Assembly: GCF_025717555.1 (NCBI RefSeq)
Contig: NZ_JAJIRP010000004.1
Span: forward strand, 311,426-375,425
Length of the DNA: 64,000 nucleotides
Source of the DNA: Paucibacter sp. B2R-40
GTDB lineage: Bacteria > Pseudomonadota > Gammaproteobacteria > Burkholderiales > Burkholderiaceae_C
Direction: 5' to 3'
Below, in pieces: positions 1 through 64,000 of the stretch. Position 1 is the stretch's first letter. Every line of letters starts with the position of its first letter. Below the pieces are notes generated by a model that saw only the letters and a list, made by a program, of their open reading frames with translations, made no database searches and was not told where the DNA came from. A program made the translations under genes and the position numbers.

Positions 1-1
1 C

Positions 2-1099
2 ATTGCCACCATGCTCTGGGTCGCACGAAGCGACGCCGACGAAGGCAACGGCCTGCGGACCTGGATGTGGGCAGTGGGCTGTCAAGCGCTGGCCTATTTG
101 CTGCTCGCGAACTTGAAATGGTGGCCGAACTCGGTGTCGACCCTGCTCGGCAATGCCTTTGGCGCGCTCAGCGTGGCGCTGTTCTTCGCGGCCATTCGGC
201 AATTCCTCGGCGCACCTATTCCGCTGCGCCGGCTGGCGCTGATGTGCGCCCTGGTGACGGCCGCAGCCGCGAGCACCACCTTTTTCTATGCGCCGGGCAA
301 GCCCAGCCTCATACCGACCATCTTCAACGGCTTTGCCTACGCCGGCCTGGAGTTGCTCAACGCGCTGGCTTTTTGGCGCAAACCCCGGCCGGAGTTGCTG
401 CGGGTGCAACGCATCGTGGCTTTGCTCTATCTCGCCATGGGTCTGCTGCTGCCCGTGCGTGCCGCCTTGCTGCTGGTGGGCGAACTCAATCTGGGGCAGT
501 TCAGCATCCCCGCCGCGTGGAATGCGCCGATCTATCTGTTCGGCTTTATCTACATCATCGCCACCAATCTTGGCTTCTTGCAGATGTGCAAGATGCGCGC
601 GGAGGCCGACGTTCGCTTACAGGCGCTAACGGACGGCCTGACCGGATTACCGAACCGCCGCGCGCTGGACGAAGCGATGGCCGGCGCCCTGGGCGCGGCC
701 CAGCGCCAAGGCCAACCCTTCACTTTGCTGATGATTGATCTGGATTTCTTCAAAGCCATCAATGACAACTTCGGCCATCACCGCGGCGATGAAGTGTTGG
801 CTATTTTTGCCCAGCGCTTGCGCGCGGGCCTGCGCGCGCAGGATCAGGCTTTTCGCTATGGCGGCGAGGAGTTCGTCGCCTTGCTGGCCAATACCCAAGC
901 AGATGGGGCCAAGCTTCTGGCCGAGCGCCTGAGGCAGCAAGTAGGCTCGGGCGCGCAACCCTCCATGCCCGCCATCAGCGCCAGCTTCGGGCTGGCCGTC
1001 TGGCAGCCGGGCGACAGCGCCGATGCCATCTTCCAGCGCGCCGACCGGGCACTCTATCAAGCCAAGGCCTTGGGCCGCGACCGGGTCGCCATGGCTTGA
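2..1099 (+). CDS. GGDEF diguanylate cyclase, 5' end cut by window edge
   Basis: Membrane-bound enzyme predicted to make cyclic di-GMP from two GTP. The visible N-terminal half holds several hydrophobic segments, and the GGDEF domain starts near LTDGLTGLPNRR. The active-site loop is YGGEEF. An RxxD inhibitory site (RAQD) lies exactly five residues before it, so product inhibition is likely. The first ATG is at base 11, but the frame is open to the window edge. The first visible residues read like the end of a transmembrane helix, so the true start probably lies upstream. No sensory domain other than the membrane part is seen. Confidence 0.9.
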   Translation: MATMLWVARSDADEGNGLRTWMWAVGCQALAYLLLANLKWWPNSVSTLLGNAFGALSVALFFAAIRQFLGAPIPLRRLALMCALVTAAAASTTFFYAPGKPSLIPTIFNGFAYAGLELLNALAFWRKPRPELLRVQRIVALLYLAMGLLLPVRAALLLVGELNLGQFSIPAAWNAPIYLFGFIYIIATNLGFLQMCKMRAEADVRLQALTDGLTGLPNRRALDEAMAGALGAAQRQGQPFTLLMIDLDFFKAINDNFGHHRGDEVLAIFAQRLRAGLRAQDQAFRYGGEEFVALLANTQADGAKLLAERLRQQVGSGAQPSMPAISASFGLAVWQPGDSADAIFQRADRALYQAKALGRDRVAMA

Positions 1100-1184
1100 G
1101 CCGGGCGGCTGAGCTAAGCTAAGCTGCGGCCAGCGTCGGCGCTTGGCAGCTGCCTAGATTCTCATCCGTCAAAAGGACTCGCGC

Positions 1185-1565
1185 ATGAAAAACAGCATCG
1201 TTTGGGTCGATATCCCGGTCCGTGACTTGGACCGAGCCATTGGCTTTTATTCGGCCGTCTTGGGCCGCCCAGCCAGCAAAGAGGGCGGACCGGGCTTTGT
1301 GTTTGGACTGTTGGCGCACGAGGGAGATGAGGTCGGCGGCTGTTTGTACCTGCCGGACGCTGACAACGCGCCCTCCAAAGCTGGACCCTTGGTTTACCTC
1401 AATGTCGAAGGTCGCATGGCGGCAGCATTGGAGGCCGTGTCCAGCCATGGCGGCCAGGTCGTCAAGCCCTCGCAGGCCATTGGCCCACATGGTTTTCGCG
1501 CCATTGTTGATGACAGCGAAGGCAACCGGCTCGCGCTGCACGCGCAGACTGCCGCACAAGACTGA
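1185..1565 (+). CDS. VOC (glyoxalase/bleomycin resistance/dioxygenase) superfamily protein
   Basis: A 126-residue single-module VOC protein. The start WVDIPVRDLDRAIGFYSAVLG is the typical first beta-alpha unit of this fold, and the C-terminal HGFRAIVDDSEGNRLALH contains the usual last metal-site region (E in DSEGN). These proteins act on very diverse small substrates, and nothing here fixes the reaction. It stands alone: the gene downstream runs in the opposite direction. The start follows AAAAGGACT at a suitable distance. Confidence 0.85.
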   Translation: MKNSIVWVDIPVRDLDRAIGFYSAVLGRPASKEGGPGFVFGLLAHEGDEVGGCLYLPDADNAPSKAGPLVYLNVEGRMAAALEAVSSHGGQVVKPSQAIGPHGFRAIVDDSEGNRLALHAQTAAQD

Positions 1566-1582
1566 TCGCTCGGCCGCGAGCC

Positions 1583-3172
1583 CTACTTCAGGGCCTTCAC
1601 CAGCGCCTCGAACTGCGTCTTCACCGACTTGTCATGCGGGATGATGGCGGGCACAGGTCTGCTCACCTTCAGCAGCTCGTATACGGCCATTTGAGCGGCG
1701 CGCACCGAGTACTCGACAGTGAACACCACATCGTCGGCGATCTCGACAAACTGGCTGATGAAGGCCAGGTTCTTGGAGTTCTTGGGCACCGGCAGTGGCC
1801 TATCACTGTGCGAGCGCGGCATGAACATACTGGTGATGTAGGGCATCCGACAAGGTATGCAGTTAGCCTTGGCCACCGTCTCAAGGTCAAAGCGCAGATG
1901 ACCACAAAGTTCCCGCAAAATTTCTTCGCCGCTGCATTCGCTCATCGGCTTGGCCACAAAGTTGCCGATCCGGTCGGGGAACAAGGCATAACCCCAGAAC
2001 ACCTGCACATCGGCCGGCTGATTGGCAAAATGCGGCTGGTGCGCCAGCACGATGGACATCAGCCAGTTGGAGTCTTTGAAGGTCACCAAGCCGCCGGTGC
2101 CAGGCTGGTTGCCGCTGAAGGCCTGCATCTTGTCAAAGAAGACCGTGTCCTTCAGCGTCACCGTGAAGGAGGCCCACATCGACTCGGCAACGCTGCTATT
2201 GAATGCCGACGGATTGCCAAACTCGGGGCGCCCTTGAGCCAGCTTCTCCCACAGCAGCCAGCCACCACTGTCTTGTTTGTTCAGCGCTGGCGGCGCGCTG
2301 TGCATACTGCCCAGGCTGGACGCATCGGTCATTGAAGCATTCTGGAAGAACACCAAGTCGTTCGCGCTCAGCTCAATGCGCTCGATCTTGCCCGCGCGCA
2401 AGCAGTCGATGGCCGTCACCACAAATTGGCCGTCTTGCTCGGCGTGAAGGATGTCGGTGACCTTGCAGTCCGGCACGAACTGCACACCCTGTACCTGCAG
2501 CCAGGCTTGCAGCGGACGCACCAGCGAGTCGTATTGGTTGTAGACCGTGCGCTTGACGCCGCCCAGCGTTTCAATGCGCGAAAACTCCAGCATGAAGCGA
2601 TGCAGGTATCGCTTGAACTCCACCGCACTGTGCCAGGGCTGGAAGGCGAAGGTGGTGGCCCACATGAACCAGAACTCGGTCTCGAAGAAGGCCGGCGACA
2701 GCCAGTCGGTGATGGGCGAGTTGCCCAGGGCCTCTTCGCTGGCCTGGCTCAGCTTGAGCAACTCCAGCCGGTCGGCCATCGAAAAACCCATTGATTCCAC
2801 CGGCATCTTGGCGCGCTGGCGGTTGACCAGGCGGGCCATCGAATGGGCCAGGTGTTTTTCGTTGAAGGCCAGGGTTTCATCGAAGACGCTTTGGCCGGCA
2901 TGCTCCAGCGAAGGGATGGACTTGAACAGATCCCAGGTGCATTCGTAGTTATCGGTCGTCAGCATGCGGCCGCCGCGCAGCGAGTAGCCGCTTGCGGCGT
3001 CGCCGGCACCGTCCAGGCTGCCGCCCATCAAGGGCAGCGCCTCCAGGATGGTGATGCTGGCGCCGGGCACATGGGCATCGCGGATCATGAAGGCGGCGGC
3101 GGCCAATGAGCCAATGCCGCCTCCTAGCAAATAGGCTTTGAGCTGGGGGGAAGTCGAAACGGATGTTTGCAT
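1583..3172 (-). CDS. ohyA: oleate hydratase (MCRA family)
   Basis: FAD-binding enzyme that adds water to the cis-9 double bond of oleate to give 10-hydroxystearate. Length (529 residues) is slightly below the 560-650 of well-studied members. The N-terminal dinucleotide-binding motif GGGIGSLAAA lies at about residues 18-27, followed by MGGSLDGAG and the family signature RGGRM...YECTWDLFKSIPSLE. The residue after RGGR is Met, where classical enzymes have RGGRE with the catalytic Glu; this resembles the subgroup described from Rhodococcus. Two FNR-type palindromes lie upstream, next to a Crp/Fnr gene. Function is confident; the subgroup is inferred. Confidence 0.9.
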   Translation of the reverse strand: MQTSVSTSPQLKAYLLGGGIGSLAAAAFMIRDAHVPGASITILEALPLMGGSLDGAGDAASGYSLRGGRMLTTDNYECTWDLFKSIPSLEHAGQSVFDETLAFNEKHLAHSMARLVNRQRAKMPVESMGFSMADRLELLKLSQASEEALGNSPITDWLSPAFFETEFWFMWATTFAFQPWHSAVEFKRYLHRFMLEFSRIETLGGVKRTVYNQYDSLVRPLQAWLQVQGVQFVPDCKVTDILHAEQDGQFVVTAIDCLRAGKIERIELSANDLVFFQNASMTDASSLGSMHSAPPALNKQDSGGWLLWEKLAQGRPEFGNPSAFNSSVAESMWASFTVTLKDTVFFDKMQAFSGNQPGTGGLVTFKDSNWLMSIVLAHQPHFANQPADVQVFWGYALFPDRIGNFVAKPMSECSGEEILRELCGHLRFDLETVAKANCIPCRMPYITSMFMPRSHSDRPLPVPKNSKNLAFISQFVEIADDVVFTVEYSVRAAQMAVYELLKVSRPVPAIIPHDKSVKTQFEALVKALK

Positions 3173-3272
3173 GGCGAAGCTCTACAAAAATGACAGGGTC
3201 TGGGCATCACCGCGCGGCACGAATGGCGGTGATGACGAGCCCGCAGCTTCGCCGGCAACTCGCCGGCCTCAA

Positions 3273-3286
3273 ATGATCCGGATCAA
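3273..3286. promoter_or_regulatory. FNR/DNR-type box upstream of ohyA (proximal)
   Basis: ATGAT-CCGG-ATCAA matches the FNR consensus TTGAT-N4-ATCAA at 9 of 10 positions. It lies about 100 bp upstream of the oleate hydratase start codon, in the spacer after the Crp/Fnr-type gene. Confidence 0.5.
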
Positions 3287-3311
3287 TTGAGGGGGCGAGA
3301 ACCCCATCGGT

Positions 3312-3325
3312 TTGACTTGGATCAA
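3312..3325. promoter_or_regulatory. FNR/DNR-type box upstream of ohyA (distal)
   Basis: TTGAC-TTGG-ATCAA matches TTGAT-N4-ATCAA at 9 of 10 positions. It overlaps the stop codon of the Crp/Fnr-type gene and is 39 bp centre-to-centre from the proximal box. Confidence 0.45.
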
Positions 3326-3894
3326 ACCCGCGAGCGCTTGCGTATACGACTCAAGGCCTCGGGCGTGACGCCCAGGTAATGCGCTATGTCCCGCTGCTGT
3401 ATGCGCTTGGCCAGCACCGGGTAGGTCTGCAAAAAGGACTGGTAGCGCTCGTCAGGCCGCATGGTCAGCAGTTCGCGCTCACGCTGCTCCTTGCGCACGA
3501 TATGCCAGGCCAGCAACTGGCGAATAGCGCGCTGCCAGGCCGGGTGAAGAGCCATCAGCCGGTTCATTGCGGCGTAGTCGACCTGCTCGATCTGACAGTC
3601 CTCCAGCGCCACCGCGCCGTAGTCGGTCTTGAGCCCGGCGATCAGCACATTGGGGCAGGCGAAGAAGTCACCCTCGCCTATGAAGGACTTGATCCACTCC
3701 TCGCCCTGCTCATTCGTATAGCTCAGTTTGACCAAGCCCTGGCGCAGCACATAGACGAAGGGTTGCCACTCGCCGGACGCAAAAATATCCGCGCCCTTGG
3801 CGAACTGGCCGAGTTGATAAGTGGGCGCCAAAGCGTCCCAATCCGGCAGCGCTTGATCGGCGGCTGTCTCTAAAAGTTTTCGGGTTTGCTGCAT
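3322..3894 (-). CDS. Crp/Fnr family transcription regulator
   Basis: A 190-residue regulator with an N-terminal cyclic-nucleotide-binding-like barrel (YQLGQFAKGADIFASGE, then YVLRQGLVKLSY) and a C-terminal winged helix-turn-helix (RDIAHYLGVTPEALSRIRKR). The recognition helix carries E-x-x-S-R, the triad by which FNR and DNR read TTGAT half sites. The N-terminal cysteine set of FNR is absent, so it is not an oxygen-sensing iron-sulfur protein. The ATG at 3894 is preferred; a GTG at 3927 is in frame and possible. It lies just upstream of ohyA on the same strand, with two FNR-like boxes between them, so control of ohyA is a reasonable inference. Confidence 0.85.
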   Translation of the reverse strand: MQQTRKLLETAADQALPDWDALAPTYQLGQFAKGADIFASGEWQPFVYVLRQGLVKLSYTNEQGEEWIKSFIGEGDFFACPNVLIAGLKTDYGAVALEDCQIEQVDYAAMNRLMALHPAWQRAIRQLLAWHIVRKEQRERELLTMRPDERYQSFLQTYPVLAKRIQQRDIAHYLGVTPEALSRIRKRSRV

Positions 3895-4033
3895 GGGAGG
3901 GCTGGAGTCTACTTGGGCAGGCTGCACTTGCTGTCAAAAAGAGCTCCGTGGGAAGGCACTGCTAGCGTGGCTTGCTACAACGGCCTAATATTGCCGCGCC
4001 GACTCGTTGAAGATGCGAACCCTGGAGCCACTG

Positions 4034-4333
4034 ATGAACAACGACATGTCTTCCGCCCTGGCCGTGCTGACACTGGCCTTCGTCTTATCCCTGTTAGTGG
4101 GCATCAAGTCGCAACTGCGTGAGAGCGAAGCCAAGCTGAATGCCTTGCTCATGCATATGGGTATCGCGTGGGGCCAATACGCTGAACCATCAGAAGAGGT
4201 CATTGCCTTGGCCAAGGATCCGAAGGCGAAGATCGAGGCGATCAAAGCCTATCGTACGCAAACCGGACTCGGCCTGAAAGAAGCCAAAGAGGTGATTGAC
4301 AAGCTGGCGAGCACTACAGCCGAATCACATTGA
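4034..4333 (+). CDS. membrane-anchored protein with ribosomal L7/L12 C-terminal-like domain
   Basis: A 99-residue protein with one N-terminal transmembrane helix (ALAVLTLAFVLSLLVGI), a short linker, then KIEAIKAYRTQTGLGLKEAK followed by EVIDKL. That segment closely resembles the helix-loop-helix of the L7/L12 C-terminal domain (KxxVIKxVRxxTGLGLKEAK). The L7/L12 dimerisation domain is absent. The start at 4034 is chosen because GGAG sits six bases upstream; in-frame TTG and ATG codons at 4007 and 4013 lack such a site. The 3' end overlaps the convergent ATPase gene by 20 bp. Function unknown. Confidence 0.75.
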   Translation: MNNDMSSALAVLTLAFVLSLLVGIKSQLRESEAKLNALLMHMGIAWGQYAEPSEEVIALAKDPKAKIEAIKAYRTQTGLGLKEAKEVIDKLASTTAESH

Positions 4334-7300
4334 CCGCGTCCCCAAACACCGCCCGAACCAAAGGCAGCAGATGAGCGTGGTGGCTCAGAAAAATGACCTG
4401 CGTGTGCTGTGACAGCTCGGCCAGCGCACGCAAGCCAGCCTCTGCGCGGCCATCGTCATAGTTGATGAATAAGTCATCGGCGACAAAGGGCAAGGCATGG
4501 GCCGGGTTCTGCTCAATATGCAACTCCAGGGCCGCCAAGCGCAGCGCCATAAAGAGTTGGTCGCGCGTGCCTTCGCTCATGCCGTCCACGCCCACCAGCC
4601 GACCGTCGGCGCGCAGGCCATGAAGAGTCAGCGGCTGAGCCTCGAAGTCGACACTCAGGCGCTGAAATGAGCCCTGCGTCAGCGCGGCAAATATTTCGCT
4701 GGCGCGCCCCAACATCGGACCCTGCTTGGTTTCGCGGTAACGATCGATGGCCCATTTCAGCAGCCGCGAGGCGGTGTAGACCTTGACGTAGCGCTCGGCC
4801 GCATTGGCCATCTTGGCCAGCGCGTCTTGGCGCTGGCCCTCGGCACGCGCGGCATTGTCTTGGCCGGCGATCAGGTCCAGGGCCGTCTGCGCTTTGTCAA
4901 GCTCCGTGGTCAAGCCCTCGCTGCGTTGCTGCGCTTCAGCAATCTGCTGCGCGAGCTCGGCCACCGCCACCGCAATTTGCGCGCCATCTACGGCCGCCAC
5001 CTCGGCCTCCAGCGCAGCGAGGCTGAGCCCATCGCCGCCTTCGGCCAGCGCGCTCTGGGCAGCCTGCAGCGCGGCTTCGGCCAGGCGGCGCCGATCCGAG
5101 GCGGCAATGCAATCTCGCAGGCTGGCCAGCTCGCCGACACCGGCCTGCCGCAGGAGCGGCTCCAAACGCGCCGTCGCTTCATTCAGCCGCTGCCGTGCCG
5201 CGTCCGCCTTGTGTTGCAGACCGGCCAGCTCCAGGCGCAGACGCTGCGCTTCCTCTTGCGCCCGTTGGGCCGCGCCCAATTGGCTCAGCAAGGTTTGCAC
5301 ACTCGCATCGGCCGGGCCGCTCGTGGCCAGCTTCAGCGAGCCCGCACAGGCCAGCCATTCAAGCTCGAAGTCACTCAGCTCGCGCTGCATGCGCTCAATC
5401 CGCCGCAGCCGCAGATCGCGCATTTGTTGCAATCTGGCGTCGATCTCCACCCAAGCAGCACAGACCTGCTCGGCGGCATCCGCCAGCACCGTCTCGGGCA
5501 AGCCCATCGCTTGCAGGGCCTGGGCCCAAGCCTGTTGCCACTGGTCAAACTCGGCCTGCGCAGCCTGCCGCTTATCCTGCAGATGACCGGCGGCATGACG
5601 GGCCTGCTCGATTTGCCGCGCCAAAGCCTCGGCACGCACCGTGGCGGCGGCCGCCGCGCCCGTCGCTTGATCGGCCACCAGCATCAGGGTCTCAAGCGCA
5701 TCGCCGCCGTCAAAGGCAATCTGGGCTGCGCGCAGGCCGCCGGCCAAGCTCGCCCAAGCTTCGGCCGCCTGTTGGCTGCAGGCCTGCTGCTCTTGCACCG
5801 CCTCGTCCAACTGTTCCTGCGCCTCCAGCACGCGCTGTCGCGCCTGCCGCCAGGCCTCCAGATCTAAAGCCACCATGCCGCCCAGACCCAGGCTTTCGCT
5901 CAGGACCAGCCACTCGGCGGCCAGCGCTGAAACTTCGCCTGCCTGCTGGCTGTGTGCCAGCGCCTGCGCCTCGGTCTGCTGGCGCAGCCTGGCCAAGGCG
6001 TCCAATTTGGCCTGCAACTCGCTGGCCTCGCGCGCCTTGGCGTGGCGCTGGTCGGCAAGGCCGTCGGCCTGCTGAATGCTGGCCTCGAAGCCCGCTGCCG
6101 CCTGCTGCAGCGCCTCCTCGCCCAACTTGATACGCTGCCATTGCGCGTTACGCCGCTCGCGCACTTGCGCCAGATCCGTGGCAGAAATCGGTTGATGGGT
6201 CTGGGTGTACTGCTTGATTTCCAGCTGCAGCGCCGTTTCATCGGCGCGTAGCTCAGAAAGCCGCTCCTGCAAGGCTTGCAGCTTGCTTTGCGCATCCAAC
6301 TGGCGCTGCAAGCGCTGCTGCATCGCCGGCTCGGAGGGCAGGCTCAGGGCCCGCAACGCAGCCGTATCCAGATCGGGCCGACCCCAGGCCCCGAGACCGA
6401 TGCGCGCGTTCGAGAGCTCCCGCTCGGCACGCTGGCGCCTGAGCTCCGCACGGGCCATGGTGGCACGCACATCGCCCAGTGCACGCGCCCGACTCAGCGC
6501 CGGCCCCAAACTGGCCGGCAGGCTGATCGAGGTTTGCGATTGAGCTTGGGCCTGCAGCGCCAAGGCCTGCAGCTCGGCCGCCTTATCAGCCTCGGCGCCG
6601 AGCGCGGCACGGCGGGCAAGATCCAGCAGGCCATAACGCTTGGCCAAAGCGGCAAAGCCGGCGCGCACCGGCAGCGACGGCATACGCTGCACCAGGCCGG
6701 CCTCATCGAAGCCGGCCTCGTCCAAGGCGGGCCAAGCGAGGCGACGCAGCTCGGCTGCTATCTGCAGCCAATGTCCGCTCAGCTCGGCGCGGCAAGCCTC
6801 GATTTCCCGGCCATGGCCGCGCACTTGCTGGCGGCGCTGCTCCAGCGCCAAGATCTCCGTCTCATGCCGCAGCACATCCTCATCCACCCACAGGGCCGCG
6901 AGTTGCTCGGCCACTGTCTGCGCCTGGCTCATCAACAGTTCCTGCGTGCGCCCAGCGGTGGCCAGCTCCAGTTCAAGCTCGCCCACCACATGCGCCGCGT
7001 CCGCCGGCAGCAAAACCACTTGCTGCAAGGCCAACAGGCTGGCCTGCGCAGCGCCGATTTGCCGCAAGCTGGGCGCCACCCGGCGCACACGCTCAAGCAC
7101 ATTGCGTTGCAGGGACAGGCCGTGCATCTGCGTGCGTAGCGCCAAGCGGGCCTGCTCAAGCTCGGCCACTTTGGCGCGCGCGTCCAGCCATTCTTTGGTG
7201 CGCACGGTGGCGGCCTTCAAGGCCAGGTCAGCAGCGGCCAAGTCGTCACTGGCTGCGTAATAGGCACGCTCACCGGAACGTCGCTTGGCCCACAGCTTGT

Positions 7301-7817
7301 CAGCCTCGGCATCGAGCCGTTCGCGCACTCGCCCTAAGCTGCCGATGCCAGCCGCCGACTGGAACAGAATCTGCCCCAGGTCGTTGGAGGCGCTCAGAAT
7401 CGCCTTGCCGCCTGCTTCCAGCCGCCCGTGGTCCAGCCCGAACATCTGCTCAAAAAAGCTACGGTCGCTGGTGCCCAAATAGGCCGTCAAGGCCGACTCC
7501 GGCAAGACCTGGCCCCGCGCATCGAACAAAGACTTATTGCGGGCCTTGCTCCGCTCGAACTGCAGATTCAACTCCCCATGCGACAAGATGGCACCCAGAC
7601 GCATATCCGCCTTGGCATGCAGGAAGTCGTAACTGGAACGCGTCTCGATGCCAAACAGCAGGTCGAGAATGGCGTTGCGAGTGGTCGACTTGCCGGCCTC
7701 ATTGGCGCCGACGACGAAGTGAAAATCACGCGCAAGGGTAGAGACGGGAGCGGGAAATTCCAGGCGCTGATCGGTGAACTTGCCGTAGCGAAGCAGGTCT
7801 AGCTGTTGGATGCGCAT
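4314..7817 (-). CDS. YhaN/SbcC-like AAA family ATPase with long coiled coils
   Basis: A 1167-residue SMC/Rad50-type protein. It opens with MRIQQLDLLRYGKFTDQRLE, then the Walker A GANEAGKSTT, as in the YhaN family. A very long Ala/Gln/Leu/Glu-rich middle (roughly residues 180-960) has coiled-coil character. A C-terminal ATPase half contains GMSEGTRDQLFMALRLAALE (ABC signature) and PFVADDLFINYDD (Walker B). Such proteins usually work with an Mre11/SbcD-like nuclease (YhaO) on DNA ends; no nuclease gene adjoins it here. The start at 7817 is chosen because the family begins with MRIxxLxLxRYGxF; the frame continues upstream without homology. Confidence 0.85.
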   Translation of the reverse strand: MRIQQLDLLRYGKFTDQRLEFPAPVSTLARDFHFVVGANEAGKSTTRNAILDLLFGIETRSSYDFLHAKADMRLGAILSHGELNLQFERSKARNKSLFDARGQVLPESALTAYLGTSDRSFFEQMFGLDHGRLEAGGKAILSASNDLGQILFQSAAGIGSLGRVRERLDAEADKLWAKRRSGERAYYAASDDLAAADLALKAATVRTKEWLDARAKVAELEQARLALRTQMHGLSLQRNVLERVRRVAPSLRQIGAAQASLLALQQVVLLPADAAHVVGELELELATAGRTQELLMSQAQTVAEQLAALWVDEDVLRHETEILALEQRRQQVRGHGREIEACRAELSGHWLQIAAELRRLAWPALDEAGFDEAGLVQRMPSLPVRAGFAALAKRYGLLDLARRAALGAEADKAAELQALALQAQAQSQTSISLPASLGPALSRARALGDVRATMARAELRRQRAERELSNARIGLGAWGRPDLDTAALRALSLPSEPAMQQRLQRQLDAQSKLQALQERLSELRADETALQLEIKQYTQTHQPISATDLAQVRERRNAQWQRIKLGEEALQQAAAGFEASIQQADGLADQRHAKAREASELQAKLDALARLRQQTEAQALAHSQQAGEVSALAAEWLVLSESLGLGGMVALDLEAWRQARQRVLEAQEQLDEAVQEQQACSQQAAEAWASLAGGLRAAQIAFDGGDALETLMLVADQATGAAAAATVRAEALARQIEQARHAAGHLQDKRQAAQAEFDQWQQAWAQALQAMGLPETVLADAAEQVCAAWVEIDARLQQMRDLRLRRIERMQRELSDFELEWLACAGSLKLATSGPADASVQTLLSQLGAAQRAQEEAQRLRLELAGLQHKADAARQRLNEATARLEPLLRQAGVGELASLRDCIAASDRRRLAEAALQAAQSALAEGGDGLSLAALEAEVAAVDGAQIAVAVAELAQQIAEAQQRSEGLTTELDKAQTALDLIAGQDNAARAEGQRQDALAKMANAAERYVKVYTASRLLKWAIDRYRETKQGPMLGRASEIFAALTQGSFQRLSVDFEAQPLTLHGLRADGRLVGVDGMSEGTRDQLFMALRLAALELHIEQNPAHALPFVADDLFINYDDGRAEAGLRALAELSQHTQVIFLSHHAHLLPLVRAVFGDAVNVIRL

Positions 7818-7926
7818 GGTTAGTTTTTGACTTGTTTTTGCTGGGCAGATATGGCGGCGATGGTAAGCCAAGGTCCAGCCCTGCTTGCGCCCTACAATCC
7901 GCGCCAAATCACCGGAGTGAACCCCC

Positions 7927-8529
7927 ATGACTGCGCCCATCGACTTCTATTTCGACTTTGCCTCGCCCTATGGCTACATTGCCTCGCAGCAGATCGACAA
8001 GATCGCCGAACGCTATGAGCGCAGCGTAACTTGGCGCGCCATCGTGCTGGACGCCAACTTCCAGTCACTGGAGCGCATTCGCATCCCCAACAACATCATG
8101 CGCAGCGACTACATCCGTCGTGATGCCGAGCGGCTGGCCACCTTTTACGGCGTTGAATACCGCACGCCCAGCAATCTGGGCGCGCACACCGAGCAGGCGG
8201 CGCGAATCTTTCATTGGGTACATGACCGCCAACCGCTGCGCGGCCGCGATTTCGCCAGCCGCGTGATGAAGGCCTATTTCGTCGACGACCAGAACATTGC
8301 ATCGGAAGAGGTGCTGGAAGCCATCAGCACCGAAATGGGCCTCAGCGCAGAAGACTTCGCCGAAGCCAGCGCCAACCCGGCCAGCCGCTCGCGCCTGAAG
8401 GCCGAGGTGGACATGGCCGAAGCCCGCGGCGTCTTTGGCTCGCCCTTTTTCATCGTCGAAGGCGAGCGCTTCTGGGGCAACGATCGCCTGCCGCAGTTGG
8501 AGCGTTGGTTGGCGACCGGGCCTTACTGA
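7927..8529 (+). CDS. 2-hydroxychromene-2-carboxylate isomerase-like protein (DsbA/kappa-GST fold)
   Basis: A 200-residue thioredoxin-fold protein. It starts IDFYFDFASPYGYIASQQID, where the Ser-Pro-Tyr replaces the CxxC of DsbA as in HCCA isomerases and kappa-class GSTs; it ends with ARGVFGSPFFIVEGERFWGNDRL (the cis-Pro loop and the signature WGNDRL). In naphthalene degradation this fold isomerises 2-hydroxychromene-2-carboxylate with glutathione. No aromatic-degradation genes surround it, so the real substrate is open. It is divergent from the large ATPase gene, about 110 bp apart. Confidence 0.85.
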   Translation: MTAPIDFYFDFASPYGYIASQQIDKIAERYERSVTWRAIVLDANFQSLERIRIPNNIMRSDYIRRDAERLATFYGVEYRTPSNLGAHTEQAARIFHWVHDRQPLRGRDFASRVMKAYFVDDQNIASEEVLEAISTEMGLSAEDFAEASANPASRSRLKAEVDMAEARGVFGSPFFIVEGERFWGNDRLPQLERWLATGPY

Positions 8530-8669
8530 GAAAAAAGCCCCTGCGTCACTCCAGCATTCTTGCTTGCCTGGACGCTTGAGTCGGCCGACTACAAATTGCC
8601 CGGAGCGGCCACAGGGGCCAAGAACCTGGTAATCATCTCGCCGGGACGGCCCACTGAACGAGCCCAAGC

Positions 8670-9224
8670 CTAGTTCGGCAAGCGCAATTCGTGCAACAAG
8701 GCCAAGTAGTACTCCAAGGACGGCGTGGGCTGCGCCGGCAACTTGGCTTGGTCATCCCAGCGCCGCAAAGAAATCGCATCCTGTGCATACGGCAAGGCCT
8801 CGAACGCAGCCGCTTCAGCTGCCGACATAGCCCCACCCTGCAGCCCCAGCGAATGCAGCGAGGCCGGCGTCAGCTGCGCCGCGTAGCCCTCGTCCATCGC
8901 CACCAGATAGCGCTTGGCTGCCACATGCCAGCGCACCGGCTCGGCCACCGCCGGGCCAAAGACCTGCATCAACAAAGGCTGGGCACGCGCCTCATGCACA
9001 TCATCGACGTCATCAGCGACGCCAGCCGTTTCTATGAAGTGGCCAATATCGTGCAGCAAGGCCGCCGCCACCAAAGGGGCAGGCGCGCCGGCCCATTCGG
9101 CCAGCTGCGCGCATTGCAAGGCATGGGCCAGGCTGCTGACCGGCTCGGCACGGTCGCCTTCATAGGCGATGTCGGCGTTCTCACGCAAGAGCTGTTCGAT
9201 CAGTTCAACACTCATTGTCATCAT
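8670..9224 (-). CDS. phosphonate-operon-associated HD-domain protein (PhnZ/TmpB-like)
   Basis: An HD-domain protein of about 184 residues: AYEGDRAEPVSSLAHALQCA gives a Tyr-Glu element and the first His, then AALLHDIGHF gives the HD pair and later RWHVAAKRYL a further His. This matches HD proteins found in phosphonate operons, where PhnZ and TmpB are di-iron oxygenases that cleave hydroxylated aminoalkylphosphonates. It follows phnE by only a few bases, as the last gene of phnC-phnD-phnE-HD. Several in-frame starts (GTG 9233; ATG 9224, 9221, 9215) have no clear ribosome site, so the exact start is uncertain. A partner hydroxylase (phnY/tmpA) is not in the window. Confidence 0.8.
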   Translation of the reverse strand: MMTMSVELIEQLLRENADIAYEGDRAEPVSSLAHALQCAQLAEWAGAPAPLVAAALLHDIGHFIETAGVADDVDDVHEARAQPLLMQVFGPAVAEPVRWHVAAKRYLVAMDEGYAAQLTPASLHSLGLQGGAMSAAEAAAFEALPYAQDAISLRRWDDQAKLPAQPTPSLEYYLALLHELRLPN

Positions 9225-9236
9225 TAAATTCACCGC

Positions 9237-10037
9237 TTAAATCAGACGTTTGCGAATCTGCGCCGACAGCATATCGATCACCGACACGCTGAGCACCAGC
9301 ATCAACAGCACCGTGCAAGTTTGCTGATACTGAAAGCCGCGCATCACATCCCACAGCACCATGCCGATGCCGCCCGCGCCCACCATGCCGACCACCGAGG
9401 CCGAACGTACATTCGACTCCAGCCGGTACAGGGTGTAGGAAATCCACAGCGGCAAAACTTGCGGGATCACACCGTAAATGATCTCGGCCAGCGGGTGCGC
9501 GCCGGTGGCCCGGATACCTTCGACCGGCTGCGGATCGATCGCCTCGACCGCCTCGGAGAACAGCTTGGCCAGGATGCCGGTTGTGTGCACCCACAGCGCC
9601 AGCACGCCGGCAAACGGACCCAGGCCGACGGCGACGACAAAGATCAAGGCGAACACCATCTCATTGATCGAGCGAAAGGCATCGAGCAAGCGCCGCACCG
9701 GCTGCCGGACCCACCAGGGCGTCAGATTGGCCGCTGCCAGCAGGGACAGCGGTGCTGCGCAAACGACGGCCAGCGCCGTGCCCCAGAGTGCGATTTGCAG
9801 CGTGATCACCAGCTCTTGCAAGTAATAACGCCAGTCATGCAGATCGGGCGGAAAAAAGCTGCGCGCGAACTGCAGCATATTGCCGCTGTCGCGCCACAGC
9901 TCGGCCGGGCGCATATCGGCACCCTTCCAGCTGCCGGCCAGCAAGGCCAACAGCACGCCCCAGATCAGCAGTTTGCTGAGGGAGTTGCGCGGACGGTCCG
10001 GCATGACGGGGCGGGCGAGGCTGGCGGCTGCGCTCAT
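9237..10037 (-). CDS. phnE: phosphonate ABC transporter permease
   Basis: Inner-membrane permease of 266 residues with about six hydrophobic segments. The EAA-type cytoplasmic loop is [20 protein letters not shown], followed by [38 protein letters not shown], the conserved end of PhnE-type permeases. It works with PhnC and PhnD to bring phosphonates or phosphite into the cytoplasm. It lies between phnD and the HD-domain gene on the same strand and is probably co-transcribed with them. Confidence 0.93.
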
Positions 10038-10068
10038 TTTTAAGGCTTTTCGATCAATTTGACTTTAC

Positions 10069-11049
10069 TTATTTAGCGCTGGCTGTCTGGCGGCCCAGCT
10101 CGTCCAGACGGCGCTCGACGTCTTGCAGCTTGCGGCTCTTGTCTTCGGCGCTCAGGTTGGCGTCGGCTTCGATCTTGCCGCGCTCGGCCGCCAGCGCCAG
10201 CTGGCGGATGGGGGTCAGCTGAGCGTTGTCGGAGCGCACAAAGCCGCTGTAGGTCAGCGTCTTCAGGATGTCCTTCTCACGCTGGTCGCGGCCGTAGCTG
10301 GCGAAGAAGTCGGCGATCTTCTTTTTCGCATCGGCGTCAACATCCTTGCGCCAAACCAGCGGGTCGCTGGCGATCAGCGGCGAGCGCCAGACTTCGCGCA
10401 GCTCTGCGGCCTTTTCGGGCATCTTGATCTTCATGCGCTCGATGCCGTCGCTGGCGACCGCCGCCACATCGACCTGCTTGGCCGCCACGGCCAGGATATT
10501 GGTCTCATGGTTGGCGCGCACGGTCCGCTTGAAGTCGCGCGTCGGGTCGACCTTGCTCGGCGCAAAAGCATAGAAGCCCGGCACCAGCGTGCCGCTGGTC
10601 GAGTTCGGGTCACCCAGGCCGAGGTTCAGGCCGGCGCGGGCTTTGATCACATCGTCGAGGCTGCGCAACGGGCTGTCTTTGTGAACGATCATCAGGCTGT
10701 GATAGCCCTGGGTGCCGTCCAGATTGACGACCTTGGCGAAGACCTCGCCTTGCGCGCGGTCGACTGCTTCCATTGCAGACTTGTTGCCCATCCAGGCCAG
10801 CTGCACCTTGTTGAAGCGCATGCCTTCGATCACGCCGGCATAGTCGGGCGCGAAAAAGGTATTGATCTTGATGCCGGTGGACTTTTGCATGTCATCCAGC
10901 AGCGGCTGCCAAGCGGCCTTCAGGTTGTTGCTGGACTCGGTCGAGATAATGCCGAAGTTGAGTTCCTTGGTGGGGCTTTGGGCCAGCACGGGCTGGGTCA
11001 GCAGGCCGGCGGCGAGCAAGGAAAAAGTCAGGGCAAGGCGGCGATTCAT
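10069..11049 (-). CDS. phnD: phosphonate ABC transporter substrate-binding protein
   Basis: Periplasmic binding protein of 326 residues. It has a clear Sec signal peptide (MNRRLALTFSLLAAGLLTQ, cleavage near VLAQ), followed by the PhnD core: ELNFGIISTESS, FAPDYAGVIEGMRFNKVQLAW, GYHSLMIVHKDSPLRSLDD and GDPNSTSGTLVPGFY, where the Ser/Thr cluster holds the phosphonate. It delivers substrate to PhnE. Which phosphonate is bound cannot be told; the HD-domain gene downstream suggests an aminoalkylphosphonate. Confidence 0.93.
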   Translation of the reverse strand: MNRRLALTFSLLAAGLLTQPVLAQSPTKELNFGIISTESSNNLKAAWQPLLDDMQKSTGIKINTFFAPDYAGVIEGMRFNKVQLAWMGNKSAMEAVDRAQGEVFAKVVNLDGTQGYHSLMIVHKDSPLRSLDDVIKARAGLNLGLGDPNSTSGTLVPGFYAFAPSKVDPTRDFKRTVRANHETNILAVAAKQVDVAAVASDGIERMKIKMPEKAAELREVWRSPLIASDPLVWRKDVDADAKKKIADFFASYGRDQREKDILKTLTYSGFVRSDNAQLTPIRQLALAAERGKIEADANLSAEDKSRKLQDVERRLDELGRQTASAK

Positions 11050-11095
11050 GGTGACTCCGATGCGGGGTTGTATTGAGGAAACTGGGGTTTGGAAT

Positions 11096-11968
11096 TCAGG
11101 CGGCGCGCAAGCCGTCCAACGAGTAACTCGGCGACTGCGCGGGAACGGCCGGTGCCAAGCCCGGTGAGACCGGGGTGATCAACTCGTCGATCTGGCTGCC
11201 ATAGAGTTCGCGCAGTTTGAGTGGGGTCAGTTCTTGCGTAGCCCCATCGAACACGACCTGCCCCTGGCGCAGCGCCACGGTGCGCGGGCAAAAGGCAAAG
11301 GCATAGTCGACCTGGTGCAGCGATACCAGCACGGTGACGCCAAGCTCGCGGTTCAACTCGGCCAGCAAGCTCATCACGCGACGCGAAGATTCAGGGTCCA
11401 GCGACGCGATGGGTTCGTCGGCCAGAATGATTTCGGCGCCCTGTACCAGCGCGCGCGAGATCGCGGCGCGTTGCTGCTGGCCGCCCGACAAGGTAGACGC
11501 ACGCTGCCAGGCGCAGGCCTCGATACCGACGCGCGCCAGCGCGGCGTAGGCACGCTCTCGCTCGACGCGCGGGAACAGGCCCAAAAGCCCTCGCCACAGC
11601 GGCAGGCGGTGCAGCGCGCCGGCCAAGACATTCGTCATCACCGGCAGGCGTTCGACCAAATTGAACTGCTGGAAAACGGTCGCGACCTTGGCGCGCGAGG
11701 CGCGCACATCGCCAGCCAGCCGCCCCCCGCTTTGCAGCTCGCGGCCCAGGATGCGCACAACCGAGCGGCTGCCAGCGTCGGCCCGGTGCAAGCCGCTCAG
11801 ATGACGCAGCAGCGTCGATTTGCCCGAGCCCGAAGCGCCCAGCAGCGCCACCATCTCGCCGCGCCGCACTTGCAGGTCAATATCGCGCAAAGCGGGCGGC
11901 TTGGCCGCGCCAAAGCTCTTGCGCAAACCCTGCACATCGATCACAAAGGAATTCTGAGGATGGCTCAT
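11096..11968 (-). CDS. phnC: phosphonate ABC transporter ATP-binding protein
   Basis: ABC ATPase of 290 residues. Walker A is [10 protein letters not shown]-loop VFQQFNLV, signature LSGGQQQR, Walker [12 protein letters not shown], and H-loop VSLHQV. The family-typical [20 protein letters not shown] also fits PhnC. First gene of the phnC-phnD-phnE-HD cluster, which probably reads from a promoter in the 190-bp spacer shared with the divergent dienelactone hydrolase gene. Confidence 0.93.
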
Positions 11969-12020
11969 CGCCTGACTCCAAAGTCAAGTCGCAATCATCT
12001 AGATGACATGTGACGGGGCG

Positions 12021-12038
12021 GTGATGCTTGCGTGACAG
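12021..12038 (-). promoter_or_regulatory. possible Pho box ahead of phnC
   Basis: On the minus strand CTGTCAC-GCAA-GCATCAC has one perfect PhoB half site (CTGTCAY) and a poor second half (4 of 7) at the right 11-base spacing. It lies about 53 bases upstream of phnC. A 12-bp perfect palindrome, TCATCTAGATGA, is at 11995-12006 between it and the gene. Weak evidence only. Confidence 0.3.
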
Positions 12039-12160
12039 TTGCTACCCACGCATGGCCCCGAAAGCGCACAGCAAAGGGCACACGACTTGGCCTGGCTTTT
12101 GGCGAGGCATTGCGACCGGCCGCTTTGTCGCTATGCTGGCCTCTTTTTTGGAGGGCTGCC

Positions 12161-13054
12161 ATGCAACGCAAGACCGCGCAGGATTTCGATCAAGAGCTCT
12201 TGATTCTGTTTGACGCTTATGTTCACGGCACGCTGGACCGGCGTGGCTTCCTGGAGCGGGCACAGAAGTTTGCCATTGGCGGCCTGACGGCCACGGCCCT
12301 GCTGGCCTCGCTGTCCCCCGACTTCGCGATGGGCCAAGTGGTGCCCAAGGACGATGCCCGAGTGAAGACCGAGATGGTCGAAATTCCTTCTCCGAGCGGC
12401 AACGGCAGCATCAAGGGATACCTGGTGCGGCCTGCCGAGGCCAAAGGCAAGCTGCCCGCAATCTTGGTGGTGCATGAGAATCGCGGGCTCAACCCGCATA
12501 TCGAAGACATTGCGCGCCGCTTGGCCCTGGAAGGCTATCTGGTCTTGGCTCCGGATGCCCTCAGCCCCCTGGGCGGCTACCCCGGCAACGAGGACAAGGC
12601 CCGCGAGCTCTTCGCCAAGCTGGACCAAGCCAAGACGCGCGAGGACTTCCTCGCCAGCGCGGCCTGGCTCAAGGCCCGGCCAGACAGCACGGGCAAGCTA
12701 GGCGCAGTGGGCTTTTGCTATGGAGGGGGCATGGTCCATATGCTGTCAACACGCTTGCCAGACTTGGCTGCCGCCGTGCCCTTCTATGGCAATCACCCCG
12801 CGCCTGAGGATGCAGCCAAGGTCAAAGCGCCCTTGCTGATTCACTTCGCCGCCGTGGACGAGCGCATCAACGCCGCCTGGCCGGCCTACGAGGCAGCTCT
12901 GAAGGCCGCCGGCGTGCCCTATACCGCGCACCAATATGCCGGCACCCAGCACGGCTTCAACAACGACACCACGCCACGCTTTGACGCCGCAGCGGCCAAG
13001 CTGGCCTGGGAGCGTACGCTGGAATTCTTCAAGCAGAAGCTGCAAGCCAGCTGA
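12161..13054 (+). CDS. Tat-exported dienelactone hydrolase family protein
   Basis: An alpha/beta hydrolase of 297 residues. The catalytic Cys lies in GFCYGGG, Asp in AAVDERIN and His in QHGFNND, the Cys-Asp-His triad of dienelactone hydrolases. An N-terminal segment carries a twin-arginine motif (DRRGFLERAQKFAIGG) ahead of a hydrophobic stretch, so folded export to the periplasm is likely. The ATG at 12161 is chosen because GGAGGG sits six bases upstream; the open frame before it lacks homology. Substrate not determined. It is divergent from phnC. Confidence 0.88.
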   Translation: MQRKTAQDFDQELLILFDAYVHGTLDRRGFLERAQKFAIGGLTATALLASLSPDFAMGQVVPKDDARVKTEMVEIPSPSGNGSIKGYLVRPAEAKGKLPAILVVHENRGLNPHIEDIARRLALEGYLVLAPDALSPLGGYPGNEDKARELFAKLDQAKTREDFLASAAWLKARPDSTGKLGAVGFCYGGGMVHMLSTRLPDLAAAVPFYGNHPAPEDAAKVKAPLLIHFAAVDERINAAWPAYEAALKAAGVPYTAHQYAGTQHGFNNDTTPRFDAAAAKLAWERTLEFFKQKLQAS

Positions 13055-13092
13055 GTTTTGCGCCAGCTCGGAGCAAATCGGGTCAAGTCAAG

Positions 13093-13611
13093 TCAAGGCT
13101 TGACCTGATTGCGCGCCGCCACCTTGGCCTTGACGTCCTCAGGTGACCAGAACAGCCAGTCGTGTGCCAGCATGTGCGCGCGAATCGCTTCGCTCTGGCC
13201 CTGGTTGACCTTGCCGGCGATCATGCCGAGCTTCACCTTGGTCTCGGCGTTAGCCATGCCCAGCGCAATCAGGTCTTGCAAGAGCCGCGCCAACACCAGG
13301 CTGCGATAGCGCTCCGAGGTGAAGAGCTTGAAGCGGCCGGTCGGCACTTCATGCTCTTCTTGCAGCAGGGACAGCTTGGCGCCGGGTGAGTCCAGGTAAG
13401 CCTTGACGTCCAGCGCCAGCACCTCGTTGGTCCTCAAATTGAAGGCCAGCATATCGATCTCGGGCTTAGGCGCGGACTGCTTGCCGATCTGCTTCTTCTC
13501 TTCCAGGCTGACCGCAACCTTGAACTTGTGCCGCACCCAAAACCCCTCTTCTTCGAGCAGGGTGGTGACAATGTTTTCGAACTTGTCTATGGTCTTGAAT
13601 ACTTCAATCAT
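13093..13611 (-). CDS. hypothetical protein, possible PD-(D/E)xK nuclease fold
   Basis: A 172-residue protein I do not recognise. KPEIDMLAFNLRTNEVLALD followed by VKAY has the spacing of a restriction-endonuclease-like core (Asp on one strand, then D-x-K on the next), and the N-terminus has a conserved-looking Glu-rich helix. There is no signal peptide or membrane segment. It lies between a convergent hydrolase gene and the MFS gene, with no partner methylase or toxin-antitoxin neighbour. Nuclease activity is only a possibility. Confidence 0.6.
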   Translation of the reverse strand: MIEVFKTIDKFENIVTTLLEEEGFWVRHKFKVAVSLEEKKQIGKQSAPKPEIDMLAFNLRTNEVLALDVKAYLDSPGAKLSLLQEEHEVPTGRFKLFTSERYRSLVLARLLQDLIALGMANAETKVKLGMIAGKVNQGQSEAIRAHMLAHDWLFWSPEDVKAKVAARNQVKP

Positions 13612-13670
13612 TTGCGCCTACGCCCTCTGCTGTGCCGTCACTTCAGGGGCGGATTCTATCGGGGCCGACT

Positions 13671-15020
13671 TCAAACCAGCGCAGCGCCGGCCTCGGCCGC
13701 CGGCCGATCATTGATACGCCGGATCGGCGTCACCGTCAGCCCCAGCAGCACGATCAAGAGCAAGGCCAGGCCGCAAGCCGTGAACAGCGCCGCCGGCGAC
13801 ATCAGCCGCAACGCCGCCCCGGCAGCGGCCGCCGCCAGCGGCGCCAAGCCCATGAAGATGAACATGAAGACACTCATGGCCCTACCCAACATCGCCGGCG
13901 GCACGCGCTTTTGCATCCAGGTGAACACCGCCACCTGAACGAAGCCGGCCAAGGCACCCAGCGGCGCCAGCAGCGCCAAGCCCTGCCAAACCGCCGTGAT
14001 ATGGCCGAAGGGCAAGAACACCAGGCCGGCGATGCCGTCGATCGCCAGCACGGTCAAGCCCAGCGTGCCCAGCCGCCAGGTCGGCCGCATGCCCGCAACA
14101 AGCATGCCGATCAAACTGCCCACGCCGTGGCCGGCCAACAAGAGGCCCAAGGCCGCCGCGCCGCCGGCCACTTGCGTGCTGGCCAGCACCGGCAACGCAA
14201 CCTGTATCGGGCCGCCGACAAAGAAAGCGATCGCCGCGAAATACAGGCACAAGGTGCGCAGTTCCTGATCGCGCCACATCGTGCCTATGGCCTCGCCGAC
14301 GGCAGCCAACACCGACTGCGGCTCTTGCGGCGCCTTGGCAGAGGCCAGCAAACGCACCTTGCTCAAGGTCCAGGCGGAAAGCGCAAAAGTAGCCGCATCA
14401 AAGGCAAAGGCCAGGCCCAAGCCGCGCGCATTCTCCAGGCGCGCGGCCTGCTCGCCAAAGGCAGCGATCAAGAGCCCGGCCAGCAGCGGGCCGAGCAGCG
14501 CCGTCAATTGGCGCAAGCCCATCAAGGCGCCATTGGCCGTTTGCAAGGCCTCGGCTGGCAAGGTCTTGGGCAGGATGGAGCTGCCGGCGGGAAAGCTGAA
14601 GGCCGTCACCAGGCCAATGGCCAGGGCCAGCGCATAGACCATCCACAGCTGCACCGTGCTGCTCCAGACCAACAAGGCCAGCAGCCCGATCAAGCCGGCG
14701 TTGAGCAGCTTGGTCCACATCAGCACGGTCTTGGGCGAGTAGCGGTCGACGATGGCGCCGCCGATCAGAATAAAGAGCGCGCGCGGCAGGCCGACGATGG
14801 CCAGGACCAGGCCCAGCTCCAGCGTATCGTTGCTCAGCTTGAGCACCAACCAGGGCAAGGCAATCAAGGTGAACTGGTCACCCAGCATCGACAGCGCGCC
14901 GCCGCCCAGCAGCCAGCGGAAATTGGCGTTAGCGAACAGAGCGCGGCGCGCGTCCTTGGCCGCAGCGGGGGCTGCTGGACCTGCAACGGCAGCAGCAGCT
15001 GACTTCATTGTTTGGCTCAT
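13671..15020 (-). CDS. MFS transporter (putative drug/efflux pump)
   Basis: A 449-residue membrane protein with about twelve hydrophobic segments. FRWLLGGGALSMLGDQFTLI followed by ALPWLVL is the first helix of the MFS_3/enterobactin-exporter-like group, and VDRYSPKTVLM is the cytoplasmic loop after helix 2 with the usual D-R. The ATG at 15020 overlaps the stop of the MerR gene (ATGA), so the two are translationally coupled. Regulation by that MerR protein, and export of a hydrophobic drug or antibiotic, are reasonable inferences. Confidence 0.85.
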   Translation of the reverse strand: MSQTMKSAAAAVAGPAAPAAAKDARRALFANANFRWLLGGGALSMLGDQFTLIALPWLVLKLSNDTLELGLVLAIVGLPRALFILIGGAIVDRYSPKTVLMWTKLLNAGLIGLLALLVWSSTVQLWMVYALALAIGLVTAFSFPAGSSILPKTLPAEALQTANGALMGLRQLTALLGPLLAGLLIAAFGEQAARLENARGLGLAFAFDAATFALSAWTLSKVRLLASAKAPQEPQSVLAAVGEAIGTMWRDQELRTLCLYFAAIAFFVGGPIQVALPVLASTQVAGGAAALGLLLAGHGVGSLIGMLVAGMRPTWRLGTLGLTVLAIDGIAGLVFLPFGHITAVWQGLALLAPLGALAGFVQVAVFTWMQKRVPPAMLGRAMSVFMFIFMGLAPLAAAAAGAALRLMSPAALFTACGLALLLIVLLGLTVTPIRRINDRPAAEAGAALV

Positions 15021-15832
15021 TTGGTTTTTCTTGTCGTTTGGTCGGTCTTGGCGGCTGGCAGCGCGCCGGTCGTAGTCGAAGCTACAGAGGCACGCAAATA
15101 GGCGATCAACTCCGGCGTGACGCCGGTGTCCCGCTGCATCAAGGGCTCGTTCGCCCACATGGTTTGAAACTTCGCCCTGACCTCGGCGTCGTCGCCGGTG
15201 AACTGCGCCATCAAGGCTTGCCAGCGTGCGACCAGGGCCCGCACGCGTGCCGAGGCAGGGTCAGTGCCGCGCGCCATTTCTTCGTGGACGGCCCTGATCA
15301 GCGCTGGCCATTCGGCCTCGCTGGCCTGCAGCGCCTCTGTGCCTAGGGCGATGCGCCGAGCTTCAAGCCGGGCGAAGTCGTCCTCGTTGAAGTACTTTTC
15401 GTAACGCTGCATCATGCCCATGGTGGCCAGCAAATGTTCGCTGACATCTGGCTCTTCAACACCGACATCGCTGACGCCGGCCTCGCTGGCACGGGCTTCG
15501 ACTTGGGCCGCGCGTTCGGCCACAGACTTGAGCGCGCGCAGCAAACGTTGCTGGCGGCCCAGATTGCGCTCGACCTCGGCAATATGCCGACTCAGCACCT
15601 CCAGCAGCGGCGGGTTTTCCGCTTCCAGCAAAACGCCTATTTGCTTCAAGGCCAGCCCCGAATGCCGGTAAGCCAAGAGCCTATGCAGGCGCAGCACGTC
15701 GGCCTCGTTATAGAGCCGATAGCCGGCCTCGCTGCGGCCGGAAGGCTTTAGCAGCCCAAGCTTTTCATAGTGATGCAAAGCGCGCACGGTCAAGCCGCAA
15801 CGCTTGGCCAGATCACCGACGGTGTATTCCAT
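15017..15832 (-). CDS. MerR family regulator, TipA-like
   Basis: A 271-residue activator. The N-terminal MerR helix-turn-helix (YTVGDLAKRCGLTVRALHHY, EKLGLLKPS) is followed by a coiled dimer helix. The C-terminal half (residues about 135-250: MMQRYEKYFNEDDFARLE, then WPALIRAVHEEMARGTDPAS) resembles the TipAS drug-binding domain that captures thiopeptide antibiotics. It forms an operon with the downstream MFS pump (4-bp overlap) and is preceded by a MerR-type promoter, so autoregulation is likely. Confidence 0.9.
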   Translation of the reverse strand: MEYTVGDLAKRCGLTVRALHHYEKLGLLKPSGRSEAGYRLYNEADVLRLHRLLAYRHSGLALKQIGVLLEAENPPLLEVLSRHIAEVERNLGRQQRLLRALKSVAERAAQVEARASEAGVSDVGVEEPDVSEHLLATMGMMQRYEKYFNEDDFARLEARRIALGTEALQASEAEWPALIRAVHEEMARGTDPASARVRALVARWQALMAQFTGDDAEVRAKFQTMWANEPLMQRDTGVTPELIAYLRASVASTTTGALPAAKTDQTTRKTK

Positions 15833-16220
15833 GGCAGAAAGCCGATTCGTTTTTGTTCAACAAGAACCGAATCATGAAGCCTGACCTTAGGTGAGGGTCA
15901 AGCGCTATCTGTGGCTTATTAATCAGATCGAGAAGAGCAGATTCGCAAGCATCCAGAAGGTGCGTGAACCGAGTACCGTCTCGGCTCCGTCAGTGCCTTG
16001 CGGGCGTGCCTGAGTTCCACGGCCAATGTCTTCGACGCCGACCACATCGCGGTGAAACTAGGAGAGCCAGCTGACGGCTTGCTTCTGGTCGCTCAACGAA
16101 GAGGACGTAAACCTCCCCAAGACCGCAAGCTAGGGATTTGAACAGTGATGCTGCGACCCTAGACTCTTCGCTGGTGACTCAGATGCCTAGCCCCTACCGT
16201 CACCGCCAAAGGAGCCATCT
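15833..16220. other. gene-free spacer, possible remnant
   Basis: Outside the MerR promoter at its left end I see no supportable gene. A short open stretch reads LTACFWSLNEEDVNLPKTAS before a stop at about 16132, which might be the tail of a decayed gene, but I cannot name a family. AAAGGAGCC just before 16221 is the ribosome site of the next gene. Confidence 0.4.
15871..15901 (-). promoter_or_regulatory. MerR-type promoter and operator of the merR-MFS operon
   Basis: On the minus strand: -35 TTGACC (15896-15901), a 19-bp spacer (15877-15895) and -10 CATGAT (15871-15876). The spacer region carries the dyad CCTGACC-TTA-GGTGAGG (15880-15896). An overlong 19-bp spacer with a centred dyad is the hallmark of MerR-activated promoters. 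It lies 38 bases upstream of the MerR start codon. Confidence 0.8.
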
Positions 16221-16877
16221 ATGTTGCACATGCGAAAACTGCTTTCCATCGTCGCTCTCCTTGTCTCGCCGCTGTCGGCGCAAGCCACGGTGCTGCCATT
16301 TACTTCAACCTTCGGCGCCGGCGGTCTGGCCACCTATGGAGATCGAATCGTCGGGTCACCTCAAGACGGCGCCAGCTATTTCGAGGGCGCCGGCTGGACG
16401 CCAAATGTCGAACTCGTGTTCACAACGCTCAACGCAAGCGGACTCGCGTCTTTATGGTCGAGCGGGTATGCATCGCTTTTGGGGGCGCTGGGACATGGTG
16501 CCTTCAACGTCCCCTACCAGATCGACTTCGTGCCAGACGCCGGATGGAACATCACTTTGCAGGGATTCGACATCGCCACATGGTCCTCCGGCACATACCC
16601 CACCGACATTCGCATCTGGGACGACAAGGGAAGCTTCGCACAGCCCAATCTGCTGTCTTTCGCGAGCGCACTGAACCCGCAAACGGTGTACCAGCCGCTG
16701 TCAGCACCGGTCGCTGGCACTGGCACCGTCCATCTATACCTCAACAACTTGGGTTCCACCGGCTTGGACAATATCGCCTTCACACAATCGCCCGTTCCTG
16801 AACCAGCCGCGCTGCTGCTGATTAGTGCAGGTCTGGCAGCTTTTTGGGCCCGTCGGGTGCGCGCGCACCAGCGCTGA
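16221..16877 (+). CDS. PEP-CTERM sorting-domain protein
   Basis: A 218-residue exported protein. The N-terminal signal peptide is MRKLLSIVALLVSPLSAQAT. A beta-rich middle of unknown function follows, then the C-terminal PEP-CTERM signal: VPEPAALLLISAGLAAFWARR (Pro-Glu-Pro, hydrophobic helix, Arg cluster). Such proteins are processed by an exosortase/archaeosortase-like enzyme and end up on the cell surface or in the matrix. AAAGGAGCC stands ahead of the ATG. No exosortase gene is in the window. Confidence 0.85.
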   Translation: MLHMRKLLSIVALLVSPLSAQATVLPFTSTFGAGGLATYGDRIVGSPQDGASYFEGAGWTPNVELVFTTLNASGLASLWSSGYASLLGALGHGAFNVPYQIDFVPDAGWNITLQGFDIATWSSGTYPTDIRIWDDKGSFAQPNLLSFASALNPQTVYQPLSAPVAGTGTVHLYLNNLGSTGLDNIAFTQSPVPEPAALLLISAGLAAFWARRVRAHQR

Positions 16878-17560
16878 TTGACTTTTTGGCAGACTCAAAG
16901 ACTGAGACGCCAGAGCGTGACGGTCCAAGAAAAGGCGACTAAGCGCAGCGTGCGAGGAAGCTATCGGGCGCTCAAGCCGAGGCCATCAAGACCTTGGAAA
17001 TCCGGCCAATTGAGCCGGTCTTGTCACCAAGCCAAAGCTTGAAGGTCAATTCCGACTTTTTTCAGTGACTCCTTGAACGACTCGCCAGTCAGCGCGCTTT
17101 GATAGCTGGCAAGCCGGTACTCCTCTTTTGGCACAGACTGCCGATGCTGCTCAGATGGCCACCCAGCCACTACAGGCTATCAGCAGCACATGCCGGGCCT
17201 GCACATTGCCGAAGTTGCTACCGAGTGCAGGGTTAGCTCGATCAAGCCGGAGCCAGCGCAGCGCGCAAGAACTCGGCGCGGCAGCGACATGAGATCGTGC
17301 CTTGCACGCTGTCGGCAAAGGGTTTGATCGTGGCGGCATCAGCAAGCCCCGGACAGACAAGGCCTTGCCGGCGCTGCCCTTGCACGCGCTATTGAGCAAA
17401 AAGGTGGCACTCGCCGGGTCCGCTGCGCCGGGCATCTAGACAAAGTTGGTGAAGTACCGCCCCAACCGTTCCCAACAAGTCCTTCCCGCTTCAGAAAGCG
17501 GGGTCGCGCGAGCGGGCGACGTATCATGAACTTTAATCTGAAAGCAAGAGGAGCCATCAA
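16878..17560. other. gene-poor spacer
   Basis: No reading frame here has recognisable homology or good coding character. Visible items are a 7-bp hairpin (CAAGACC 16987-16993 with GGTCTTG 17017-17023) and several short frames around 17150-17440 with stops in all phases, possibly a decayed gene. AAGAGGAGCC at 17547-17556 serves the next gene. Confidence 0.4.
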
Positions 17561-18115
17561 ATGGACAAATCTATGGCCAAGGGCCTAGTCATCGGTGGCA
17601 TCGCAACAGTCGTTCTGGGTGCGGGCGCCGTCACGGGCTATCGAACGATCACCACACCCAATAGCGCTGACGTGCTGGCAGTCCGAGACGTGATGGAAAC
17701 TGTCATCACGCCAAAAGAAAGTTGCACCGACGTGGCCGTGAAGCACCAGGCAGCAGTTCAGGACGACAAGCGCTTGGCCGGCAGCGTGATTGGCGGCCTA
17801 GCCGGCGGTCTGCTCGGAAACCAGATCGGGGGCGGCAAGGGCAAGACTCTAGCCACGGTTGCCGGGGTTGCGGCGGGGGGTTACGCCGGCAATCAGGTTC
17901 AGAAAAACATGCAAGAAAGCGATGTCACTGTCACAAACGAACGGCGCTGCCATACTGTCAACGAAAAGTCGCAGAAACTCGTCGGTTACGACGTGACATA
18001 CCGTCTGTCTGGCCTGGAAGGCGTCGTTCGCACCTCATACAAGCCCGGCGCTACGCTGCCGGTGAAGAACGGTGCGGTGGTGGTGACAGCGCCCGAAACA
18101 CCGGCCAAGTCCTGA
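17561..18115 (+). CDS. glycine-zipper 2TM domain envelope protein
   Basis: A 184-residue protein. It has an N-terminal hydrophobic anchor (GLVIGGIATVVLGAGAVTGY) and a central glycine zipper of the SlyB/Rick_17kDa type (AGSVIGGLAGGLLGNQIGGG, KGKTLATVAGVAAGGYAGNQ). A C-terminal beta-rich domain with two Cys (RRCHTV and an earlier ESCTDV) could form a disulfide in the periplasm. These proteins are envelope-associated; the exact role is unknown. AGAGGAGCC precedes the ATG. Confidence 0.85.
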   Translation: MDKSMAKGLVIGGIATVVLGAGAVTGYRTITTPNSADVLAVRDVMETVITPKESCTDVAVKHQAAVQDDKRLAGSVIGGLAGGLLGNQIGGGKGKTLATVAGVAAGGYAGNQVQKNMQESDVTVTNERRCHTVNEKSQKLVGYDVTYRLSGLEGVVRTSYKPGATLPVKNGAVVVTAPETPAKS

Positions 18116-18250
18116 AGCGCCTCGCCATGTGATGGGGGCTTGCCACCTGCGGTACAGCGACGGTTCCGGCCGCGATGCTATGTAGCGTTGCGGAGTCACC
18201 CATGCAAATCCATGCCTTTGGCGACAAAGCGGCTTTACGCACTCCAGAAA

Positions 18251-18278
18251 CAACAAAGCCCAACCGAATAGATTGGGC
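18251..18278 (-). terminator. displaced original terminator of the CAT tRNA
   Basis: Hairpin GCCCAA (18258-18263) / TTGGGC (18273-18278), followed on the minus strand by TTTGTTG. In an unoccupied chromosome it would follow the 3' end of the tRNA gene now at 28321-28397; the inserted element has separated the two. Confidence 0.6.
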
Positions 18279-18294
18279 CAAGTGCTTGATTTAA

Positions 18295-18342
18295 TTGGTA
18301 GGCCGTATAGGACTTGAACCTATGACCAAAGGATTATGAGTC
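18295..18342. repeat. attL: 48-bp copy of the tRNA 3' half
   Basis: Identical over 48 bp to 28320-28367. It covers the 3' CCA, acceptor strand, T arm, variable loop and anticodon region of the CAT tRNA, then diverges within the 5' side of the anticodon stem. The copy lacks the D arm and 5' acceptor strand, so it is not a functional tRNA. It marks the left end of the integrative element. Confidence 0.92.
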
Positions 18343-18458
18343 ATCACCCCTTGGTTTTGCGTGGTCAGTGGTGGACAAGCAAAAGAACCTAAACCATTGA
18401 TTTACCTAGCTATCCGCTCCAGTAGCGTCCTAGAATGTTCATCACCAACCACGCCAAG

Positions 18459-18522
18459 ACTGGCACCAGACTGGCACCAGCCCTAAAAAGCTGATTCAAG
18501 ACTGGCACCAGACCGGCACCAG
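18459..18522. repeat. arm-type integrase sites, left end
   Basis: ACTGGCACCAG occurs in tandem at 18459-18469 and 18470-18480 and again at 18501-18511, followed by the one-mismatch copy ACCGGCACCAG at 18512-18522. The same tandem pair occurs at the right end (28235-28256). They lie between attL and the integrase start, as expected for arm sites, and could also autoregulate int. Confidence 0.75.
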
Positions 18523-18538
18523 ATGAGCAGGGCAAGAG

Positions 18539-19909
18539 ATGGCGACCAAGGCAGAAAAGACACCGGGCGAGGCGATAGCCGACCTGAAAAAAGGCCAGTT
18601 CACCACGCTGGCGAAAGTCATCCCAAGCGGCGCATTGCAGGCCCGCAAGCTATCCACCGGCGCGGTGAAGCTGTATTGGCGCTACACATTCAATGGCGAG
18701 TCGGATCGGGTGGAAATCGGCCTGTATGACGGCAACATATCGCCCAAGATGCTGAAGCCCAAGGATGGCCGCTGGAATATTGCGGCGGCGATGACTGAAG
18801 CCTCACGGCTGGCCCTGGCGCACGATGGCGGTAAGGAGCAAGGCGGGCACGCTGGCCTAGTCAAAGCCAAGGCCGAAGCAGAGGCCAAAGCACTTGCCGA
18901 CGATGCCGCAGCGAAAGCCCAAGCCCAAGCCGAGATTGACCGGCGCAGCAAATACACGCTGGCCGAACTCCTTAAAGCCTATTGGCTAAACCTTGAGGCG
19001 CTTGGCCGCACTTCGCATAGGCAGGCGCGCACAACCCTCACAAAGCACGTTATCAATGCTTGGCCCGAGATAGCCGCCCTGCCCGCCTCAGAAGTTGCCA
19101 GCGAACAAGTTGCCGATATGTTGCGGCGATTGTTTGAGCATGGCAAAGGCCGCACAGCGAACATCACCCGGGCATATCTTGGCGCAGCGTATGAGACTGC
19201 ACGCCAAGCCAAAAGCGATCCGCTGATCCCGGTAGCCTTCAAGGGCTTCGAGGTCAAACACAATCCCGCAGCGGAAACCAAAGCCAACACCGACGCCAAC
19301 AAGGCCGACAAGAACCCGCTTTCAGGCGACGAGATGCGCGTCTACTGGAATTGCATCAAGGACATGGGCGGCATCAAAGGCGCGGCACTCAAACTGCACC
19401 TATTGACTGGCGGGCAACGAATCGAGCAATTGGTAAGGCTCAAGACTGCCGACATAGCCGCCGACACCATCACCATTTTCGACGGCAAGGGACGCCCAGG
19501 CAGACCCGCGCGGAGGCACACCCTACCGCTAACCGCTCAAGCCGCTGAAGCCATCAAGCTCCTAGACCTGTCGGGCGAATATGCGATCACCACCGAGGTA
19601 GGCGACAAGATCGGCAAAACCCACTTAGCCAACACCACCCTGAGCGCATGGGCCGCTGAAGCTGTGGGTGACAAGATCACCGGCTTTCAGGCCAAGCGAA
19701 TCCGCAGCGGCGTCGAAACAATCCTGGCCAGCGTCAAGATAAGCAAGGACACACGCGGAAGGCTTCAAAGCCACGGCGTCAGCGGAGTGCAAGACCGCCA
19801 CTACGACGGTTACGACTACCTGCCCGAGCTGCGCACGGCGCTAGAGGCGCTTGACAGGGAGTTGAACAGCACAAAAGCCGGGAACGTTGTAGCGATCAAG
19901 GCAGCATGA
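18539..19909 (+). CDS. int: tyrosine recombinase/integrase
   Basis: A 456-residue integrase. The N-terminal part (GALQARKLSTGAVKLYWRYT, RVEIGLYDG) resembles the DUF4102-type arm-binding domain, followed by an Ala/Lys-rich linker and a SAM-like core-binding domain (about residues 140-220). The catalytic region has LLTGGQRIEQLVRL (catalytic Arg), a C-terminal box with SHGVSGVQDRHYDGYDY (His and Tyr), and AKRIRSG in place of the usual H-x-x-R. That box is divergent, but the overall pattern fits. It would catalyse recombination between attP and the tRNA. The start follows CAGGGCAAGAG. Confidence 0.85.
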   Translation: MATKAEKTPGEAIADLKKGQFTTLAKVIPSGALQARKLSTGAVKLYWRYTFNGESDRVEIGLYDGNISPKMLKPKDGRWNIAAAMTEASRLALAHDGGKEQGGHAGLVKAKAEAEAKALADDAAAKAQAQAEIDRRSKYTLAELLKAYWLNLEALGRTSHRQARTTLTKHVINAWPEIAALPASEVASEQVADMLRRLFEHGKGRTANITRAYLGAAYETARQAKSDPLIPVAFKGFEVKHNPAAETKANTDANKADKNPLSGDEMRVYWNCIKDMGGIKGAALKLHLLTGGQRIEQLVRLKTADIAADTITIFDGKGRPGRPARRHTLPLTAQAAEAIKLLDLSGEYAITTEVGDKIGKTHLANTTLSAWAAEAVGDKITGFQAKRIRSGVETILASVKISKDTRGRLQSHGVSGVQDRHYDGYDYLPELRTALEALDRELNSTKAGNVVAIKAA

Positions 19910-20022
19910 CGACTTCTCGCTCAATCGTTGTGCGAATATTCCCATATTCACAACATGAAACCGGCGCCAAATACGCTACCGGATGGCGCATGTGCCGACT
20001 ACGAGCAGCCACTTGAACTAGG

Positions 20023-20237
20023 TGATGCTTCGCATCATGTTAGCGGAAAACCCGCTCATGGACAAACTAGGTCAAATTTCAGTCAGCGCGTCAATGGGAT
20101 AGATGCGCTAGCGGTAGTGCTTGGTTCCTATAACCATTTGTGCATAATGAAACTCATGGTGTCCTTAGATGTACATATGTCCCGAAGGACACCATAAAGG
20201 CGAAAGGCTGAAACCACGGTGTACCACCACCGCAGCC
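20023..20237 (+). ncRNA. hairpin-rich int-alpA intergenic region, candidate structured RNA
   Basis: Within the 496-bp spacer between int and alpA I find TGATGC-TTC-GCATCA (20023-20037), AGCGG-AAAAC-CCGCT (20042-20056), an 11-bp stem ATGGTGTCCTT / AAGGACACCAT (20156-20166, 20185-20195), and a stacked hairpin GGCTG...CGGTG / CACCG-CAGCC (20206-20237). A conserved RNA class named int-alpA is known from this genomic position in Proteobacteria. I cannot check the consensus, so assignment rests on position and structure. Confidence 0.5.
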
Positions 20238-20315
20238 CCAGCCCTTCAAGTCCGCCAAAGCAGACTGTTCAACTTAGCAGCGGAACAGTCCGAGTTTATA
20301 ACCGGTAAATCGATA

Positions 20316-20335
20316 GTTAAGCAAGCTTGCTAAAC
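20316..20335. promoter_or_regulatory. 20-bp palindrome upstream of alpA
   Basis: GTTAAGCAAGCTTGCTAAAC is a palindrome with one mismatched pair, centred about 80 bp before the AlpA-like start codon. It is a candidate operator for that regulator or for another element repressor. Confidence 0.5.
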
Positions 20336-20405
20336 AATTCGTGTAGCTCGGTGCTATCAACTCACATGGCGGAGATGTCCCACACCCTGTAAGAAGGACG
20401 ACTCC

Positions 20406-20606
20406 ATGACTGCCACAACCACAACTCCCGCCGTTTTGCGGATTCCTGCCGCCCACGGGTATCTGAGCATTTCCCGCTCCTATCTCTATCTATTGATCGA
20501 GCGGGGCGAACTGCCGCTCCTGAAGCTCGGGGGCCGCGCCAGCGGAATCATGCGCTCCGACCTGGACGCATGGCTCGATAAGCAACGCACTGCCGCACTG
20601 GCCTGA
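20406..20606 (+). CDS. AlpA-like helix-turn-helix regulator/excisionase
   Basis: A 66-residue single-domain winged helix-turn-helix protein: YLSISRSYLYLLIERGELPL is the MerR/AlpA-type helix pair, and GIMRSDLDAWL is the usual C-terminal end of this family. AlpA proteins regulate integrase and excision in P4-like elements. GAAGGACGACTCC precedes the ATG. First gene of a tightly packed run that continues to the replication protein. Confidence 0.85.
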   Translation: MTATTTTPAVLRIPAAHGYLSISRSYLYLLIERGELPLLKLGGRASGIMRSDLDAWLDKQRTAALA

Positions 20607-20618
20607 TCGGAGGCCACC

Positions 20619-20972
20619 ATGACGAGCAAAAAGCACGGCGCGAAGCCGGGACAAGTCACGCCTATTGCATCGGCTTTGAGCCTGCAACACACCCCGCCCG
20701 AGCGCATCGCGGCGCTGCACGCAATCCGCGACCGCCATCGCGGCGACAGTTCAGGCCCGCAATGCGCGCGGCTGCTTGAGGCTTTGCAAACGCTCGGCCA
20801 CTGCACCACATTTGAGGCTTCGCGCTTGCTTGATCTCTATCATCCGCCTGCCCGAAAGCTCAACCTTGTGCAGCAAGGCCACGAGATTCAAACGACATGG
20901 CGCACGGTGCAAACCGAGTCAGGCGAAAAACACCGAGTCGGCGTGTACTCGCTGGCAAGGGGCAACCAATGA
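20619..20972 (+). CDS. helix-turn-helix domain protein of the element
   Basis: A 117-residue protein. After a basic N-terminus, QCARLLEALQTLGHCTTFEA followed by SRLLDLYHPPARKLNLVQQG has the pattern of a winged helix that senses or binds DNA, and HRVGVYSL is a common ending for such small element proteins. It starts 12 bp after alpA. GATCGGAGGCCACC ahead of the ATG is a good ribosome site. Role unknown; perhaps a replication or regulation accessory. Confidence 0.7.
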   Translation: MTSKKHGAKPGQVTPIASALSLQHTPPERIAALHAIRDRHRGDSSGPQCARLLEALQTLGHCTTFEASRLLDLYHPPARKLNLVQQGHEIQTTWRTVQTESGEKHRVGVYSLARGNQ

Positions 20973-21166
20973 GCGCCGCAGAGACAGACGCCAGCGCCGA
21001 CCCCAAAGCCTTTGCCACGATCCGCGCCGAGCTGGCGCTGAAAGGCTACGGACTGAAAAAGCAGCCGGATGACACGCTGCTGATAACCCGGTGGGACTTG
21101 TGCCGTGAGGTCGAATCGCTCGACGCTGCGGCCCGATTCCTGAAGATGATCGGCGGTGCGCGATGA
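20969..21166 (+). CDS. small hypothetical element protein
   Basis: A 65-residue protein I do not recognise: ELALKGYGLKKQPDDTLLIT, then WDLCREVESLDAAARFLKMI. It has the size and feel of small phage or ICE proteins. Its ATG overlaps the upstream stop (ATGA), and its own stop overlaps the next start, so it is part of a translationally coupled chain. The start at 20969 is chosen for that overlap; an upstream in-frame codon lacks support. Confidence 0.65.
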   Translation: MSAAETDASADPKAFATIRAELALKGYGLKKQPDDTLLITRWDLCREVESLDAAARFLKMIGGAR

Positions 21167-21636
21167 ACGCACTATCAATCGAGGTTGTGGCGCAGATAGG
21201 CGAACACCACCGACTCGCACAAGCCAAATATTTCGCCGCAAAAGATCAATATGCTGAAGCGGTAGATCATGCGCGGCGCGCTGGCGCACTGCTACTGCAA
21301 GTGAAAGCTGATCTAGGTCACGGCAAGTTCTTGGCTTGGCTTGAACAGCATGTTGAATTCACGCCCCGAACAGCGCAGCGCTACATGAGCGCGGCAGCAC
21401 CGACACCCAAATGCGACAAGCTGACGCATTCGAGGAAGCCGCCCAAGGCTGGAAGCGCACGCGCCAAGCTCACTGCACAGATTGACCTTGTGCGGCATCG
21501 GGATGATGTGATTGCGCACGCAGCCTTTCTAGCCGCTGAACTGCCTATCGCGCACGAACTGCGGGCGACAGACCTACAGGCGCTAACAGGTCTGCGCGAC
21601 CGCATCAATGAAGTGTTGGGAGGTGGCGCACGATGA
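21163..21636 (+). CDS. DUF3102 domain protein
   Basis: A 157-residue protein. The first 80 residues (EVVAQIGEHHRLAQAKYFAA, GALLLQVKADLGHGKFLAWL, FTPRTAQRYMSAA) match the DUF3102 pattern of plasmid and phage proteins, thought to relate to replication or partition. The C-terminal half is less conserved. ATGA overlaps occur at both ends with its neighbours, so it is made together with the TOPRIM/DUF3987 protein. Confidence 0.75.
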   Translation: MNALSIEVVAQIGEHHRLAQAKYFAAKDQYAEAVDHARRAGALLLQVKADLGHGKFLAWLEQHVEFTPRTAQRYMSAAAPTPKCDKLTHSRKPPKAGSARAKLTAQIDLVRHRDDVIAHAAFLAAELPIAHELRATDLQALTGLRDRINEVLGGGAR

Positions 21637-24053
21637 ACACTGAGCAACTATTCCAATCCGCTATCGCCAATGCTGGCCTACCGCCACCGGACTCAATTGA
21701 GGCCGATGGCAAGCTGCACCGATTCAGCAGCAGCGGCAAACGTGGCGACGATTCCGGCTGGTATGTTCTGCATCAGGACGGCGTGCCGGGTGGCTCTTTC
21801 GGCTGCTGGCGTGCTGGACTTACTTCGACCTGGAGCGAAAAGCCCGACACGGCAATGACCCAGGCCGAACGCGAGGCCCAGCGCCAGCGCATCAAGCAAG
21901 CCCAGGCCCAGCGCGATGCTGAAAAAGCGGCAGCACAAGCGGCGGCAGCAATCGAGGCATCACACCGATGGGAGGCGGCAGAACCCGCCACAACGCACGG
22001 CTATCTGTCGACCAAGGGCATAGCCGCCTACGGCCTGCGGATTGATTCAGCGGGCGCTCTGCTGGTTCCTATGCGCGATGCTGCGGGCAAGCTGCAAAGC
22101 CTGCAAACCATCACCGAGGATGGCGACAAACGCTTTCTGAAGGGCGGCAAGGTGACCGGCTGCTATCACTCAATCGGCAAGCCAAACGGCGCTCTGATCG
22201 TCTGCGAGGGCTACGCGACCGGCGCAAGCATTCACGAGGCAACCGGCCAAGCTGTAGCGGTGACATTCAACGCGGGGAATCTGGAAGCGGTAGCGGTAGC
22301 ACTGCGGGCCAAGTACCCGGCGCTGAAGATCGTCATAGCGGCAGACGATGATTTTCAGACCGATGGAAACCCAGGCATCACCAAGGCCACCCAGGCGGCG
22401 CAAGCTGCGGGCGCTGTCCTGGCTATTCCTGACTTCGGAACAGGCCGACCCGACAAGGCGACCGACTTTAACGACCTGCACCAGATCGGCGGCGCTGCTT
22501 TGGTGGCGCGGTGTATCGAGGCGGCGACCAGCGCCAGCGCCGATCCAAGGCCAGAACAGACGGAAGGCACGGATTCAGACTGGCCCGAGGTTCAGCCGCT
22601 CATCTCCAAGCTAGATGCCGAGGACTACCCACTCGACGCCCTGCCCGATGTTGTGCGGCTGGCCGTGCTGGAAGTGGTGGGCTTTGTGAAGGCACCTGTG
22701 CCGCTGATAGCCGCCTCATCCCTGGCCGCGCTTTCTCTTGCGATCCAAGCTCATGCCGATGTGGAGCGGGCCGAAAAGCTCACCGGGCCGACCGGGCTTT
22801 TCATGCTGGCAATTGCTGACTCAGGCGAACGCAAGTCGACATGCGACGGATTCTTTACCCGAGCAATCCGCGACTACGAGGCCAAGGCCCAAGAGAACGC
22901 CAAGCCCGAGATTCAGGCATTCAAGACGGCGCACGAGGCATGGGACGCCCAGCGCAACGGGCTGAAGGAAAAGATCAAGTCGCTATCCAAGGAGGGCAAG
23001 CCCTGCAAGGCCCAAGTGCAAGAGCTTCACGACCTGGACGCAGACGAACCCAAGCCGCCACGAGTCCCCCGGCTGATCTACGGTGATGCCACACCCGAGG
23101 CGCTGACCTATGCCCTGGCGAAAGGCTGGCCGTCTGGTGGCGTGGTTAGCAGCGAGGCGGGCAGTGTGTTTGGCAGTCACGGCATGGGCAAGGAATCAGC
23201 CATGCGGAACTTGGCCGCGCTGAATCAGCTATGGGACGGCGCAACCCTGCCAGTAGAGCGCAGATCGTCGGAGAGCTTCACGGTACGCGGCGCACGGCTG
23301 ACGATGGCGCTACAGGTTCAGGAATCAACGCTGCGGGCATTCTTTGACAGTACCAAGGGGCTTGCACGCGGCACCGGCTTTCTAGCTCGCTTTCTGGTGT
23401 CCTGGCCTATGTCCACCCAAGGCACGCGCAACTTCACCGAAGCGCCGAAGAACTGGCCGAGCTTGGCCGCATTCAATGACCGGCTGACCAATCTACTGAA
23501 TCAGGCTGTGCCAATTGACGATGACGGCGCACTGAGCCCGGCAATGCTCACACTGTCACCGGACGCTAAACGCGCATGGGTTGCCTTTCACGATGCAATC
23601 GAGGCCGAGCTGTCGACCGGGCGGGACTTGCACGATGTGCGCGATGTTGCCAGCAAGACGGCAGACAACGCGGCGCGGCTGGCGGCACTGTTCCACACCT
23701 TCACCGGCAGGGCTGGCCCGATTGATCTTGATGCGATGGAATCAGCCGCACGCATAGCGGCATGGCATCTGCACGAGGCGCGGCGCTTTCTGGGTGAATT
23801 GGCAATGCCTGCGGAGTTGGCAAACCCGGCGCGGCTGGAATCCTGGCTGCTGGACTACTGCAAGCGGGAGGGCACCGACTCAGCGCCGACGCGGGAGATT
23901 CAGCGCTGCGGGCCGAACGGGTTACGAGACAAGGCAGTCATTGCCGACGCCATCAAGGAACTAACCGAGCTTGGCCGTGCGCGATTGGTGACGCATGGCA
24001 AGAAGAAGGCCGTGCAGATCAATCCGGCGCTGCTGGCCGAGGTGACGGTATGA
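21633..24053 (+). CDS. TOPRIM/DUF3987 primase-helicase-like replication protein
   Basis: An 806-residue two-part protein. The N-terminal third has a P4-primase-like region (WYVLHQDGVPGGSFGCWRAG) and a TOPRIM domain with Glu in ALIVCEGYATGASIHEATG and the acidic IAADDD. The C-terminal part, from about residue 330, is DUF3987 with the P-loop-like LAIADSGERKSTCDGFF. This architecture is typical of replication proteins of integrative elements and phage satellites. It ends 600 bp before an iteron-like array, a plausible origin for it to act on. ATGA overlaps with both neighbours. Confidence 0.85.
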   Translation: MNTEQLFQSAIANAGLPPPDSIEADGKLHRFSSSGKRGDDSGWYVLHQDGVPGGSFGCWRAGLTSTWSEKPDTAMTQAEREAQRQRIKQAQAQRDAEKAAAQAAAAIEASHRWEAAEPATTHGYLSTKGIAAYGLRIDSAGALLVPMRDAAGKLQSLQTITEDGDKRFLKGGKVTGCYHSIGKPNGALIVCEGYATGASIHEATGQAVAVTFNAGNLEAVAVALRAKYPALKIVIAADDDFQTDGNPGITKATQAAQAAGAVLAIPDFGTGRPDKATDFNDLHQIGGAALVARCIEAATSASADPRPEQTEGTDSDWPEVQPLISKLDAEDYPLDALPDVVRLAVLEVVGFVKAPVPLIAASSLAALSLAIQAHADVERAEKLTGPTGLFMLAIADSGERKSTCDGFFTRAIRDYEAKAQENAKPEIQAFKTAHEAWDAQRNGLKEKIKSLSKEGKPCKAQVQELHDLDADEPKPPRVPRLIYGDATPEALTYALAKGWPSGGVVSSEAGSVFGSHGMGKESAMRNLAALNQLWDGATLPVERRSSESFTVRGARLTMALQVQESTLRAFFDSTKGLARGTGFLARFLVSWPMSTQGTRNFTEAPKNWPSLAAFNDRLTNLLNQAVPIDDDGALSPAMLTLSPDAKRAWVAFHDAIEAELSTGRDLHDVRDVASKTADNAARLAALFHTFTGRAGPIDLDAMESAARIAAWHLHEARRFLGELAMPAELANPARLESWLLDYCKREGTDSAPTREIQRCGPNGLRDKAVIADAIKELTELGRARLVTHGKKKAVQINPALLAEVTV

Positions 24054-24559
24054 GCTTGGCCGCACTCATCAAGAAAGGCAGTCTGCGCGGGTTTGCGACA
24101 GCGACACCTGCGACTTCTGCGACAGATGGCCCTTGCATAACCCCAACTGTCGCAACTGTCGCAACTGTCGCTGTCGCAACTGCCCCAGACAGGGCGGCAA
24201 ATGATCCAGGCCACGCGCAACACTTGCAACAGGAACGCGCCACGAGCGCAACAAGCCAAGCCCCCTATTGGCCCAACACCCAGCACGCCAACGATTCAGA
24301 GCTGGACACGATGGAGGCCCGCTTGATGCTGTTCACCCGGCGCAGCATGGCCGACACCGAAGCCGATCTATTGGCCGACAAGCTATTGCAGGCCGACCGC
24401 GAGCAATCCGGCCAAGTAACTTGCCACCTGTGCCAGCACTTCAACCCACGGCGCAAGACCTGCGGCAATTTCCGGGCGGCGGGAGTCGGTCAAGAGATTG
24501 GCTCAGACTTGGCGGCGATGCTCCAGCAATGCCCAGGCTACACGGCGGCGCGGCAATGA
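24050..24559 (+). CDS. hypothetical element protein with Cys cluster
   Basis: A 169-residue protein. An N-terminal low-complexity Ala/Thr/Val part (encoded by tandem gtcgcaact repeats near 24150-24180) precedes a helical region (MEARLMLFTRRSMADTEADL). A C-terminal Cys set follows (CHLCQHFNPRRKTCGNF, then CPG), which could bind zinc. Proteins of this kind commonly follow DUF3987 genes in integrative elements. ATGA overlap with the replication gene. Function unknown. Confidence 0.7.
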   Translation: MSLAALIKKGSLRGFATATPATSATDGPCITPTVATVATVAVATAPDRAANDPGHAQHLQQERATSATSQAPYWPNTQHANDSELDTMEARLMLFTRRSMADTEADLLADKLLQADREQSGQVTCHLCQHFNPRRKTCGNFRAAGVGQEIGSDLAAMLQQCPGYTAARQ

Positions 24560-24633
24560 CGGCGGGCGCAACTCTGCGCTGGCTCAATGGCGAAGGCCAC
24601 AAGGCGAAAGCTAGACGGCTGACCGGTCAGTAA
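24556..24633 (+). CDS. possible 25-residue coupled peptide
   Basis: A tiny frame (MTAGATLRWLNGEGHKAKAR...) that begins with an ATGA overlap on the preceding gene, continuing the coupling used by every gene in this operon, and ends just before the operon terminator. The overlap and basic composition are the only support; it may be chance. Confidence 0.3.
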   Translation: MTAGATLRWLNGEGHKAKARRLTGQ

Positions 24634-24687
24634 AGTACAGCGATTTACTGAAGCCGCATCGGGCAACTGGTGCGGCTTCTTTGCTTT
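24628..24687 (+). terminator. terminator of the replication operon
   Basis: Two successive hairpins: CAGTAAA (24628-24634) / TTTACTG (24644-24650), then GAAGCCGCA (24650-24658) / TGCGGCTTC (24671-24679) followed by TTTGCTTT. The second is a good Rho-independent terminator. Confidence 0.8.
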
Positions 24688-24693
24688 CAATGA

Positions 24694-24917
24694 CCCCAAG
24701 GTTACCCCAAGGTTTTGCGGCCTGTACGGGTAGGTTACGGGTAGGGCCGGAGCCGATCACAGCAAGGTTTTAGCAAGGGTCTGAACACTAAGGTCACCAT
24801 AAGGTTTTGAGGTGGCGCAGTGAGGTCGCAGTGAGGGTCCGAGCGTCAAGGTCGCGTCAAGGGTCAAGGTTTGGGCAAGGGTCAGGCGCAAAGAACGGTA
24901 AGGTTTGGGTAAGGGTC
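24694..24917. repeat. iteron-like array: eight doublets of an 11-bp AAGG unit
   Basis: Sixteen units with core (A/T)AGGKTY or AGGG occur as eight pairs, each pair exactly 11 bp apart. Pairs start near 24694, 24726, 24761, 24788, 24818, 24843, 24866 and 24900. In most pairs both members share the left flank (CCCCAAGGTT twice, AGCAAGG twice, CAGTGAGG twice, GCGTCAAGG twice). One helical turn per unit suggests repeated protein binding on one face. It lies just after the replication operon, so a replication origin is likely. Confidence 0.7.
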
Positions 24918-25405
24918 TGACCGTTCGCCACCGTTTTAAAAACTACGGAAAACCGGCCACGGAGATTAATAATCTAGAAAATTGCGCTTTCGGATCAGTA
25001 CGCGCACGCACGCGCGAGGCCGTTAAATACGCGCAAATACGGCAATCGAGCCTTTTAAAAAGGCCGGAAAAGGCTGATCCTGAGCAGTACGAACGCACAC
25101 AAACAATTCGCACTTGTTGCGAAACTTGCGAAACCCTGAGCAGTACGCACGTGCGTACGCGCACATACGCGCGATGGCCGAAATAACTGTCGGAGTCTGT
25201 CGGGCACTTCGCTACACAGTACGCGCAGGCGCGCGCGATGGCGGAGGAAACCCCAGGCACGGCACCGGGTCTAGAGTAGAAAGAAATAGAACCGCCCCAG
25301 GCTGGCGCGGCGAATTTTGCACAGTGCCGGAAAGTGCCGCCAATTCCGCGCGCGCGAGGCTGCGTACTTGCGCACTTTGCGCACTTAGGTTTTAGCTGGC
25401 GCTGG
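24918..25405. other. non-coding origin-like segment with CAGTACG motifs
   Basis: Begins with an AT-rich stretch (about 24933-24990), then CAGTACG at 24996, 25085, 25141 and 25217, the longer CCTGAGCAGTACG at 25079 and 25135, and a perfect 14-bp palindrome TACGCACGTGCGTA (25144-25157). Hairpins include AGCCTTTT/AAAAGGCT (25049-25075) and TTCGCA/TGCGAA (25107-25123). No credible gene. The combination of iterons, AT-rich stretch and palindromes resembles a replication origin. Confidence 0.5.
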
Positions 25406-25890
25406 TTACCGGCTCACTTTTGAGCTGGCCGAGTGAGCTAGGAGGAATTGAACCCTCCTATAACGGCGCTGCAATTCTGCACATAGTTGCCCCCAATCTT
25501 GCCCCCATGCTGAATAGGCGACTTGGCAAAACACTTTGCAATTTGCCGGAGAGGTTCTGATTACCGCCTCACTTTTGAGGTGGCCGACCGTCGGCGCAAA
25601 TCTGCGCCAGCGCCATGCCCAACTGTGGCAAACTGATCGTGTCGCTGCACATCAGCGATGCGGGCTTGGTCGCTCGGTTTCATCAGGCGCAGCAGCCGCG
25701 CCACCTTTCGGGGGATAGCGGCTTTTTCACGTTCGCGTGATGCTGTGCGGCATGGCCCATTCAATGGCGGGCCGTGTAGGGACACCCGCGAGGGTGTGCC
25801 GGTACCTGATGCCGGTCGACCAACCCTGCACGGTCTGCCACCCTCTTGCTTGGTCGCTTGGGGTGACAGGTTCTAAACCTTGTTCATCAG
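25406..25890 (+). ncRNA. candidate structured RNA of about 480 nt
   Basis: Perfect or near-perfect hairpins follow one another: 25409-25428, 25439-25460, 25525-25547, 25564-25583, 25593-25608, 25642-25658, 25686-25702, 25727-25740 (TCACG-TTCG-CGTGA), 25751-25776, 25782-25797 (ACACCC-GCGA-GGGTGT, a GNRA loop) and 25799-25815. A possible pseudoknot is GACCAA 25818 with TTGGTC 25850, crossed by CACCC 25839 with GGGTG 25862. The hairpins at 25409 and 25564 lie in 27-bp repeats that differ only by a G-C to C-G swap of one stem pair. The loops favour the + strand, toward the next gene. No family recognised. Confidence 0.55.
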
Positions 25891-25898
25891 GAGCCGCC

Positions 25899-26438
25899 AT
25901 GGCTAACGCCCAGCAAATCAACATCAGCGCCGACACGGCCACCGAACCCGAGCAACCCCAGCAGCCCGAGCGCGAGCTGGTTGTGCAAGTAGTGCAAATT
26001 GACCACGGATGGAACCGAGCGGATTACCGTGGCACCCGCGCCCAACTCGAAGCAGAGGGCGTTATCCCCCCTGGCACGCATTGGCCCGTTGGTCAAACCT
26101 CTTGCAGTTGGGAGGCCGGCGAGTGCGTTTTCAGATTGACTCGCACACGCCCGGACGGCCTAAAGGGGCCAATGAGGCTTTGGATTCGCGGCGACTGGTG
26201 GAAATTGCAATGGGAACAAAAAGTGCACCCTGACCGTGGCACTCGCGCTGTCCTAAAGAAGAAGGCCGAGTTAGTCACGGAGGTGTACCGCCAATCGCCG
26301 GCCGGTCAGCGTGCATGGGACGCGCATTGGCGCCTGTACTGGCAAGCTCACCAGGACAAAGCTTTTCAATCCTTCAAAGCACTGATCCCCGGCCTGATTC
26401 CACCGAAGCGCGGCAGAAAGGCAGCGCCAGCCGCCTAG
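25899..26438 (+). CDS. hypothetical element protein
   Basis: A 179-residue soluble protein I do not recognise. After a Gln/Glu/Pro-rich start, LVVQVVQIDHGWNRADYRGT, then WPVGQTSCSWEAGECVFRLT and WIRGDWWKLQWEQ, form a Trp-rich core; the C-terminus is basic (PPKRGRKAAPAA). It sits at the 3' end of the hairpin-rich region, so its expression may be controlled by that RNA. The start at 25899 has CAGGAGCCGCC upstream; a longer open frame runs back into the hairpins and is not credible. Confidence 0.65.
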   Translation: MANAQQINISADTATEPEQPQQPERELVVQVVQIDHGWNRADYRGTRAQLEAEGVIPPGTHWPVGQTSCSWEAGECVFRLTRTRPDGLKGPMRLWIRGDWWKLQWEQKVHPDRGTRAVLKKKAELVTEVYRQSPAGQRAWDAHWRLYWQAHQDKAFQSFKALIPGLIPPKRGRKAAPAA

Positions 26439-26459
26439 ACCCCGAGCGACAACACCCAG

Positions 26460-26486
26460 GCCCGCCAATGTGCGGGCTTTGTTGTT
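26460..26486 (+). terminator. terminator after the 25899 gene
   Basis: GCCCGC-CAATGT-GCGGGC followed by TTTGTTGTTT, 22 bp after the stop codon of the upstream gene. Confidence 0.75.
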
Positions 26487-26527
26487 TCTGGCTGGCGCAG
26501 GTCACCGAGTGAACAGAGCCATCCGAA

Positions 26528-26553
26528 TGAAAAACCGGCTACTTGAGCCGGTT
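26528..26553 (-). terminator. terminator of the PEP-CTERM/DUF1566 gene
   Basis: AACCGGCT (26533-26540) / AGCCGGTT (26546-26553); on the minus strand the stem is followed by a T run (AAAAA on the plus strand before it). It lies just downstream of the minus-strand gene. Confidence 0.7.
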
Positions 26554-26577
26554 CAGTCGTGAGGCCCAAACCTGCGA

Positions 26578-27306
26578 TTACTGCTGTTTGGTGCGGCGAC
26601 GTGCAATGCCAGCAATGAGGCCAAGACCGGCGAGCATTAGGGCGTAGGTTTGGGGCTCGGGGACGGCGGCCACATCGCCGTCGCGTACTGCAACAGCCGC
26701 AAACTGTAGTTCTTTTACAGATGAGCTTTGCTCGCCGTACCCGAGCCAGAACCGAAATGCCCTTGAAGGGTTCGGTGCATCTTCATGGTCAATCCAATAC
26801 ATCGAGCCTGCGAACATGTTTTGGAAAGGACGATTGTCTGAGTTGCCTGGATAGTTCTCTGGGCTGAATTTCGAATGCCCAAGAGACACGTAGTAAAGGT
26901 GACCAATTTCGCTAGCGAGACCCCAACCAACGCCCGTGTTTGCATAACCTTGGTCCGATGTTCCATCCTGCGTGAACGCATAGTTAAAACTCACACCGTT
27001 TACTGGTGTCATTTTGGGCAGTCGCCAATCGCTGTAGCCGCCAATGGAGAGATTTTCTGCCCAAGTCTTTGCGGACAACCAACTCATGCCACCGCTGCCA
27101 TTGGCACCGGCATAGCCAGTCGACTTGGCATAGTTCCAATCCTTCAACCATGTAACGTTCAAGGTTGAGTCAAAGTAAGCGTCTGTTACTCCGTCTTGGT
27201 CTATATCACGCGCTTGCAGCGTGGTTTCCCAAGTGCCTTTTGCCTGGCCGGACACGGCGAACGAAGCCAAAGCTATGGCCACGAGGCCAGCCAATCGAAT
27301 TTTCAT
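26578..27306 (-). CDS. PEP-CTERM protein with DUF1566 domain, element cargo
   Basis: A 242-residue exported protein. It has a signal peptide (MKIRLAGLVAIALASFAVSG) and a DUF1566-type region (LNVTWLKDWNYAKSTG, then GGYSDWRLPKMTP, the YSDWRLP signature). The C-terminal PEP-CTERM signal is VPEPQTYALMLAGLGLIAG followed by an Arg cluster. It should be anchored or released at the cell surface by a host exosortase. It is the only clear cargo gene of the element and runs opposite to the rest. An ATG three codons upstream is possible, but its AGGG is too close. Confidence 0.85.
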   Translation of the reverse strand: MKIRLAGLVAIALASFAVSGQAKGTWETTLQARDIDQDGVTDAYFDSTLNVTWLKDWNYAKSTGYAGANGSGGMSWLSAKTWAENLSIGGYSDWRLPKMTPVNGVSFNYAFTQDGTSDQGYANTGVGWGLASEIGHLYYVSLGHSKFSPENYPGNSDNRPFQNMFAGSMYWIDHEDAPNPSRAFRFWLGYGEQSSSVKELQFAAVAVRDGDVAAVPEPQTYALMLAGLGLIAGIARRRTKQQ

Positions 27307-27507
27307 TGTTCTCATCCCTGAAGCTATGGGGTGGCCTGATTTGGCCCCTGCGCATAGTACGTTGCAGGATTGCGCTCAGTGTCGGATTCACGGGACTGCC
27401 CCCCGTGGATGGATGGGGTCTACCCCCAAGAGAGGGACGCGAAAAGCCCGAGAGCGCAGAGCCTGCAAGATCCGCAAGCAGGTGAGTAAAGCCAAGTAGC
27501 TCACCCC

Positions 27508-27753
27508 ATGAGCGACCGACCGGCGATCATTCAGAACATGAAAACAAATGAGTTTTGGTTCTGGACGATGCGCAGCGAAACCACGGGGAAGGTGCGGCGC
27601 TCACCGTGTCGATTTACCGACGATGAAGCACTGAGCCTAGACCCTGAAGCGGTGCGGGTTCCTGGCACATGCGAGGTAATCGACTGCCCTACTAGCCCGG
27701 ACGAATACGAGGCCATGCTGCCATCTTCGATATTCAAGAACTGCAAGAGCTAA
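27508..27753 (+). CDS. small hypothetical protein
   Basis: Up to 81 residues; the core FWFWTMRSETTGKVRRSPCR followed by FTDDEALSLDPEAVRVPGTC resembles a small family common in Burkholderiales (a short Trp/Arg-rich beta unit, then a tDxxA motif). No membrane or export signal. Starts at 27508 or 27538 are both possible, neither with a good ribosome site. Function unknown. Confidence 0.55.
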   Translation: MSDRPAIIQNMKTNEFWFWTMRSETTGKVRRSPCRFTDDEALSLDPEAVRVPGTCEVIDCPTSPDEYEAMLPSSIFKNCKS

Positions 27754-28234
27754 CAAGCCCTCACGCGCGCGCGCATTTTGTTGTTGGCGCTGGTGGCTGC
27801 GAACTTTGCAAACCTTGACCCTAACCGGCCATCGCCTAAGCTTTACCGGGGCAGGCTTTCAGCAGCCGGGAAGATCAACCGAGCGCGCTGGCCACGGCGA
27901 CTCCTGCGAGGGAGACAAGGGTGATGGCCTGCCCCCTTGCCTCTCGGCTTCGCTTTTTCCTTGCTTTTCTGTGCTGTTGCCATTTCATGCCCCGATGGGA
28001 GCGCAAGGCCAAGCGAATTAAAGACTTGACGGTAAATTCCCGCAATGGGCCAAAGTGAGAATTCCTCACTTCGCAAATCCCTGACATTCCGGGCAATTGA
28101 TCCCCGAGGCAACCAGCGCCAGCCCGGCAGCTTTGAATTAAAGGAATGCAAGTAAAGGATTAGGTCTGACCGATCCGGCGCAGTCTTTCAGCGAGGGCGC
28201 AACAGCAACCAAAAACGGGGTCAATCCGGCAAAT
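27754..28234. other. gene-free right end of the element
   Basis: No convincing gene. A minus-strand frame at 27843-28151 is Arg/Pro-rich and lacks a ribosome site. A dyad AAGTGAG-AATTC-CTCACTT lies at 28053-28071. The arm-type sites and attR follow. Confidence 0.4.
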
Positions 28235-28256
28235 ACTGGCACCAGACTGGCACCAG
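28235..28256. repeat. arm-type integrase sites, right end
   Basis: Two tandem perfect copies of ACTGGCACCAG, identical to those beside the integrase at the left end. Presence at both ends supports a role as integrase or excisionase binding sites. Confidence 0.75.
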
Positions 28257-28267
28257 CGCCCGGAATG

Positions 28268-28303
28268 AAAAAAGCACTCAGAGCCGATTAGCGCCAAGTG
28301 CTT
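28268..28303 (-). terminator. element-supplied terminator for the CAT tRNA
   Basis: AAGCACT (28272-28278) / AGTGCTT (28297-28303); on the minus strand the stem runs straight into TTTTTT. It sits 17 bp from the tRNA 3' end, inside the element, and takes the place of the host terminator displaced to about 18,258. Confidence 0.75.
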
Positions 28304-28319
28304 GATTTACATACGTTTT

Positions 28320-28367
28320 TTGGTAGGCCGTATAGGACTTGAACCTATGACCAAAGGATTATGAGTC
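28320..28367. repeat. attR: tRNA 3' half shared with attL
   Basis: The 48-bp sequence identical to 18295-18342. Here it joins the native 5' half, so the tRNA gene is kept intact. Confidence 0.92.
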
Positions 28368-28397
28368 CTCTGCTCTAACCAACTGAGCTAACGGCCC
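28321..28397 (-). tRNA. tRNA with CAT anticodon (Met elongator or Ile2)
   Basis: A complete 77-nt cloverleaf including encoded CCA: acceptor GGGCCGT/ACGGCCT (first pair G-U), D arm with AGTTGGTTA, anticodon loop CTCATAA, T arm ATAGG-TTCAAGT-CCTAT. CAT may be elongator Met or, after lysidine modification, Ile for AUA. The TTTGGTC after the anticodon stem recalls Ile2 tRNAs. It is the integration target of the adjacent element, which rebuilds the 3' half. Confidence 0.93.
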
Positions 28398-28477
28398 CCA
28401 GGGGGTACTTTCACTTCCACCGCAGCGGCGGAAGCGCGCGATTGTATAGGAGGGCAGGAAGGCAGCGACGACCTGCC

Positions 28478-29497
28478 CTACTTCTGCGACAGCGCCTGGC
28501 TGATCATCCTCGACGTGATGTCAACAATCTGGATCATCCGGTCGTAGGCCATCCGAGTCGGCCCAATGACGCCCAAGGTGCCGACGACCTGGCCATTGAC
28601 CTCGTAGGGTGCCGAAACGATGGATAACTCCTCAAAAGGCACGACCTGGCTCTCGCCGCCTATATAGATGCGCACACCTTCGGCCCGGCTGGAAACATCC
28701 AGCAAACGCATGAGCTGCGTCTTTTGCTCGAACACATCGAACAAACGCCGCAGGCTGCCCATATCGTTACCGAAATCCTGCACGGTGAGCAGGTTGCGCT
28801 CGCCTGAGATGACCACCCGCTCCCCTTCATCGACCATGGCCTCGGTACCCGCTTGCACGGCCGCGCTCATCAGGCTGGCGATTTCACCGCGCAACTCGTC
28901 AACCTCGCTCTTCAAACGCTCTCGCACCGCCTCCAGGCTCAGGCCCGCGTAATGGGCGTTGAGGCGGTTGCTGGCTTCGGCCAGCTCGGTTTGGCTGAGG
29001 TCTTGCGCGGTGAAGATGACGCGGTTCTGCACATCGCCGTCGGGTGACACCATGATCACCAAAACACGCCTATCGCCCAGACGTAAAAATTCGATGTGGT
29101 GGAAGACACCGGGCTTGCGCGGCGCCGTCACCACGCCGACAAAATTGGACAAGCTCGACAGCAGATGCGCAGCGCTGGCGATCACGCGCTGCGGCTGATC
29201 GGGTTGCAGGTGGGTGTCTATGGGTTTGGCGTCAGCGCCCAGCAGGGCCGGCTGCGCGGTCAACATGGTGTCAACAAACAACCGGTAGCCGCGTGCGGTC
29301 GGGATGCGCCCGGCACTGGTGTGCGGGCTGGCGATGAGCCCCAAGTCTTCTAGGTCCGCCATCACATTGCGTATCGTGGCTGGACTCAACTCCAGGCCCG
29401 AGGCTTTGGACAGGGTGCGGGAGCCTATCGGCTGGCCGTCGGCGATGTAGCGCTCGACCAGGGTTTTCAGCAGTGATTTGGATCGCTCGTCAAGCAT
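28478..29497 (-). CDS. hrcA: heat-inducible transcription repressor HrcA
   Basis: A 339-residue repressor that binds CIRCE operators of chaperone genes and needs GroEL for folding. The N-terminal winged helix is [20 protein letters not shown] followed by [20 protein letters not shown] and [19 protein letters not shown], all hallmark HrcA sequence. The C-terminal GAF-like domain ends with [20 protein letters not shown]. The ATG at 29497 is chosen because the family starts MLDERSxxLL; the open frame extends upstream without homology. Divergent from nadK, as in many Betaproteobacteria. Confidence 0.96.
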
Positions 29498-29578
29498 GGG
29501 CTGATTGTAGGTTCCTGCGCGGCGGGTGCTACGCGGACTTCCCCGTAACGTCATAGTGCTGTGGTGTAATTCTCGGCT

Positions 29579-30454
29579 ATGGCGAAACGTTTCCAGCATG
29601 TGGCAATTGTGGGCAAGCATCAGGCACTGGGGATACGCCCCATCCTGGAGGAGATTGCCGAATTCGTCACGCGACAAGGTCTAGACGTTTCTCTGCAAGA
29701 AGAGACCGCCTTGAACACCGGCATCACCAGCTACGACGCCCTGTCGAATGAGCAGTTAGGCACGCGTTGTGACCTTGCCATCGTTGTCGGTGGCGACGGC
29801 ACGATGCTGGGTTTTGCGCGCGAGATGGCACGTTTCGGGGTGCCGCTGGTGGGCATCAACCAGGGCCGCTTGGGCTTCATCACCGATATTTCGATGGAGC
29901 GCTTCCGCGAAGCGCTGGCGCCGATCCTGGCCGGCGACTACGAGATGGAATACCGCAATATGCTGGAAGGCGCGGTCTGGCGCGATGAGCGCAATATCTT
30001 TGAAGGCTTGGCGCTGAACGATGTGGTCGTGAGCCGCGGCGCCACCGCCAGCATGGTGGAGTTGCGCATTGATGTGGGCGACGAGTTCGTCGCCAATATG
30101 CGCGCGGACGGCGTGATCGTTGCCTCACCTACCGGCTCCACCGCCTATGCGCTGTCGGCCGGCGGTCCCATCCTGCATCCCAGCATCGCGGGCTGGCTGC
30201 TGGTGCCGATTGCTTCGCACACGCTGTCCAACCGCCCCATCGTCTTGCCGGACACTGGCGACGTGACATTGGAAATCGTCGCCGGGCGTGATGCCAGCGT
30301 GAACTTCGATATGCAGAGCTTGGCCAGCCTGCTGCATGGCGACCGTATCACGGTGCGCCGCTCGGCTCACAAGGTTTGCTTCCTTCACCCCAAGGGCTGG
30401 AGCTACTACGCCACCTTGCGGCGCAAGCTGCGCTGGTACGAGGGAGTCAGCTGA
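29579..30454 (+). CDS. nadK: NAD kinase
   Basis: Cytoplasmic enzyme of 291 residues that phosphorylates NAD to NADP. It carries the diagnostic GGDGTM motif (residues 71-76, catalytic Asp), then [12 protein letters not shown], the substrate loop LNDVVVSRG, and [19 protein letters not shown]. First gene of an overlapping set nadK-recN-rapZ: its TGA shares bases with the recN ATG. Confidence 0.97.
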
Positions 30455-32154
30455 TGCTGCGCCGCCTGAGCCTGCGCGATTTTGTGATCGTGCCCGAAAT
30501 GGAGCTGGACTTCGTGGCCGGCTTCTCGGTCCTGACCGGCGAGACCGGGGCCGGCAAGTCGATCTTGGTCGACGCGCTGCAGCTAGCACTTGGCAGCCGC
30601 GGCGACGCCGGCGTGGTGCGTGAAGGTGCGGCGCGCGCCGAGATTTCGGCCGAATTCGACCGCCCCGCGCATCTGAATGATTGGTTGGAAGAGGCCGGCT
30701 TTGATGACGGCGGCACCAGCTTGCTGCTGCGCCGGGTCATCGACGCGCAGGGCAAAAGCCGCGCCTGGATCAATGGCAGCACAGCCACCGTCACGCAGTT
30801 GCGCGAACTGGCCGACAGCCTCTTGGACATCCACGGTCAACATGCCTGGCAGGGCCTGACCCGCGCGCCTGCCGTGCGCGGCCTGCTGGACAACTATGCC
30901 GGCTTGGACAGCCATGTCTTGGGCGCGGCCTACGCAGACTGGAAGCTGGCCAGCGACAAGCTCGCCGCCGCCGAATCGCGTCAAGCTGACTTGTTACGTG
31001 AGCGCGAGCGCCTGGCTTGGCAGATCGGCGAAGTCGCACGCTTGTCGCCCGGCTTTGATGAGTGGGACACGCTGAACGCCGAGCATCAAAAGCTGGCGCA
31101 TGCAGCTTCACTGCTGGACGCCGTGCGCGGAGCCTTGGACGCCTTGAGCGAGGCCGAGCCCAGCGCAGAGTCGCAAACCGACAAGGCCTTGATCCAGCTC
31201 GAAAAGGTCTTGGACTACGACCCTGGCCTGCTGTCGGCCGTTGAGGCCTTGCGCGGCGCGCAAGCGCAGTTGCAAGATGCTGGGCATACGCTCGGCACCT
31301 ATCTGCACGGCACCGAACTGGAGCCGGCCCGCTTGCAAGAACTGGACGAACGGCTCTCCGCCTGGATGACGCTGGCGCGCCGCTACCGCCGCCCTCCCGC
31401 TGAGTTGCCCGCCTTGCTGAGCCAGTGGCAAAGCGAGTTGCAAGCACTTGACGCCGCCAGTGATCTCGCAGCCTTGAGCGCAGCCTTGCTGCTCGCACGC
31501 GCCGGCTTTGAGCAAGAAGCCAAACGCATCAGCAGCTTGCGCCACGCTGCCGCGCCCAAGTTGGCAGCCGCTGTGACACAAGCGATGCAGCAACTTGGCA
31601 TGAGTGGCGGCCAGTTCGAGGTCAGCCTGCTGGCGCAAGAGCAGCCGCAGAGTTTCGGCCTCGAGTCGGCCGAATTTTTGGTTGCCGGCCACGCCGGCAG
31701 CACGCCCAGGCCCTTGGCCAAAGTCGCCTCGGGCGGCGAGTTGTCGCGTATTGCGCTGGCGATAGCCGTGACGACTTGCCAGCAAGACAGCGGCGGCGTG
31801 GGCACCTTGATTTTTGACGAGATCGACGCCGGCGTCGGCGGCGCGGTGGCCGAAACGGTCGGCCGCTTGATGAAGCAGTTGGGGCGCTCCGCCCAAGTGC
31901 TGGCCGTCACCCATCTGCCCCAGGTTGCGGCCTGCGCCGATCAGCATTTGGTCGTCGCCAAGGCCTTGCAAAACGGACAGACACTCAGCACGGTGCAGGC
32001 CGTGCTGGGCGAGACGCGCGTGGCGGAAATCGCCCGCATGTTAGGCGGCGAACGCCTGTCCTCGACCAGCATGGCCCATGCACAGGAGATGCTCGACATC
32101 TCTTCTTCCACCCCCCCAGCACCCGCAACACGATCGAAGAAAGCCAAGTCATGA
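30454..32154 (+). CDS. recN: DNA repair protein RecN
   Basis: SMC-like ATPase of 566 residues acting early in double-strand break repair. Walker A is GETGAGKS (29-36), with a coiled-coil middle of about 330 residues. The C-terminal part has [17 protein letters not shown] (ABC signature) and [13 protein letters not shown] (Walker B), followed by [19 protein letters not shown], typical of RecN. The start at 30454 overlaps the nadK stop; the frame continues upstream inside nadK. Its stop overlaps the rapZ start (ATGA). Confidence 0.97.
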
Positions 32155-33062
32155 GCAGCACCTCGGCCCAGCCCCATGAGCCAGTGACAAAGAGCAATGT
32201 CGTGCTGGTCACCGGCATGTCCGGTGGCGGCAAATCAGAGGCCATGCACGCGCTTGAAGATGCCGGGTTCTTCTGCGTCGATAACCTGCCCGCCGACTTG
32301 CTGATGGACTTCTTGCGTCTGGAGCAACAGCGCGGCGAGCGGCGCGTTGCCATTGCAGTGGATGTACGCAGCGCCGGCTCCTTGCCGCTCTTGTTGCCGC
32401 TATTCAAACAATTGCGCGCCGACGGCGTCGCGGTACGGTCGATCTTTTTTGACGCAAATACCGAGACCTTGATGCGGCGCTTCTCCGAGACGCGCCGGCC
32501 TCACCCCTTGCGCCAAGATCAATCACCGTCGAGCGACGACGACGGGCACCGGGCTCTATTGGAAGCCATCACGCTGGAACGCGAGCTGCTGGCCGCGCTG
32601 CGGGTCGAGTCCACGGTATTGGATACCAGCCAACTGCGCCCGGCTCAACTGCGCGCCTGGGTGCGTGACTTGGTGGTGGTGGAGGGGCATTCGCTGACGC
32701 TGGTGTTTGAGTCCTTTGCTTTCAAGCATGGCGTGCCCAGCGACGCGGACTTTGTATTTGACGTGCGCGTGCTGCCCAACCCCTATTACGACCGGGCATT
32801 GCGCCCACTCAGTGGCCGCGACCAGCCAGTTGCCGACTATCTCGTCGCGCAGCCCGAGGTCGGATTGATGTTGAGCCAGATCAGTGCCTTCTTGACCCAG
32901 TGGCTACCGAAATTTGCCGCCGATCAACGCAGTTATTTGACGGTGGCCATTGGCTGCACTGGCGGTCAGCATCGCTCGGTCTATCTGGTGGAAGCTTTGG
33001 CGCGCCATTTCGCTCATCATGGCCAGGTGCTCAAAAGGCACCGCGAGTTGGACGCCAAATAG
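32151..33062 (+). CDS. rapZ: RNase adapter protein RapZ
   Basis: Nucleotide-binding protein of 303 residues. Walker A is GMSGGGKS (22-29), then [19 protein letters not shown], and the C-terminal signature [18 protein letters not shown]. In enterobacteria RapZ presents the sRNA GlmZ to RNase E and so controls GlmS; in Betaproteobacteria the partner is less clear. A 10-residue insert-like acidic loop ([10 protein letters not shown]) occurs near the middle. Coupled to recN by a 4-bp overlap. Confidence 0.95.
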
Positions 33063-33066
33063 GGGC

Positions 33067-33375
33067 TCAAGCCTGCGGCTGCTTGTCTTCAGCCGAGTAC
33101 AGCAGCACCAAGAGCGCCACACTGCCCAGCGGAGCGAGCAGCACCAAGGCCAACATCCAAGGTAGCAAGCCGCGGCCGCTGCGCTTCAAAGCTTGGCCCA
33201 TGAAGACCCAGTGCGCCATCAAGCCGGCAGCGATGCCCAGGCTCAAAAAAGTCAGCAGCGCAGCCGAGGGTTCGCCTTCGGCATTGGCCGCCGAAATCAA
33301 AAACCACAGGCAGCAGGCCGCTGCCAAAAGGGCAACCAGCGCGGATTCGACAGCATTTTTGGTAGCAGCATTCAT
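33067..33375 (-). CDS. hypothetical small membrane protein
   Basis: A 102-residue protein with three hydrophobic segments (VALLAAACCLWFLISAA, LLTFLSLGIAAGLMAHWVF, LLPWMLALVLLAPLGSVALL) and a short charged tail. I know no function. It is convergent with rapZ (4 bp between stops) and upstream of nothing obvious; mutY follows on the same strand upstream, 15 bp away, so it may be the last gene of mutM-mutY. Confidence 0.65.
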   Translation of the reverse strand: MNAATKNAVESALVALLAAACCLWFLISAANAEGEPSAALLTFLSLGIAAGLMAHWVFMGQALKRSGRGLLPWMLALVLLAPLGSVALLVLLYSAEDKQPQA

Positions 33376-33390
33376 AGCGTCAAGCTTGGT

Positions 33391-34422
33391 TCAAGCAATC
33401 ATTTTTTTCAACGGCGCCGGCAAAGCGTACTCGGCCAAACGCTCACGTGCCACCCACACACCCCCAGGCCCGGCTTCGCCGGCCTCGGTGAGCACATCGG
33501 CTCGGCGGGTGTGCAGTATCCAATCAAAATGGGTCAAGGCATGCGCGATCCGCGGCATCACTTCCAACTTGGCGCCCAAGCGCTCGGCGGCCACTTGCAA
33601 GGCTGCCTCGTCGTCATAAAGAGGCAGACTCCACAAGCCCGCCCACACGCCAGTCGACGGGCGCTGCTGCAACAACACATGACCCTCGCGCTCCAGCCAG
33701 AGCCACCAGTTCTCGCGCCGGCCGCGCTTGAGCTTGCGGGTCTTGATGGGGTAGCGCGTGGGCTCACCTTCCATTCGGCCCGCGCACAAATCGGCCACTG
33801 GGCAGAGCAGGCATTGCGGCGAGCGCGTGCTGCAAATCGAGGAGCCCAGGTCCATCAAGCCCTGCGTGTAAGCAGTTATGCCCTCGGCAGGAGCCAACTC
33901 GGTGGCCAAGGCCCAGAGGCGCTTTTCTTCGGCGCTGCTGGCCAGGTCGCCATCAAAAGCCAGCAAGCGACCCAGCACTCGCTTGACATTGCCGTCCAGA
34001 ATTGCCACACGCTCACCGAAGCAAAACACCGCCACCGCGGCCGCTGTCGAGCGACCGATGCCGGGCAGGGTCTGCAGCGCGGCCGCATTGCCTGGAAATT
34101 GCCCGCCATGCAACTGCACCACCGCCTGCGCGCAAGCATGCAGATTGCGCGCTCGGCTGTAATAGCCCAGGCCGGCCCACAGTGCCAACACCTCGTCCAA
34201 GCTGGCCGCAGCAAGATCACCGACCTCTGGAAAGCGCTCCAAAAACCGCTGGTAGTAGCCCAGCACCGTCGTCACCTGCGTTTGTTGCAACATGATTTCG
34301 GAGAGCCAGACGCGGTAGGGGTCGCGGGTGTTTTGCCAAGGCAAGGCATGGCGGCCATGGCTGCGCTGCCAAGCGACCAGGGTGGGCGCGAACTGCTGAG
34401 GAAGAACTATCGCTTTTGACAT
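33391..34422 (-). CDS. mutY: A/G-specific adenine glycosylase
   Basis: DNA repair enzyme of 343 residues that removes A mispaired with 8-oxoG. The helix-hairpin-helix domain contains [20 protein letters not shown] (catalytic Glu) and [29 protein letters not shown] carries the catalytic Asp, followed by the 4Fe-4S ligands C-x6-C-x2-C-x5-C ([17 protein letters not shown]). The C-terminal Nudix-like domain reads 8-oxoG. Its start lies within the 3' end of mutM (16-bp overlap), so both GO-system enzymes are made together. Confidence 0.96.
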
Positions 34423-35240
34423 TGAGGGCAGAAAAAAGTGGAACGCTGGCCTTGCACGATGCGCCGGATCGGCGTGCTACAGCTCAGGCAGGGCTGACCC
34501 TCGCGGCCGTAGACGCGCGCTTGCATCTGAAAGCTACCGGCCACGCCATGCGCATCTTTGAAATCTCGCAAGGTCGTACCGCCCGCCTCCAAGGCCTGTG
34601 CCAGCACCGAGCGGACCGCTTGAGCCAAGCGTTCGGCTCGCGGGCGGCTCAGCTTGGCGGCAGCCAGACGCGGATCGATGCCGGCCAGAAACAAGGCCTC
34701 GCACGCATAGATATTGCCAGCGCCGACGACGATATCGCCGGCCAGCAAGGCCAGCTTGACGGCAACCCGCCGCCCATGCAAACCTGCGTGCAGATGCGCG
34801 CCGTCGAAACGCGGATCAAACGGTTCCAACCCCAAGCCACTCAGCAGCTTGGCCGCCGGGTTGGCCGCCACAGCCTCGGACCAGACCACCGCCCCGAAGC
34901 GGCGCGGGTCGGTCAGGCGCAGCAGGCCGCGGTCGGTCTGCAGGTCGAAATGATCATGAATACCGGCTGCCGGGGTCGCTGAGCCGGGCGTAAAGGCCAG
35001 CGAGCCCGACATACCCAGGTGCAAGAGCAGGCCCCCGCTGACAGCAGGCCGCGACAAGGGCAACCACAAATATTTGCCACGCCGGCTGACCGCGCCGACG
35101 CGCGCGCCTACCAAACGCTCTGGACTCAAGCCCAGCGGCCAGCGCAGCGGCTTGCCCAGGCGCGCCTGCAAGACAGTGGCGCCCTCAATGGCGTCGGCAA
35201 AACTGCGGCGGGTGACTTCGACTTCGGGGAGCTCAGGCAT
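34407..35240 (-). CDS. mutM: formamidopyrimidine-DNA glycosylase
   Basis: Fpg/MutM of 277 residues, excises 8-oxoguanine and formamidopyrimidines. It begins [13 protein letters not shown], with Pro2 as nucleophile and Glu3; a conserved Lys lies in [10 protein letters not shown]. The helix-two-turn-helix and the zinc finger ([25 protein letters not shown]) close the protein. The start at 35240 is fixed by the need for Pro2; upstream in-frame codons are not used. Operon with mutY. Confidence 0.96.
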
Positions 35241-35326
35241 GGCTTGCATGATATCGGGGCAGAATGTCCCCTCACCGCCTCGGTTGTTCAGCATTGTTCG
35301 GGGTTTGTATTCATGCAGGAGCCTTC

Positions 35327-37117
35327 ATGCCCGAGAAATTTCGCCGCAAGCTAGCCGGGGCACTCGCCGTCGGCGCCGCGGTGCTGCTAGCCAATCTGGC
35401 GATAGCCGGCCCTACAGCCGCTGCGGCAGAGGGCACACCCCTCAACTCGCAGATGGATGCGCCGCTGTTCTACCAATTATTGGTCGGCGAGATGGAGCTC
35501 AATACCGGCCAGCCCGGTGTCGCCTACCAAGTGTTGCTGGACGCGGCACGCCGCACCGGTGACGAAGCCTTGTTCCAGCGCGTCATCAATATCGCCCTGC
35601 AAGCACGCGCCGGCGACCAAGCCTTGATTGCGGCCAAGGCCTGGCGTGAGTCGCAGCCAAACTCCGCCGCCGCGCATCAAATGGTGGTCCAACTGCTGGC
35701 CTTGTTGAACCGCCCGGCCGATGCCGTGGAGCCGCTTCGTTCGCTGCTGGCCATCACGCCGCCGGCGCAGCAAGCTGTTGTGCTGGAGTCGCTGCCCCGG
35801 CTGTTTCAACGCGCCGCCGAGCCCAAGCGCGTGCTGGCCGCCCTTGAACCTATCCTGAACACCGCCACACAACAAGCCGAAACCAAATTGGCCGCAAAAA
35901 TGGTCTTGGCCAGACTGAGTTTTGCGGCCGGCGACAGCCAAAGCGCGCTTGTGCTGGCTCAGGAAATCGAAGCGTTTGCCCCCGAGTCCGATGAGGCCAT
36001 GCAACTGGCCTTGGAGCTATTGCCGCAGCAGGCCGAGGCCGAAGCCTTGATCACCCGGCGCCTGCAATCCAAGCCCGACAACTTAGGCCTGTGTCTGGCC
36101 TACGGCCGTGCGCTGGCTCGCGCCCAAAGGCCGGCCGAAGCAGCGCGTGAGTTTCGCGCCATCACCTTGGCGTCACCCAACACCAGCAGCGCCTGGTTTG
36201 CGCTCGGCACCTTGGAGCTGGAGTTACGACACGCAGAGGCGGCCGACGCGGCCTTGCGCGAGTATTTGAAGCAACTCGACAACAGCACATCTGCCCAAGC
36301 AAACACACGCAGCGATGGCGAAGACGAAGGCGAGCAACAAACCAACAACGAAGCCCGGCAACAAACTTGGCTCTTGCTGGCCCAAGCGGCCGAATTGCGC
36401 GGTGACTTGAACGCGGCGCAAGCATGGTTGCTCAAGGTGGACTCGCCGCAACGGCAACTAGAGGCTCAGTTCCGACGCGCCTCCTTGATGGCCCGCCAGG
36501 GCAAATTGGCCGAGGCACGCAAGCTGCTGCAGACGCTTCCTGAAACCAGTCCGGAAGAATTGCGCTCCAAACTGCTGGCCGAGTCGCAATTGCTGCGCGA
36601 TGCGCAGGACTGGCAGGCCGCACATCAGGTACTGGCAAAAGCCAACGAACGCCTGCCAAACGACCCCGACCTCATCTACGAACAGGCCATGATGGCCGAG
36701 AAGCTCGACCGACTCGACGAGATGGAGATCCTCTTGCGCCGGGTGATCGCGATCAAGCCCGACCATCATCACGCCTACAACGCGCTGGGCTACTCGCTGG
36801 CCGAGCGCAATCTGAGGCTGGATGAAGCCAAGGCCTTGATCACCAAGGCGCTCAGCTTCGTGCCCTCGGAACCCTTCATTCTTGACAGCTTGGGTTGGGT
36901 GGAATATCGCCTCGGCAACAACGCCGAAGCCTTGCGACTGCTAGGTCAGAGTTATGCGGCACGACCCGACGCCGAGATCGCCGCGCACTTGGGCGAGGTA
37001 CTTTGGATCAGCGGCCACCGCACGCAAGCACAGCGCATCTGGGGCGAAGGCTTGACGCGTGATCCCAAGAACGAGGCCCTGCGCGAAACCATGCACCGCT
37101 TGAAAGCCCAACCATGA
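35327..37117 (+). CDS. exported tetratricopeptide-repeat protein
   Basis: A 596-residue protein with an N-terminal signal or anchor (LAGALAVGAAVLLANLAIAG) followed by many TPR units, e.g. GQPGVAYQVLLDAARRTGDE and, near the end, ALGYSLAERNLRLDEAKALI and DSLGWVEYRLGNNAEALRLL. A Gln/Asn/Glu-rich linker lies near residue 330. TPR proteins of this size precede lolB in many Betaproteobacteria; the role is not known, probably an envelope scaffold. The ATG at 35327 has CAGGAGCC upstream. Its stop overlaps the lolB start. Confidence 0.85.
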   Translation: MPEKFRRKLAGALAVGAAVLLANLAIAGPTAAAAEGTPLNSQMDAPLFYQLLVGEMELNTGQPGVAYQVLLDAARRTGDEALFQRVINIALQARAGDQALIAAKAWRESQPNSAAAHQMVVQLLALLNRPADAVEPLRSLLAITPPAQQAVVLESLPRLFQRAAEPKRVLAALEPILNTATQQAETKLAAKMVLARLSFAAGDSQSALVLAQEIEAFAPESDEAMQLALELLPQQAEAEALITRRLQSKPDNLGLCLAYGRALARAQRPAEAAREFRAITLASPNTSSAWFALGTLELELRHAEAADAALREYLKQLDNSTSAQANTRSDGEDEGEQQTNNEARQQTWLLLAQAAELRGDLNAAQAWLLKVDSPQRQLEAQFRRASLMARQGKLAEARKLLQTLPETSPEELRSKLLAESQLLRDAQDWQAAHQVLAKANERLPNDPDLIYEQAMMAEKLDRLDEMEILLRRVIAIKPDHHHAYNALGYSLAERNLRLDEAKALITKALSFVPSEPFILDSLGWVEYRLGNNAEALRLLGQSYAARPDAEIAAHLGEVLWISGHRTQAQRIWGEGLTRDPKNEALRETMHRLKAQP

Positions 37118-37653
37118 GAAGCCTGCTCTACTTGTTTTTGGCGGCGGCCTCATTGTTGCTGAGCGGATGCACCAGCGTGGCACCCAGGCCCACCGAGATC
37201 AGGGCCGAAGGCGATGTACGCATCAGCGGCAGACTCAGCGTACAGGTCGCCGGCAGCACCGGCCGCGCCTCGGGCGGCAATGCTGGCTTCGAGCTCAGCG
37301 GCAACCCACGCGCCGGTCAACTTGAACTGAGCACGCCGCTGGGCAGCCTGCTCGCCCGTGCGACTTGGGGGCCGGCCGAAGCAGTACTGCAAACCCCAGG
37401 CGCCGAGCGCAGCTTTGCCGACCTCGACGCCCTGACACGCGAACTCTTGGGCGAAGCCATTCCCGTGGCGGCGCTGTTTGATTGGTTGCGCGGCCGCCCT
37501 TGGCCACAGACACCCAGCGACACCTGGCAAGACGGTGTCGGCTTCAGCCAGCTCGGGTGGCGTATTGACCTGGCCGGCCTCCAGGACGGCCTGATCGTGG
37601 CAACCCGTTCGGCCGAGCCTGCGGTGACGCTGCGCGCCCGGGTCGAGCCCTGA
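37114..37653 (+). CDS. lolB: outer-membrane lipoprotein insertion protein LolB
   Basis: A 179-residue lipoprotein. The signal peptide ends in the lipobox LLSGC (Cys19), and the mature part begins TSVAPRP...VRISGRLSVQV, a typical LolB start; DWLRGRPWPQTPSDTW is also typical. It receives lipoproteins from LolA and inserts them in the outer membrane. ATGA overlap with the TPR gene; ispE follows, the usual betaproteobacterial order lolB-ispE-tRNA-Gln-prs. Confidence 0.9.
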   Translation: MRSLLYLFLAAASLLLSGCTSVAPRPTEIRAEGDVRISGRLSVQVAGSTGRASGGNAGFELSGNPRAGQLELSTPLGSLLARATWGPAEAVLQTPGAERSFADLDALTRELLGEAIPVAALFDWLRGRPWPQTPSDTWQDGVGFSQLGWRIDLAGLQDGLIVATRSAEPAVTLRARVEP

Positions 37654-37678
37654 ACAGAACCCCCTCACTTTTTCTTTC

Positions 37679-38671
37679 ATGCAAGCCATCTACGACGTCC
37701 TCGCCCCTGCCAAGCTCAATCTCTTCTTGCATGTCGTGGGCAAAAGGCCGGATGGCTACCACCTCTTGCAGTCCATCTTCGCGTTGATCGACTGGGCCGA
37801 CACCCTGCATTTCGAGCGCCGCAGCGACGGCCAACTGCTGCGCCACGACCACGGCGCCGCCCTTCCCCCCGACGACTTATGCCTGCGCGCAGCGCGCCTG
37901 CTGCAGGCCCAAAGCGGCTGCACTTATGGCGTCGACATACAAATTGAAAAACGCGTGCCGGCAGGAGCCGGCATGGGCGGCGGCTCAAGTGATGCGGCCT
38001 CTACCTTGCTCGCCTTGAACCGGCTTTGGGGGCTGAATTGGCCGCTCGCCAAGCTCCTGCCGCTGGGGCTCAAGCTCGGCGCCGATGTGCCGTTTTTTCT
38101 CGGCGGCAGCCATGCCTTCGTGGAAGGCATCGGCGAAATCCTGCATCCGATCGAGCTGCCACCGCTGACATTTGCGGTCCTCAAACCGAGCCAAAGCATC
38201 TCCACGCAAGAAATTTTTTCGAGCCCCCTCTTGGCAAGATCAAAAAACGTGGCTATAGTAGCGGGCTTTCCTGCAAACAATTCTTCAGGCGAAAAAACGG
38301 GCGAAAGCTCGCTGAATCACCAAAAGGTGAGCCACGAAGAATTGATAAGTTTGGACAGCGAAGGCATTGCGAAGTTACTCGGCGGCTCACCAAGAAGTTT
38401 CGGTAGAAACGACTTGCAAAAACCAGCCGAAGAAAATTGCACCGAAGTTGTTCAAGCACTGCACATATTGGAATCCGAGTTTGGCAATAGTCGAATGACG
38501 GGCTCCGGAAGCGCAGTATTCGCTAGAGTTAAAACTCCAGCGAATGAACAGGAAGAAAATCTGTTAAATCAGATAATTTTTTCGAAGTTGCAGGGTTTAC
38601 CTGCAGATTGGTCTGGTAGAATTTGCCGCAGCTTAGATAGGCACCCACTGCAAGGTTGGGCAGCCGATTGA
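37679..38671 (+). CDS. ispE: 4-diphosphocytidyl-2-C-methyl-D-erythritol kinase, with insert
   Basis: GHMP kinase of the MEP isoprenoid pathway. APAKLNLFLHVVGKRPDGYH and the ATP loop VPAGAGMGGGSSDAAS are clear, as are GADVPFFLGG and the C-terminal NSRMTGSGSAVFAR. At 330 residues it is about 40 longer than usual. The extra part (about residues 200-240) lies between AIVAGFPA and FGRNDLQKPAEE. From about 38,200 the base composition falls to roughly 46% GC. The catalytic motifs are kept, so the enzyme is probably active. First gene before tRNA-Gln. Confidence 0.9.
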   Translation: MQAIYDVLAPAKLNLFLHVVGKRPDGYHLLQSIFALIDWADTLHFERRSDGQLLRHDHGAALPPDDLCLRAARLLQAQSGCTYGVDIQIEKRVPAGAGMGGGSSDAASTLLALNRLWGLNWPLAKLLPLGLKLGADVPFFLGGSHAFVEGIGEILHPIELPPLTFAVLKPSQSISTQEIFSSPLLARSKNVAIVAGFPANNSSGEKTGESSLNHQKVSHEELISLDSEGIAKLLGGSPRSFGRNDLQKPAEENCTEVVQALHILESEFGNSRMTGSGSAVFARVKTPANEQEENLLNQIIFSKLQGLPADWSGRICRSLDRHPLQGWAAD

Positions 38672-38772
38672 AAGATAAGCTGAAGTAGTTTCTTAGATTG
38701 ATTTTCGAAGAAATTACTGGTAAGCAAGTACAGACAAGTTATAGGGTGCAGCAGCTCTGCTGTGTCCTGTGT

Positions 38773-38849
38773 AGGGGAGTCGCCAAGTTGGTTAAGGCAA
38801 CGGATTTTGATTCCGTCATGCGAAGGTTCGAATCCTTCTTCCCCTGCCA
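38773..38849 (+). tRNA. tRNA-Gln(TTG)
   Basis: A 77-nt cloverleaf with encoded CCA: acceptor AGGGGAG/TTCCCCT, anticodon loop TTTTGAT (anticodon TTG), T arm GAAGG-TTCGAAT-CCTTC, discriminator G as in tRNA-Gln. Located between ispE and prs, its usual place in Betaproteobacteria. Confidence 0.95.
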
Positions 38850-38942
38850 AAGTTATTTGCACTGAGACGCTAAGACGCTGCGTCGTAAAGATATTACCCG
38901 GACACGCTGGCTGGCCACGGGTCCTTTTAAAAAGGATGGCTC

Positions 38943-39905
38943 GTGCTACTCAATACCGTCCTCTTCACCGGCAACGCAAACCCGGTTCTCTCCCAAGAAA
39001 TTGCAACGCACCTGGGCCTCGATCTCGGCAAAGCGCTGGTCGGCCGCTTCTCCGATGGTGAAGTCACCGTCGAGATTCAGCAGAACGTTCGCGCTCGCGA
39101 CGTCTTCGTCATTCAGCCCACCTGCGCGCCGACGAACGAGAACCTGATGGAATTGCTGATCATGGTTGATGCCCTGAAGCGCGCCAGCGCTCGCCGCATC
39201 ACCGCCGTGATCCCCTACTACGGTTACGCCCGCCAAGACCGCCGCCCACGCTCGACCCGTGTGCCGATCAGCGCAAAGGTGGTGGCCGACCTGCTGGAAA
39301 AAGTCGGCGTCGAGCGCGTCTTAACGATGGACTTGCACGCCGACCAGATCCAGGGCTTCTTCAATATCCCGGTCGACAATATTTATGCCTCGCCAGTGCT
39401 GCTGTCGGACCTGAAGGCGCGCAATTATTCGAACCTGGTGGTCGTCAGCCCCGACGTTGGCGGCGTGGTCCGTGCGCGCGCCCTAGCCAAGCAACTCGGT
39501 TGCGATTTGGCCATCATCGACAAACGCCGTCCGGCCGCCAATGTGTCCGAAGTGATGCATGTGATCGGTGAGATAGACGGCCGCAACTGCGTGATCATGG
39601 ACGACATGATCGACACGGCAGGCACCTTGGTGAAAGCCGCCGAAGTGCTGAAGGATCGAGGCGCCAAGAGCGTATTCGCTTATTGCACCCACCCGATTCT
39701 GTCGGGCCCGGCGATCGAGCGCATCTCCAAGTCCATGCTCGATGAAGTCGTCATCAGCAACACGATTCCGCTCAACGATGCGGCCAAGGCCTGCGGCAAG
39801 ATTCGCCAACTGTCGGTGGCCTTCTTGTTCGCCGAGACGATCCGCCGGATTTCGGACGGTGAGTCGGTGACGTCCTTGTTCTCGGAGCAAAACAACAACT
39901 TTTGA
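38943..39905 (+). CDS. prs: ribose-phosphate pyrophosphokinase
   Basis: PRPP synthase of 320 residues. It has [40 protein letters not shown], the ATP region [16 protein letters not shown], the metal site [13 protein letters not shown], and the PRPP loop [13 protein letters not shown]. The start is GTG with AAGGATGG upstream. It feeds nucleotide, His and Trp synthesis. Followed by rplY and pth. Confidence 0.97.
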
Positions 39906-39958
39906 ACTGGGCTCCGCGCGCTAAAAGCGCGAACGGAACAAAACAACAACTTCTAAAC
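39884..39958. repeat. imperfect direct repeat at the prs 3' end
   Basis: GGAGCAAAACAACAACTTTT (from 39884, the last codons of prs) recurs as GGAACAAAACAACAACTTCT from 39935, 51 bp on, with a CGCGC-TAAAA-GCGCG hairpin (39917-39931) between. This suggests a local duplication of the end of prs. Confidence 0.6.
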
Positions 39959-40047
39959 CGCCGCCAAGTTTAGCCTTGGCGAGGGTTTGAATCGCAATCG
40001 CAAGATTGCACATGCCGAGCAGCCTGGTCGCGGGCGCTCAAAACCAT

Positions 40048-40075
40048 GAACACCCACGAGGGTGTTCAGCCTTTT
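40048..40075 (+). terminator. hairpin between prs and rplY
   Basis: GAACACCC-ACGA-GGGTGTTC then AGCCTTTTT. It ends two bases before the GGAG of rplY, so it could terminate prs transcripts or attenuate rplY translation. Confidence 0.65.
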
Positions 40076-40085
40076 TGGAGTCACT

Positions 40086-40706
40086 ATGAAATTCACAGCT
40101 TTTGACCGCAAGTTGCAGGGGACCGGAGCGAGCCGCCGCCTGCGAGTTGCTGGCCGCGTCCCAGGTATCGTGTTTGCCGCCGGCGAACCAGCGATGATCG
40201 AAATGGATCACAACGCCTTGTTCCACGCCTTGAAGAAGGAAGCCTTCCACAGCACCATCCTCGAGATGGAACTGAACGGCGCCGTTTCGCAAGTGCTGTT
40301 GCGCGATTTCCAGATGCACCCGTACAAGCCGCAAGTTCTGCACGCAGACTTCCAGCGCGTTGACAACACGACCAAGATCACCAAGAAGGTGCCTTTGCAC
40401 TTCGTGGGCGAAGAGACCTCGGCCGCTGTCAAGACCGACTCTTGCACCGTCAACCACGTGATCACCGAATTGCTGATCACTTGCTTGGCCCAGCAGTTGC
40501 CTGAGTTCATCGAAGTGAACCTGTCTGGCCTGACCAAGGGTCACTCGGTGCACGTCAATGACTTGACACTGCCAGCCGGCATCAAGGTCGTCACACACGG
40601 CAAGCCAAACCCAGTGGTTGCTACGCCGGTTGATCCAGCCGCCGAAGAAATCATCGTCGTCGCAGCAGCGCCTGTGGATGACGGCAAGAAGAAGAAGAAG
40701 AAGTAA
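40086..40706 (+). CDS. rplY: 50S ribosomal protein L25/Ctc
   Basis: A 206-residue L25 of the long (Ctc/TL5) form. The N-terminal 5S-rRNA-binding domain is [20 protein letters not shown] followed by [10 protein letters not shown], and a C-terminal beta domain ends in a Lys tract (DDGKKKKKK). The start at 40086 is chosen for TTTTTGGAGTCACT upstream and the family start. It lies between prs and pth, the standard order. Confidence 0.95.
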
Positions 40707-40730
40707 TTCTTCCTCCTCCTTGTGTGTTCA

Positions 40731-40757
40731 AAAGGCCCTGCTCTGCGGGGCCTTTTT
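40731..40757 (+). terminator. terminator after rplY
   Basis: AAAGGCCC / GGGCCTTT stem with an 8-9 base loop followed by TT; a good Rho-independent signal 24 bp after the rplY stop. Confidence 0.85.
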
Positions 40758-40805
40758 GCATTGAAAAACTCGTCAAAGGCTTGGCTACGGCCATAAACTC
40801 GCACC

Positions 40806-41471
40806 ATGATTCGACTCTTTGTTGGCCTTGGCAATCCAGGCAGTGAATACGAGCACACGCGCCACAACGCCGGCTTTTGGTGGGTAGATGAGTTGGCCCG
40901 CAAGCTCGGCGCATCGATGCAGGTCGAGCGCAATTACTACGGCCTGTGCGCCCGCGTGAACAACGCACCCGGTGCGCCGGGGCCGATCTGGCTGCTGCAG
41001 CCGATGACCTTCATGAACCTATCCGGCAAGTCGGTCGCGCCCTTGGCCAGATTTTTCAAAATTGCCCCCGAAGAAATTCTTGCCATCCATGACGAGCTTG
41101 ACCTGGAGCCGGGCCAGATGAAGTTCAAGCAAGGCGGAGGCAACGGCGGCCACAACGGTTTGAAGGATATGCAGGCACAGCTAGGTTCGGCCAATTTCTG
41201 GCGCCTGCGTCTGGGTATCGGGCATCCGGGGCACAAAGACGAGGTCGCCGGCTATGTGCTGCGCAAGCCGCCATTGGCAGAACGACAAATGCTGGAAGAC
41301 TGCATAGATAAATCGATGCAGTCGGTGGAGCTGATGCTGTCGGGCCAAATGGACAAGGCGCTGACCAAGATTCACGCCAAACCGCCCCGGCCAAAAGCCG
41401 AGAAGCCGCCGCAACAAGAAGCCAAACCGGTCAGCTCTGAGCTTCCAGCCAGCGCGCAAGAAAGCAGCTGA
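40806..41471 (+). CDS. pth: peptidyl-tRNA hydrolase
   Basis: Releases tRNA from stalled peptidyl-tRNA. It has [20 protein letters not shown] (catalytic His and Asn), [33 protein letters not shown] and GHNGLKDMQ, all diagnostic. At 221 residues it has an extra Pro/Lys-rich tail of about 25 residues beyond the family's usual end. Its stop overlaps the next start (TGATG). Confidence 0.96.
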
Positions 41472-41953
41472 TGAAGTTTGCGCCGACACTGCTTTTGACA
41501 GTCGTGATCACGGCTTATGTCGGAGCAAGCTTGGCCCAAACAAAGCCTCGAACCATACCCATCTACCGTTGCGGCCCAGATGGCCGCGATCTGCGCGACT
41601 CCCCTTGCCCAAGCCAACAGCCGGCGAGCGCGTCACCGCTGGTATTTGACCAGCCCAGTGCCGGTCAAGCCCAGGCCAGCAAGGACAATGCGATAGCCGA
41701 CGCCAAGCGCGCCAATGAGCTGGAACGAGACAGGCTGAAGAAAGAGGCCGAGGCCGGTCGGCGCAATAGCAAGGTCGTCGGCATAGACGGGCTCAAGCCC
41801 ATCGGACCAGCGCCGGTGGCAGCAAGTGCAGGCAAGGCACACGCGCCAGATTCGGTCAAAGCACCGAAGGCGCCCAAGCAGCCCAAGCCCCCCAAAGCTC
41901 CCAAAACGCCGGCAAGTCCAAAGCCAGCCAAGACTGCTGCGCAAGCCGGTTAG
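41471..41953 (+). CDS. exported Pro/Lys/Ala-rich hypothetical protein
   Basis: A 160-residue protein with a signal peptide (TLLLTVVITAYVGASLAQ), a short Cys-containing motif IYRCGPDGRDLRDSPCPS of the DUF4124-like kind, a charged helix (ANELERDRLKKEAEAGRR) and a Pro/Lys/Ala-rich tail. Probably periplasmic. It is coupled to pth, an association seen in related bacteria; function unknown. The cobalamin riboswitch starts just after it. Confidence 0.7.
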   Translation: MKFAPTLLLTVVITAYVGASLAQTKPRTIPIYRCGPDGRDLRDSPCPSQQPASASPLVFDQPSAGQAQASKDNAIADAKRANELERDRLKKEAEAGRRNSKVVGIDGLKPIGPAPVAASAGKAHAPDSVKAPKAPKQPKPPKAPKTPASPKPAKTAAQAG

Positions 41954-41963
41954 AATCCTGCGC

Positions 41964-42182
41964 TGTTGGTGCTCGTGCAGAACCTCAAATCTGCACAGTT
42001 AAACGGGAATCAGAACGGCAAGCTCCCACGGAGCAAGCCCAAACTGAGCTGTCCCCGCAACGGTAAGTGGACGAAACGCATCCGCGTTTCAAGACCTGTC
42101 ATTACTCCACTGGTGCTTTTGCACTGGGAAGGACACAGGCCTCGTTCCACCAGCCCGGATACCGGCCAACAACGTGGAGAGC
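41964..42182 (+). promoter_or_regulatory. cobalamin (B12) riboswitch
   Basis: Classic AdoCbl riboswitch: the early TTAAACGGGAATC, the core GAGCTGTCCCCGCAACGGTA followed by AGTGG, then GGGAAGGACACAGG and the B12 box AGCCCGGATACCGGCC (about 42152-42167). It precedes btuB by about 90 bp and should shut down the B12 uptake and synthesis genes when adenosylcobalamin is plentiful. A short GACC-T7-GGTC element follows as part of the possible expression platform. Confidence 0.95.
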
Positions 42183-42269
42183 CGCGACCTTTTTTTGGTC
42201 AAGGCATTCCGTTCCACAGGTAATCAGCGGGTGAGCTGATGCCTGGTTGTTTTGTTTGGCCTATCCCTG

Positions 42270-44174
42270 ATGACTTCTTCTGCACGGCGTCTTGCACGCC
42301 CCGCCTTTCACGCGACCTACTGCTCCGTGAAGGCTCCCTTCGCCATGGCTGCACTGGCCACTGCAAGCTCCCTCCTATCGACCAGCGCCATGGCACAAAT
42401 GGCCGGCCCAAGCAGCAAGCTTGAGCCCATCGTCGTGTCAGCCACTCGCACTGCCAGCCGGGTCGACCAGTTGGTCGCCGATGTAACGGTGCTGAGCCGC
42501 TCCGATATCGAAAAGACCGAAGGCCGCACCCTGGTTGAGCTGCTGTCGCAACAGCCCGGCATTCAGTTTTCCAGCAATGGTGGCCTTGGCAAGAGCGCAT
42601 CGCTCTTCATTCGCGGCCTGGAAGCCCGGCACACCCTGCTCTTGATTGACGGTGTACGCGTCAGCTCAGCGACCGTCGGCACAGCTTCGCTCGATAACTT
42701 GCCGATGGAAATCATCGAACGCATCGAGATCGTGCGCGGCCCGATGTCTGCGCTCTACGGCAGCAATGCGATGGGCGGCGTGATCCAGATCTTCACCCGC
42801 AGCGGCCGCGCCGGCCTGCACCCCAATGCCAGCGCGGTGGTCGGCACCAACGCCTATGGCAAATTATCCGGCGGCTTGGCCTATGGTCATCAAGGCCTGG
42901 ATGTCGCAGTACAGGTGCAGCACACCGACACCGATGGCTTTTCGACCACCAATGAAAGCGCCCAGTTCGGCAACTACAACTCAGACAAGGACGGCTTTCG
43001 CCAGACCGGCGGTAGTCTGAATGTCGGCTGGCAAATCGCGCAGGGCTGGCGCCTGGAAGGTCTCGCCATCAGTTCCACCGGAAACACGGCTTTTGACGAT
43101 GGTCCCAAGGTTGACTCGCGTGCCAAGCTCAGCAACAGCTTGCAAAGCCTGCGCCTGCAAGGCCAGCTGATGCCGACTTGGCAAAGCAAACTGTCGGCGT
43201 CCAGGTCCACCGACAAGTACGACACGCTTTCCAGCGCCAGCGAATTCACTCAGCTTGGCGCGATCGAAACCGAACAGCGCCAGTTCAGCTGGGAAAACTC
43301 GCTGGACACGCCCGTGGGCACGGCACTCGCGCTGCTCGAGCGACTGGAGCAAAAGGTCAGCCGCCCGGGCGACGCCTTCACAGTCAGCGAGCGCAATATC
43401 AATGGTCTGGGCCTGGGCCTGAATGGCAGCAGCGGCGACCACAGCTGGCAAGCCAGCTTGCGCATGGATGACAACTCGCAGTTCGGCAAGCAAAACACCG
43501 GCGCCTTGGGCTGGGGCTATGCCTTGACGCCGGCGCTGCGCCTGGGCGCCAGCTACGGCACGAGCTTCACAGCACCCAGCTTCAACCAACTCTACTACCC
43601 CGGCTTTGGTACCCCCACCTTGCTGCCTGAAGAAGGCAAACATGCGGAGCTGAGCCTGCGCTGGAAGCAAGGCACACAAAGCCTCAAAGCCGCGCTGTTT
43701 GACAACCGCTACCGCAACTTCATCTCCAGCGGCCCGGCGCCCGTCAACACGCCACGCGCGCGCTCGGAAGGCATTTCGCTGGCCTACGAGCTCAGCCTGC
43801 AAACCGTCAAATTGAGCGCATCGCTGGATCACGTTAACCCGCACAACGCCACCAATGGCGTAGCCACCAGCGGCAATCTGCTGCCACGTCGCGCCAAAGA
43901 CAGCTTCAAGCTGCAAGGCGACTGGGAGCTCGGCAATAGCGTCAATTTGGGCGCCTCCTTGAACAGCTTCTCGCAGCGCTTTGACGATGCGGCCAACAAG
44001 TACAAGCTGGCCGGCTATGCCACGCTCGATCTGCGCAGCGATTGGCAATTCGCCCCGGCCTGGAGCTTGAACGCCCGCGTCAACAATGTGGCCGACAAGC
44101 AGTATGAAACCGCACGCGGCTTCAATCAGCCAGGGCGCGAGTTCTTCCTCGGACTGCGCTACGAGCCGCAGTAA
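42270..44174 (+). CDS. btuB: TonB-dependent cobalamin receptor BtuB
   Basis: Outer-membrane receptor of 634 residues. It has a signal sequence ending STSAMAQ, then the TonB box-like EPIVVSATRTASRVDQL, the plug (LVELLSQQPGIQFSSNGGLG, then IRGLEARHTLLLIDGVRVSS and EIVRGPMSALYGSNAMGGVI) and a 22-strand barrel ending in Gln (GLRYEPQ). Imports B12 with TonB energy. It stands under the cobalamin riboswitch. The ATG at 42270 is the likely start; a TTG at 42252 is also in frame. Confidence 0.93.
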   Translation: MTSSARRLARPAFHATYCSVKAPFAMAALATASSLLSTSAMAQMAGPSSKLEPIVVSATRTASRVDQLVADVTVLSRSDIEKTEGRTLVELLSQQPGIQFSSNGGLGKSASLFIRGLEARHTLLLIDGVRVSSATVGTASLDNLPMEIIERIEIVRGPMSALYGSNAMGGVIQIFTRSGRAGLHPNASAVVGTNAYGKLSGGLAYGHQGLDVAVQVQHTDTDGFSTTNESAQFGNYNSDKDGFRQTGGSLNVGWQIAQGWRLEGLAISSTGNTAFDDGPKVDSRAKLSNSLQSLRLQGQLMPTWQSKLSASRSTDKYDTLSSASEFTQLGAIETEQRQFSWENSLDTPVGTALALLERLEQKVSRPGDAFTVSERNINGLGLGLNGSSGDHSWQASLRMDDNSQFGKQNTGALGWGYALTPALRLGASYGTSFTAPSFNQLYYPGFGTPTLLPEEGKHAELSLRWKQGTQSLKAALFDNRYRNFISSGPAPVNTPRARSEGISLAYELSLQTVKLSASLDHVNPHNATNGVATSGNLLPRRAKDSFKLQGDWELGNSVNLGASLNSFSQRFDDAANKYKLAGYATLDLRSDWQFAPAWSLNARVNNVADKQYETARGFNQPGREFFLGLRYEPQ

Positions 44175-44199
44175 GCCTGTAGCAAGCAGGAGCAGCACC

Positions 44200-44763
44200 A
44201 TGGCACAGCACCATTTGATCGTCGGCGGCCAACGCAGCGGCAAGTCGCGCCAGGCCGAGCGGCTGGCACTGGCCTGGCAGGCCGCTGCCAGCGGCCATCA
44301 AGTGACGGTGCTTGCCACCGCGCTGGCCTTGGACAGTGAGATGCAAGCGCGCATCTCGCGCCACCAGCAAGACCGGCCCGCCGGTTTTGCTTGCGTGGAG
44401 TCGCCCTTGCTGCTGGCTGAAGCTTTGCAAGCTAATGCTGCACCCCATCGGCTCTTGCTGGTCGACTGCCTGACCCTGTGGCTGACCAACTGGCTGATGC
44501 CCATGTCGGGTCCGCCCGATCTGGCGGGCTGGAAGGCCGAGCTGCAAGCGCTGCTGGATGTCTTGCCAAAGCTGGCTTCACCGGTGCTGTTTGTCTCCAA
44601 CGAAGTTGGCTGGGGCGTCTCGCCAATGTCCAGCGAGGCGCGTTTTTATGTCGACGAGTTGGGTCGCTTGAACCAGCAAGTGGCGCAAGCCTGTCAAGAC
44701 CTGACCCTGATGGTGGCCGGCCAAGCCTGGACGCGGCCAGTGGAGCAAAGAAACAAGCCATGA
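44200..44763 (+). CDS. cobU: adenosylcobinamide kinase/guanylyltransferase
   Basis: CobU/CobP of 187 residues: phosphorylates adenosylcobinamide and attaches GMP. P-loop GGQRSGKS (9-16), then VTVLATALALDSEMQARISRH, including the conserved RI-xxH guanylylation region, LLVDCLTLWLTNWL (Walker B-like) and VSNEVGWGVSP. The start at 44200 follows GCAGGAGCAGC. Its TGA overlaps the btuF start. Confidence 0.94.
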   Translation: MAQHHLIVGGQRSGKSRQAERLALAWQAAASGHQVTVLATALALDSEMQARISRHQQDRPAGFACVESPLLLAEALQANAAPHRLLLVDCLTLWLTNWLMPMSGPPDLAGWKAELQALLDVLPKLASPVLFVSNEVGWGVSPMSSEARFYVDELGRLNQQVAQACQDLTLMVAGQAWTRPVEQRNKP

Positions 44764-45674
44764 AGAAAAACATCCACGCCGTTTTCGCTACGGCCACACT
44801 TGTAATGCTGGCCGCGCTGTGCGCAGGCGCAACAGCCGCGCCCATCAAAATTGTCGATGACGCCGGCCACACCCTGCAACTGAGCGAGCCGCCGCGCCGC
44901 ATCATCACGCTGCTGCCCTCGCTGACCGAGACGGTCTGCGCACTCGGTGCCTGCGACCGGCTGGTCGGCGTTGACCGCTATTCCAACTACCCCGAGTCGG
45001 TCAACAAGCTGCCCAAGCTGGGCGGCCTGGACGACACGCAAATCGAAACCGTGGTGGCGCTGCGCCCCGATGTGGTGATCGTGGCGCCATCCTCGCGCGT
45101 ACAAGACCGCCTCGCCAGCTTGGGGCTCAAGGTGCTGGTGCTGGAGACGCGCAGCCAAGAGGATGTGCGGCGGGTGCTGGGCAAGATCGGTGAGCTGCTG
45201 GCCGTGGCCGAGCCGCAAAAGGTCTGGCTGAATATCGACGCGGCGATCACCCAGGCCGCCGCCAGCGTGCCCCCCGAGATCAAGGGCATGAGCGTCTACT
45301 ACGAGGTCGACAGCGCACCCTTTGCGGCCGGCGAATCCTCCTTTATTGGCGAGACGCTGACTCGACTGGGCCTGAAAAACATCGTCGGCAAGGAGCTCGG
45401 CCCTTTTCCGAAGTTGAACCCCGAATTCATCGTGCGCGCCGATCCGCAAATCATCATGGTGGCGCAGCGCAGCGCCGTCAATTTGCCCAGCCGCCCCGGC
45501 TGGGCCGGCATCCGCGCGCTGCGCGAACAGCGTCTTTGCGTCTTCCCGAAGGAAGAGTCCGAAGTGATGGGCCGCCCCGGCCCCCGCATGGGCGAGGCTG
45601 CCGGCTGGATGGCGCGCTGTCTGCGTCGTTTGGCCGCTGAACCTAGCAAGACCAAGGCAGTCGCAAAACCATGA
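44760..45674 (+). CDS. btuF: cobalamin ABC transporter periplasmic binding protein
   Basis: A 304-residue protein with a signal peptide (MKKNIHAVFATATLVMLAAL) and the BtuF/FecB fold: RIITLLPSLTETVCALGACD, LVGVDRYSNYPESV, GGLDDTQIETVVALRPDVVI. It hands B12 from BtuB to BtuCD. ATGA overlap with cobU; btuC follows after 10 bp. A second BtuF-like protein without a signal lies at 52,956. Confidence 0.9.
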   Translation: MKKNIHAVFATATLVMLAALCAGATAAPIKIVDDAGHTLQLSEPPRRIITLLPSLTETVCALGACDRLVGVDRYSNYPESVNKLPKLGGLDDTQIETVVALRPDVVIVAPSSRVQDRLASLGLKVLVLETRSQEDVRRVLGKIGELLAVAEPQKVWLNIDAAITQAAASVPPEIKGMSVYYEVDSAPFAAGESSFIGETLTRLGLKNIVGKELGPFPKLNPEFIVRADPQIIMVAQRSAVNLPSRPGWAGIRALREQRLCVFPKEESEVMGRPGPRMGEAAGWMARCLRRLAAEPSKTKAVAKP

Positions 45675-45684
45675 GCCGCCCCCT

Positions 45685-46685
45685 ATGAATCGCCATAGCA
45701 AGCCGCTGACCTTGCTGCTGGCGCTAACGCTGATCAGCAGCGCATTGCTGTTGATTGGCGTGACGGTGGGCAGCACCGGCTTTGGCCTGAGCTGGTTGAA
45801 CAGCGACGACGCCATTCAACAGCAAATCCTCTGGCAGATTCGCCTGCCGCGCTCCAGCGGAGCCTGGGTGGCTGGCGCTTTGCTGGGCCTGGCCGGAGCG
45901 GTGGCGCAAGGTCTTTTTCGCAATGCCCTGGCCGACCCTTATTTGCTCGGCGCCTCCTCTGGCGCGGGCCTGGGCGTGGCCCTGCTCTTGGTGCTGGCAG
46001 GCACATCTCCGGCGGCAGCCTCGCTTTGGCTGCGCGTGGGCCTGACCGGCGCGGCCTTCTGCGGCGCGGTCGGCGCGGTGCTCTTGACCTTGGTGTTGGC
46101 ACGCGGGGTGGAACAAACCATGCGCTTGCTGCTGGCCGGGGTCATCGTCGGCGTGGTGCTGGGTTCGGCCACCACCTTGATGATCATGCTGGCACCCGAC
46201 ATCATGCGGCCCATGCAAGCCTTTGTGATGGGCAGCACCGGCTTCTTGGGCTGGAACAGCGTGCTGATCATGGCGCCGCTCTTGCTGCTGTGTCTGCTTG
46301 CGGCCATGGGATGCAGCCGTGCACTCGATGCGATGACGCTGGGCGAATCGACCGCGGCCTCACTGGGGGTGCGCTTGCAGACGATCCGCTTGCTCTTGAT
46401 TGGCGTGCTGGCATTGGCAACCGGTGCGGCGGTGGCGCAGGCCGGCTTGATTGGCTTTGTCGGCTTGGTAGCACCCCATCTGGTGCGCAGCCGCCTGCAT
46501 TGCACACACAGCTGGCTACTGCTGCTTTCGGCCCTGACCGGCGGGGCGCTGCTCTTGGCGGCCGATATCCTGGCGCGCTGGTTGGTGGCCCCGCAAGAGC
46601 TGCCGGTCGGCGTGGTCACCACGGTCCTGGGCGGCGCCTATTTGCTTTGGTTGATGCACCGCAAACCGCTCTTGGAGAGTCGCGC

Positions 46686-46689
<4 letters not shown>
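45685..46689 (+). CDS. btuC: cobalamin ABC transporter permease
   Basis: FecCD-family permease of 334 residues with about ten membrane helices: WQIRLPRSSGAWVAGALLGL, GAVAQGLFRNALADPYLLGA, and GLIGFVGLVAPHLVRSRLHC are the family's signature stretches. Forms BtuC2D2. Its TGA overlaps the btuD ATG. Confidence 0.93.
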
Positions 46690-47554
<865 letters not shown>

Positions 47555-47558
<4 letters not shown>

Positions 47559-48856
47559 AAGCGTCTCACTGTCAGGCGCTGCTGATCAGTGCGCCGTCTT
47601 CCGGCTCGGGCAAGACCAGCATCACCGCAGCGATTGCCCGCTGGCATGCGCGGATTGGCTTGAAGGTGCGCGTATTCAAGACCGGGCCTGACTATCTGGA
47701 CCCGATGATCTTGCAGCGGGCCAGCGGCCACGCCGTTTACCAGCTCGACCTCTTTATGGGCGGCTTGGAGCATTGCCGCGCTTTGCTGGCGTCAGCCGCA
47801 GGCGAGGCAGACCTGATCCTGGTCGAAGGCGTGATGGGCTTGTTCGACGGCGATCCAAGCAGCGCCGATCTTGCCGCCGCTTTCGGTCTGCCCGTGCTGG
47901 CGGTCATCGACGCGTCGGCCATGGCACAGACCTTTGGCGCCTTGGCGCTGGGTCTGCAGCAATACCGCCACGATATCAAGTTATGCGGCGTGGTTGCCAA
48001 TCGCGTCGGCAGCGCCGCGCATGGCTGCATGGTCAGCGAAGGTCTGCCCGCCGATCTGCCCTTGATCGCCGCCCTGCCCCGTGACGCCTCGCTGACGTTG
48101 CCCGAGCGCCATCTCGGCCTGGTGCAGGCGATAGAGCTGCCGGACCTGGATGCGCTTCTGGACGGCTGGGCCGATGCTTGGGGCTCGGCCGTGAAGCCGG
48201 GCTTCGAGTTTGCCTCGGTACGCTTTGAGCCAGCGGACCTGCCCGTCACCACGCCCACCCTGCCCTTGCAAGGCCGTCGCATTGCTGTGGCCCAAGACGC
48301 CGCCTTCAGCTTCATCTATCCGGCCAATCTGGACTGCCTGCGCGCCCTCGGCGCCGAGGTTTTGCTCTTCTCGCCATTGCAGGGTCAGGTCTTGCCCGAC
48401 TGCGACGCGCTATGGCTGCCAGGCGGCTACCCGGAGTTGCATGCCCAGGCGCTGCGCAGCCACCCAAGCTTGTTTGACGACATCCATGCACATTTGACGG
48501 CAGGCAAACCTCTGCTGGCCGAATGCGGCGGCATGCTCTGCCTGAGCATTTCTTTGACCGATATCGAAGGCCGCACCCACCCAATGGCCAGCGTCATGCC
48601 GGGGCAAGCGGTGATGCAAAAAAAGCTCTCGGCCTTGGGACTGCAAAGCATAGAGTGGCCGGAAGGCAGTTTGCGCGGCCACACTTTTCACTACTCCAGC
48701 CTGGCCACACCGCTGACGCCGGTCGCCGTCGCCAGCAATCCCAACGCCGGCCGGACCACCGAAGCCCTGTATCAACATGGCAGCCTGCGCGCCAGCTATA
48801 TACATCATTACTTCCCCTCCAACCCGGCAGCGATCGCGGCCTTCTTTGCCGGCTGA
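47555..48856 (+). CDS. cobB: cobyrinate a,c-diamide synthase
   Basis: CobB/CbiA of 433 residues: ATP- and glutamine-dependent amidation of the a and c side chains. The N-terminal ATPase has SAPSSGSGKTS and KVRVFKTGPDYLDPM followed by GVMGLFDG. The C-terminal class I glutaminase has LWLPGGYPE, LLAECGGM (nucleophile Cys) and a late His (HYFPSNP). Presence of this early step means cobyrinate is made elsewhere in the genome or taken up. ATGA overlap with btuD. Confidence 0.94.
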
Positions 48857-48873
48857 ACCGGTTCTGCACCCTT

Positions 48874-49443
48874 ATGGAAATCATCCCACCCCCGGTTGAT
48901 CGCGAGCGCGTGATCCCGACTGCCGAGCGCCGCGGCCTTGTGTTCGTCCACACCGGCGACGGCAAGGGCAAGAGCACCGCAGCCTTTGGCCTCGCGCTAC
49001 GCGCCCATGGCCGAGGCAAGGCGGTCAAAATCTATCAATTCATGAAGGTGCCCAGCGCCCGCTTTGGCGAACACCGCATGTTTGAGCAATTGGGTGTTCC
49101 GATCGAAGGTCTGGGCGACGGCTTCTCCTGGAAGAGCAAGGATCTGGAGCACTCCGCGCAATTGGCGCGCGACGGCTGGGCGCGCGCCGAAACGACCATA
49201 CGGGCCGGCGAGCATTTCCTCGTCGTGCTGGACGAGATCATGTATCCGCTGCGCTATGGCTGGCTGCCTCTGGAGCCGGTCTTGCAAGCGCTGCGCGAGC
49301 GGCCCGCCCATGTGCATGTGGTCTTGACCGGACGTAACGCGCCGGACGAGCTGATCGAGTTGGCCGATACCGTCACCGAGATGAGCCTGGTGAAGCACCA
49401 TTTCAAGGCCGGTGTGCCGGCGCAGCGCGGCATAGAAGATTGA
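48874..49443 (+). CDS. cobO: corrinoid adenosyltransferase
   Basis: CobO/CobA type (P-loop) of 189 residues: GLVFVHTGDGKGKSTAAFGL, KIYQFMKVPSARFGEHRMFE, DEIMYPLRYGW, RPAHVHVVLTGRNAPDELIE, and the ending MSLVKHHFKAGVPAQRGIED. Adds the 5'-deoxyadenosyl group to cob(I)yrinate diamide and related corrinoids. The ATG at 48874 lies 17 bp after cobB. Confidence 0.95.
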   Translation: MEIIPPPVDRERVIPTAERRGLVFVHTGDGKGKSTAAFGLALRAHGRGKAVKIYQFMKVPSARFGEHRMFEQLGVPIEGLGDGFSWKSKDLEHSAQLARDGWARAETTIRAGEHFLVVLDEIMYPLRYGWLPLEPVLQALRERPAHVHVVLTGRNAPDELIELADTVTEMSLVKHHFKAGVPAQRGIED

Positions 49444-49466
49444 CTGACTGACAAATTGACTGCTTG

Positions 49467-50411
49467 ATGGATCTGATGCCCTGGCTACTGCCTCTCGCCA
49501 TGCTGGTCGCGCTGGGCGTCGATCGCGCCTGGGGCGAGCCGCCGCCGCGCTGGCATCCGGTCGTGGCGATGGGCTCGTTCCTGGGCCTGTTCTCAAAGCA
49601 CCTGTTGACGCTGGCACCGCGTGCTGCCTTCAGCGCTGGCGCCTTGATCTGGTGCGTCGGTGCGCTCAATGTCGGCCTGCTGGCAGCGTTTTTGGAAACA
49701 TCGCTGATCTACGCCTTCAAGCCCTGGCAAGGCTGGCCCGGTCTGCTGGGCGCCGGCCTGCTCTTGGGTCTGATCTTGAAGCCGATGCTCGCTTGGAGAA
49801 TGCTCAGCGATGAGGTCGGCGCGGTAGAGATGGCCTTGGCTGAATCGCTGCCGGCCGGACGTGCGCGCTTGGCGCGGTTGGTCAGCCGCGACACCAGCAA
49901 TTTGAGTGAATCTCAAGTGCGCGAGGCAGCCACCGAAACCTTGGCCGAGAACCTCAACGACTCGGTCGTGGCGCCGCTGTTCTGGTTCATGCTGGCGGGC
50001 CTGCCGGGTGCGGCGATTTACCGCTTCGCCAACACGGCGGATGCGATGTGGGGCTATCGCGGTCAGTGGGAATGGGCCGGCAAATGGGCGGCGCGTGCCG
50101 ATGATTTACTGTCTTGGGTGCCTGCGCGCATCACCGCTTTGGCCATGCTGGGCTTCAAGTTCAATTTGCTGCCCGCGCTCTGGCAGCAAGCCAGGCGCAC
50201 GCCCTCACCGAACAGCGGCTGGCCGATGGCGGCGATGGCATTGCGGCTGAACGTGCGGCTGGCCAAACCGGGCGTCTTTATGCTGAACGAGGCCGGCGCG
50301 GAAGTGACGCCGGCCGACATCAGCCGGGCGCAAGTCTTGGCGTTGAAGGCGATGCTCGCGTCCGCTATGTGCTTGATGGTCGGCGCTGCGGCCCTGCGAG
50401 GTGGCTTGTGA
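49467..50411 (+). CDS. cbiB: adenosylcobinamide-phosphate synthase
   Basis: Membrane protein of 314 residues (CbiB/CobD of the aerobic naming): GEPPPRWHPVVAMGSFLG, RLARLVSRDTSNLSESQVRE, ATETLAENLNDSVVAPLFWF, and WAARADDLLSWVPARITAL are signature parts. It joins aminopropanol phosphate to adenosylcobyric acid. The ATG at 49467 is taken; a TTG one codon before is in frame. Its TGA overlaps the GTG of the next gene. Confidence 0.93.
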   Translation: MDLMPWLLPLAMLVALGVDRAWGEPPPRWHPVVAMGSFLGLFSKHLLTLAPRAAFSAGALIWCVGALNVGLLAAFLETSLIYAFKPWQGWPGLLGAGLLLGLILKPMLAWRMLSDEVGAVEMALAESLPAGRARLARLVSRDTSNLSESQVREAATETLAENLNDSVVAPLFWFMLAGLPGAAIYRFANTADAMWGYRGQWEWAGKWAARADDLLSWVPARITALAMLGFKFNLLPALWQQARRTPSPNSGWPMAAMALRLNVRLAKPGVFMLNEAGAEVTPADISRAQVLALKAMLASAMCLMVGAAALRGGL

Positions 50412-51421
50412 TCTCTGAACATGGTGGCAGCGACAGCGGGCCGGCAATTCGCCATGATTTCTCCAGCAATGCCAGCCCGCTGGGCGCGCCGCCAGCGTTG
50501 TTGCGAGCGGTCTTGGCGGCAGACCGTGGCAGCTATCCCGATCCCGACTATCAGCGCCTGCGCGAGCATCTGGGCTCGGCCGAATCCGTCCATGCCGCGC
50601 GCGTGCTGCCCGCCTCGGGAGGCGCCGAGGCCATTCGGCGCCTGAGCCTGGCAGCGCTGCTTTCAGGTCTGCGCGCGGTCTGGGTGCCGCACCCGGGCTT
50701 TGGTGACTATGCGGCGGCGGCCTTGGCACTGGGTCTGCAAGTACAGCGCTATGCCAGCGTGCCGGCGCTGTGTGCGGCTTTGCAAGAACCCGCCCTGGTC
50801 TGGGTGTGCGAGCCCTGCAACCCGACCGGCGACAGCCTCAGCCGCCCCGACTGGCTGGCCTTGGACGCCGCGCTGCAAGCCAGCGCCTCGGTCTTGGCTG
50901 TCGACTGCGCCTATGAACCGCTGCGCTTGGACGGCAGCAGCCAAATGCCGGCGAGCTTGGCAGAGCAGGCTTGGCGTCTTATTTGCCCCAATAAAGCATT
51001 GAGCCTGACCGGCGTGCGCGCTGCCTATCTGCTGGCACCAGCGTCTGGTCGTTTGGCCGACTGCGCAACGCGCCTCGCCCCAAGCTGGGTACTGTCCAGC
51101 GAGGGTGTCAACTTATTGATGCATTGGCACAGCGCCGAGACCCGCCATCATTTGCACCAAGTCTGGCAGCAAGTGATTGCCTGGCGCGCCAGCCAAATAG
51201 CGCTGCTGGCCGAATTGGGCTGGCAGCAGCGGCCCAGCTGCACAAACTTCTGGTTGGCACAGCCTTCTTGCCAAGCGGACTGGCTGGTTCGGCTGCGCGA
51301 GCGCGGCGTCAAGCTGCGCGACGCGACTTCTTTTGCCCTGCCCGGCTGGGTGCGGCTCTCCACTCAATCACCCCAGGCTCAACAAGCTTTGCGCCTGGCG
51401 ATCAAGGAACTACAGACATGA
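50408..51421 (+). CDS. cobD: threonine-phosphate decarboxylase, PLP enzyme
   Basis: Class I/II aminotransferase fold, 337 residues: HDFSSNASPLGAPPALLRAV, YPDPDYQRLREHL, CEPCNPTGD, ICPNKALSLTGVRAAYLLAP (PLP Lys in CPNKALSLTG). It makes aminopropanol phosphate for the nucleotide loop. The start is a GTG overlapping the cbiB stop (GTGA); the longer open frame inside cbiB has no homology. Some databases call this gene cobC. Confidence 0.9.
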   Translation: MISEHGGSDSGPAIRHDFSSNASPLGAPPALLRAVLAADRGSYPDPDYQRLREHLGSAESVHAARVLPASGGAEAIRRLSLAALLSGLRAVWVPHPGFGDYAAAALALGLQVQRYASVPALCAALQEPALVWVCEPCNPTGDSLSRPDWLALDAALQASASVLAVDCAYEPLRLDGSSQMPASLAEQAWRLICPNKALSLTGVRAAYLLAPASGRLADCATRLAPSWVLSSEGVNLLMHWHSAETRHHLHQVWQQVIAWRASQIALLAELGWQQRPSCTNFWLAQPSCQADWLVRLRERGVKLRDATSFALPGWVRLSTQSPQAQQALRLAIKELQT

Positions 51422-52959
51422 CAGCCAAGGCAGTGATGGTGCTGGGCACAACCAGCGGCGCGGGCAAGAGCTGGCTGGCCACAGCGCTATGCCGCTACTA
51501 CGCCCGCCGAGGCCTCAAAGTCGCCCCCTACAAGGCGCAAAACATGAGCAATAACGCACGTGTGGTCATGAGCCCCTCGCCCGCGGGTACGCAGGCGGCC
51601 CCCCGAGGGGGCGCGGCGGAGCTTGGGAGCGGCCCTGCGCTCCGCCCGGGTTTGTACGGCACCATGGGCGAAATCGGCTCCGCACAATACTTCCAAGCGC
51701 TGGCCGCCCGTCGAATCCCCGAGGTACGCATGAACCCGGTCTTGCTCAAGCCCGAGAAAGACACCGCCTCGCAGGTGATCGTGTTGGGCGAGGTGGACAG
51801 CGAGTTGACCGATATGCCTTGGCGCGAGCGCAGTGAAAAACTCTGGCTGCGCGCGCGCCCGCCGCTGCACGAGCTGCTGGCCGAGAACGATGTTGTGGTG
51901 ATCGAGGGCGCCGGCTCGCCGGCCGAGATCAATCTGCACAGCAGCGACTACGTCAATATGCGCACCGCGCTGGAGGCCAAGGCCGCCTGCTTGCTGGTCA
52001 CCGATATCGACCGCGGCGGCGCCTTTGCCCATCTCTTCGGCACGCATCAATTGCTGCCCGCCCACGAGCGCGCTTTGATCAAGGGCTATGTGCTGAACCG
52101 CTTTCGCGGCGATGCCTCTTTGTTGGCGCCCGGCCCGGAGCAATTGCAGGCGCTGACCGGTGTGCCCACCGTTGCCGTGCTGCCGATGTGGCGCGGCCAC
52201 GGCTTGCCGGAAGAAGACGGGGTGTTTGACGACAGCGTCAGCGGCTCAGGACTCAAGATCGCCATCGTCGCCTACCCCCGCATGTCCAATCTCGATGAGT
52301 TCCAGCCCTTGCGCAGCTTGGCCGATGTGCGCCTGAGCTGGGCCCGCTCGCCGGCGCAGCTGGAAGTCGCCGACTGGATCATCTTGCCGGGCTCGAAAGC
52401 CGTCGCGGCCGACCTCGCCTGGCTGCGCGCTCAGAAGCTCGATCTGGTGATCGCCCGGCATGCGGCGGCAGGCAAACCGCTGCTGGGCATTTGCGGCGGC
52501 TTGCAGATGCTGGGCGAAAGCCTGCTCGACCCACATGGCCTGGACGGCAATGCGCCTGGCCTGGGTCTGCTGCCACTGGTAACGCAGTTCGAGAAAGACA
52601 AGCTCCTCAAGCCTTGCTCGCTGCGCTTCGAAGCGCTGACCGAGCCCTGGAGCGCGCTTGCGGGCATTGAGACTGAAGGTTATGAAATTCACCACGGCCG
52701 TACGGTCCAACATCCGGCCATGGCGGCCGCGCGGGTCGCCGTCCGCAACGAACTCGGTGAGGCCATAGGCTGGAGCCACGGCTCGGTGCTGGGCTGCTAT
52801 GCCCATGGCCTGTTCGAACAGACCCGCGTGATGCAAGCCTTGTTCGGCGCCGAGCAGCCGGGCCTGGACGCGGTATTTGAGGGCCTGGCCGATTTCATTG
52901 AGGCCCATTTTGAGCCCGGCGTGTTGATGGGTTTGCTCCAGCAGGACGGCGCGCAATGA
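51418..52959 (+). CDS. cobQ: cobyric acid synthase, with in-frame insert
   Basis: CobQ/CbiP of 513 residues: amidates four corrin side chains. GTTSGAGKSWLATAL and APYKAQNMSNNARVV open the ATPase half; LGICGGLQMLGESL holds the glutaminase Cys and GCYAHGLFE the His. Residues about 51-82, between NNARVV and MGEIGSAQYFQALAAR, are a Pro/Gly/Ala-rich insert absent from typical CobQ. The DNA there (51568-51663) is full of GC palindromes. The P-loop and amidation motifs are intact, so the enzyme may still work. Confidence 0.93.
   Translation: MTAKAVMVLGTTSGAGKSWLATALCRYYARRGLKVAPYKAQNMSNNARVVMSPSPAGTQAAPRGGAAELGSGPALRPGLYGTMGEIGSAQYFQALAARRIPEVRMNPVLLKPEKDTASQVIVLGEVDSELTDMPWRERSEKLWLRARPPLHELLAENDVVVIEGAGSPAEINLHSSDYVNMRTALEAKAACLLVTDIDRGGAFAHLFGTHQLLPAHERALIKGYVLNRFRGDASLLAPGPEQLQALTGVPTVAVLPMWRGHGLPEEDGVFDDSVSGSGLKIAIVAYPRMSNLDEFQPLRSLADVRLSWARSPAQLEVADWIILPGSKAVAADLAWLRAQKLDLVIARHAAAGKPLLGICGGLQMLGESLLDPHGLDGNAPGLGLLPLVTQFEKDKLLKPCSLRFEALTEPWSALAGIETEGYEIHHGRTVQHPAMAAARVAVRNELGEAIGWSHGSVLGCYAHGLFEQTRVMQALFGAEQPGLDAVFEGLADFIEAHFEPGVLMGLLQQDGAQ
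51568..51663. repeat. GC-rich REP-like palindromic insert inside cobQ
   Basis: Nested dyads: CCCCTCG (51573-51579) / CGAGGGG (51604-51610) and GCGGAGC (51616-51622) / GCTCCGC (51639-51645), plus GGAGC / GCTCC. Its length is a multiple of three, so the reading frame is kept. It looks like an intergenic palindromic repeat of Burkholderiales that landed in a gene. Confidence 0.6.
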
Positions 52960-53756
52960 GTGTTCCTCAGCGCATCGCATGCCTGTCCACCGAGGCGGTG
53001 GACACGCTCTACCGCATCGGCGCCCAAGACCATATCGCCGGCATCTCCGGCTACACCGTCTACCCGCCCGAGGCGCGCCAGCACAAGCCCAAAATCAGCG
53101 GCTTCACCAGCATGAAGATAGAAAAGATCCTGGCCGTGCAGCCGGATCTGGTGATTGGATTCTCCGATCTGCAGCGCCCTCTGCTGGATGAATGCGAGCG
53201 CGCCGGCTTGGCCACGCTATGGTTCAACCACCGCGACCTGGCTGGCATCCATGCCATGGTGCGGCGGCTCGGGGCCTTGGTTGAGAAAGAGCTTGCTGCC
53301 GAGACCTTGTGCGAGCAGTTGCAGGCCTGCCAGGACCGCATTGCCGCTGCGGCCGCGCAGCTGGCGCGGCGGCCACGGGTGTGTTTTGAAGAATGGGACG
53401 AGCCCATCATCTGCGGCATTGGCTGGGTCAGCGAAATCATCGAATTGGCCGGCGGCATCGACATCTTTGCCGACAAGGCTCGCGCCGGCTTGGCGCGTGA
53501 TCGCATCGTCAGCGCCGAAGACATCCTGGCCCGCAGGCCTGAGCTGATCCTGGGCAGTTGGTGCGGCAAGCGCTTTGTGCCGGACAAGGTGCTGGCTCGA
53601 CCCGGCTTTGCCGGTTTGGGCGCGCAACTGCTTGAAATCAAGTCGGCCGACATCCTGGCACCCGGCCCTACCGCGATCGAACGCGGCGCCGCCCAAGTGC
53701 AGGCGGCCATCCAAACCTTTATCGCGAACTCATCAAACTCAATATGCAAAACCTGA
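52956..53756 (+). CDS. BtuF-like cobalamin-binding protein without signal peptide
   Basis: A 266-residue protein of the BtuF/FecB fold that starts directly in the domain (PQRIACLSTEAVDTLYRIGA, GISGYTVYPPEARQHKPKIS, IEKILAVQPDLVIGFSDLQ). No N-terminal hydrophobic segment exists, and no upstream start would add one because the ATG overlaps the cobQ stop (ATGA). It is therefore predicted to be cytoplasmic. Overlaps cobT by 13 bp. Perhaps a corrinoid carrier between enzymes, or exported by another route; both are guesses. Confidence 0.8.
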   Translation: MSVPQRIACLSTEAVDTLYRIGAQDHIAGISGYTVYPPEARQHKPKISGFTSMKIEKILAVQPDLVIGFSDLQRPLLDECERAGLATLWFNHRDLAGIHAMVRRLGALVEKELAAETLCEQLQACQDRIAAAAAQLARRPRVCFEEWDEPIICGIGWVSEIIELAGGIDIFADKARAGLARDRIVSAEDILARRPELILGSWCGKRFVPDKVLARPGFAGLGAQLLEIKSADILAPGPTAIERGAAQVQAAIQTFIANSSNSICKT

Positions 53757-54781
53757 TTCCAGTAATCCCCACCTTGCAAAATCCGGCGCTGGCAAGCGCG
53801 CTGCAGCGCCGCATCGATGGCAAGACCAAGCCGCTGGGCTCGCTGGGGCAGCTGGAAGCCTTGATGTTGCGCATCGGTCTGATCCTGGGCAGCGACACAC
53901 CCGTTTTGCGCGAGCCGCAACTGATGGTGTTTGCCGGCGATCATGGCCTGGCGCGGCGCGGCGTGTCGGCCTACCCCAGCGATGTGACCTGGCAGATGGT
54001 GGAGAACTTTCTGGCCGGCGGCGCGGCGGTCAGCGTGCTGGCGCGCCAGCATGGCCTGGCCCTGACGGTGGTGGATGCCGGCGTCGCGCATGATTTCGCT
54101 CCGCGTGCCGGTCTGGTCATCGCCAAGATCGCCGCAGGCACGGCCGACTGCGCCGAGCAGGCGGCAATGACAAGCGATCAATGTGCCACCGCAATAGCTG
54201 CAGGCAAGAACTTGCTGACCAAGCGCCCCGGCAATGCCTTGCTGCTGGGCGAGATGGGCATTGGCAACACCTCCAGCGCCGCTTTGCTGCTGGCGCGCTT
54301 GCAGAATTTGCCGGTCGAGGCCTGCACGGGCCGCGGCACCGGCCTGGATGACGCCGGCTTGCAGCGCAAGATCGCCACGCTGAGCGCCGTGCTGCAGCGC
54401 CATGCCGAGGCCACCGAGCCGCTGCAGGCCTTGGCGGCCATGGGCGGCTTCGAAATTGCGATGATGGTGGGCGCAGTGCTGCAAGCGGCACTGGAGCGGC
54501 GCGTCATCGTGGTGGATGGTTTCATCGCCAGCGCTGCCGTTTTGGTGGCGGCGCGCTTGCAGCCGGCCGTGCTGGAGCGCTGCGTGTTCGCGCACCGCTC
54601 GATGGAATCGGGTCACCGCCTGATGCTGGAAGCACTGGAAGCCGAGCCGCTGTTGGACCTGGGCATGCGTCTGGGCGAAGGCTCGGGTGCCGCAATGGCT
54701 TGGCCGCTGCTGGCCTCGGCTTGCCTGATTCTGCGGGAGATGGCCAGCTTTGAATCGGCCGGGGTCAGTCAACAAGGCTGA
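53744..54781 (+). CDS. cobT: nicotinate-nucleotide-dimethylbenzimidazole phosphoribosyltransferase
   Basis: A 345-residue enzyme making alpha-ribazole phosphate for the lower ligand. Signature parts: [73 protein letters not shown], and the catalytic Glu near the end in LDLGMRLGEGSGAAMAWPL. Followed by a 150-bp spacer, then the HD-GYP gene. Confidence 0.95.
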   Translation: MQNLIPVIPTLQNPALASALQRRIDGKTKPLGSLGQLEALMLRIGLILGSDTPVLREPQLMVFAGDHGLARRGVSAYPSDVTWQMVENFLAGGAAVSVLARQHGLALTVVDAGVAHDFAPRAGLVIAKIAAGTADCAEQAAMTSDQCATAIAAGKNLLTKRPGNALLLGEMGIGNTSSAALLLARLQNLPVEACTGRGTGLDDAGLQRKIATLSAVLQRHAEATEPLQALAAMGGFEIAMMVGAVLQAALERRVIVVDGFIASAAVLVAARLQPAVLERCVFAHRSMESGHRLMLEALEAEPLLDLGMRLGEGSGAAMAWPLLASACLILREMASFESAGVSQQG

Positions 54782-54931
54782 GCAAGCCTCATTCTGCACG
54801 GGATTCCTGGCAGATGATTGTTTACTTCGCCCAAAGCATGGCCATAATCAGCGCAAGAGCTTTCGCACAATCCCTAGGTTTGGAGCCGCTGCCTGCAAAC
54901 AGCTCCGCCCCGCTAAGACAAAAGGCGTCCC

Positions 54932-56482
54932 ATGACAGACTTGGTTTTTGCAGACGAATTGCCGGCCCCGGGCAGCGACGAGACGGCGCCCAAACCGCTT
55001 GAGCCATGGGTGGTGATGATTGTGGACGACGATGTCGCCGTCCATCAGGTGACGCAGCTGGTGATGGCGGACTTCGAGTTTTCTGGCCGACGCCTGCAGT
55101 TTCTGGACGCCTATAGCGGCGTCGAAGCGCGCGAGTTGCTGAAGTCTCGCAATGATGTGGCGCTGATTTTGCTCGACGTGGTGATGGAGTCGGAGCACGC
55201 CGGGCTGGACGTGGCCCGCTATATCCGCGATGAATTGAAGAACAACCATGTGCGCATCGTGCTGCGCACTGGCCAGCCGGGTCAGGCGCCGGAAGAGCAT
55301 GTCATCAAGACCTATGACATCAATGACTACAAAGAAAAAACCGAGCTGACCAAGCGCAAGCTGATCACGGTGTTTTACGCCGCTTTGCGCAGCTACCGCG
55401 ACATCATGATCATCGAGCAGTCGCGCCAGGCGTTGCGCCGCTCGATCGACGCGATCACGCGCGTCTACGACTCACAAAATCTGCGCCGCTTTGCCTCCGC
55501 CGTCCTGGAGCAAGTGACCCATTTGCTGGGCATGGACGCGCGCGCCCTGTGTGCCAGCCGAGTCTCGGCCTATGCAGCCAGTAACTGCGAAGGCCATCTG
55601 AAGGTGCTGGCCGCCACGGCCGACTATTCGCGCCTGCTGGTTGATGACGAAATCAGCAATCTGCCGCCCGAAGTCAAGACCGCCTTGGACCGCGCACTGA
55701 TTGATCAATGCGGCTATTTCGACGCCCACCATTTCATCGGCTACTACCGCAGCAGCACCGATAACGAGACCTTGCTCTATATGCAGTTCTCGGACCCGGT
55801 CGATGCGCAGGCGCGCGAGTTGCTGGAGATTTTTTGCGCCAACGTCGCCATCACTTACGAGTCACTGCTGCTGCGCGAAGAGATTCAAGAAACCCAGCGC
55901 TCCACCGTTTTCATACTCGGCGAAGCGGTCGAGCGACGCTCCAAGGAGACCGGCGCCCATGTACGGCGGGTCGGCGAAATCTCCGCGCTGCTGGCCGAAA
56001 CCTCCGGCATGCGGGCTGCTGACGTCGAATTCATGCGGCAGGCCTCGCCGCTGCATGATGTGGGCAAGATCGGCATCCCGGACCGGGTCTTGAACAAGCC
56101 CGGCAAGCTCGACGCCGAAGAATGGGAAATCATGCAAACCCATGCGCGCATCGGCTTTGAGCTGCTCAGCAAGTCCGATAAACGCATCCTGCAGCTTGGC
56201 GCCATCATTGCGCATGAGCACCATGAACGCTGGGACGGCGCCGGCTATCCGCGCGGCCTGATCGGCGATCAAATCAATATCGCCGGCCGCATCGTGGCGC
56301 TGGCCGATGTATTGGATGCGCTGGTCAGCGGGCGTTGCTACAAAGAAGCCTGGGAGTTTGATGCCGCGCTGGCCTACATCACCGAACAGTCCGGCAAGCA
56401 ATTCGACCCCGATCTGGTGAAGCAGTTGTTTGACAACTTGGAAGCAGTGCACGAGATCTACAGGCGCTATCCGGACGCCTGA
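54932..56482 (+). CDS. response regulator with DUF3369 and HD-GYP domain
   Basis: A 516-residue predicted cyclic di-GMP phosphodiesterase. The receiver domain (VVMIVDDDVAVHQVT; phospho-Asp in LILLDVVME) is followed by a DUF3369 sensor-like region (about residues 170-320) and an HD-GYP domain with SPLHDVGKIGIPD and HHERWDGAGYPRGL, all key residues present. It stands alone between cobT and cobS with its own spacer; no histidine kinase adjoins it. It would counter the GGDEF enzyme type seen at the window's left end. Confidence 0.92.
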   Translation: MTDLVFADELPAPGSDETAPKPLEPWVVMIVDDDVAVHQVTQLVMADFEFSGRRLQFLDAYSGVEARELLKSRNDVALILLDVVMESEHAGLDVARYIRDELKNNHVRIVLRTGQPGQAPEEHVIKTYDINDYKEKTELTKRKLITVFYAALRSYRDIMIIEQSRQALRRSIDAITRVYDSQNLRRFASAVLEQVTHLLGMDARALCASRVSAYAASNCEGHLKVLAATADYSRLLVDDEISNLPPEVKTALDRALIDQCGYFDAHHFIGYYRSSTDNETLLYMQFSDPVDAQARELLEIFCANVAITYESLLLREEIQETQRSTVFILGEAVERRSKETGAHVRRVGEISALLAETSGMRAADVEFMRQASPLHDVGKIGIPDRVLNKPGKLDAEEWEIMQTHARIGFELLSKSDKRILQLGAIIAHEHHERWDGAGYPRGLIGDQINIAGRIVALADVLDALVSGRCYKEAWEFDAALAYITEQSGKQFDPDLVKQLFDNLEAVHEIYRRYPDA

Positions 56483-56555
56483 GCTCATCCAAGTCCAAGC
56501 AGCAAGGTAGAGTGCGGGGCTCGCTGCTCCGCCTCCTTAGGCCCTCTTTTCTGCC

Positions 56556-57353
56556 ATGAGCCTTTTGCTGCACGAATTGCGCCTGTTCTTCATCGCCTTG
56601 CAATTTTTCAGCCGTTGCCCGACGCCTGGCTGGGTGGGCTTTGAGCCCATCTGGCTGCAGCAATGCGCGCGCTACTTCCCGGCCGTCGGCCTGTTCATAG
56701 GCGGCTTCGCAGGCCTGGTGCTCTGGCTCGGTTTGTGGATCTGGCCGCCCGCAGTTGCCGTGGGCTTGAGCATGGCGGCCAGCGTCTGGCTGACCGGTGG
56801 CTTCCACGAGGACGGTTGGGCCGACACCTGCGACGGTCTCGGCGGCACGGTCAGCCGCGAGCGGGCGCTGACCATCATGAAAGACTCGCGCATTGGCAGC
56901 TACGGCTCACTGGGCCTGATCCTGCTACTGGGCCTGAAGGCCGCGTCGCTGTTGGCGCTGGCCGAGGCCAGCCCCGAATTGGCCGTGCTGCTGACGATCT
57001 GGGCGCACACCGCCTCGCGCGCGGCACCGGTTTGGCTGATGCACAGCCTGAGCTATGCCGGCGACGCCGACCATGCAAAAGCCAAGCCGCTGGCCACGCA
57101 AGCCGATGGCCTCACCTTGAGCGTCGCCTTCGGCTGGGTCTGGGCAGCGGGCGCTACTTTGCTCTGGTTGATGCCGGCCTTGTTGCCGAGCTTGCTGTTG
57201 GCCCTGCTGAGCGCTGCCGGCCTGACGCTTTATATGCAGGCTTGGCTGGACCGCCGCCTGGGCGGCTACACCGGCGACAACCTCGGCGCCACCCAGCAAG
57301 TGGTGGAGCTGGGCATCTTGTTGAGCTTTTTGGCGCTTTTGAATGTCTTCTGA
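56556..57353 (+). CDS. cobS: adenosylcobinamide-GDP ribazoletransferase
   Basis: Membrane-bound cobalamin synthase of 265 residues: ALQFFSRCPTPGWVGF, ARYFPAVGLFIGGFAGLVLW, TGGFHEDGWADTCDGLGGTV (metal-binding Asp/His), MKDSRIGSYGSLGLILLLGL, and late GGYTGDNLGATQQVVELGIL. It joins AdoCbi-GDP and alpha-ribazole (phosphate). Overlaps cobC by 11 bp. Confidence 0.95.
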   Translation: MSLLLHELRLFFIALQFFSRCPTPGWVGFEPIWLQQCARYFPAVGLFIGGFAGLVLWLGLWIWPPAVAVGLSMAASVWLTGGFHEDGWADTCDGLGGTVSRERALTIMKDSRIGSYGSLGLILLLGLKAASLLALAEASPELAVLLTIWAHTASRAAPVWLMHSLSYAGDADHAKAKPLATQADGLTLSVAFGWVWAAGATLLWLMPALLPSLLLALLSAAGLTLYMQAWLDRRLGGYTGDNLGATQQVVELGILLSFLALLNVF

Positions 57354-57885
57354 TCGCTTGCGGGTTTGGCGTCATCCAAGCCCAGAAGGCGCCGCGGGCC
57401 GCTGTATCGGCGCCGGCACCGATCTGCCGGTGCATTGGCGGCGCAGCAAATGCTTGGCCCGTCGAATTCAAAAGTTGGCGCGGCGTGAGCGGCTGCCCAA
57501 AATCATCTACAGCTCGCCGCTGCGCCGCTGTGCCGAGGTCGGCGCTTGGCTGAAGGCCTGGGGCTGGCAGCACCATCAAGACCCGGCCTTGCTGGAACTG
57601 GACTTCGGCGCCTGGGATGGCCGCGCCTGGGCAGAGATCGCGCGCGCCGAGGTGGATGCCTGGATGGACGACTTTGTGGCCTACGCGCCGGGCGGTGGCG
57701 AGTCGCTCGCCAATTTGCTGGCGCGCGCCGGCAACTGGCGCCCGCCAGCTGGTGGCTGTTTGGTGATCAGCCATGGTGGTTGGATGCTGGCGCGGCAATG
57801 GCGGGTCGAGCAGGGTCAGGTCTTGCTGCCGACTGCCGCGCTTTGGCCCAAGCCACCGCGCTATGGGAACTTGTGGCAGTTATAG
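57343..57885 (+). CDS. cobC: alpha-ribazole phosphatase, histidine phosphatase family
   Basis: A 180-residue protein. The catalytic motif reads VWRHPSPEG, i.e. RHP instead of the common RHG; then YSSPLRRCAEVGAWL, ELDFGAWDG and the second His in VISHGG. Overlap with cobS and pathway context support CobC, which removes the phosphate from alpha-ribazole phosphate or adenosylcobalamin phosphate. It ends the cobalamin locus. Confidence 0.88.
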   Translation: MSSDRLRVWRHPSPEGAAGRCIGAGTDLPVHWRRSKCLARRIQKLARRERLPKIIYSSPLRRCAEVGAWLKAWGWQHHQDPALLELDFGAWDGRAWAEIARAEVDAWMDDFVAYAPGGGESLANLLARAGNWRPPAGGCLVISHGGWMLARQWRVEQGQVLLPTAALWPKPPRYGNLWQL

Positions 57886-58004
57886 CGTTTACAGCGGCCC
57901 TGCCTTGCGCCGAACTCGTCGCCGCCTGAACGACTTCAGCGGCGGATAGGGCGCCTTCGTCGCTTGGCCCAGCAGGCCGGTCGACGAATTCGCAGAATGA
58001 GGCC

Positions 58005-59747
58005 ATGAACACACCCCACATCCTGGCCCTATCGCTCCTTGGCCTGAGCATCCAACAAGCCCTTGCTGCGCCTCCTGCACCGGCTGCCTACATCGAACCC
58101 CCGATGGTGACCGTCTCCGGCGGCGAGTTCCAAATGGGCGGCGGCAAACCCTATATGGGCGAGGCCGCGCAAGACGCCAGCGCCCTGCCCATCCACAAGG
58201 TCAAGATCAAAGCCTTCAAACTGGCCAAGTACGAAGTGACCGTGGCCGAGTACCGGCGCTTTGTCCAATCGACTGGCTACAAGGCACCTGACAGCTGCGT
58301 GCATCAGCCGATCCAGGGCTGGTTCGGGCTGGGCGCCACGCCGGGCTCCTGGGACAAGAACGAGCTGACCAGCAGCGAGTTCCAACCGGCGGTCTGCATA
58401 GGTTGGGCTGGCGCCGACGCCTATGCCAAATGGCTATCCCAGCAAACCGGCAAGAGCTACCGCCTGGCCAGCGAGGCCGAGTGGGAGTACGCGGCCAGCG
58501 CGGGCAAAGGCAAGGCTGGCTTTCCCTTCGGTGACGACATCGACCAAAAGCGCATCTGCGAGTTCGCGAATGTATCCGACCAGTCGGCCGAGCATGCCGG
58601 CATGGAACGTTTTGGCGCCACCTACAAGGGCTTCATGGGCGGCATTTCGCCCTGCGATGACGGGGCGGGTTTCGCCAGCATCGTCGGGATGTACAAGCCC
58701 AATCCGCTGGGGCTGCATGACCTGATCGGCAATGCGGCCGAGTTTTTGCAAGACTGCTGGAGCGAGAACTACCAGGGCGCGCCGGCGGACGGCAGTGCGC
58801 GTTTAGATGGTGATTGCAAGATGCATGTATTGCGCGGCGGCGCCTGGCATTGGCGAGGCAACACGGCCACACAGCGTAACGCCATGCCGCTCGATTGGGT
58901 GGGAGTGATCGAAGGCTTCCGCCTGGCCCAGAGTCTGGACAAGCCCGCCGACAAGCGCTCGGCACCAACCGCCTTGGCATTCGAGAAAGAGCTGGCGCAA
59001 GCGCAAGCCGCAGAGCGAGCACGCCGCGCGAGCTTGCAGCCTTTTCCGCAACCGCCGCAAGGCTTGCAGCTGACCCAGGCCGGCGGCAAGGCGGCCGTTC
59101 AGCTGACTTGGGCTGCCAGCCCCGATCCCAAGGTACTCGGCTACCACGTCTACCGCAGTGACAGCGTCGGCGGCGACTTTGTGCGGATTGCTTCAGACGT
59201 CAAGGCGCAGCCTTATGTGGACGAGGCCGCCCAGGCGCGCAAGCACAGCTATGCCGTGGTGGCCGTCAACCGCGATCGTTTCAGCGAGTTCAGTGCGCCG
59301 GTGTTGACGGCCGACCAGGTGCACGCGCTGCCCGGACGGGTCCAGGCGGAAGATTTCAACCGAATGGACAATGTCAGCGTCGGCAAAGTCGCGCCGCAAG
59401 AGGATATGGAAGATGCTGGCGGTCAAGCTGGCTTGAACTTGACGGGTTCCGCACCCGGCATAGCCAAGGACAGTTGGACCGAATACAGCGTCGAGGTCCA
59501 GCGGGCCGGCAACTACCGAATCGCTTTCCGCGTAGCCAGCCTGGCCGGCAGCAAGGGTCTGGCTTTGAGCATGGACGGGCAGCCCGTGCTGGAGCTGGCC
59601 GTGCCCGCAACGGGGGGCTTCAAGAGCTGGCAGACTATGGCCGGGGCTGGCCCGGTTCGACTGGAGGCTGGCCGCCATGTGCTGCGCATCCGGGCGGTCG
59701 ACGGGGGCTGGAAGCTCAACTGGTTCGCGGTAGAGCTCGCTGATTGA
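58005..59747 (+). CDS. secreted SUMF1/FGE-like protein with C-terminal carbohydrate-binding-like domain
   Basis: A 580-residue protein with a signal peptide (ALSLLGLSIQQALA). Residues about 30-310 are a formylglycine-generating-enzyme-like domain (MVTVSGGEFQMGGGKPYMGE, YEVTVAEYRRFVQSTGY, YRLASEAEWEYAASAG, LRGGAWHWRGNTATQRNA, GFRLAQSL). A short Fn3-like unit follows, then from LPGRVQAEDFNRMDN a CBM6/35-like beta domain. Bacterial SUMF1 relatives are often lectin-like or enzyme partners rather than sulfatase activators. No sulfatase is nearby. Confidence 0.85.
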   Translation: MNTPHILALSLLGLSIQQALAAPPAPAAYIEPPMVTVSGGEFQMGGGKPYMGEAAQDASALPIHKVKIKAFKLAKYEVTVAEYRRFVQSTGYKAPDSCVHQPIQGWFGLGATPGSWDKNELTSSEFQPAVCIGWAGADAYAKWLSQQTGKSYRLASEAEWEYAASAGKGKAGFPFGDDIDQKRICEFANVSDQSAEHAGMERFGATYKGFMGGISPCDDGAGFASIVGMYKPNPLGLHDLIGNAAEFLQDCWSENYQGAPADGSARLDGDCKMHVLRGGAWHWRGNTATQRNAMPLDWVGVIEGFRLAQSLDKPADKRSAPTALAFEKELAQAQAAERARRASLQPFPQPPQGLQLTQAGGKAAVQLTWAASPDPKVLGYHVYRSDSVGGDFVRIASDVKAQPYVDEAAQARKHSYAVVAVNRDRFSEFSAPVLTADQVHALPGRVQAEDFNRMDNVSVGKVAPQEDMEDAGGQAGLNLTGSAPGIAKDSWTEYSVEVQRAGNYRIAFRVASLAGSKGLALSMDGQPVLELAVPATGGFKSWQTMAGAGPVRLEAGRHVLRIRAVDGGWKLNWFAVELAD

Positions 59748-59759
59748 CGAGGCAAAAGA

Positions 59760-59854
59760 TCTTTCGCCTTGCCATCACTGGCCGGCGAAAGACCGGTCAG
59801 GTCTCGCCGGTATTTCGAAGACCTGTTCCGACCCGCTTTGGCTTGGCGGGTCGG
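59760..59854. terminator. hairpins between two convergent genes
   Basis: A 9-bp stem TCTTTCGCC / GGCGAAAGA (59760-59792) and a second 9-bp stem CCGACCCGC / GCGGGTCGG (59828-59854). No long T run, but the place between convergent stops suggests termination in both directions. Confidence 0.5.
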
Positions 59855-59859
59855 CGCGC

Positions 59860-60489
59860 TCAGGTCCGGCGGGCGCGCGTCGCGGCTCCAACAGCCGCCA
59901 GGCCGGCAAGCAGCAGTGCCACCGTAGCCGGCTCGGGCACAGCTGCAGCGGTGAAGGAGATATTGTCGATGCCGACGTTGTAGCCTTCCGGGCCGAAAGC
60001 GATTGAGAAGCCGGCGCTCGAAGTTGCGTTGATGGCGAAATGGCTAGGCGCAGCACCGAATATCGTTATCGCGCCGGTATTGAGCAAGATCGTGCCACCG
60101 GCCAGATCAGTCACCGTGACCTGAGAAATCAGGTCCGCATTTGGCCAGGAGCCAAGATCAAAGCCGGCAAGCGTCACCGTATTGCCGGCGGTCGGCACGA
60201 TCAGGATCGTCGGCGTATTGTTGGTGTCGCCAAAGGCCACATCGTTCATGCCACTGTAGGAGTCGGCCCAGTAGTACATCGAGTTTGCCGATCCCGGGCT
60301 GGCCTGGTAGCTCACATCGGCGCCAGCGGAGTCGCCATAAGCCTGATTGATGGGGCTGAAGTTGCTGCAAGACTGAAAGGCGCCCGAACCATCATCGGCT
60401 GCCGAACAAATCGCACCCGAGAAATCAAGCGTGTCTGCCTGGGCGGCCAAGGCAAAGAAAGCTAAACCTGCTGCGGCGATGTAGCGCAT
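59860..60489 (-). CDS. PEP-CTERM sorting-domain protein
   Basis: A 209-residue exported protein: signal peptide MRYIAAAGLAFFALAAQAD, a beta-rich body with two Cys near the start (ICSAADDG, SCSNF), and the C-terminal signal VPEPATVALLLAGLAAVGAA followed by TRARR. VTLAGFDLGSWPNADLI resembles the same segment of the 16.2-kb PEP-CTERM protein (ITLQGFDIATWSSG...), so the two are probably paralogues. The start at 60489 follows CAGGAGAATTTC. Confidence 0.88.
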   Translation of the reverse strand: MRYIAAAGLAFFALAAQADTLDFSGAICSAADDGSGAFQSCSNFSPINQAYGDSAGADVSYQASPGSANSMYYWADSYSGMNDVAFGDTNNTPTILIVPTAGNTVTLAGFDLGSWPNADLISQVTVTDLAGGTILLNTGAITIFGAAPSHFAINATSSAGFSIAFGPEGYNVGIDNISFTAAAVPEPATVALLLAGLAAVGAATRARRT

Positions 60490-60608
60490 GAAATTCTCCT
60501 GGTGAATGGTCAAGTGACAGCATCTCACGCCTGACTGTTCGCCGGCAATCCCGGGAATACGGGGGTGCGCACGTCAAAGCAACGAGTCACGTGATCTGGC
60601 GTCGGGTG

Positions 60609-61094
60609 CTACTCCGGCCTGTCCAACTTATTGCTCAACAATATCGTCGACACTGTGTCGACCACGCCTTTGATCGCCCGAATTCGGTCCAAGAGCGTAT
60701 CCAGCTCCTCGGTCGACTCGGTCGTCAGCATCGCGCATAAATCAAAACGCCCGCTGACTGCATAGAGCTTGTGGATCTCATGCCGGCGCGTCAGCTCGCG
60801 CGCCACCTCGGGCTCCAGCTTGGAATCGACCGTGATCAAGACCATGGCCCGGATGCCCGGCCGAGCCCGGCTTTGGGCGACGCTGATGGTGTAACCGGTA
60901 ATGTGACCGCCATCTTCCAAGGCTTTCAGACGCAGCTGAACCGTGCTGCGGGCACAGCCCAAGGCCTTGGCCAGCTTGACGACCGGCAGCCGCGCATTGA
61001 CACGCAACAACTCCAAAAGCTGCCTGTCCAGCTCGTCCAGACCCGCTACGGGTTCTCCCGAATATTCTGTTGCCACTTGCGGACCACCAGTCAC
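60609..61094 (-). CDS. Lrp/AsnC family regulator
   Basis: A 161-residue regulator. The N-terminal helix-turn-helix (LDELDRQLLELLRVNARLPV, LAKALGCARSTVQLRLKALE) is followed by the RAM amino-acid-binding domain (AMVLITVDSKLEPEVARELT, ELDTLLDRIRAIKGVVDTVS). The start is GTG. It is divergent from kamA and may control the lysine-degradation operon in response to lysine or another amino acid. Confidence 0.88.
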   Translation of the reverse strand: MTGGPQVATEYSGEPVAGLDELDRQLLELLRVNARLPVVKLAKALGCARSTVQLRLKALEDGGHITGYTISVAQSRARPGIRAMVLITVDSKLEPEVARELTRRHEIHKLYAVSGRFDLCAMLTTESTEELDTLLDRIRAIKGVVDTVSTILLSNKLDRPE

Positions 61095-61151
61095 TTTGTC
61101 TTTGTGTCAGTCATTATGACCGACGGATACCCACCCGCAACGTCACTTTGT
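61090..61151. promoter_or_regulatory. candidate operator between lrp-like gene and kamA
   Basis: GTCACTTTGT occurs twice (61090-61099 and 61142-61151), 52 bp apart, flanking a perfect palindrome GTCAT-T-ATGAC (61110-61120). Spaced repeats on the same helical face suit an Lrp-type octamer. Confidence 0.4.
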
Positions 61152-61240
61152 GCGTAGGCATCGGCCGAACTGATTTCTAGAATTCCTGCAATACCCTCAG
61201 GCCGCGCATGGGCAATCAGGGGACCACCAGGAGACATCAC

Positions 61241-62455
61241 ATGTTGCAAAAAGTCGTCGAGATCAAAGCCCCTTCCAGCGCGACCACAAGCGCTAGCGCC
61301 AGCGGCAAGCTCCTCACCCGCCCCGAGTTGGACGCCTATGACCCGCGCGCCGAGTCCTGGCAAAAGCAGTTCGCCCGTCGCTATACGCACCATTCGGAGC
61401 TGAACGGCGTTCTGGACGGCGTCGAGAACGTCGACGAGACGGTCTACAGCAAGTTCGCCGTGGCCTTGACGCCATATATGGCGCAGCTGATGGACAAGAG
61501 CGATCCGGCCTGCCCGATCCGCCTGCAATACCTGCCTAGCCATCACGAGCAAACCATACCCGGCTTCGCCACCATGCTGGACCAACTCGGCGAAGAAGGC
61601 GACACCATTCCCGGCACCAGCATCGTGCACCGCTACCCGCGCCGCGTGCTGTTCCTGGTCTCCAATACCTGCGCGACGCTGTGCCGCTTTTGCACCCGCA
61701 AGCGCATGGTCTCGCAGCCGGCTGGCTCGGTGCACAAGGACGAGATCGAAGCCTCGATCGACTACATCGCTGGCAACCCGCTGATCCAGGACGTGCTGCT
61801 GTCCGGCGGCGACCCGCTGACCTTCACCGACGAGCGCCTGGACTACATCCTCGGCGAGCTGCGCCGCCGCGCCCCGCATGTGCGCTTCCTGCGCATGGGC
61901 TCGCGCATGGTGGTGCAGCTGCCCACCCGCATCACGCCTGAGCTCTGCGCGGTGCTGGAAAAGCACCGGGTGCAGATGATCAATATTCACATCAACCACC
62001 CCAAGGAAATCACCCCGCTGCTGCGCGAGCGGGTCAAGATGATCCAAAAGGCCGGCATCATGATGGGCCTGCAAACGGTCTGCCTGAAGGGTGTCAATGA
62101 TGACGTCGAGGTGATGCGTGAGCTGTTCATGCAGTCGATCGAAATGGGCGTGCGCCCTTACTACGTCTACTCGACCGATATGGTCGAGGGCGCGCACCAT
62201 TTCATCGTGCCGCATCACCGCATGATCGAACTGTACGAAGGCCTGCGTGGCTGGATCAGCGGCCCCGCAGTGCCGACCTTCATCGTCGACGGCCTGGGCG
62301 GCCTGGGCAAGCTGCCCATCATCCCGAGCTATGTCAAAGAGGAAGTGCTGGATGACGGCACCGGCACCACGATCAAATGTCGCAACTACGCCGGCAAGAC
62401 GGTCGAGATGCCCGGGCTGGGTCAGAACTACAGTCTGCCTACCCGTAGCAACTGA
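61241..62455 (+). CDS. kamA: lysine 2,3-aminomutase family radical SAM enzyme
   Basis: A 404-residue radical SAM enzyme. The cluster ligands are C144-x3-C148-x2-C151 (SNTCATLCRFCTRKR); then VLLSGGDPLTFTDERLDYIL and QTVCLKGVNDDVEVMRELF, and the PLP-region GPAVPTFIVDGLGGLGKLPI. It converts L-lysine to beta-lysine (or acts as a close relative). The next genes, kdd and kamB-like, make the lysine-degradation assignment strong. The start at 61241 follows CAGGAGACATCAC. Confidence 0.9.
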   Translation: MLQKVVEIKAPSSATTSASASGKLLTRPELDAYDPRAESWQKQFARRYTHHSELNGVLDGVENVDETVYSKFAVALTPYMAQLMDKSDPACPIRLQYLPSHHEQTIPGFATMLDQLGEEGDTIPGTSIVHRYPRRVLFLVSNTCATLCRFCTRKRMVSQPAGSVHKDEIEASIDYIAGNPLIQDVLLSGGDPLTFTDERLDYILGELRRRAPHVRFLRMGSRMVVQLPTRITPELCAVLEKHRVQMINIHINHPKEITPLLRERVKMIQKAGIMMGLQTVCLKGVNDDVEVMRELFMQSIEMGVRPYYVYSTDMVEGAHHFIVPHHRMIELYEGLRGWISGPAVPTFIVDGLGGLGKLPIIPSYVKEEVLDDGTGTTIKCRNYAGKTVEMPGLGQNYSLPTRSN

Positions 62456-62470
62456 GCGAGCATTTGCGAT

Positions 62471-63511
62471 ATGACTTTGATTGCTTCGCCTTACGGCATT
62501 CACCGTGTCATCGAACCCAAGGGCGTGCTGCCGCAACCCGCCTGGAAGATCGACAACGCTATGGAGATTTTCGACAACGAAATCCTCATCGACGTGTCGG
62601 CGCTGAACATCGATTCGGCCAGCTTCACGCAAATCAAAAAAGAGGCCGCGGGTGATGTGGCCCGCGTCGAGGCGATCGTGCGGCGCACCGTCGCCGAGCG
62701 CGGCAAGATGCACAACCCGGTGACCGGCTCGGGCGGCATGTTGATCGGCACGGTGCTGCAAATCGGCGCCAAGTTGGCGGGCAGGATCGACCTTGAGGTG
62801 GGCGACAAGATCGCCACACTGGTGTCGCTGTCGCTGACGCCGCTGCGCATCGATGCGGTCAAGAAAATTCATCTGGACAAGGATCAGATCGAGATCAGCG
62901 GCCGCGCCGTGTTGTTTGAAACCGGCCTGTTCGCCAAGCTGCCGGCCGACATCCCCGAAAACGTGGCACTGGCGATTCTGGACGTGGCCGGTGCGCCGGC
63001 GCAAACCGCGCGGCTGGTGCAGGCCGGCAACACCGTGGTCGTGATCGGCGGCGGCGGCAAGTCGGGCACGCTGTGCGTGTACGAGGCCAAGAAGCGCGTC
63101 GGCCCGGCCGGCATGGTGATCGGCGTGTCGCCGTTCGCCAAAGACTGCGAACGCATGCGCGAGTTGGGCTGGGTTGACCACGCCCTTCAAGTCGACGCGA
63201 CCGACGCGGTGGCGCTGATGGAAGCCGTTAGCGGCGTGACCGGCGGCCGGATGGCCGATGTGGTGATCAACTGCGTCAATATTCAGAACACCGAGATGGC
63301 CAGCATCCTGGCCACGCGCGATGGCGGCAAGATCTACTTCTTCTCGATGGCCACCAGCTTCACCGCCGCCGCCCTGGGCGCCGAGGGTGTGGGCAAGGAC
63401 ATCGAGATGATCGTCGGCAATGGCTATGCGCGCGACCACGCCAAGTTCGCCTTGGCGCTGCTGCGCGAGAGCCCTAGGCTGCGAACGCTGTTTGAAGAGC
63501 TTTATGTCTAA
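62471..63511 (+). CDS. kdd: L-erythro-3,5-diaminohexanoate dehydrogenase
   Basis: A 346-residue NAD-dependent enzyme. It has SPYGIHRVIEPKGVLPQPAW, GKMHNPVTGSGGMLIGTVL and the nucleotide-binding VVIGGGGKSGTLC. It oxidises 3,5-diaminohexanoate, the product of lysine 5,6-aminomutase, to 3-keto-5-aminohexanoate. 15 bp after kamA; the following gene starts 8 bp before its stop. Family assignment comes from sequence and operon. Confidence 0.9.
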   Translation: MTLIASPYGIHRVIEPKGVLPQPAWKIDNAMEIFDNEILIDVSALNIDSASFTQIKKEAAGDVARVEAIVRRTVAERGKMHNPVTGSGGMLIGTVLQIGAKLAGRIDLEVGDKIATLVSLSLTPLRIDAVKKIHLDKDQIEISGRAVLFETGLFAKLPADIPENVALAILDVAGAPAQTARLVQAGNTVVVIGGGGKSGTLCVYEAKKRVGPAGMVIGVSPFAKDCERMRELGWVDHALQVDATDAVALMEAVSGVTGGRMADVVINCVNIQNTEMASILATRDGGKIYFFSMATSFTAAALGAEGVGKDIEMIVGNGYARDHAKFALALLRESPRLRTLFEELYV

Positions 63512-64000
63512 ATTTGCTAGCGTGTCGCCGCTCTGGCAACGCATCAGGAACAGCCGGATCGAGACGCTGGCCGTGATGGGCATGGCCAAGAACACCGGCA
63601 AGACCGTCGCCTTGAACCATGTGCTGGCGCAGGCCCACGCCGCGCAGATAGCGGTCGGCGTGACCTCGATTGGCCGCGACGGTGAGGACCGCGATCAGGT
63701 CTTTTTGTTCCCAAAGCCGCCGGTGCTGATCTGGCCCGGCAGCCTGGTCGCCACCGCGCGCGACACCTTGGTACGCTCCAAACTGCGTTTCAAGCTGCTG
63801 GGCAATACCGGCATCGATTCGCCTATGGGCGAGATCGTCATCGTCAAGGCGCTGGAATACGGCGAGATGGAGATCGCCGGCGCCTCGCGCAGCAGCGATC
63901 AACTGAAAGTCATTCAACGCCTGCGCCAGGCCGGCTGCGAGTTGGTGGTCTTGGATGGCGCCTTGGGCCGCAGCCACCATGCCTCGCCGGCGATTGCCGA
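63504..64000 (+). CDS. kamB: lysine 5,6-aminomutase reactivase KamB-like, 3' end outside window
   Basis: The first 165 residues are visible and open to the window edge. ETLAVMGMAKNTGKTVALNH is a P-loop (GMAKNTGKT), followed by VGVTSIGRDGEDRDQVFLFP. Such small P-loop proteins stand in kam operons between kdd and the B12-dependent mutase genes kamD and kamE; they are described as reactivase subunits. The start overlaps the kdd stop. The name depends on context and resemblance. Confidence 0.75.
   Translation, partial: MSKFASVSPLWQRIRNSRIETLAVMGMAKNTGKTVALNHVLAQAHAAQIAVGVTSIGRDGEDRDQVFLFPKPPVLIWPGSLVATARDTLVRSKLRFKLLGNTGIDSPMGEIVIVKALEYGEMEIAGASRSSDQLKVIQRLRQAGCELVVLDGALGRSHHASPAIA

Follow-up and report, generated by a model that had tools for sequence, protein, structure and literature searches.

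In satellite phage P4, a small immunity RNA, the CI RNA, acts by termination on the replication operon. The C4 antisense RNA is the immunity RNA of phages P1 and P7. In P1, it works within the operon c4-icd-ant and is described as blocking translation towards the antirepressor (PMC8198154, PMC12197685). C4 and c4-a1b1 are among the motifs listed by Weinberg et al. (PMC2864571), and C4 is reported from many Proteobacteria, the Burkholderiales included, with C4-like RNAs of Acinetobacter described as having RNase P-type 5' ends as known from P1 and P7 (PMC5320573). In Salmonella, IsrK is reported to raise the translation of anrP more than 100-fold when acting in trans (PMC4825925).

The window analysed here is the whole stretch of 64,000 nucleotides from Paucibacter sp. 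B2R-40, in which an earlier note, made from the sequence, had described the region 25406-25890 as one large structured RNA belonging to no known family. The 3' part of this region, at about 25628-25898, is very probably a C4 antisense-RNA module aimed at its own two target sites, as judged from the sequence; the RNA family is already known and the C4-type module adds a member to it. An apparently unknown large RNA can thus be named and taken off the list of unknowns. The module is like C4 of P1 and P7 in its RNA fold, its a' and b' loops and its double targets a1/b1 and a2/b2, in a second target that covers the ribosome-binding site of the gene downstream, and in a specificity change of a few bases between relatives. 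It is unlike them in the next gene, here termed orfX, whose likeness to icd is one of position, in that no antirepressor was recognised after orfX in the window, where a P1-type c4-icd-ant operon has one downstream, and in its carrier, which is a tRNA-integrated element of approximately 10 kb with a primase-helicase and not a P1-like phage. The Group 1 C4-like sRNAs of Acinetobacter baumannii are similar in the C4 fold and a variable a' loop; the sections of the source that deal with them report no matching a1b1/a2b2 targets (PMC5320573), whereas such targets are present and matching in the window. The succession of a promoter, a short terminated leader and, on read-through, a structured region with its operon is also seen in isrK - orf45 - anrP of Salmonella Gifsy-1 (RF01394). 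However, the window falls below the isrK cut-off and no anrP-like gene was recognised in it, and the leader RNA is reported to activate the Gifsy operon (PMC4825925), unlike the repression proposed below.

The C4 RNA, its leader and its target sites

The Rfam covariance-model scan identified C4 (RF01695) at 25760-25845 on the plus strand, with a score of 68.9 bits against a cut-off of 45, so that the absence of any known RNA family was not borne out; an unknown family for 25628-25845 is ruled out by this match. No other Rfam family reached its curated cut-off in the region beyond C4. The stems P1, P2 and P3 are common to the C4 folds of the 31 loci compared (see below), and two-sided compensated changes were observed at 16 of the 25 consensus pairs. 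A structured and selected RNA region within a compact mobile element, as had been claimed, is upheld, but not a single large RNA of a new kind, the 3' part being C4. The GCGA loop closed by C-G, rightly pointed out earlier, lies at 25788-25791 and is the loop of P2. The sequence CACG-TTCG-CGTG, described as a hairpin with a TTCG loop, is present at 25728-25739, but the predicted fold does not contain it as a separate hairpin, and in the Roseateles MAG contig L002 its loop is TTCC. The predicted fold of 25637-25898 has a z-score of -4.68 on the plus strand and -3.90 on the minus strand, with none of 200 shuffles as good in either case.

What had been taken for a possible pseudoknot is better understood as antisense complementarity between the single strand a' of C4 (CGACCAA, 25817-25823) and the target a2 (TTGGTCG, 25850-25856), which is repeated at the target a1 (TTGGTCG, 25666-25672). 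The loop b' of C4 (CCTGATG, 25805-25811) has exact complements in b1 (CATCAGG, 25681-25687) and b2 (CATCAGG, 25885-25891), and the latter overlaps the Shine-Dalgarno sequence AGGAG (25889-25893). All these elements are on the plus strand, and both loops are thus complementary by exact 7-mers to their targets, one of which overlaps the ribosome site used by the downstream gene. Much of the structure claimed earlier is complementarity of C4 to two target sites, and C4 and its four target sites presumably lie on one transcript. A spaced pattern, TTGGTCGC-N(4-34)-CATCAGG, matched the host genome only at the a1/b1 and a2/b2 places (2 forward, 0 reverse; 1 match for the reversed-pattern control), and no second target elsewhere in this genome was found by it. 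As only one C4 was found in the host genome, this speaks against a wider host role, without excluding one. The same pattern matches 138 of the 299 genomes of the host's family, with the reversed control at a similar rate. C4 itself was found in 38 of the 299 family genomes with the host counted, 37 of them above the cut-off, and the C4 matches listed in the family genomes number 68, of which 67 are outside the host. One family genome of 2.7 Mb (G038) carries 12 C4 matches, including one that misses the cut-off.

A possible start of the C4 transcript is indicated by CAAACT, a -10-like hexamer at 25629-25634 (+) that is aligned with TACACT of other loci. On inspection by eye, such a hexamer (TACACT, TACAGT or similar) is present in most C4 loci aligned on a1, an alignment which placed 29 of the 31 loci, L027 and L030 being left out; a sigma-70 consensus scan gave no promoter for the module. 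Leader hairpins resembling c4-a1b1 (RF03163) were found at 25628-25680 (+), with a score of 32.5 bits that stays below the curated cut-off of 46.7 and does not assign them to that family. Further on, at 25694-25727 (+), comes a long-looped hairpin with a T run that resembles a terminator and could end a short leader RNA; the terminator scan, limited to loops of 3-8, does not include it. Over 25641-25728, the isrK model gives an alignment of 27.6 bits against a cut-off of 50, short of membership, and it aligns below the cut-off in L009, L002, L054 and L055 as well.

Complementarity of loops and targets among relatives

The sample of relatives comprised 31 loci, namely the window, L002 and 29 loci drawn from the 67 C4 matches listed for the other family genomes. 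Each locus was examined for an exact 7-mer complement of a' (taken by rule, and by hand for L036) or of b', the latter in 23 loci, since the P3 loop of the other 8 does not start with CC[TG]. An exact complement of a' is present upstream of C4 in 29 of 31 loci and downstream in 28, while the pairings of loci with different a' gave 3 of 840 upstream and 16 of 840 downstream (at most 2%). For b', exact complements were found upstream in 18 and downstream in 19 of the 23 loci, whereas pairings between different loci gave 3 and 2 of 494, respectively, and the best of 2000 permutations reached 11/31 for a' and 6/23 for b'. Of the 23 loci, 16 have an exact match at every one of the four sites; one or both a sites are inexact in L027, L030 and L040, and at least one b site is inexact in 6/23. 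With G-U allowed in a run of 7, the self-pairings of a' rise to 30/31 on each side and the non-self pairings to 105/848 and 157/848, while those of b' reach 509/928 and 430/928 and separate poorly from self; the clear result for b' is thus due to the stricter 7-mer test and not to the looser one. The 31 loci have 12 different a' and the 23 loci 18 different b'. In the loci inspected by eye for their layout, a1b1 is followed in turn by the hairpin, C4, a2b2 and the start codon. Outside the 31-locus count, and likewise by eye, the a sites of L055 match its a', and a2 of L054 is one base off the complement.

The closest comparison is provided by L002, which has 92% identity to the window over 889 nt, from 25617 to beyond orfX. 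Its a' is CTGCCAA with TTGGCAG at a1 and a2, against CGACCAA with TTGGTCG in the window, and its b' is CCTTGAC with GTCAAGG at b1 and b2, against CCTGATG with CATCAGG. Both loops and all four targets therefore differ between the two loci, each in a matching way, and P1 and P7 are described as differing in a similar manner (PMC5320573, PMC12197685). The covariation in L002 is of the sort that the earlier note sought, but it runs between an antisense RNA and its targets. This pair of loci constitutes an unusually clean natural experiment, in which the specificity code is readable from the sequence.

The genes that follow C4 begin with ATGGC[TA] as first codons in 23 of the 31 loci, and the first proteins, which were obtained from 30 of them, are otherwise widely different. 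In a mechanically picked sample of 60 ORFs lying after C4 in the 29 loci other than the window and L002, Pfam identified 2 Phage_pRha and 2 AntA domains, and 4 ORFs of the same sample match one PHROGs anti-repressor family. In L022 and L027, the first frame after the ribosome site of C4 has just 9 codons (MADTLSAKT) and is perhaps a leader peptide or a decayed gene.

Mode of control and the upstream repeats

From the C4 match, the architecture, the exact loop-target complementarity, its conservation in relatives and the switch in L002, all of which are read directly in the sequence, we infer that the module is transcribed, processed, repressive and a source of immunity. The transcript would start near 25640, and a short leader with the targets a1/b1 would be made first; its synthesis could halt at the hairpin that runs to 25727. 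Transcripts that read through would include C4, which would then be cut out, presumably by RNase P as in P1 and P7, to give an RNA of ~77 nt that represses in trans. In free C4, a' and b' would pair with a2 and b2, cover the Shine-Dalgarno sequence of orfX and block its translation. The binding of C4 to a1/b1 may also favour termination, or consume C4.

A block of translation, attenuation and activation of the IsrK type share the same pairs, and the sequence alone cannot therefore tell them apart. Activation, in which the leader (a1b1 RNA) would bind the C4 sequence in trans, free the ribosome site of orfX and switch the gene on, with the C4 sequence serving mainly as an inhibitory fold within the mRNA, is possible but on the unlikely side. 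It is favoured by an order of parts similar to that described for Salmonella isrK - orf45 - anrP (PMC4825925) and by the alignment of the isrK model over 25641-25728 and in four other loci, and is opposed by the scores, the window being below the isrK cut-off and C4 far above its own. Repression by C4 and activation by the leader may both operate. We regard as rather improbable a mainly transcriptional control by attenuation as in P4, in which the RNA would pair with a1/b1 on the nascent leader and transcription would stop before orfX. The location of a1/b1 right before a hairpin that, with its T run, resembles a terminator is consistent with it, as is the pairing of a1/b1, which is kept about as strictly as that of a2/b2; however, the b2 site over the Shine-Dalgarno sequence, which attenuation alone does not need, is also kept, and the terminator scan did not pick up the hairpin.

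If C4 blocks the translation of orfX as proposed, a resident element would keep its own orfX off and would silence the orfX of an incoming element of the same a'/b' code, while an incoming element with another code would escape silencing. Such immunity against elements of the same code would follow the precedent of P1 and P7. In the place of Icd in the c4-icd-ant operon of P1, orfX would probably act early after entry or on induction.

The compensatory base change that served as the main argument of the earlier note is located upstream of the likely C4 promoter and outside C4. The coordinates given earlier for the two 27-bp repeats, 25406-25432 and 25561-25587, are exact, and the copies are identical apart from 25412/25567 (G vs C) and 25425/25580 (C vs G). 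The sequence and the folds confirm that the two differing bases form a pair within an 8-bp hairpin whose loop is CTTT. The dyads, both on the plus strand, extend over 25402-25432 (copy 1) and 25557-25587 (copy 2, with the change of G-C to C-G). By arithmetic done after the fact, two random differences would fall on one stem pair with a chance of ~8/351 (2%), and the swapped pair would also stay paired with a chance of less than 1%. The change is thus real, but the repeat occurs otherwise only once, at 5496 in L002, with 4 mismatches in 27 and with G-C where the stems of the window have G-U. This copy is followed in L002 by a differing stretch and then by a block at 90% to 25429-25532. Over 25428-25534, the window and L002 differ at 5 pairs, of which 2 are kept and 3 broken; conserved pairing in homologues accordingly holds for C4 but is mixed for this block, and on this mixed result the upstream stretch was set aside as a conserved structured RNA.

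It is an evenly balanced proposition that the dyad repeats are DNA sites, either operators of the module promoter or part of a replication origin by the primase-helicase gene. They lie ~40-230 bp upstream of the possible -10 box of C4 and adjoin iteron-like repeats at 24690-25240, which come after the primase-helicase gene, and the c4-icd-ant operon of P1 is described as repressed by C1 (PMC8198154). The minus strand of 25402-25636 folds barely above chance (z = -1.76; 10 of 200 shuffles as good). On the other side, the swap of G-C to C-G and the change of G-U to G-C in L002 would be unusual for a fixed protein site, L002 has no copy 2, and no repressor gene was identified in the element. Alternatively, the hairpins of 25402-25590 might begin a longer plus-strand leader RNA of the same switch, transcribed from a second promoter upstream, for which the plus-strand fold of 25402-25636 (z = -2.82; 2/200 shuffles as good) and the retention of plus-strand pairing by the hairpin changes among the two window copies and L002 can be cited. 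With the minus strands at z = -3.90 in 25637-25898 and z = -1.76 in this stretch, folding alone does not choose the strand. The broken pairs of the block 25428-25534 in L002 and the presence of the stretch in only 1 of the 299 family genomes searched, the host itself, with none in the other 298, count against a longer leader, which is judged improbable, and the balance leans towards DNA.

Other explanations of the upstream stretch were discarded. A dispersed repeat is not indicated, as CTCACTTTTGAG occurs at these two places only in the host genome. The 6 pattern matches in viral contigs, none of them with C4 (E up to 0.01), were read as chance, the contigs having local alignments to the element of 39 and 26 bases only, and the 20-mer TTGCCCCCAATCTTGCCCCC, shared with one viral contig (L043), lies there inside a long ORF and also looks like chance. 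An attachment-site remnant of a tmRNA or tRNA at 25438-25460 amounts to a T-arm-like resemblance to the host tmRNA with 3 mismatches in 19.

The orfX family and the carrier element

No separate long gene fills 25406-25898, in agreement with the earlier note, and the region does end at the ribosome site of a gene without recognised function. This gene, orfX (25899-26438, +), which is presumed to be controlled by C4, encodes 179 aa from the ATG at 25899, is extendable in frame upstream to a GTG at 25737, through C4, and is followed by a terminator-like hairpin from the terminator scan at 26458-26489 (+). Searches of Pfam, PHROGs, NCBIfam, PADLOC and solved structures gave no match to orfX at the thresholds used; no homologue was found in the phage collection or the plasmids searched, and the module region has no DNA match in the phage collection. 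Homologues are present in 8 of the 299 family genomes (host counted), in L002 and in 5 viral contigs, and orfX is a member of an unnamed protein family. These amount to 15 loci, a split copy in one genome being counted once and both copies in another being included. C4 lies within the examined flank in only 5 of the 15 (window, L002, L009, L054 and L055), and orfX is therefore not dependent on C4; in L009, an ORF other than the orfX homologue comes first after C4. The gene that overlaps or adjoins the end of the homologue is Rha-ANT in L053 and L055 and Bro-N in L054. Homologues in viral contigs can thus precede antirepressors, and orfX can accordingly hold the place of P1 icd. In L002 (1152-1220) and L052 (5609-5685), both loci with orfX homologues, an int-alpA RNA scores above the cut-off; none was found in the element of the window at E up to 0.5.

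The carrier is an integrated element of ~10 kb (18295-28370), bounded by a 51-bp direct repeat of the 3' part of tRNA-Met. The left end (att, 18295-18345) is 98% identical to the right end (att, 28320-28370), which lies inside the tRNA-Met at 28321-28397. By domain matches, the element encodes an AlpA/HTH_17 protein (20406-20606) and a Toprim/DUF3987 primase-helicase (21633-24053), together with an HTH_39 protein and a DUF3102 protein, and its integrase has a PHROGs match of 2.8e-22 and a Pfam match below the cut-off. With an integrase at a tRNA, an AlpA-type regulator and a primase-helicase, it resembles a P4-type satellite without recognised helper-exploiting genes, as none for capsid sizing or polarity suppression was recognised among the element proteins scanned. 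The module is comparable to P4 CI in being a small immunity RNA of a small integrated element with a primase-helicase, an AlpA-type gene and an integrase. The CI RNA acts on the replication operon, unlike the situation in the window, where the module comes after the replication genes and has orfX alone behind it.

The repeat-rich DNA at 24690-25240, just past the primase-helicase region, contains two sets of short repeats, of the AAGGTT/CAAGGGTC type and of the CAGTACGCGCA type, and is a candidate replication origin. A 37-base inverted repeat (84%) with TTGCGACAG / CTGTCGCAA units is found at 24093-24179, inside the ORF 24050-24559. Direct repeats with ACTGGCACCAG lie near both ends of the element, at 18458-18523 and 28236-28257, and are probable integrase arm sites. 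Between orfX and the right end are a PEP-CTERM protein gene (26578-27315, -), apparently cargo, and four more ORFs of 90+ codons without a Pfam match.

In L002, the C4-orfX block is near an integrase and a match to a Mob_Pre relaxase, and the carriers thus differ between that locus and the primase-helicase element of the window, the block being common to different backbones. A module beside a plasmid-type relaxase suggests that RNA immunity of the phage type may serve beyond phages. We tentatively suggest, at somewhat less than an even chance, that C4 is a portable exclusion cassette which moves among unrelated mobile elements, both phages and others, with a combinatorial code of two loops and an exchangeable effector joined at the start codon, and which in the host lineage was recruited without the antirepressor, so that orfX would serve by itself as an effector in the entry or exclusion of elements. 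New in the present locus are a C4 module in a tRNA-Met-integrated element of ~10 kb before an unnamed gene family, and one without the antirepressor that follows the orfX homologues in three viral contigs. Neither the module in a non-phage element nor the orfX family was found in the open-access literature searched, which is weak evidence of absence. Elsewhere in the window, a Cobalamin riboswitch is present at 41950-42184 (+), with 79 bits.
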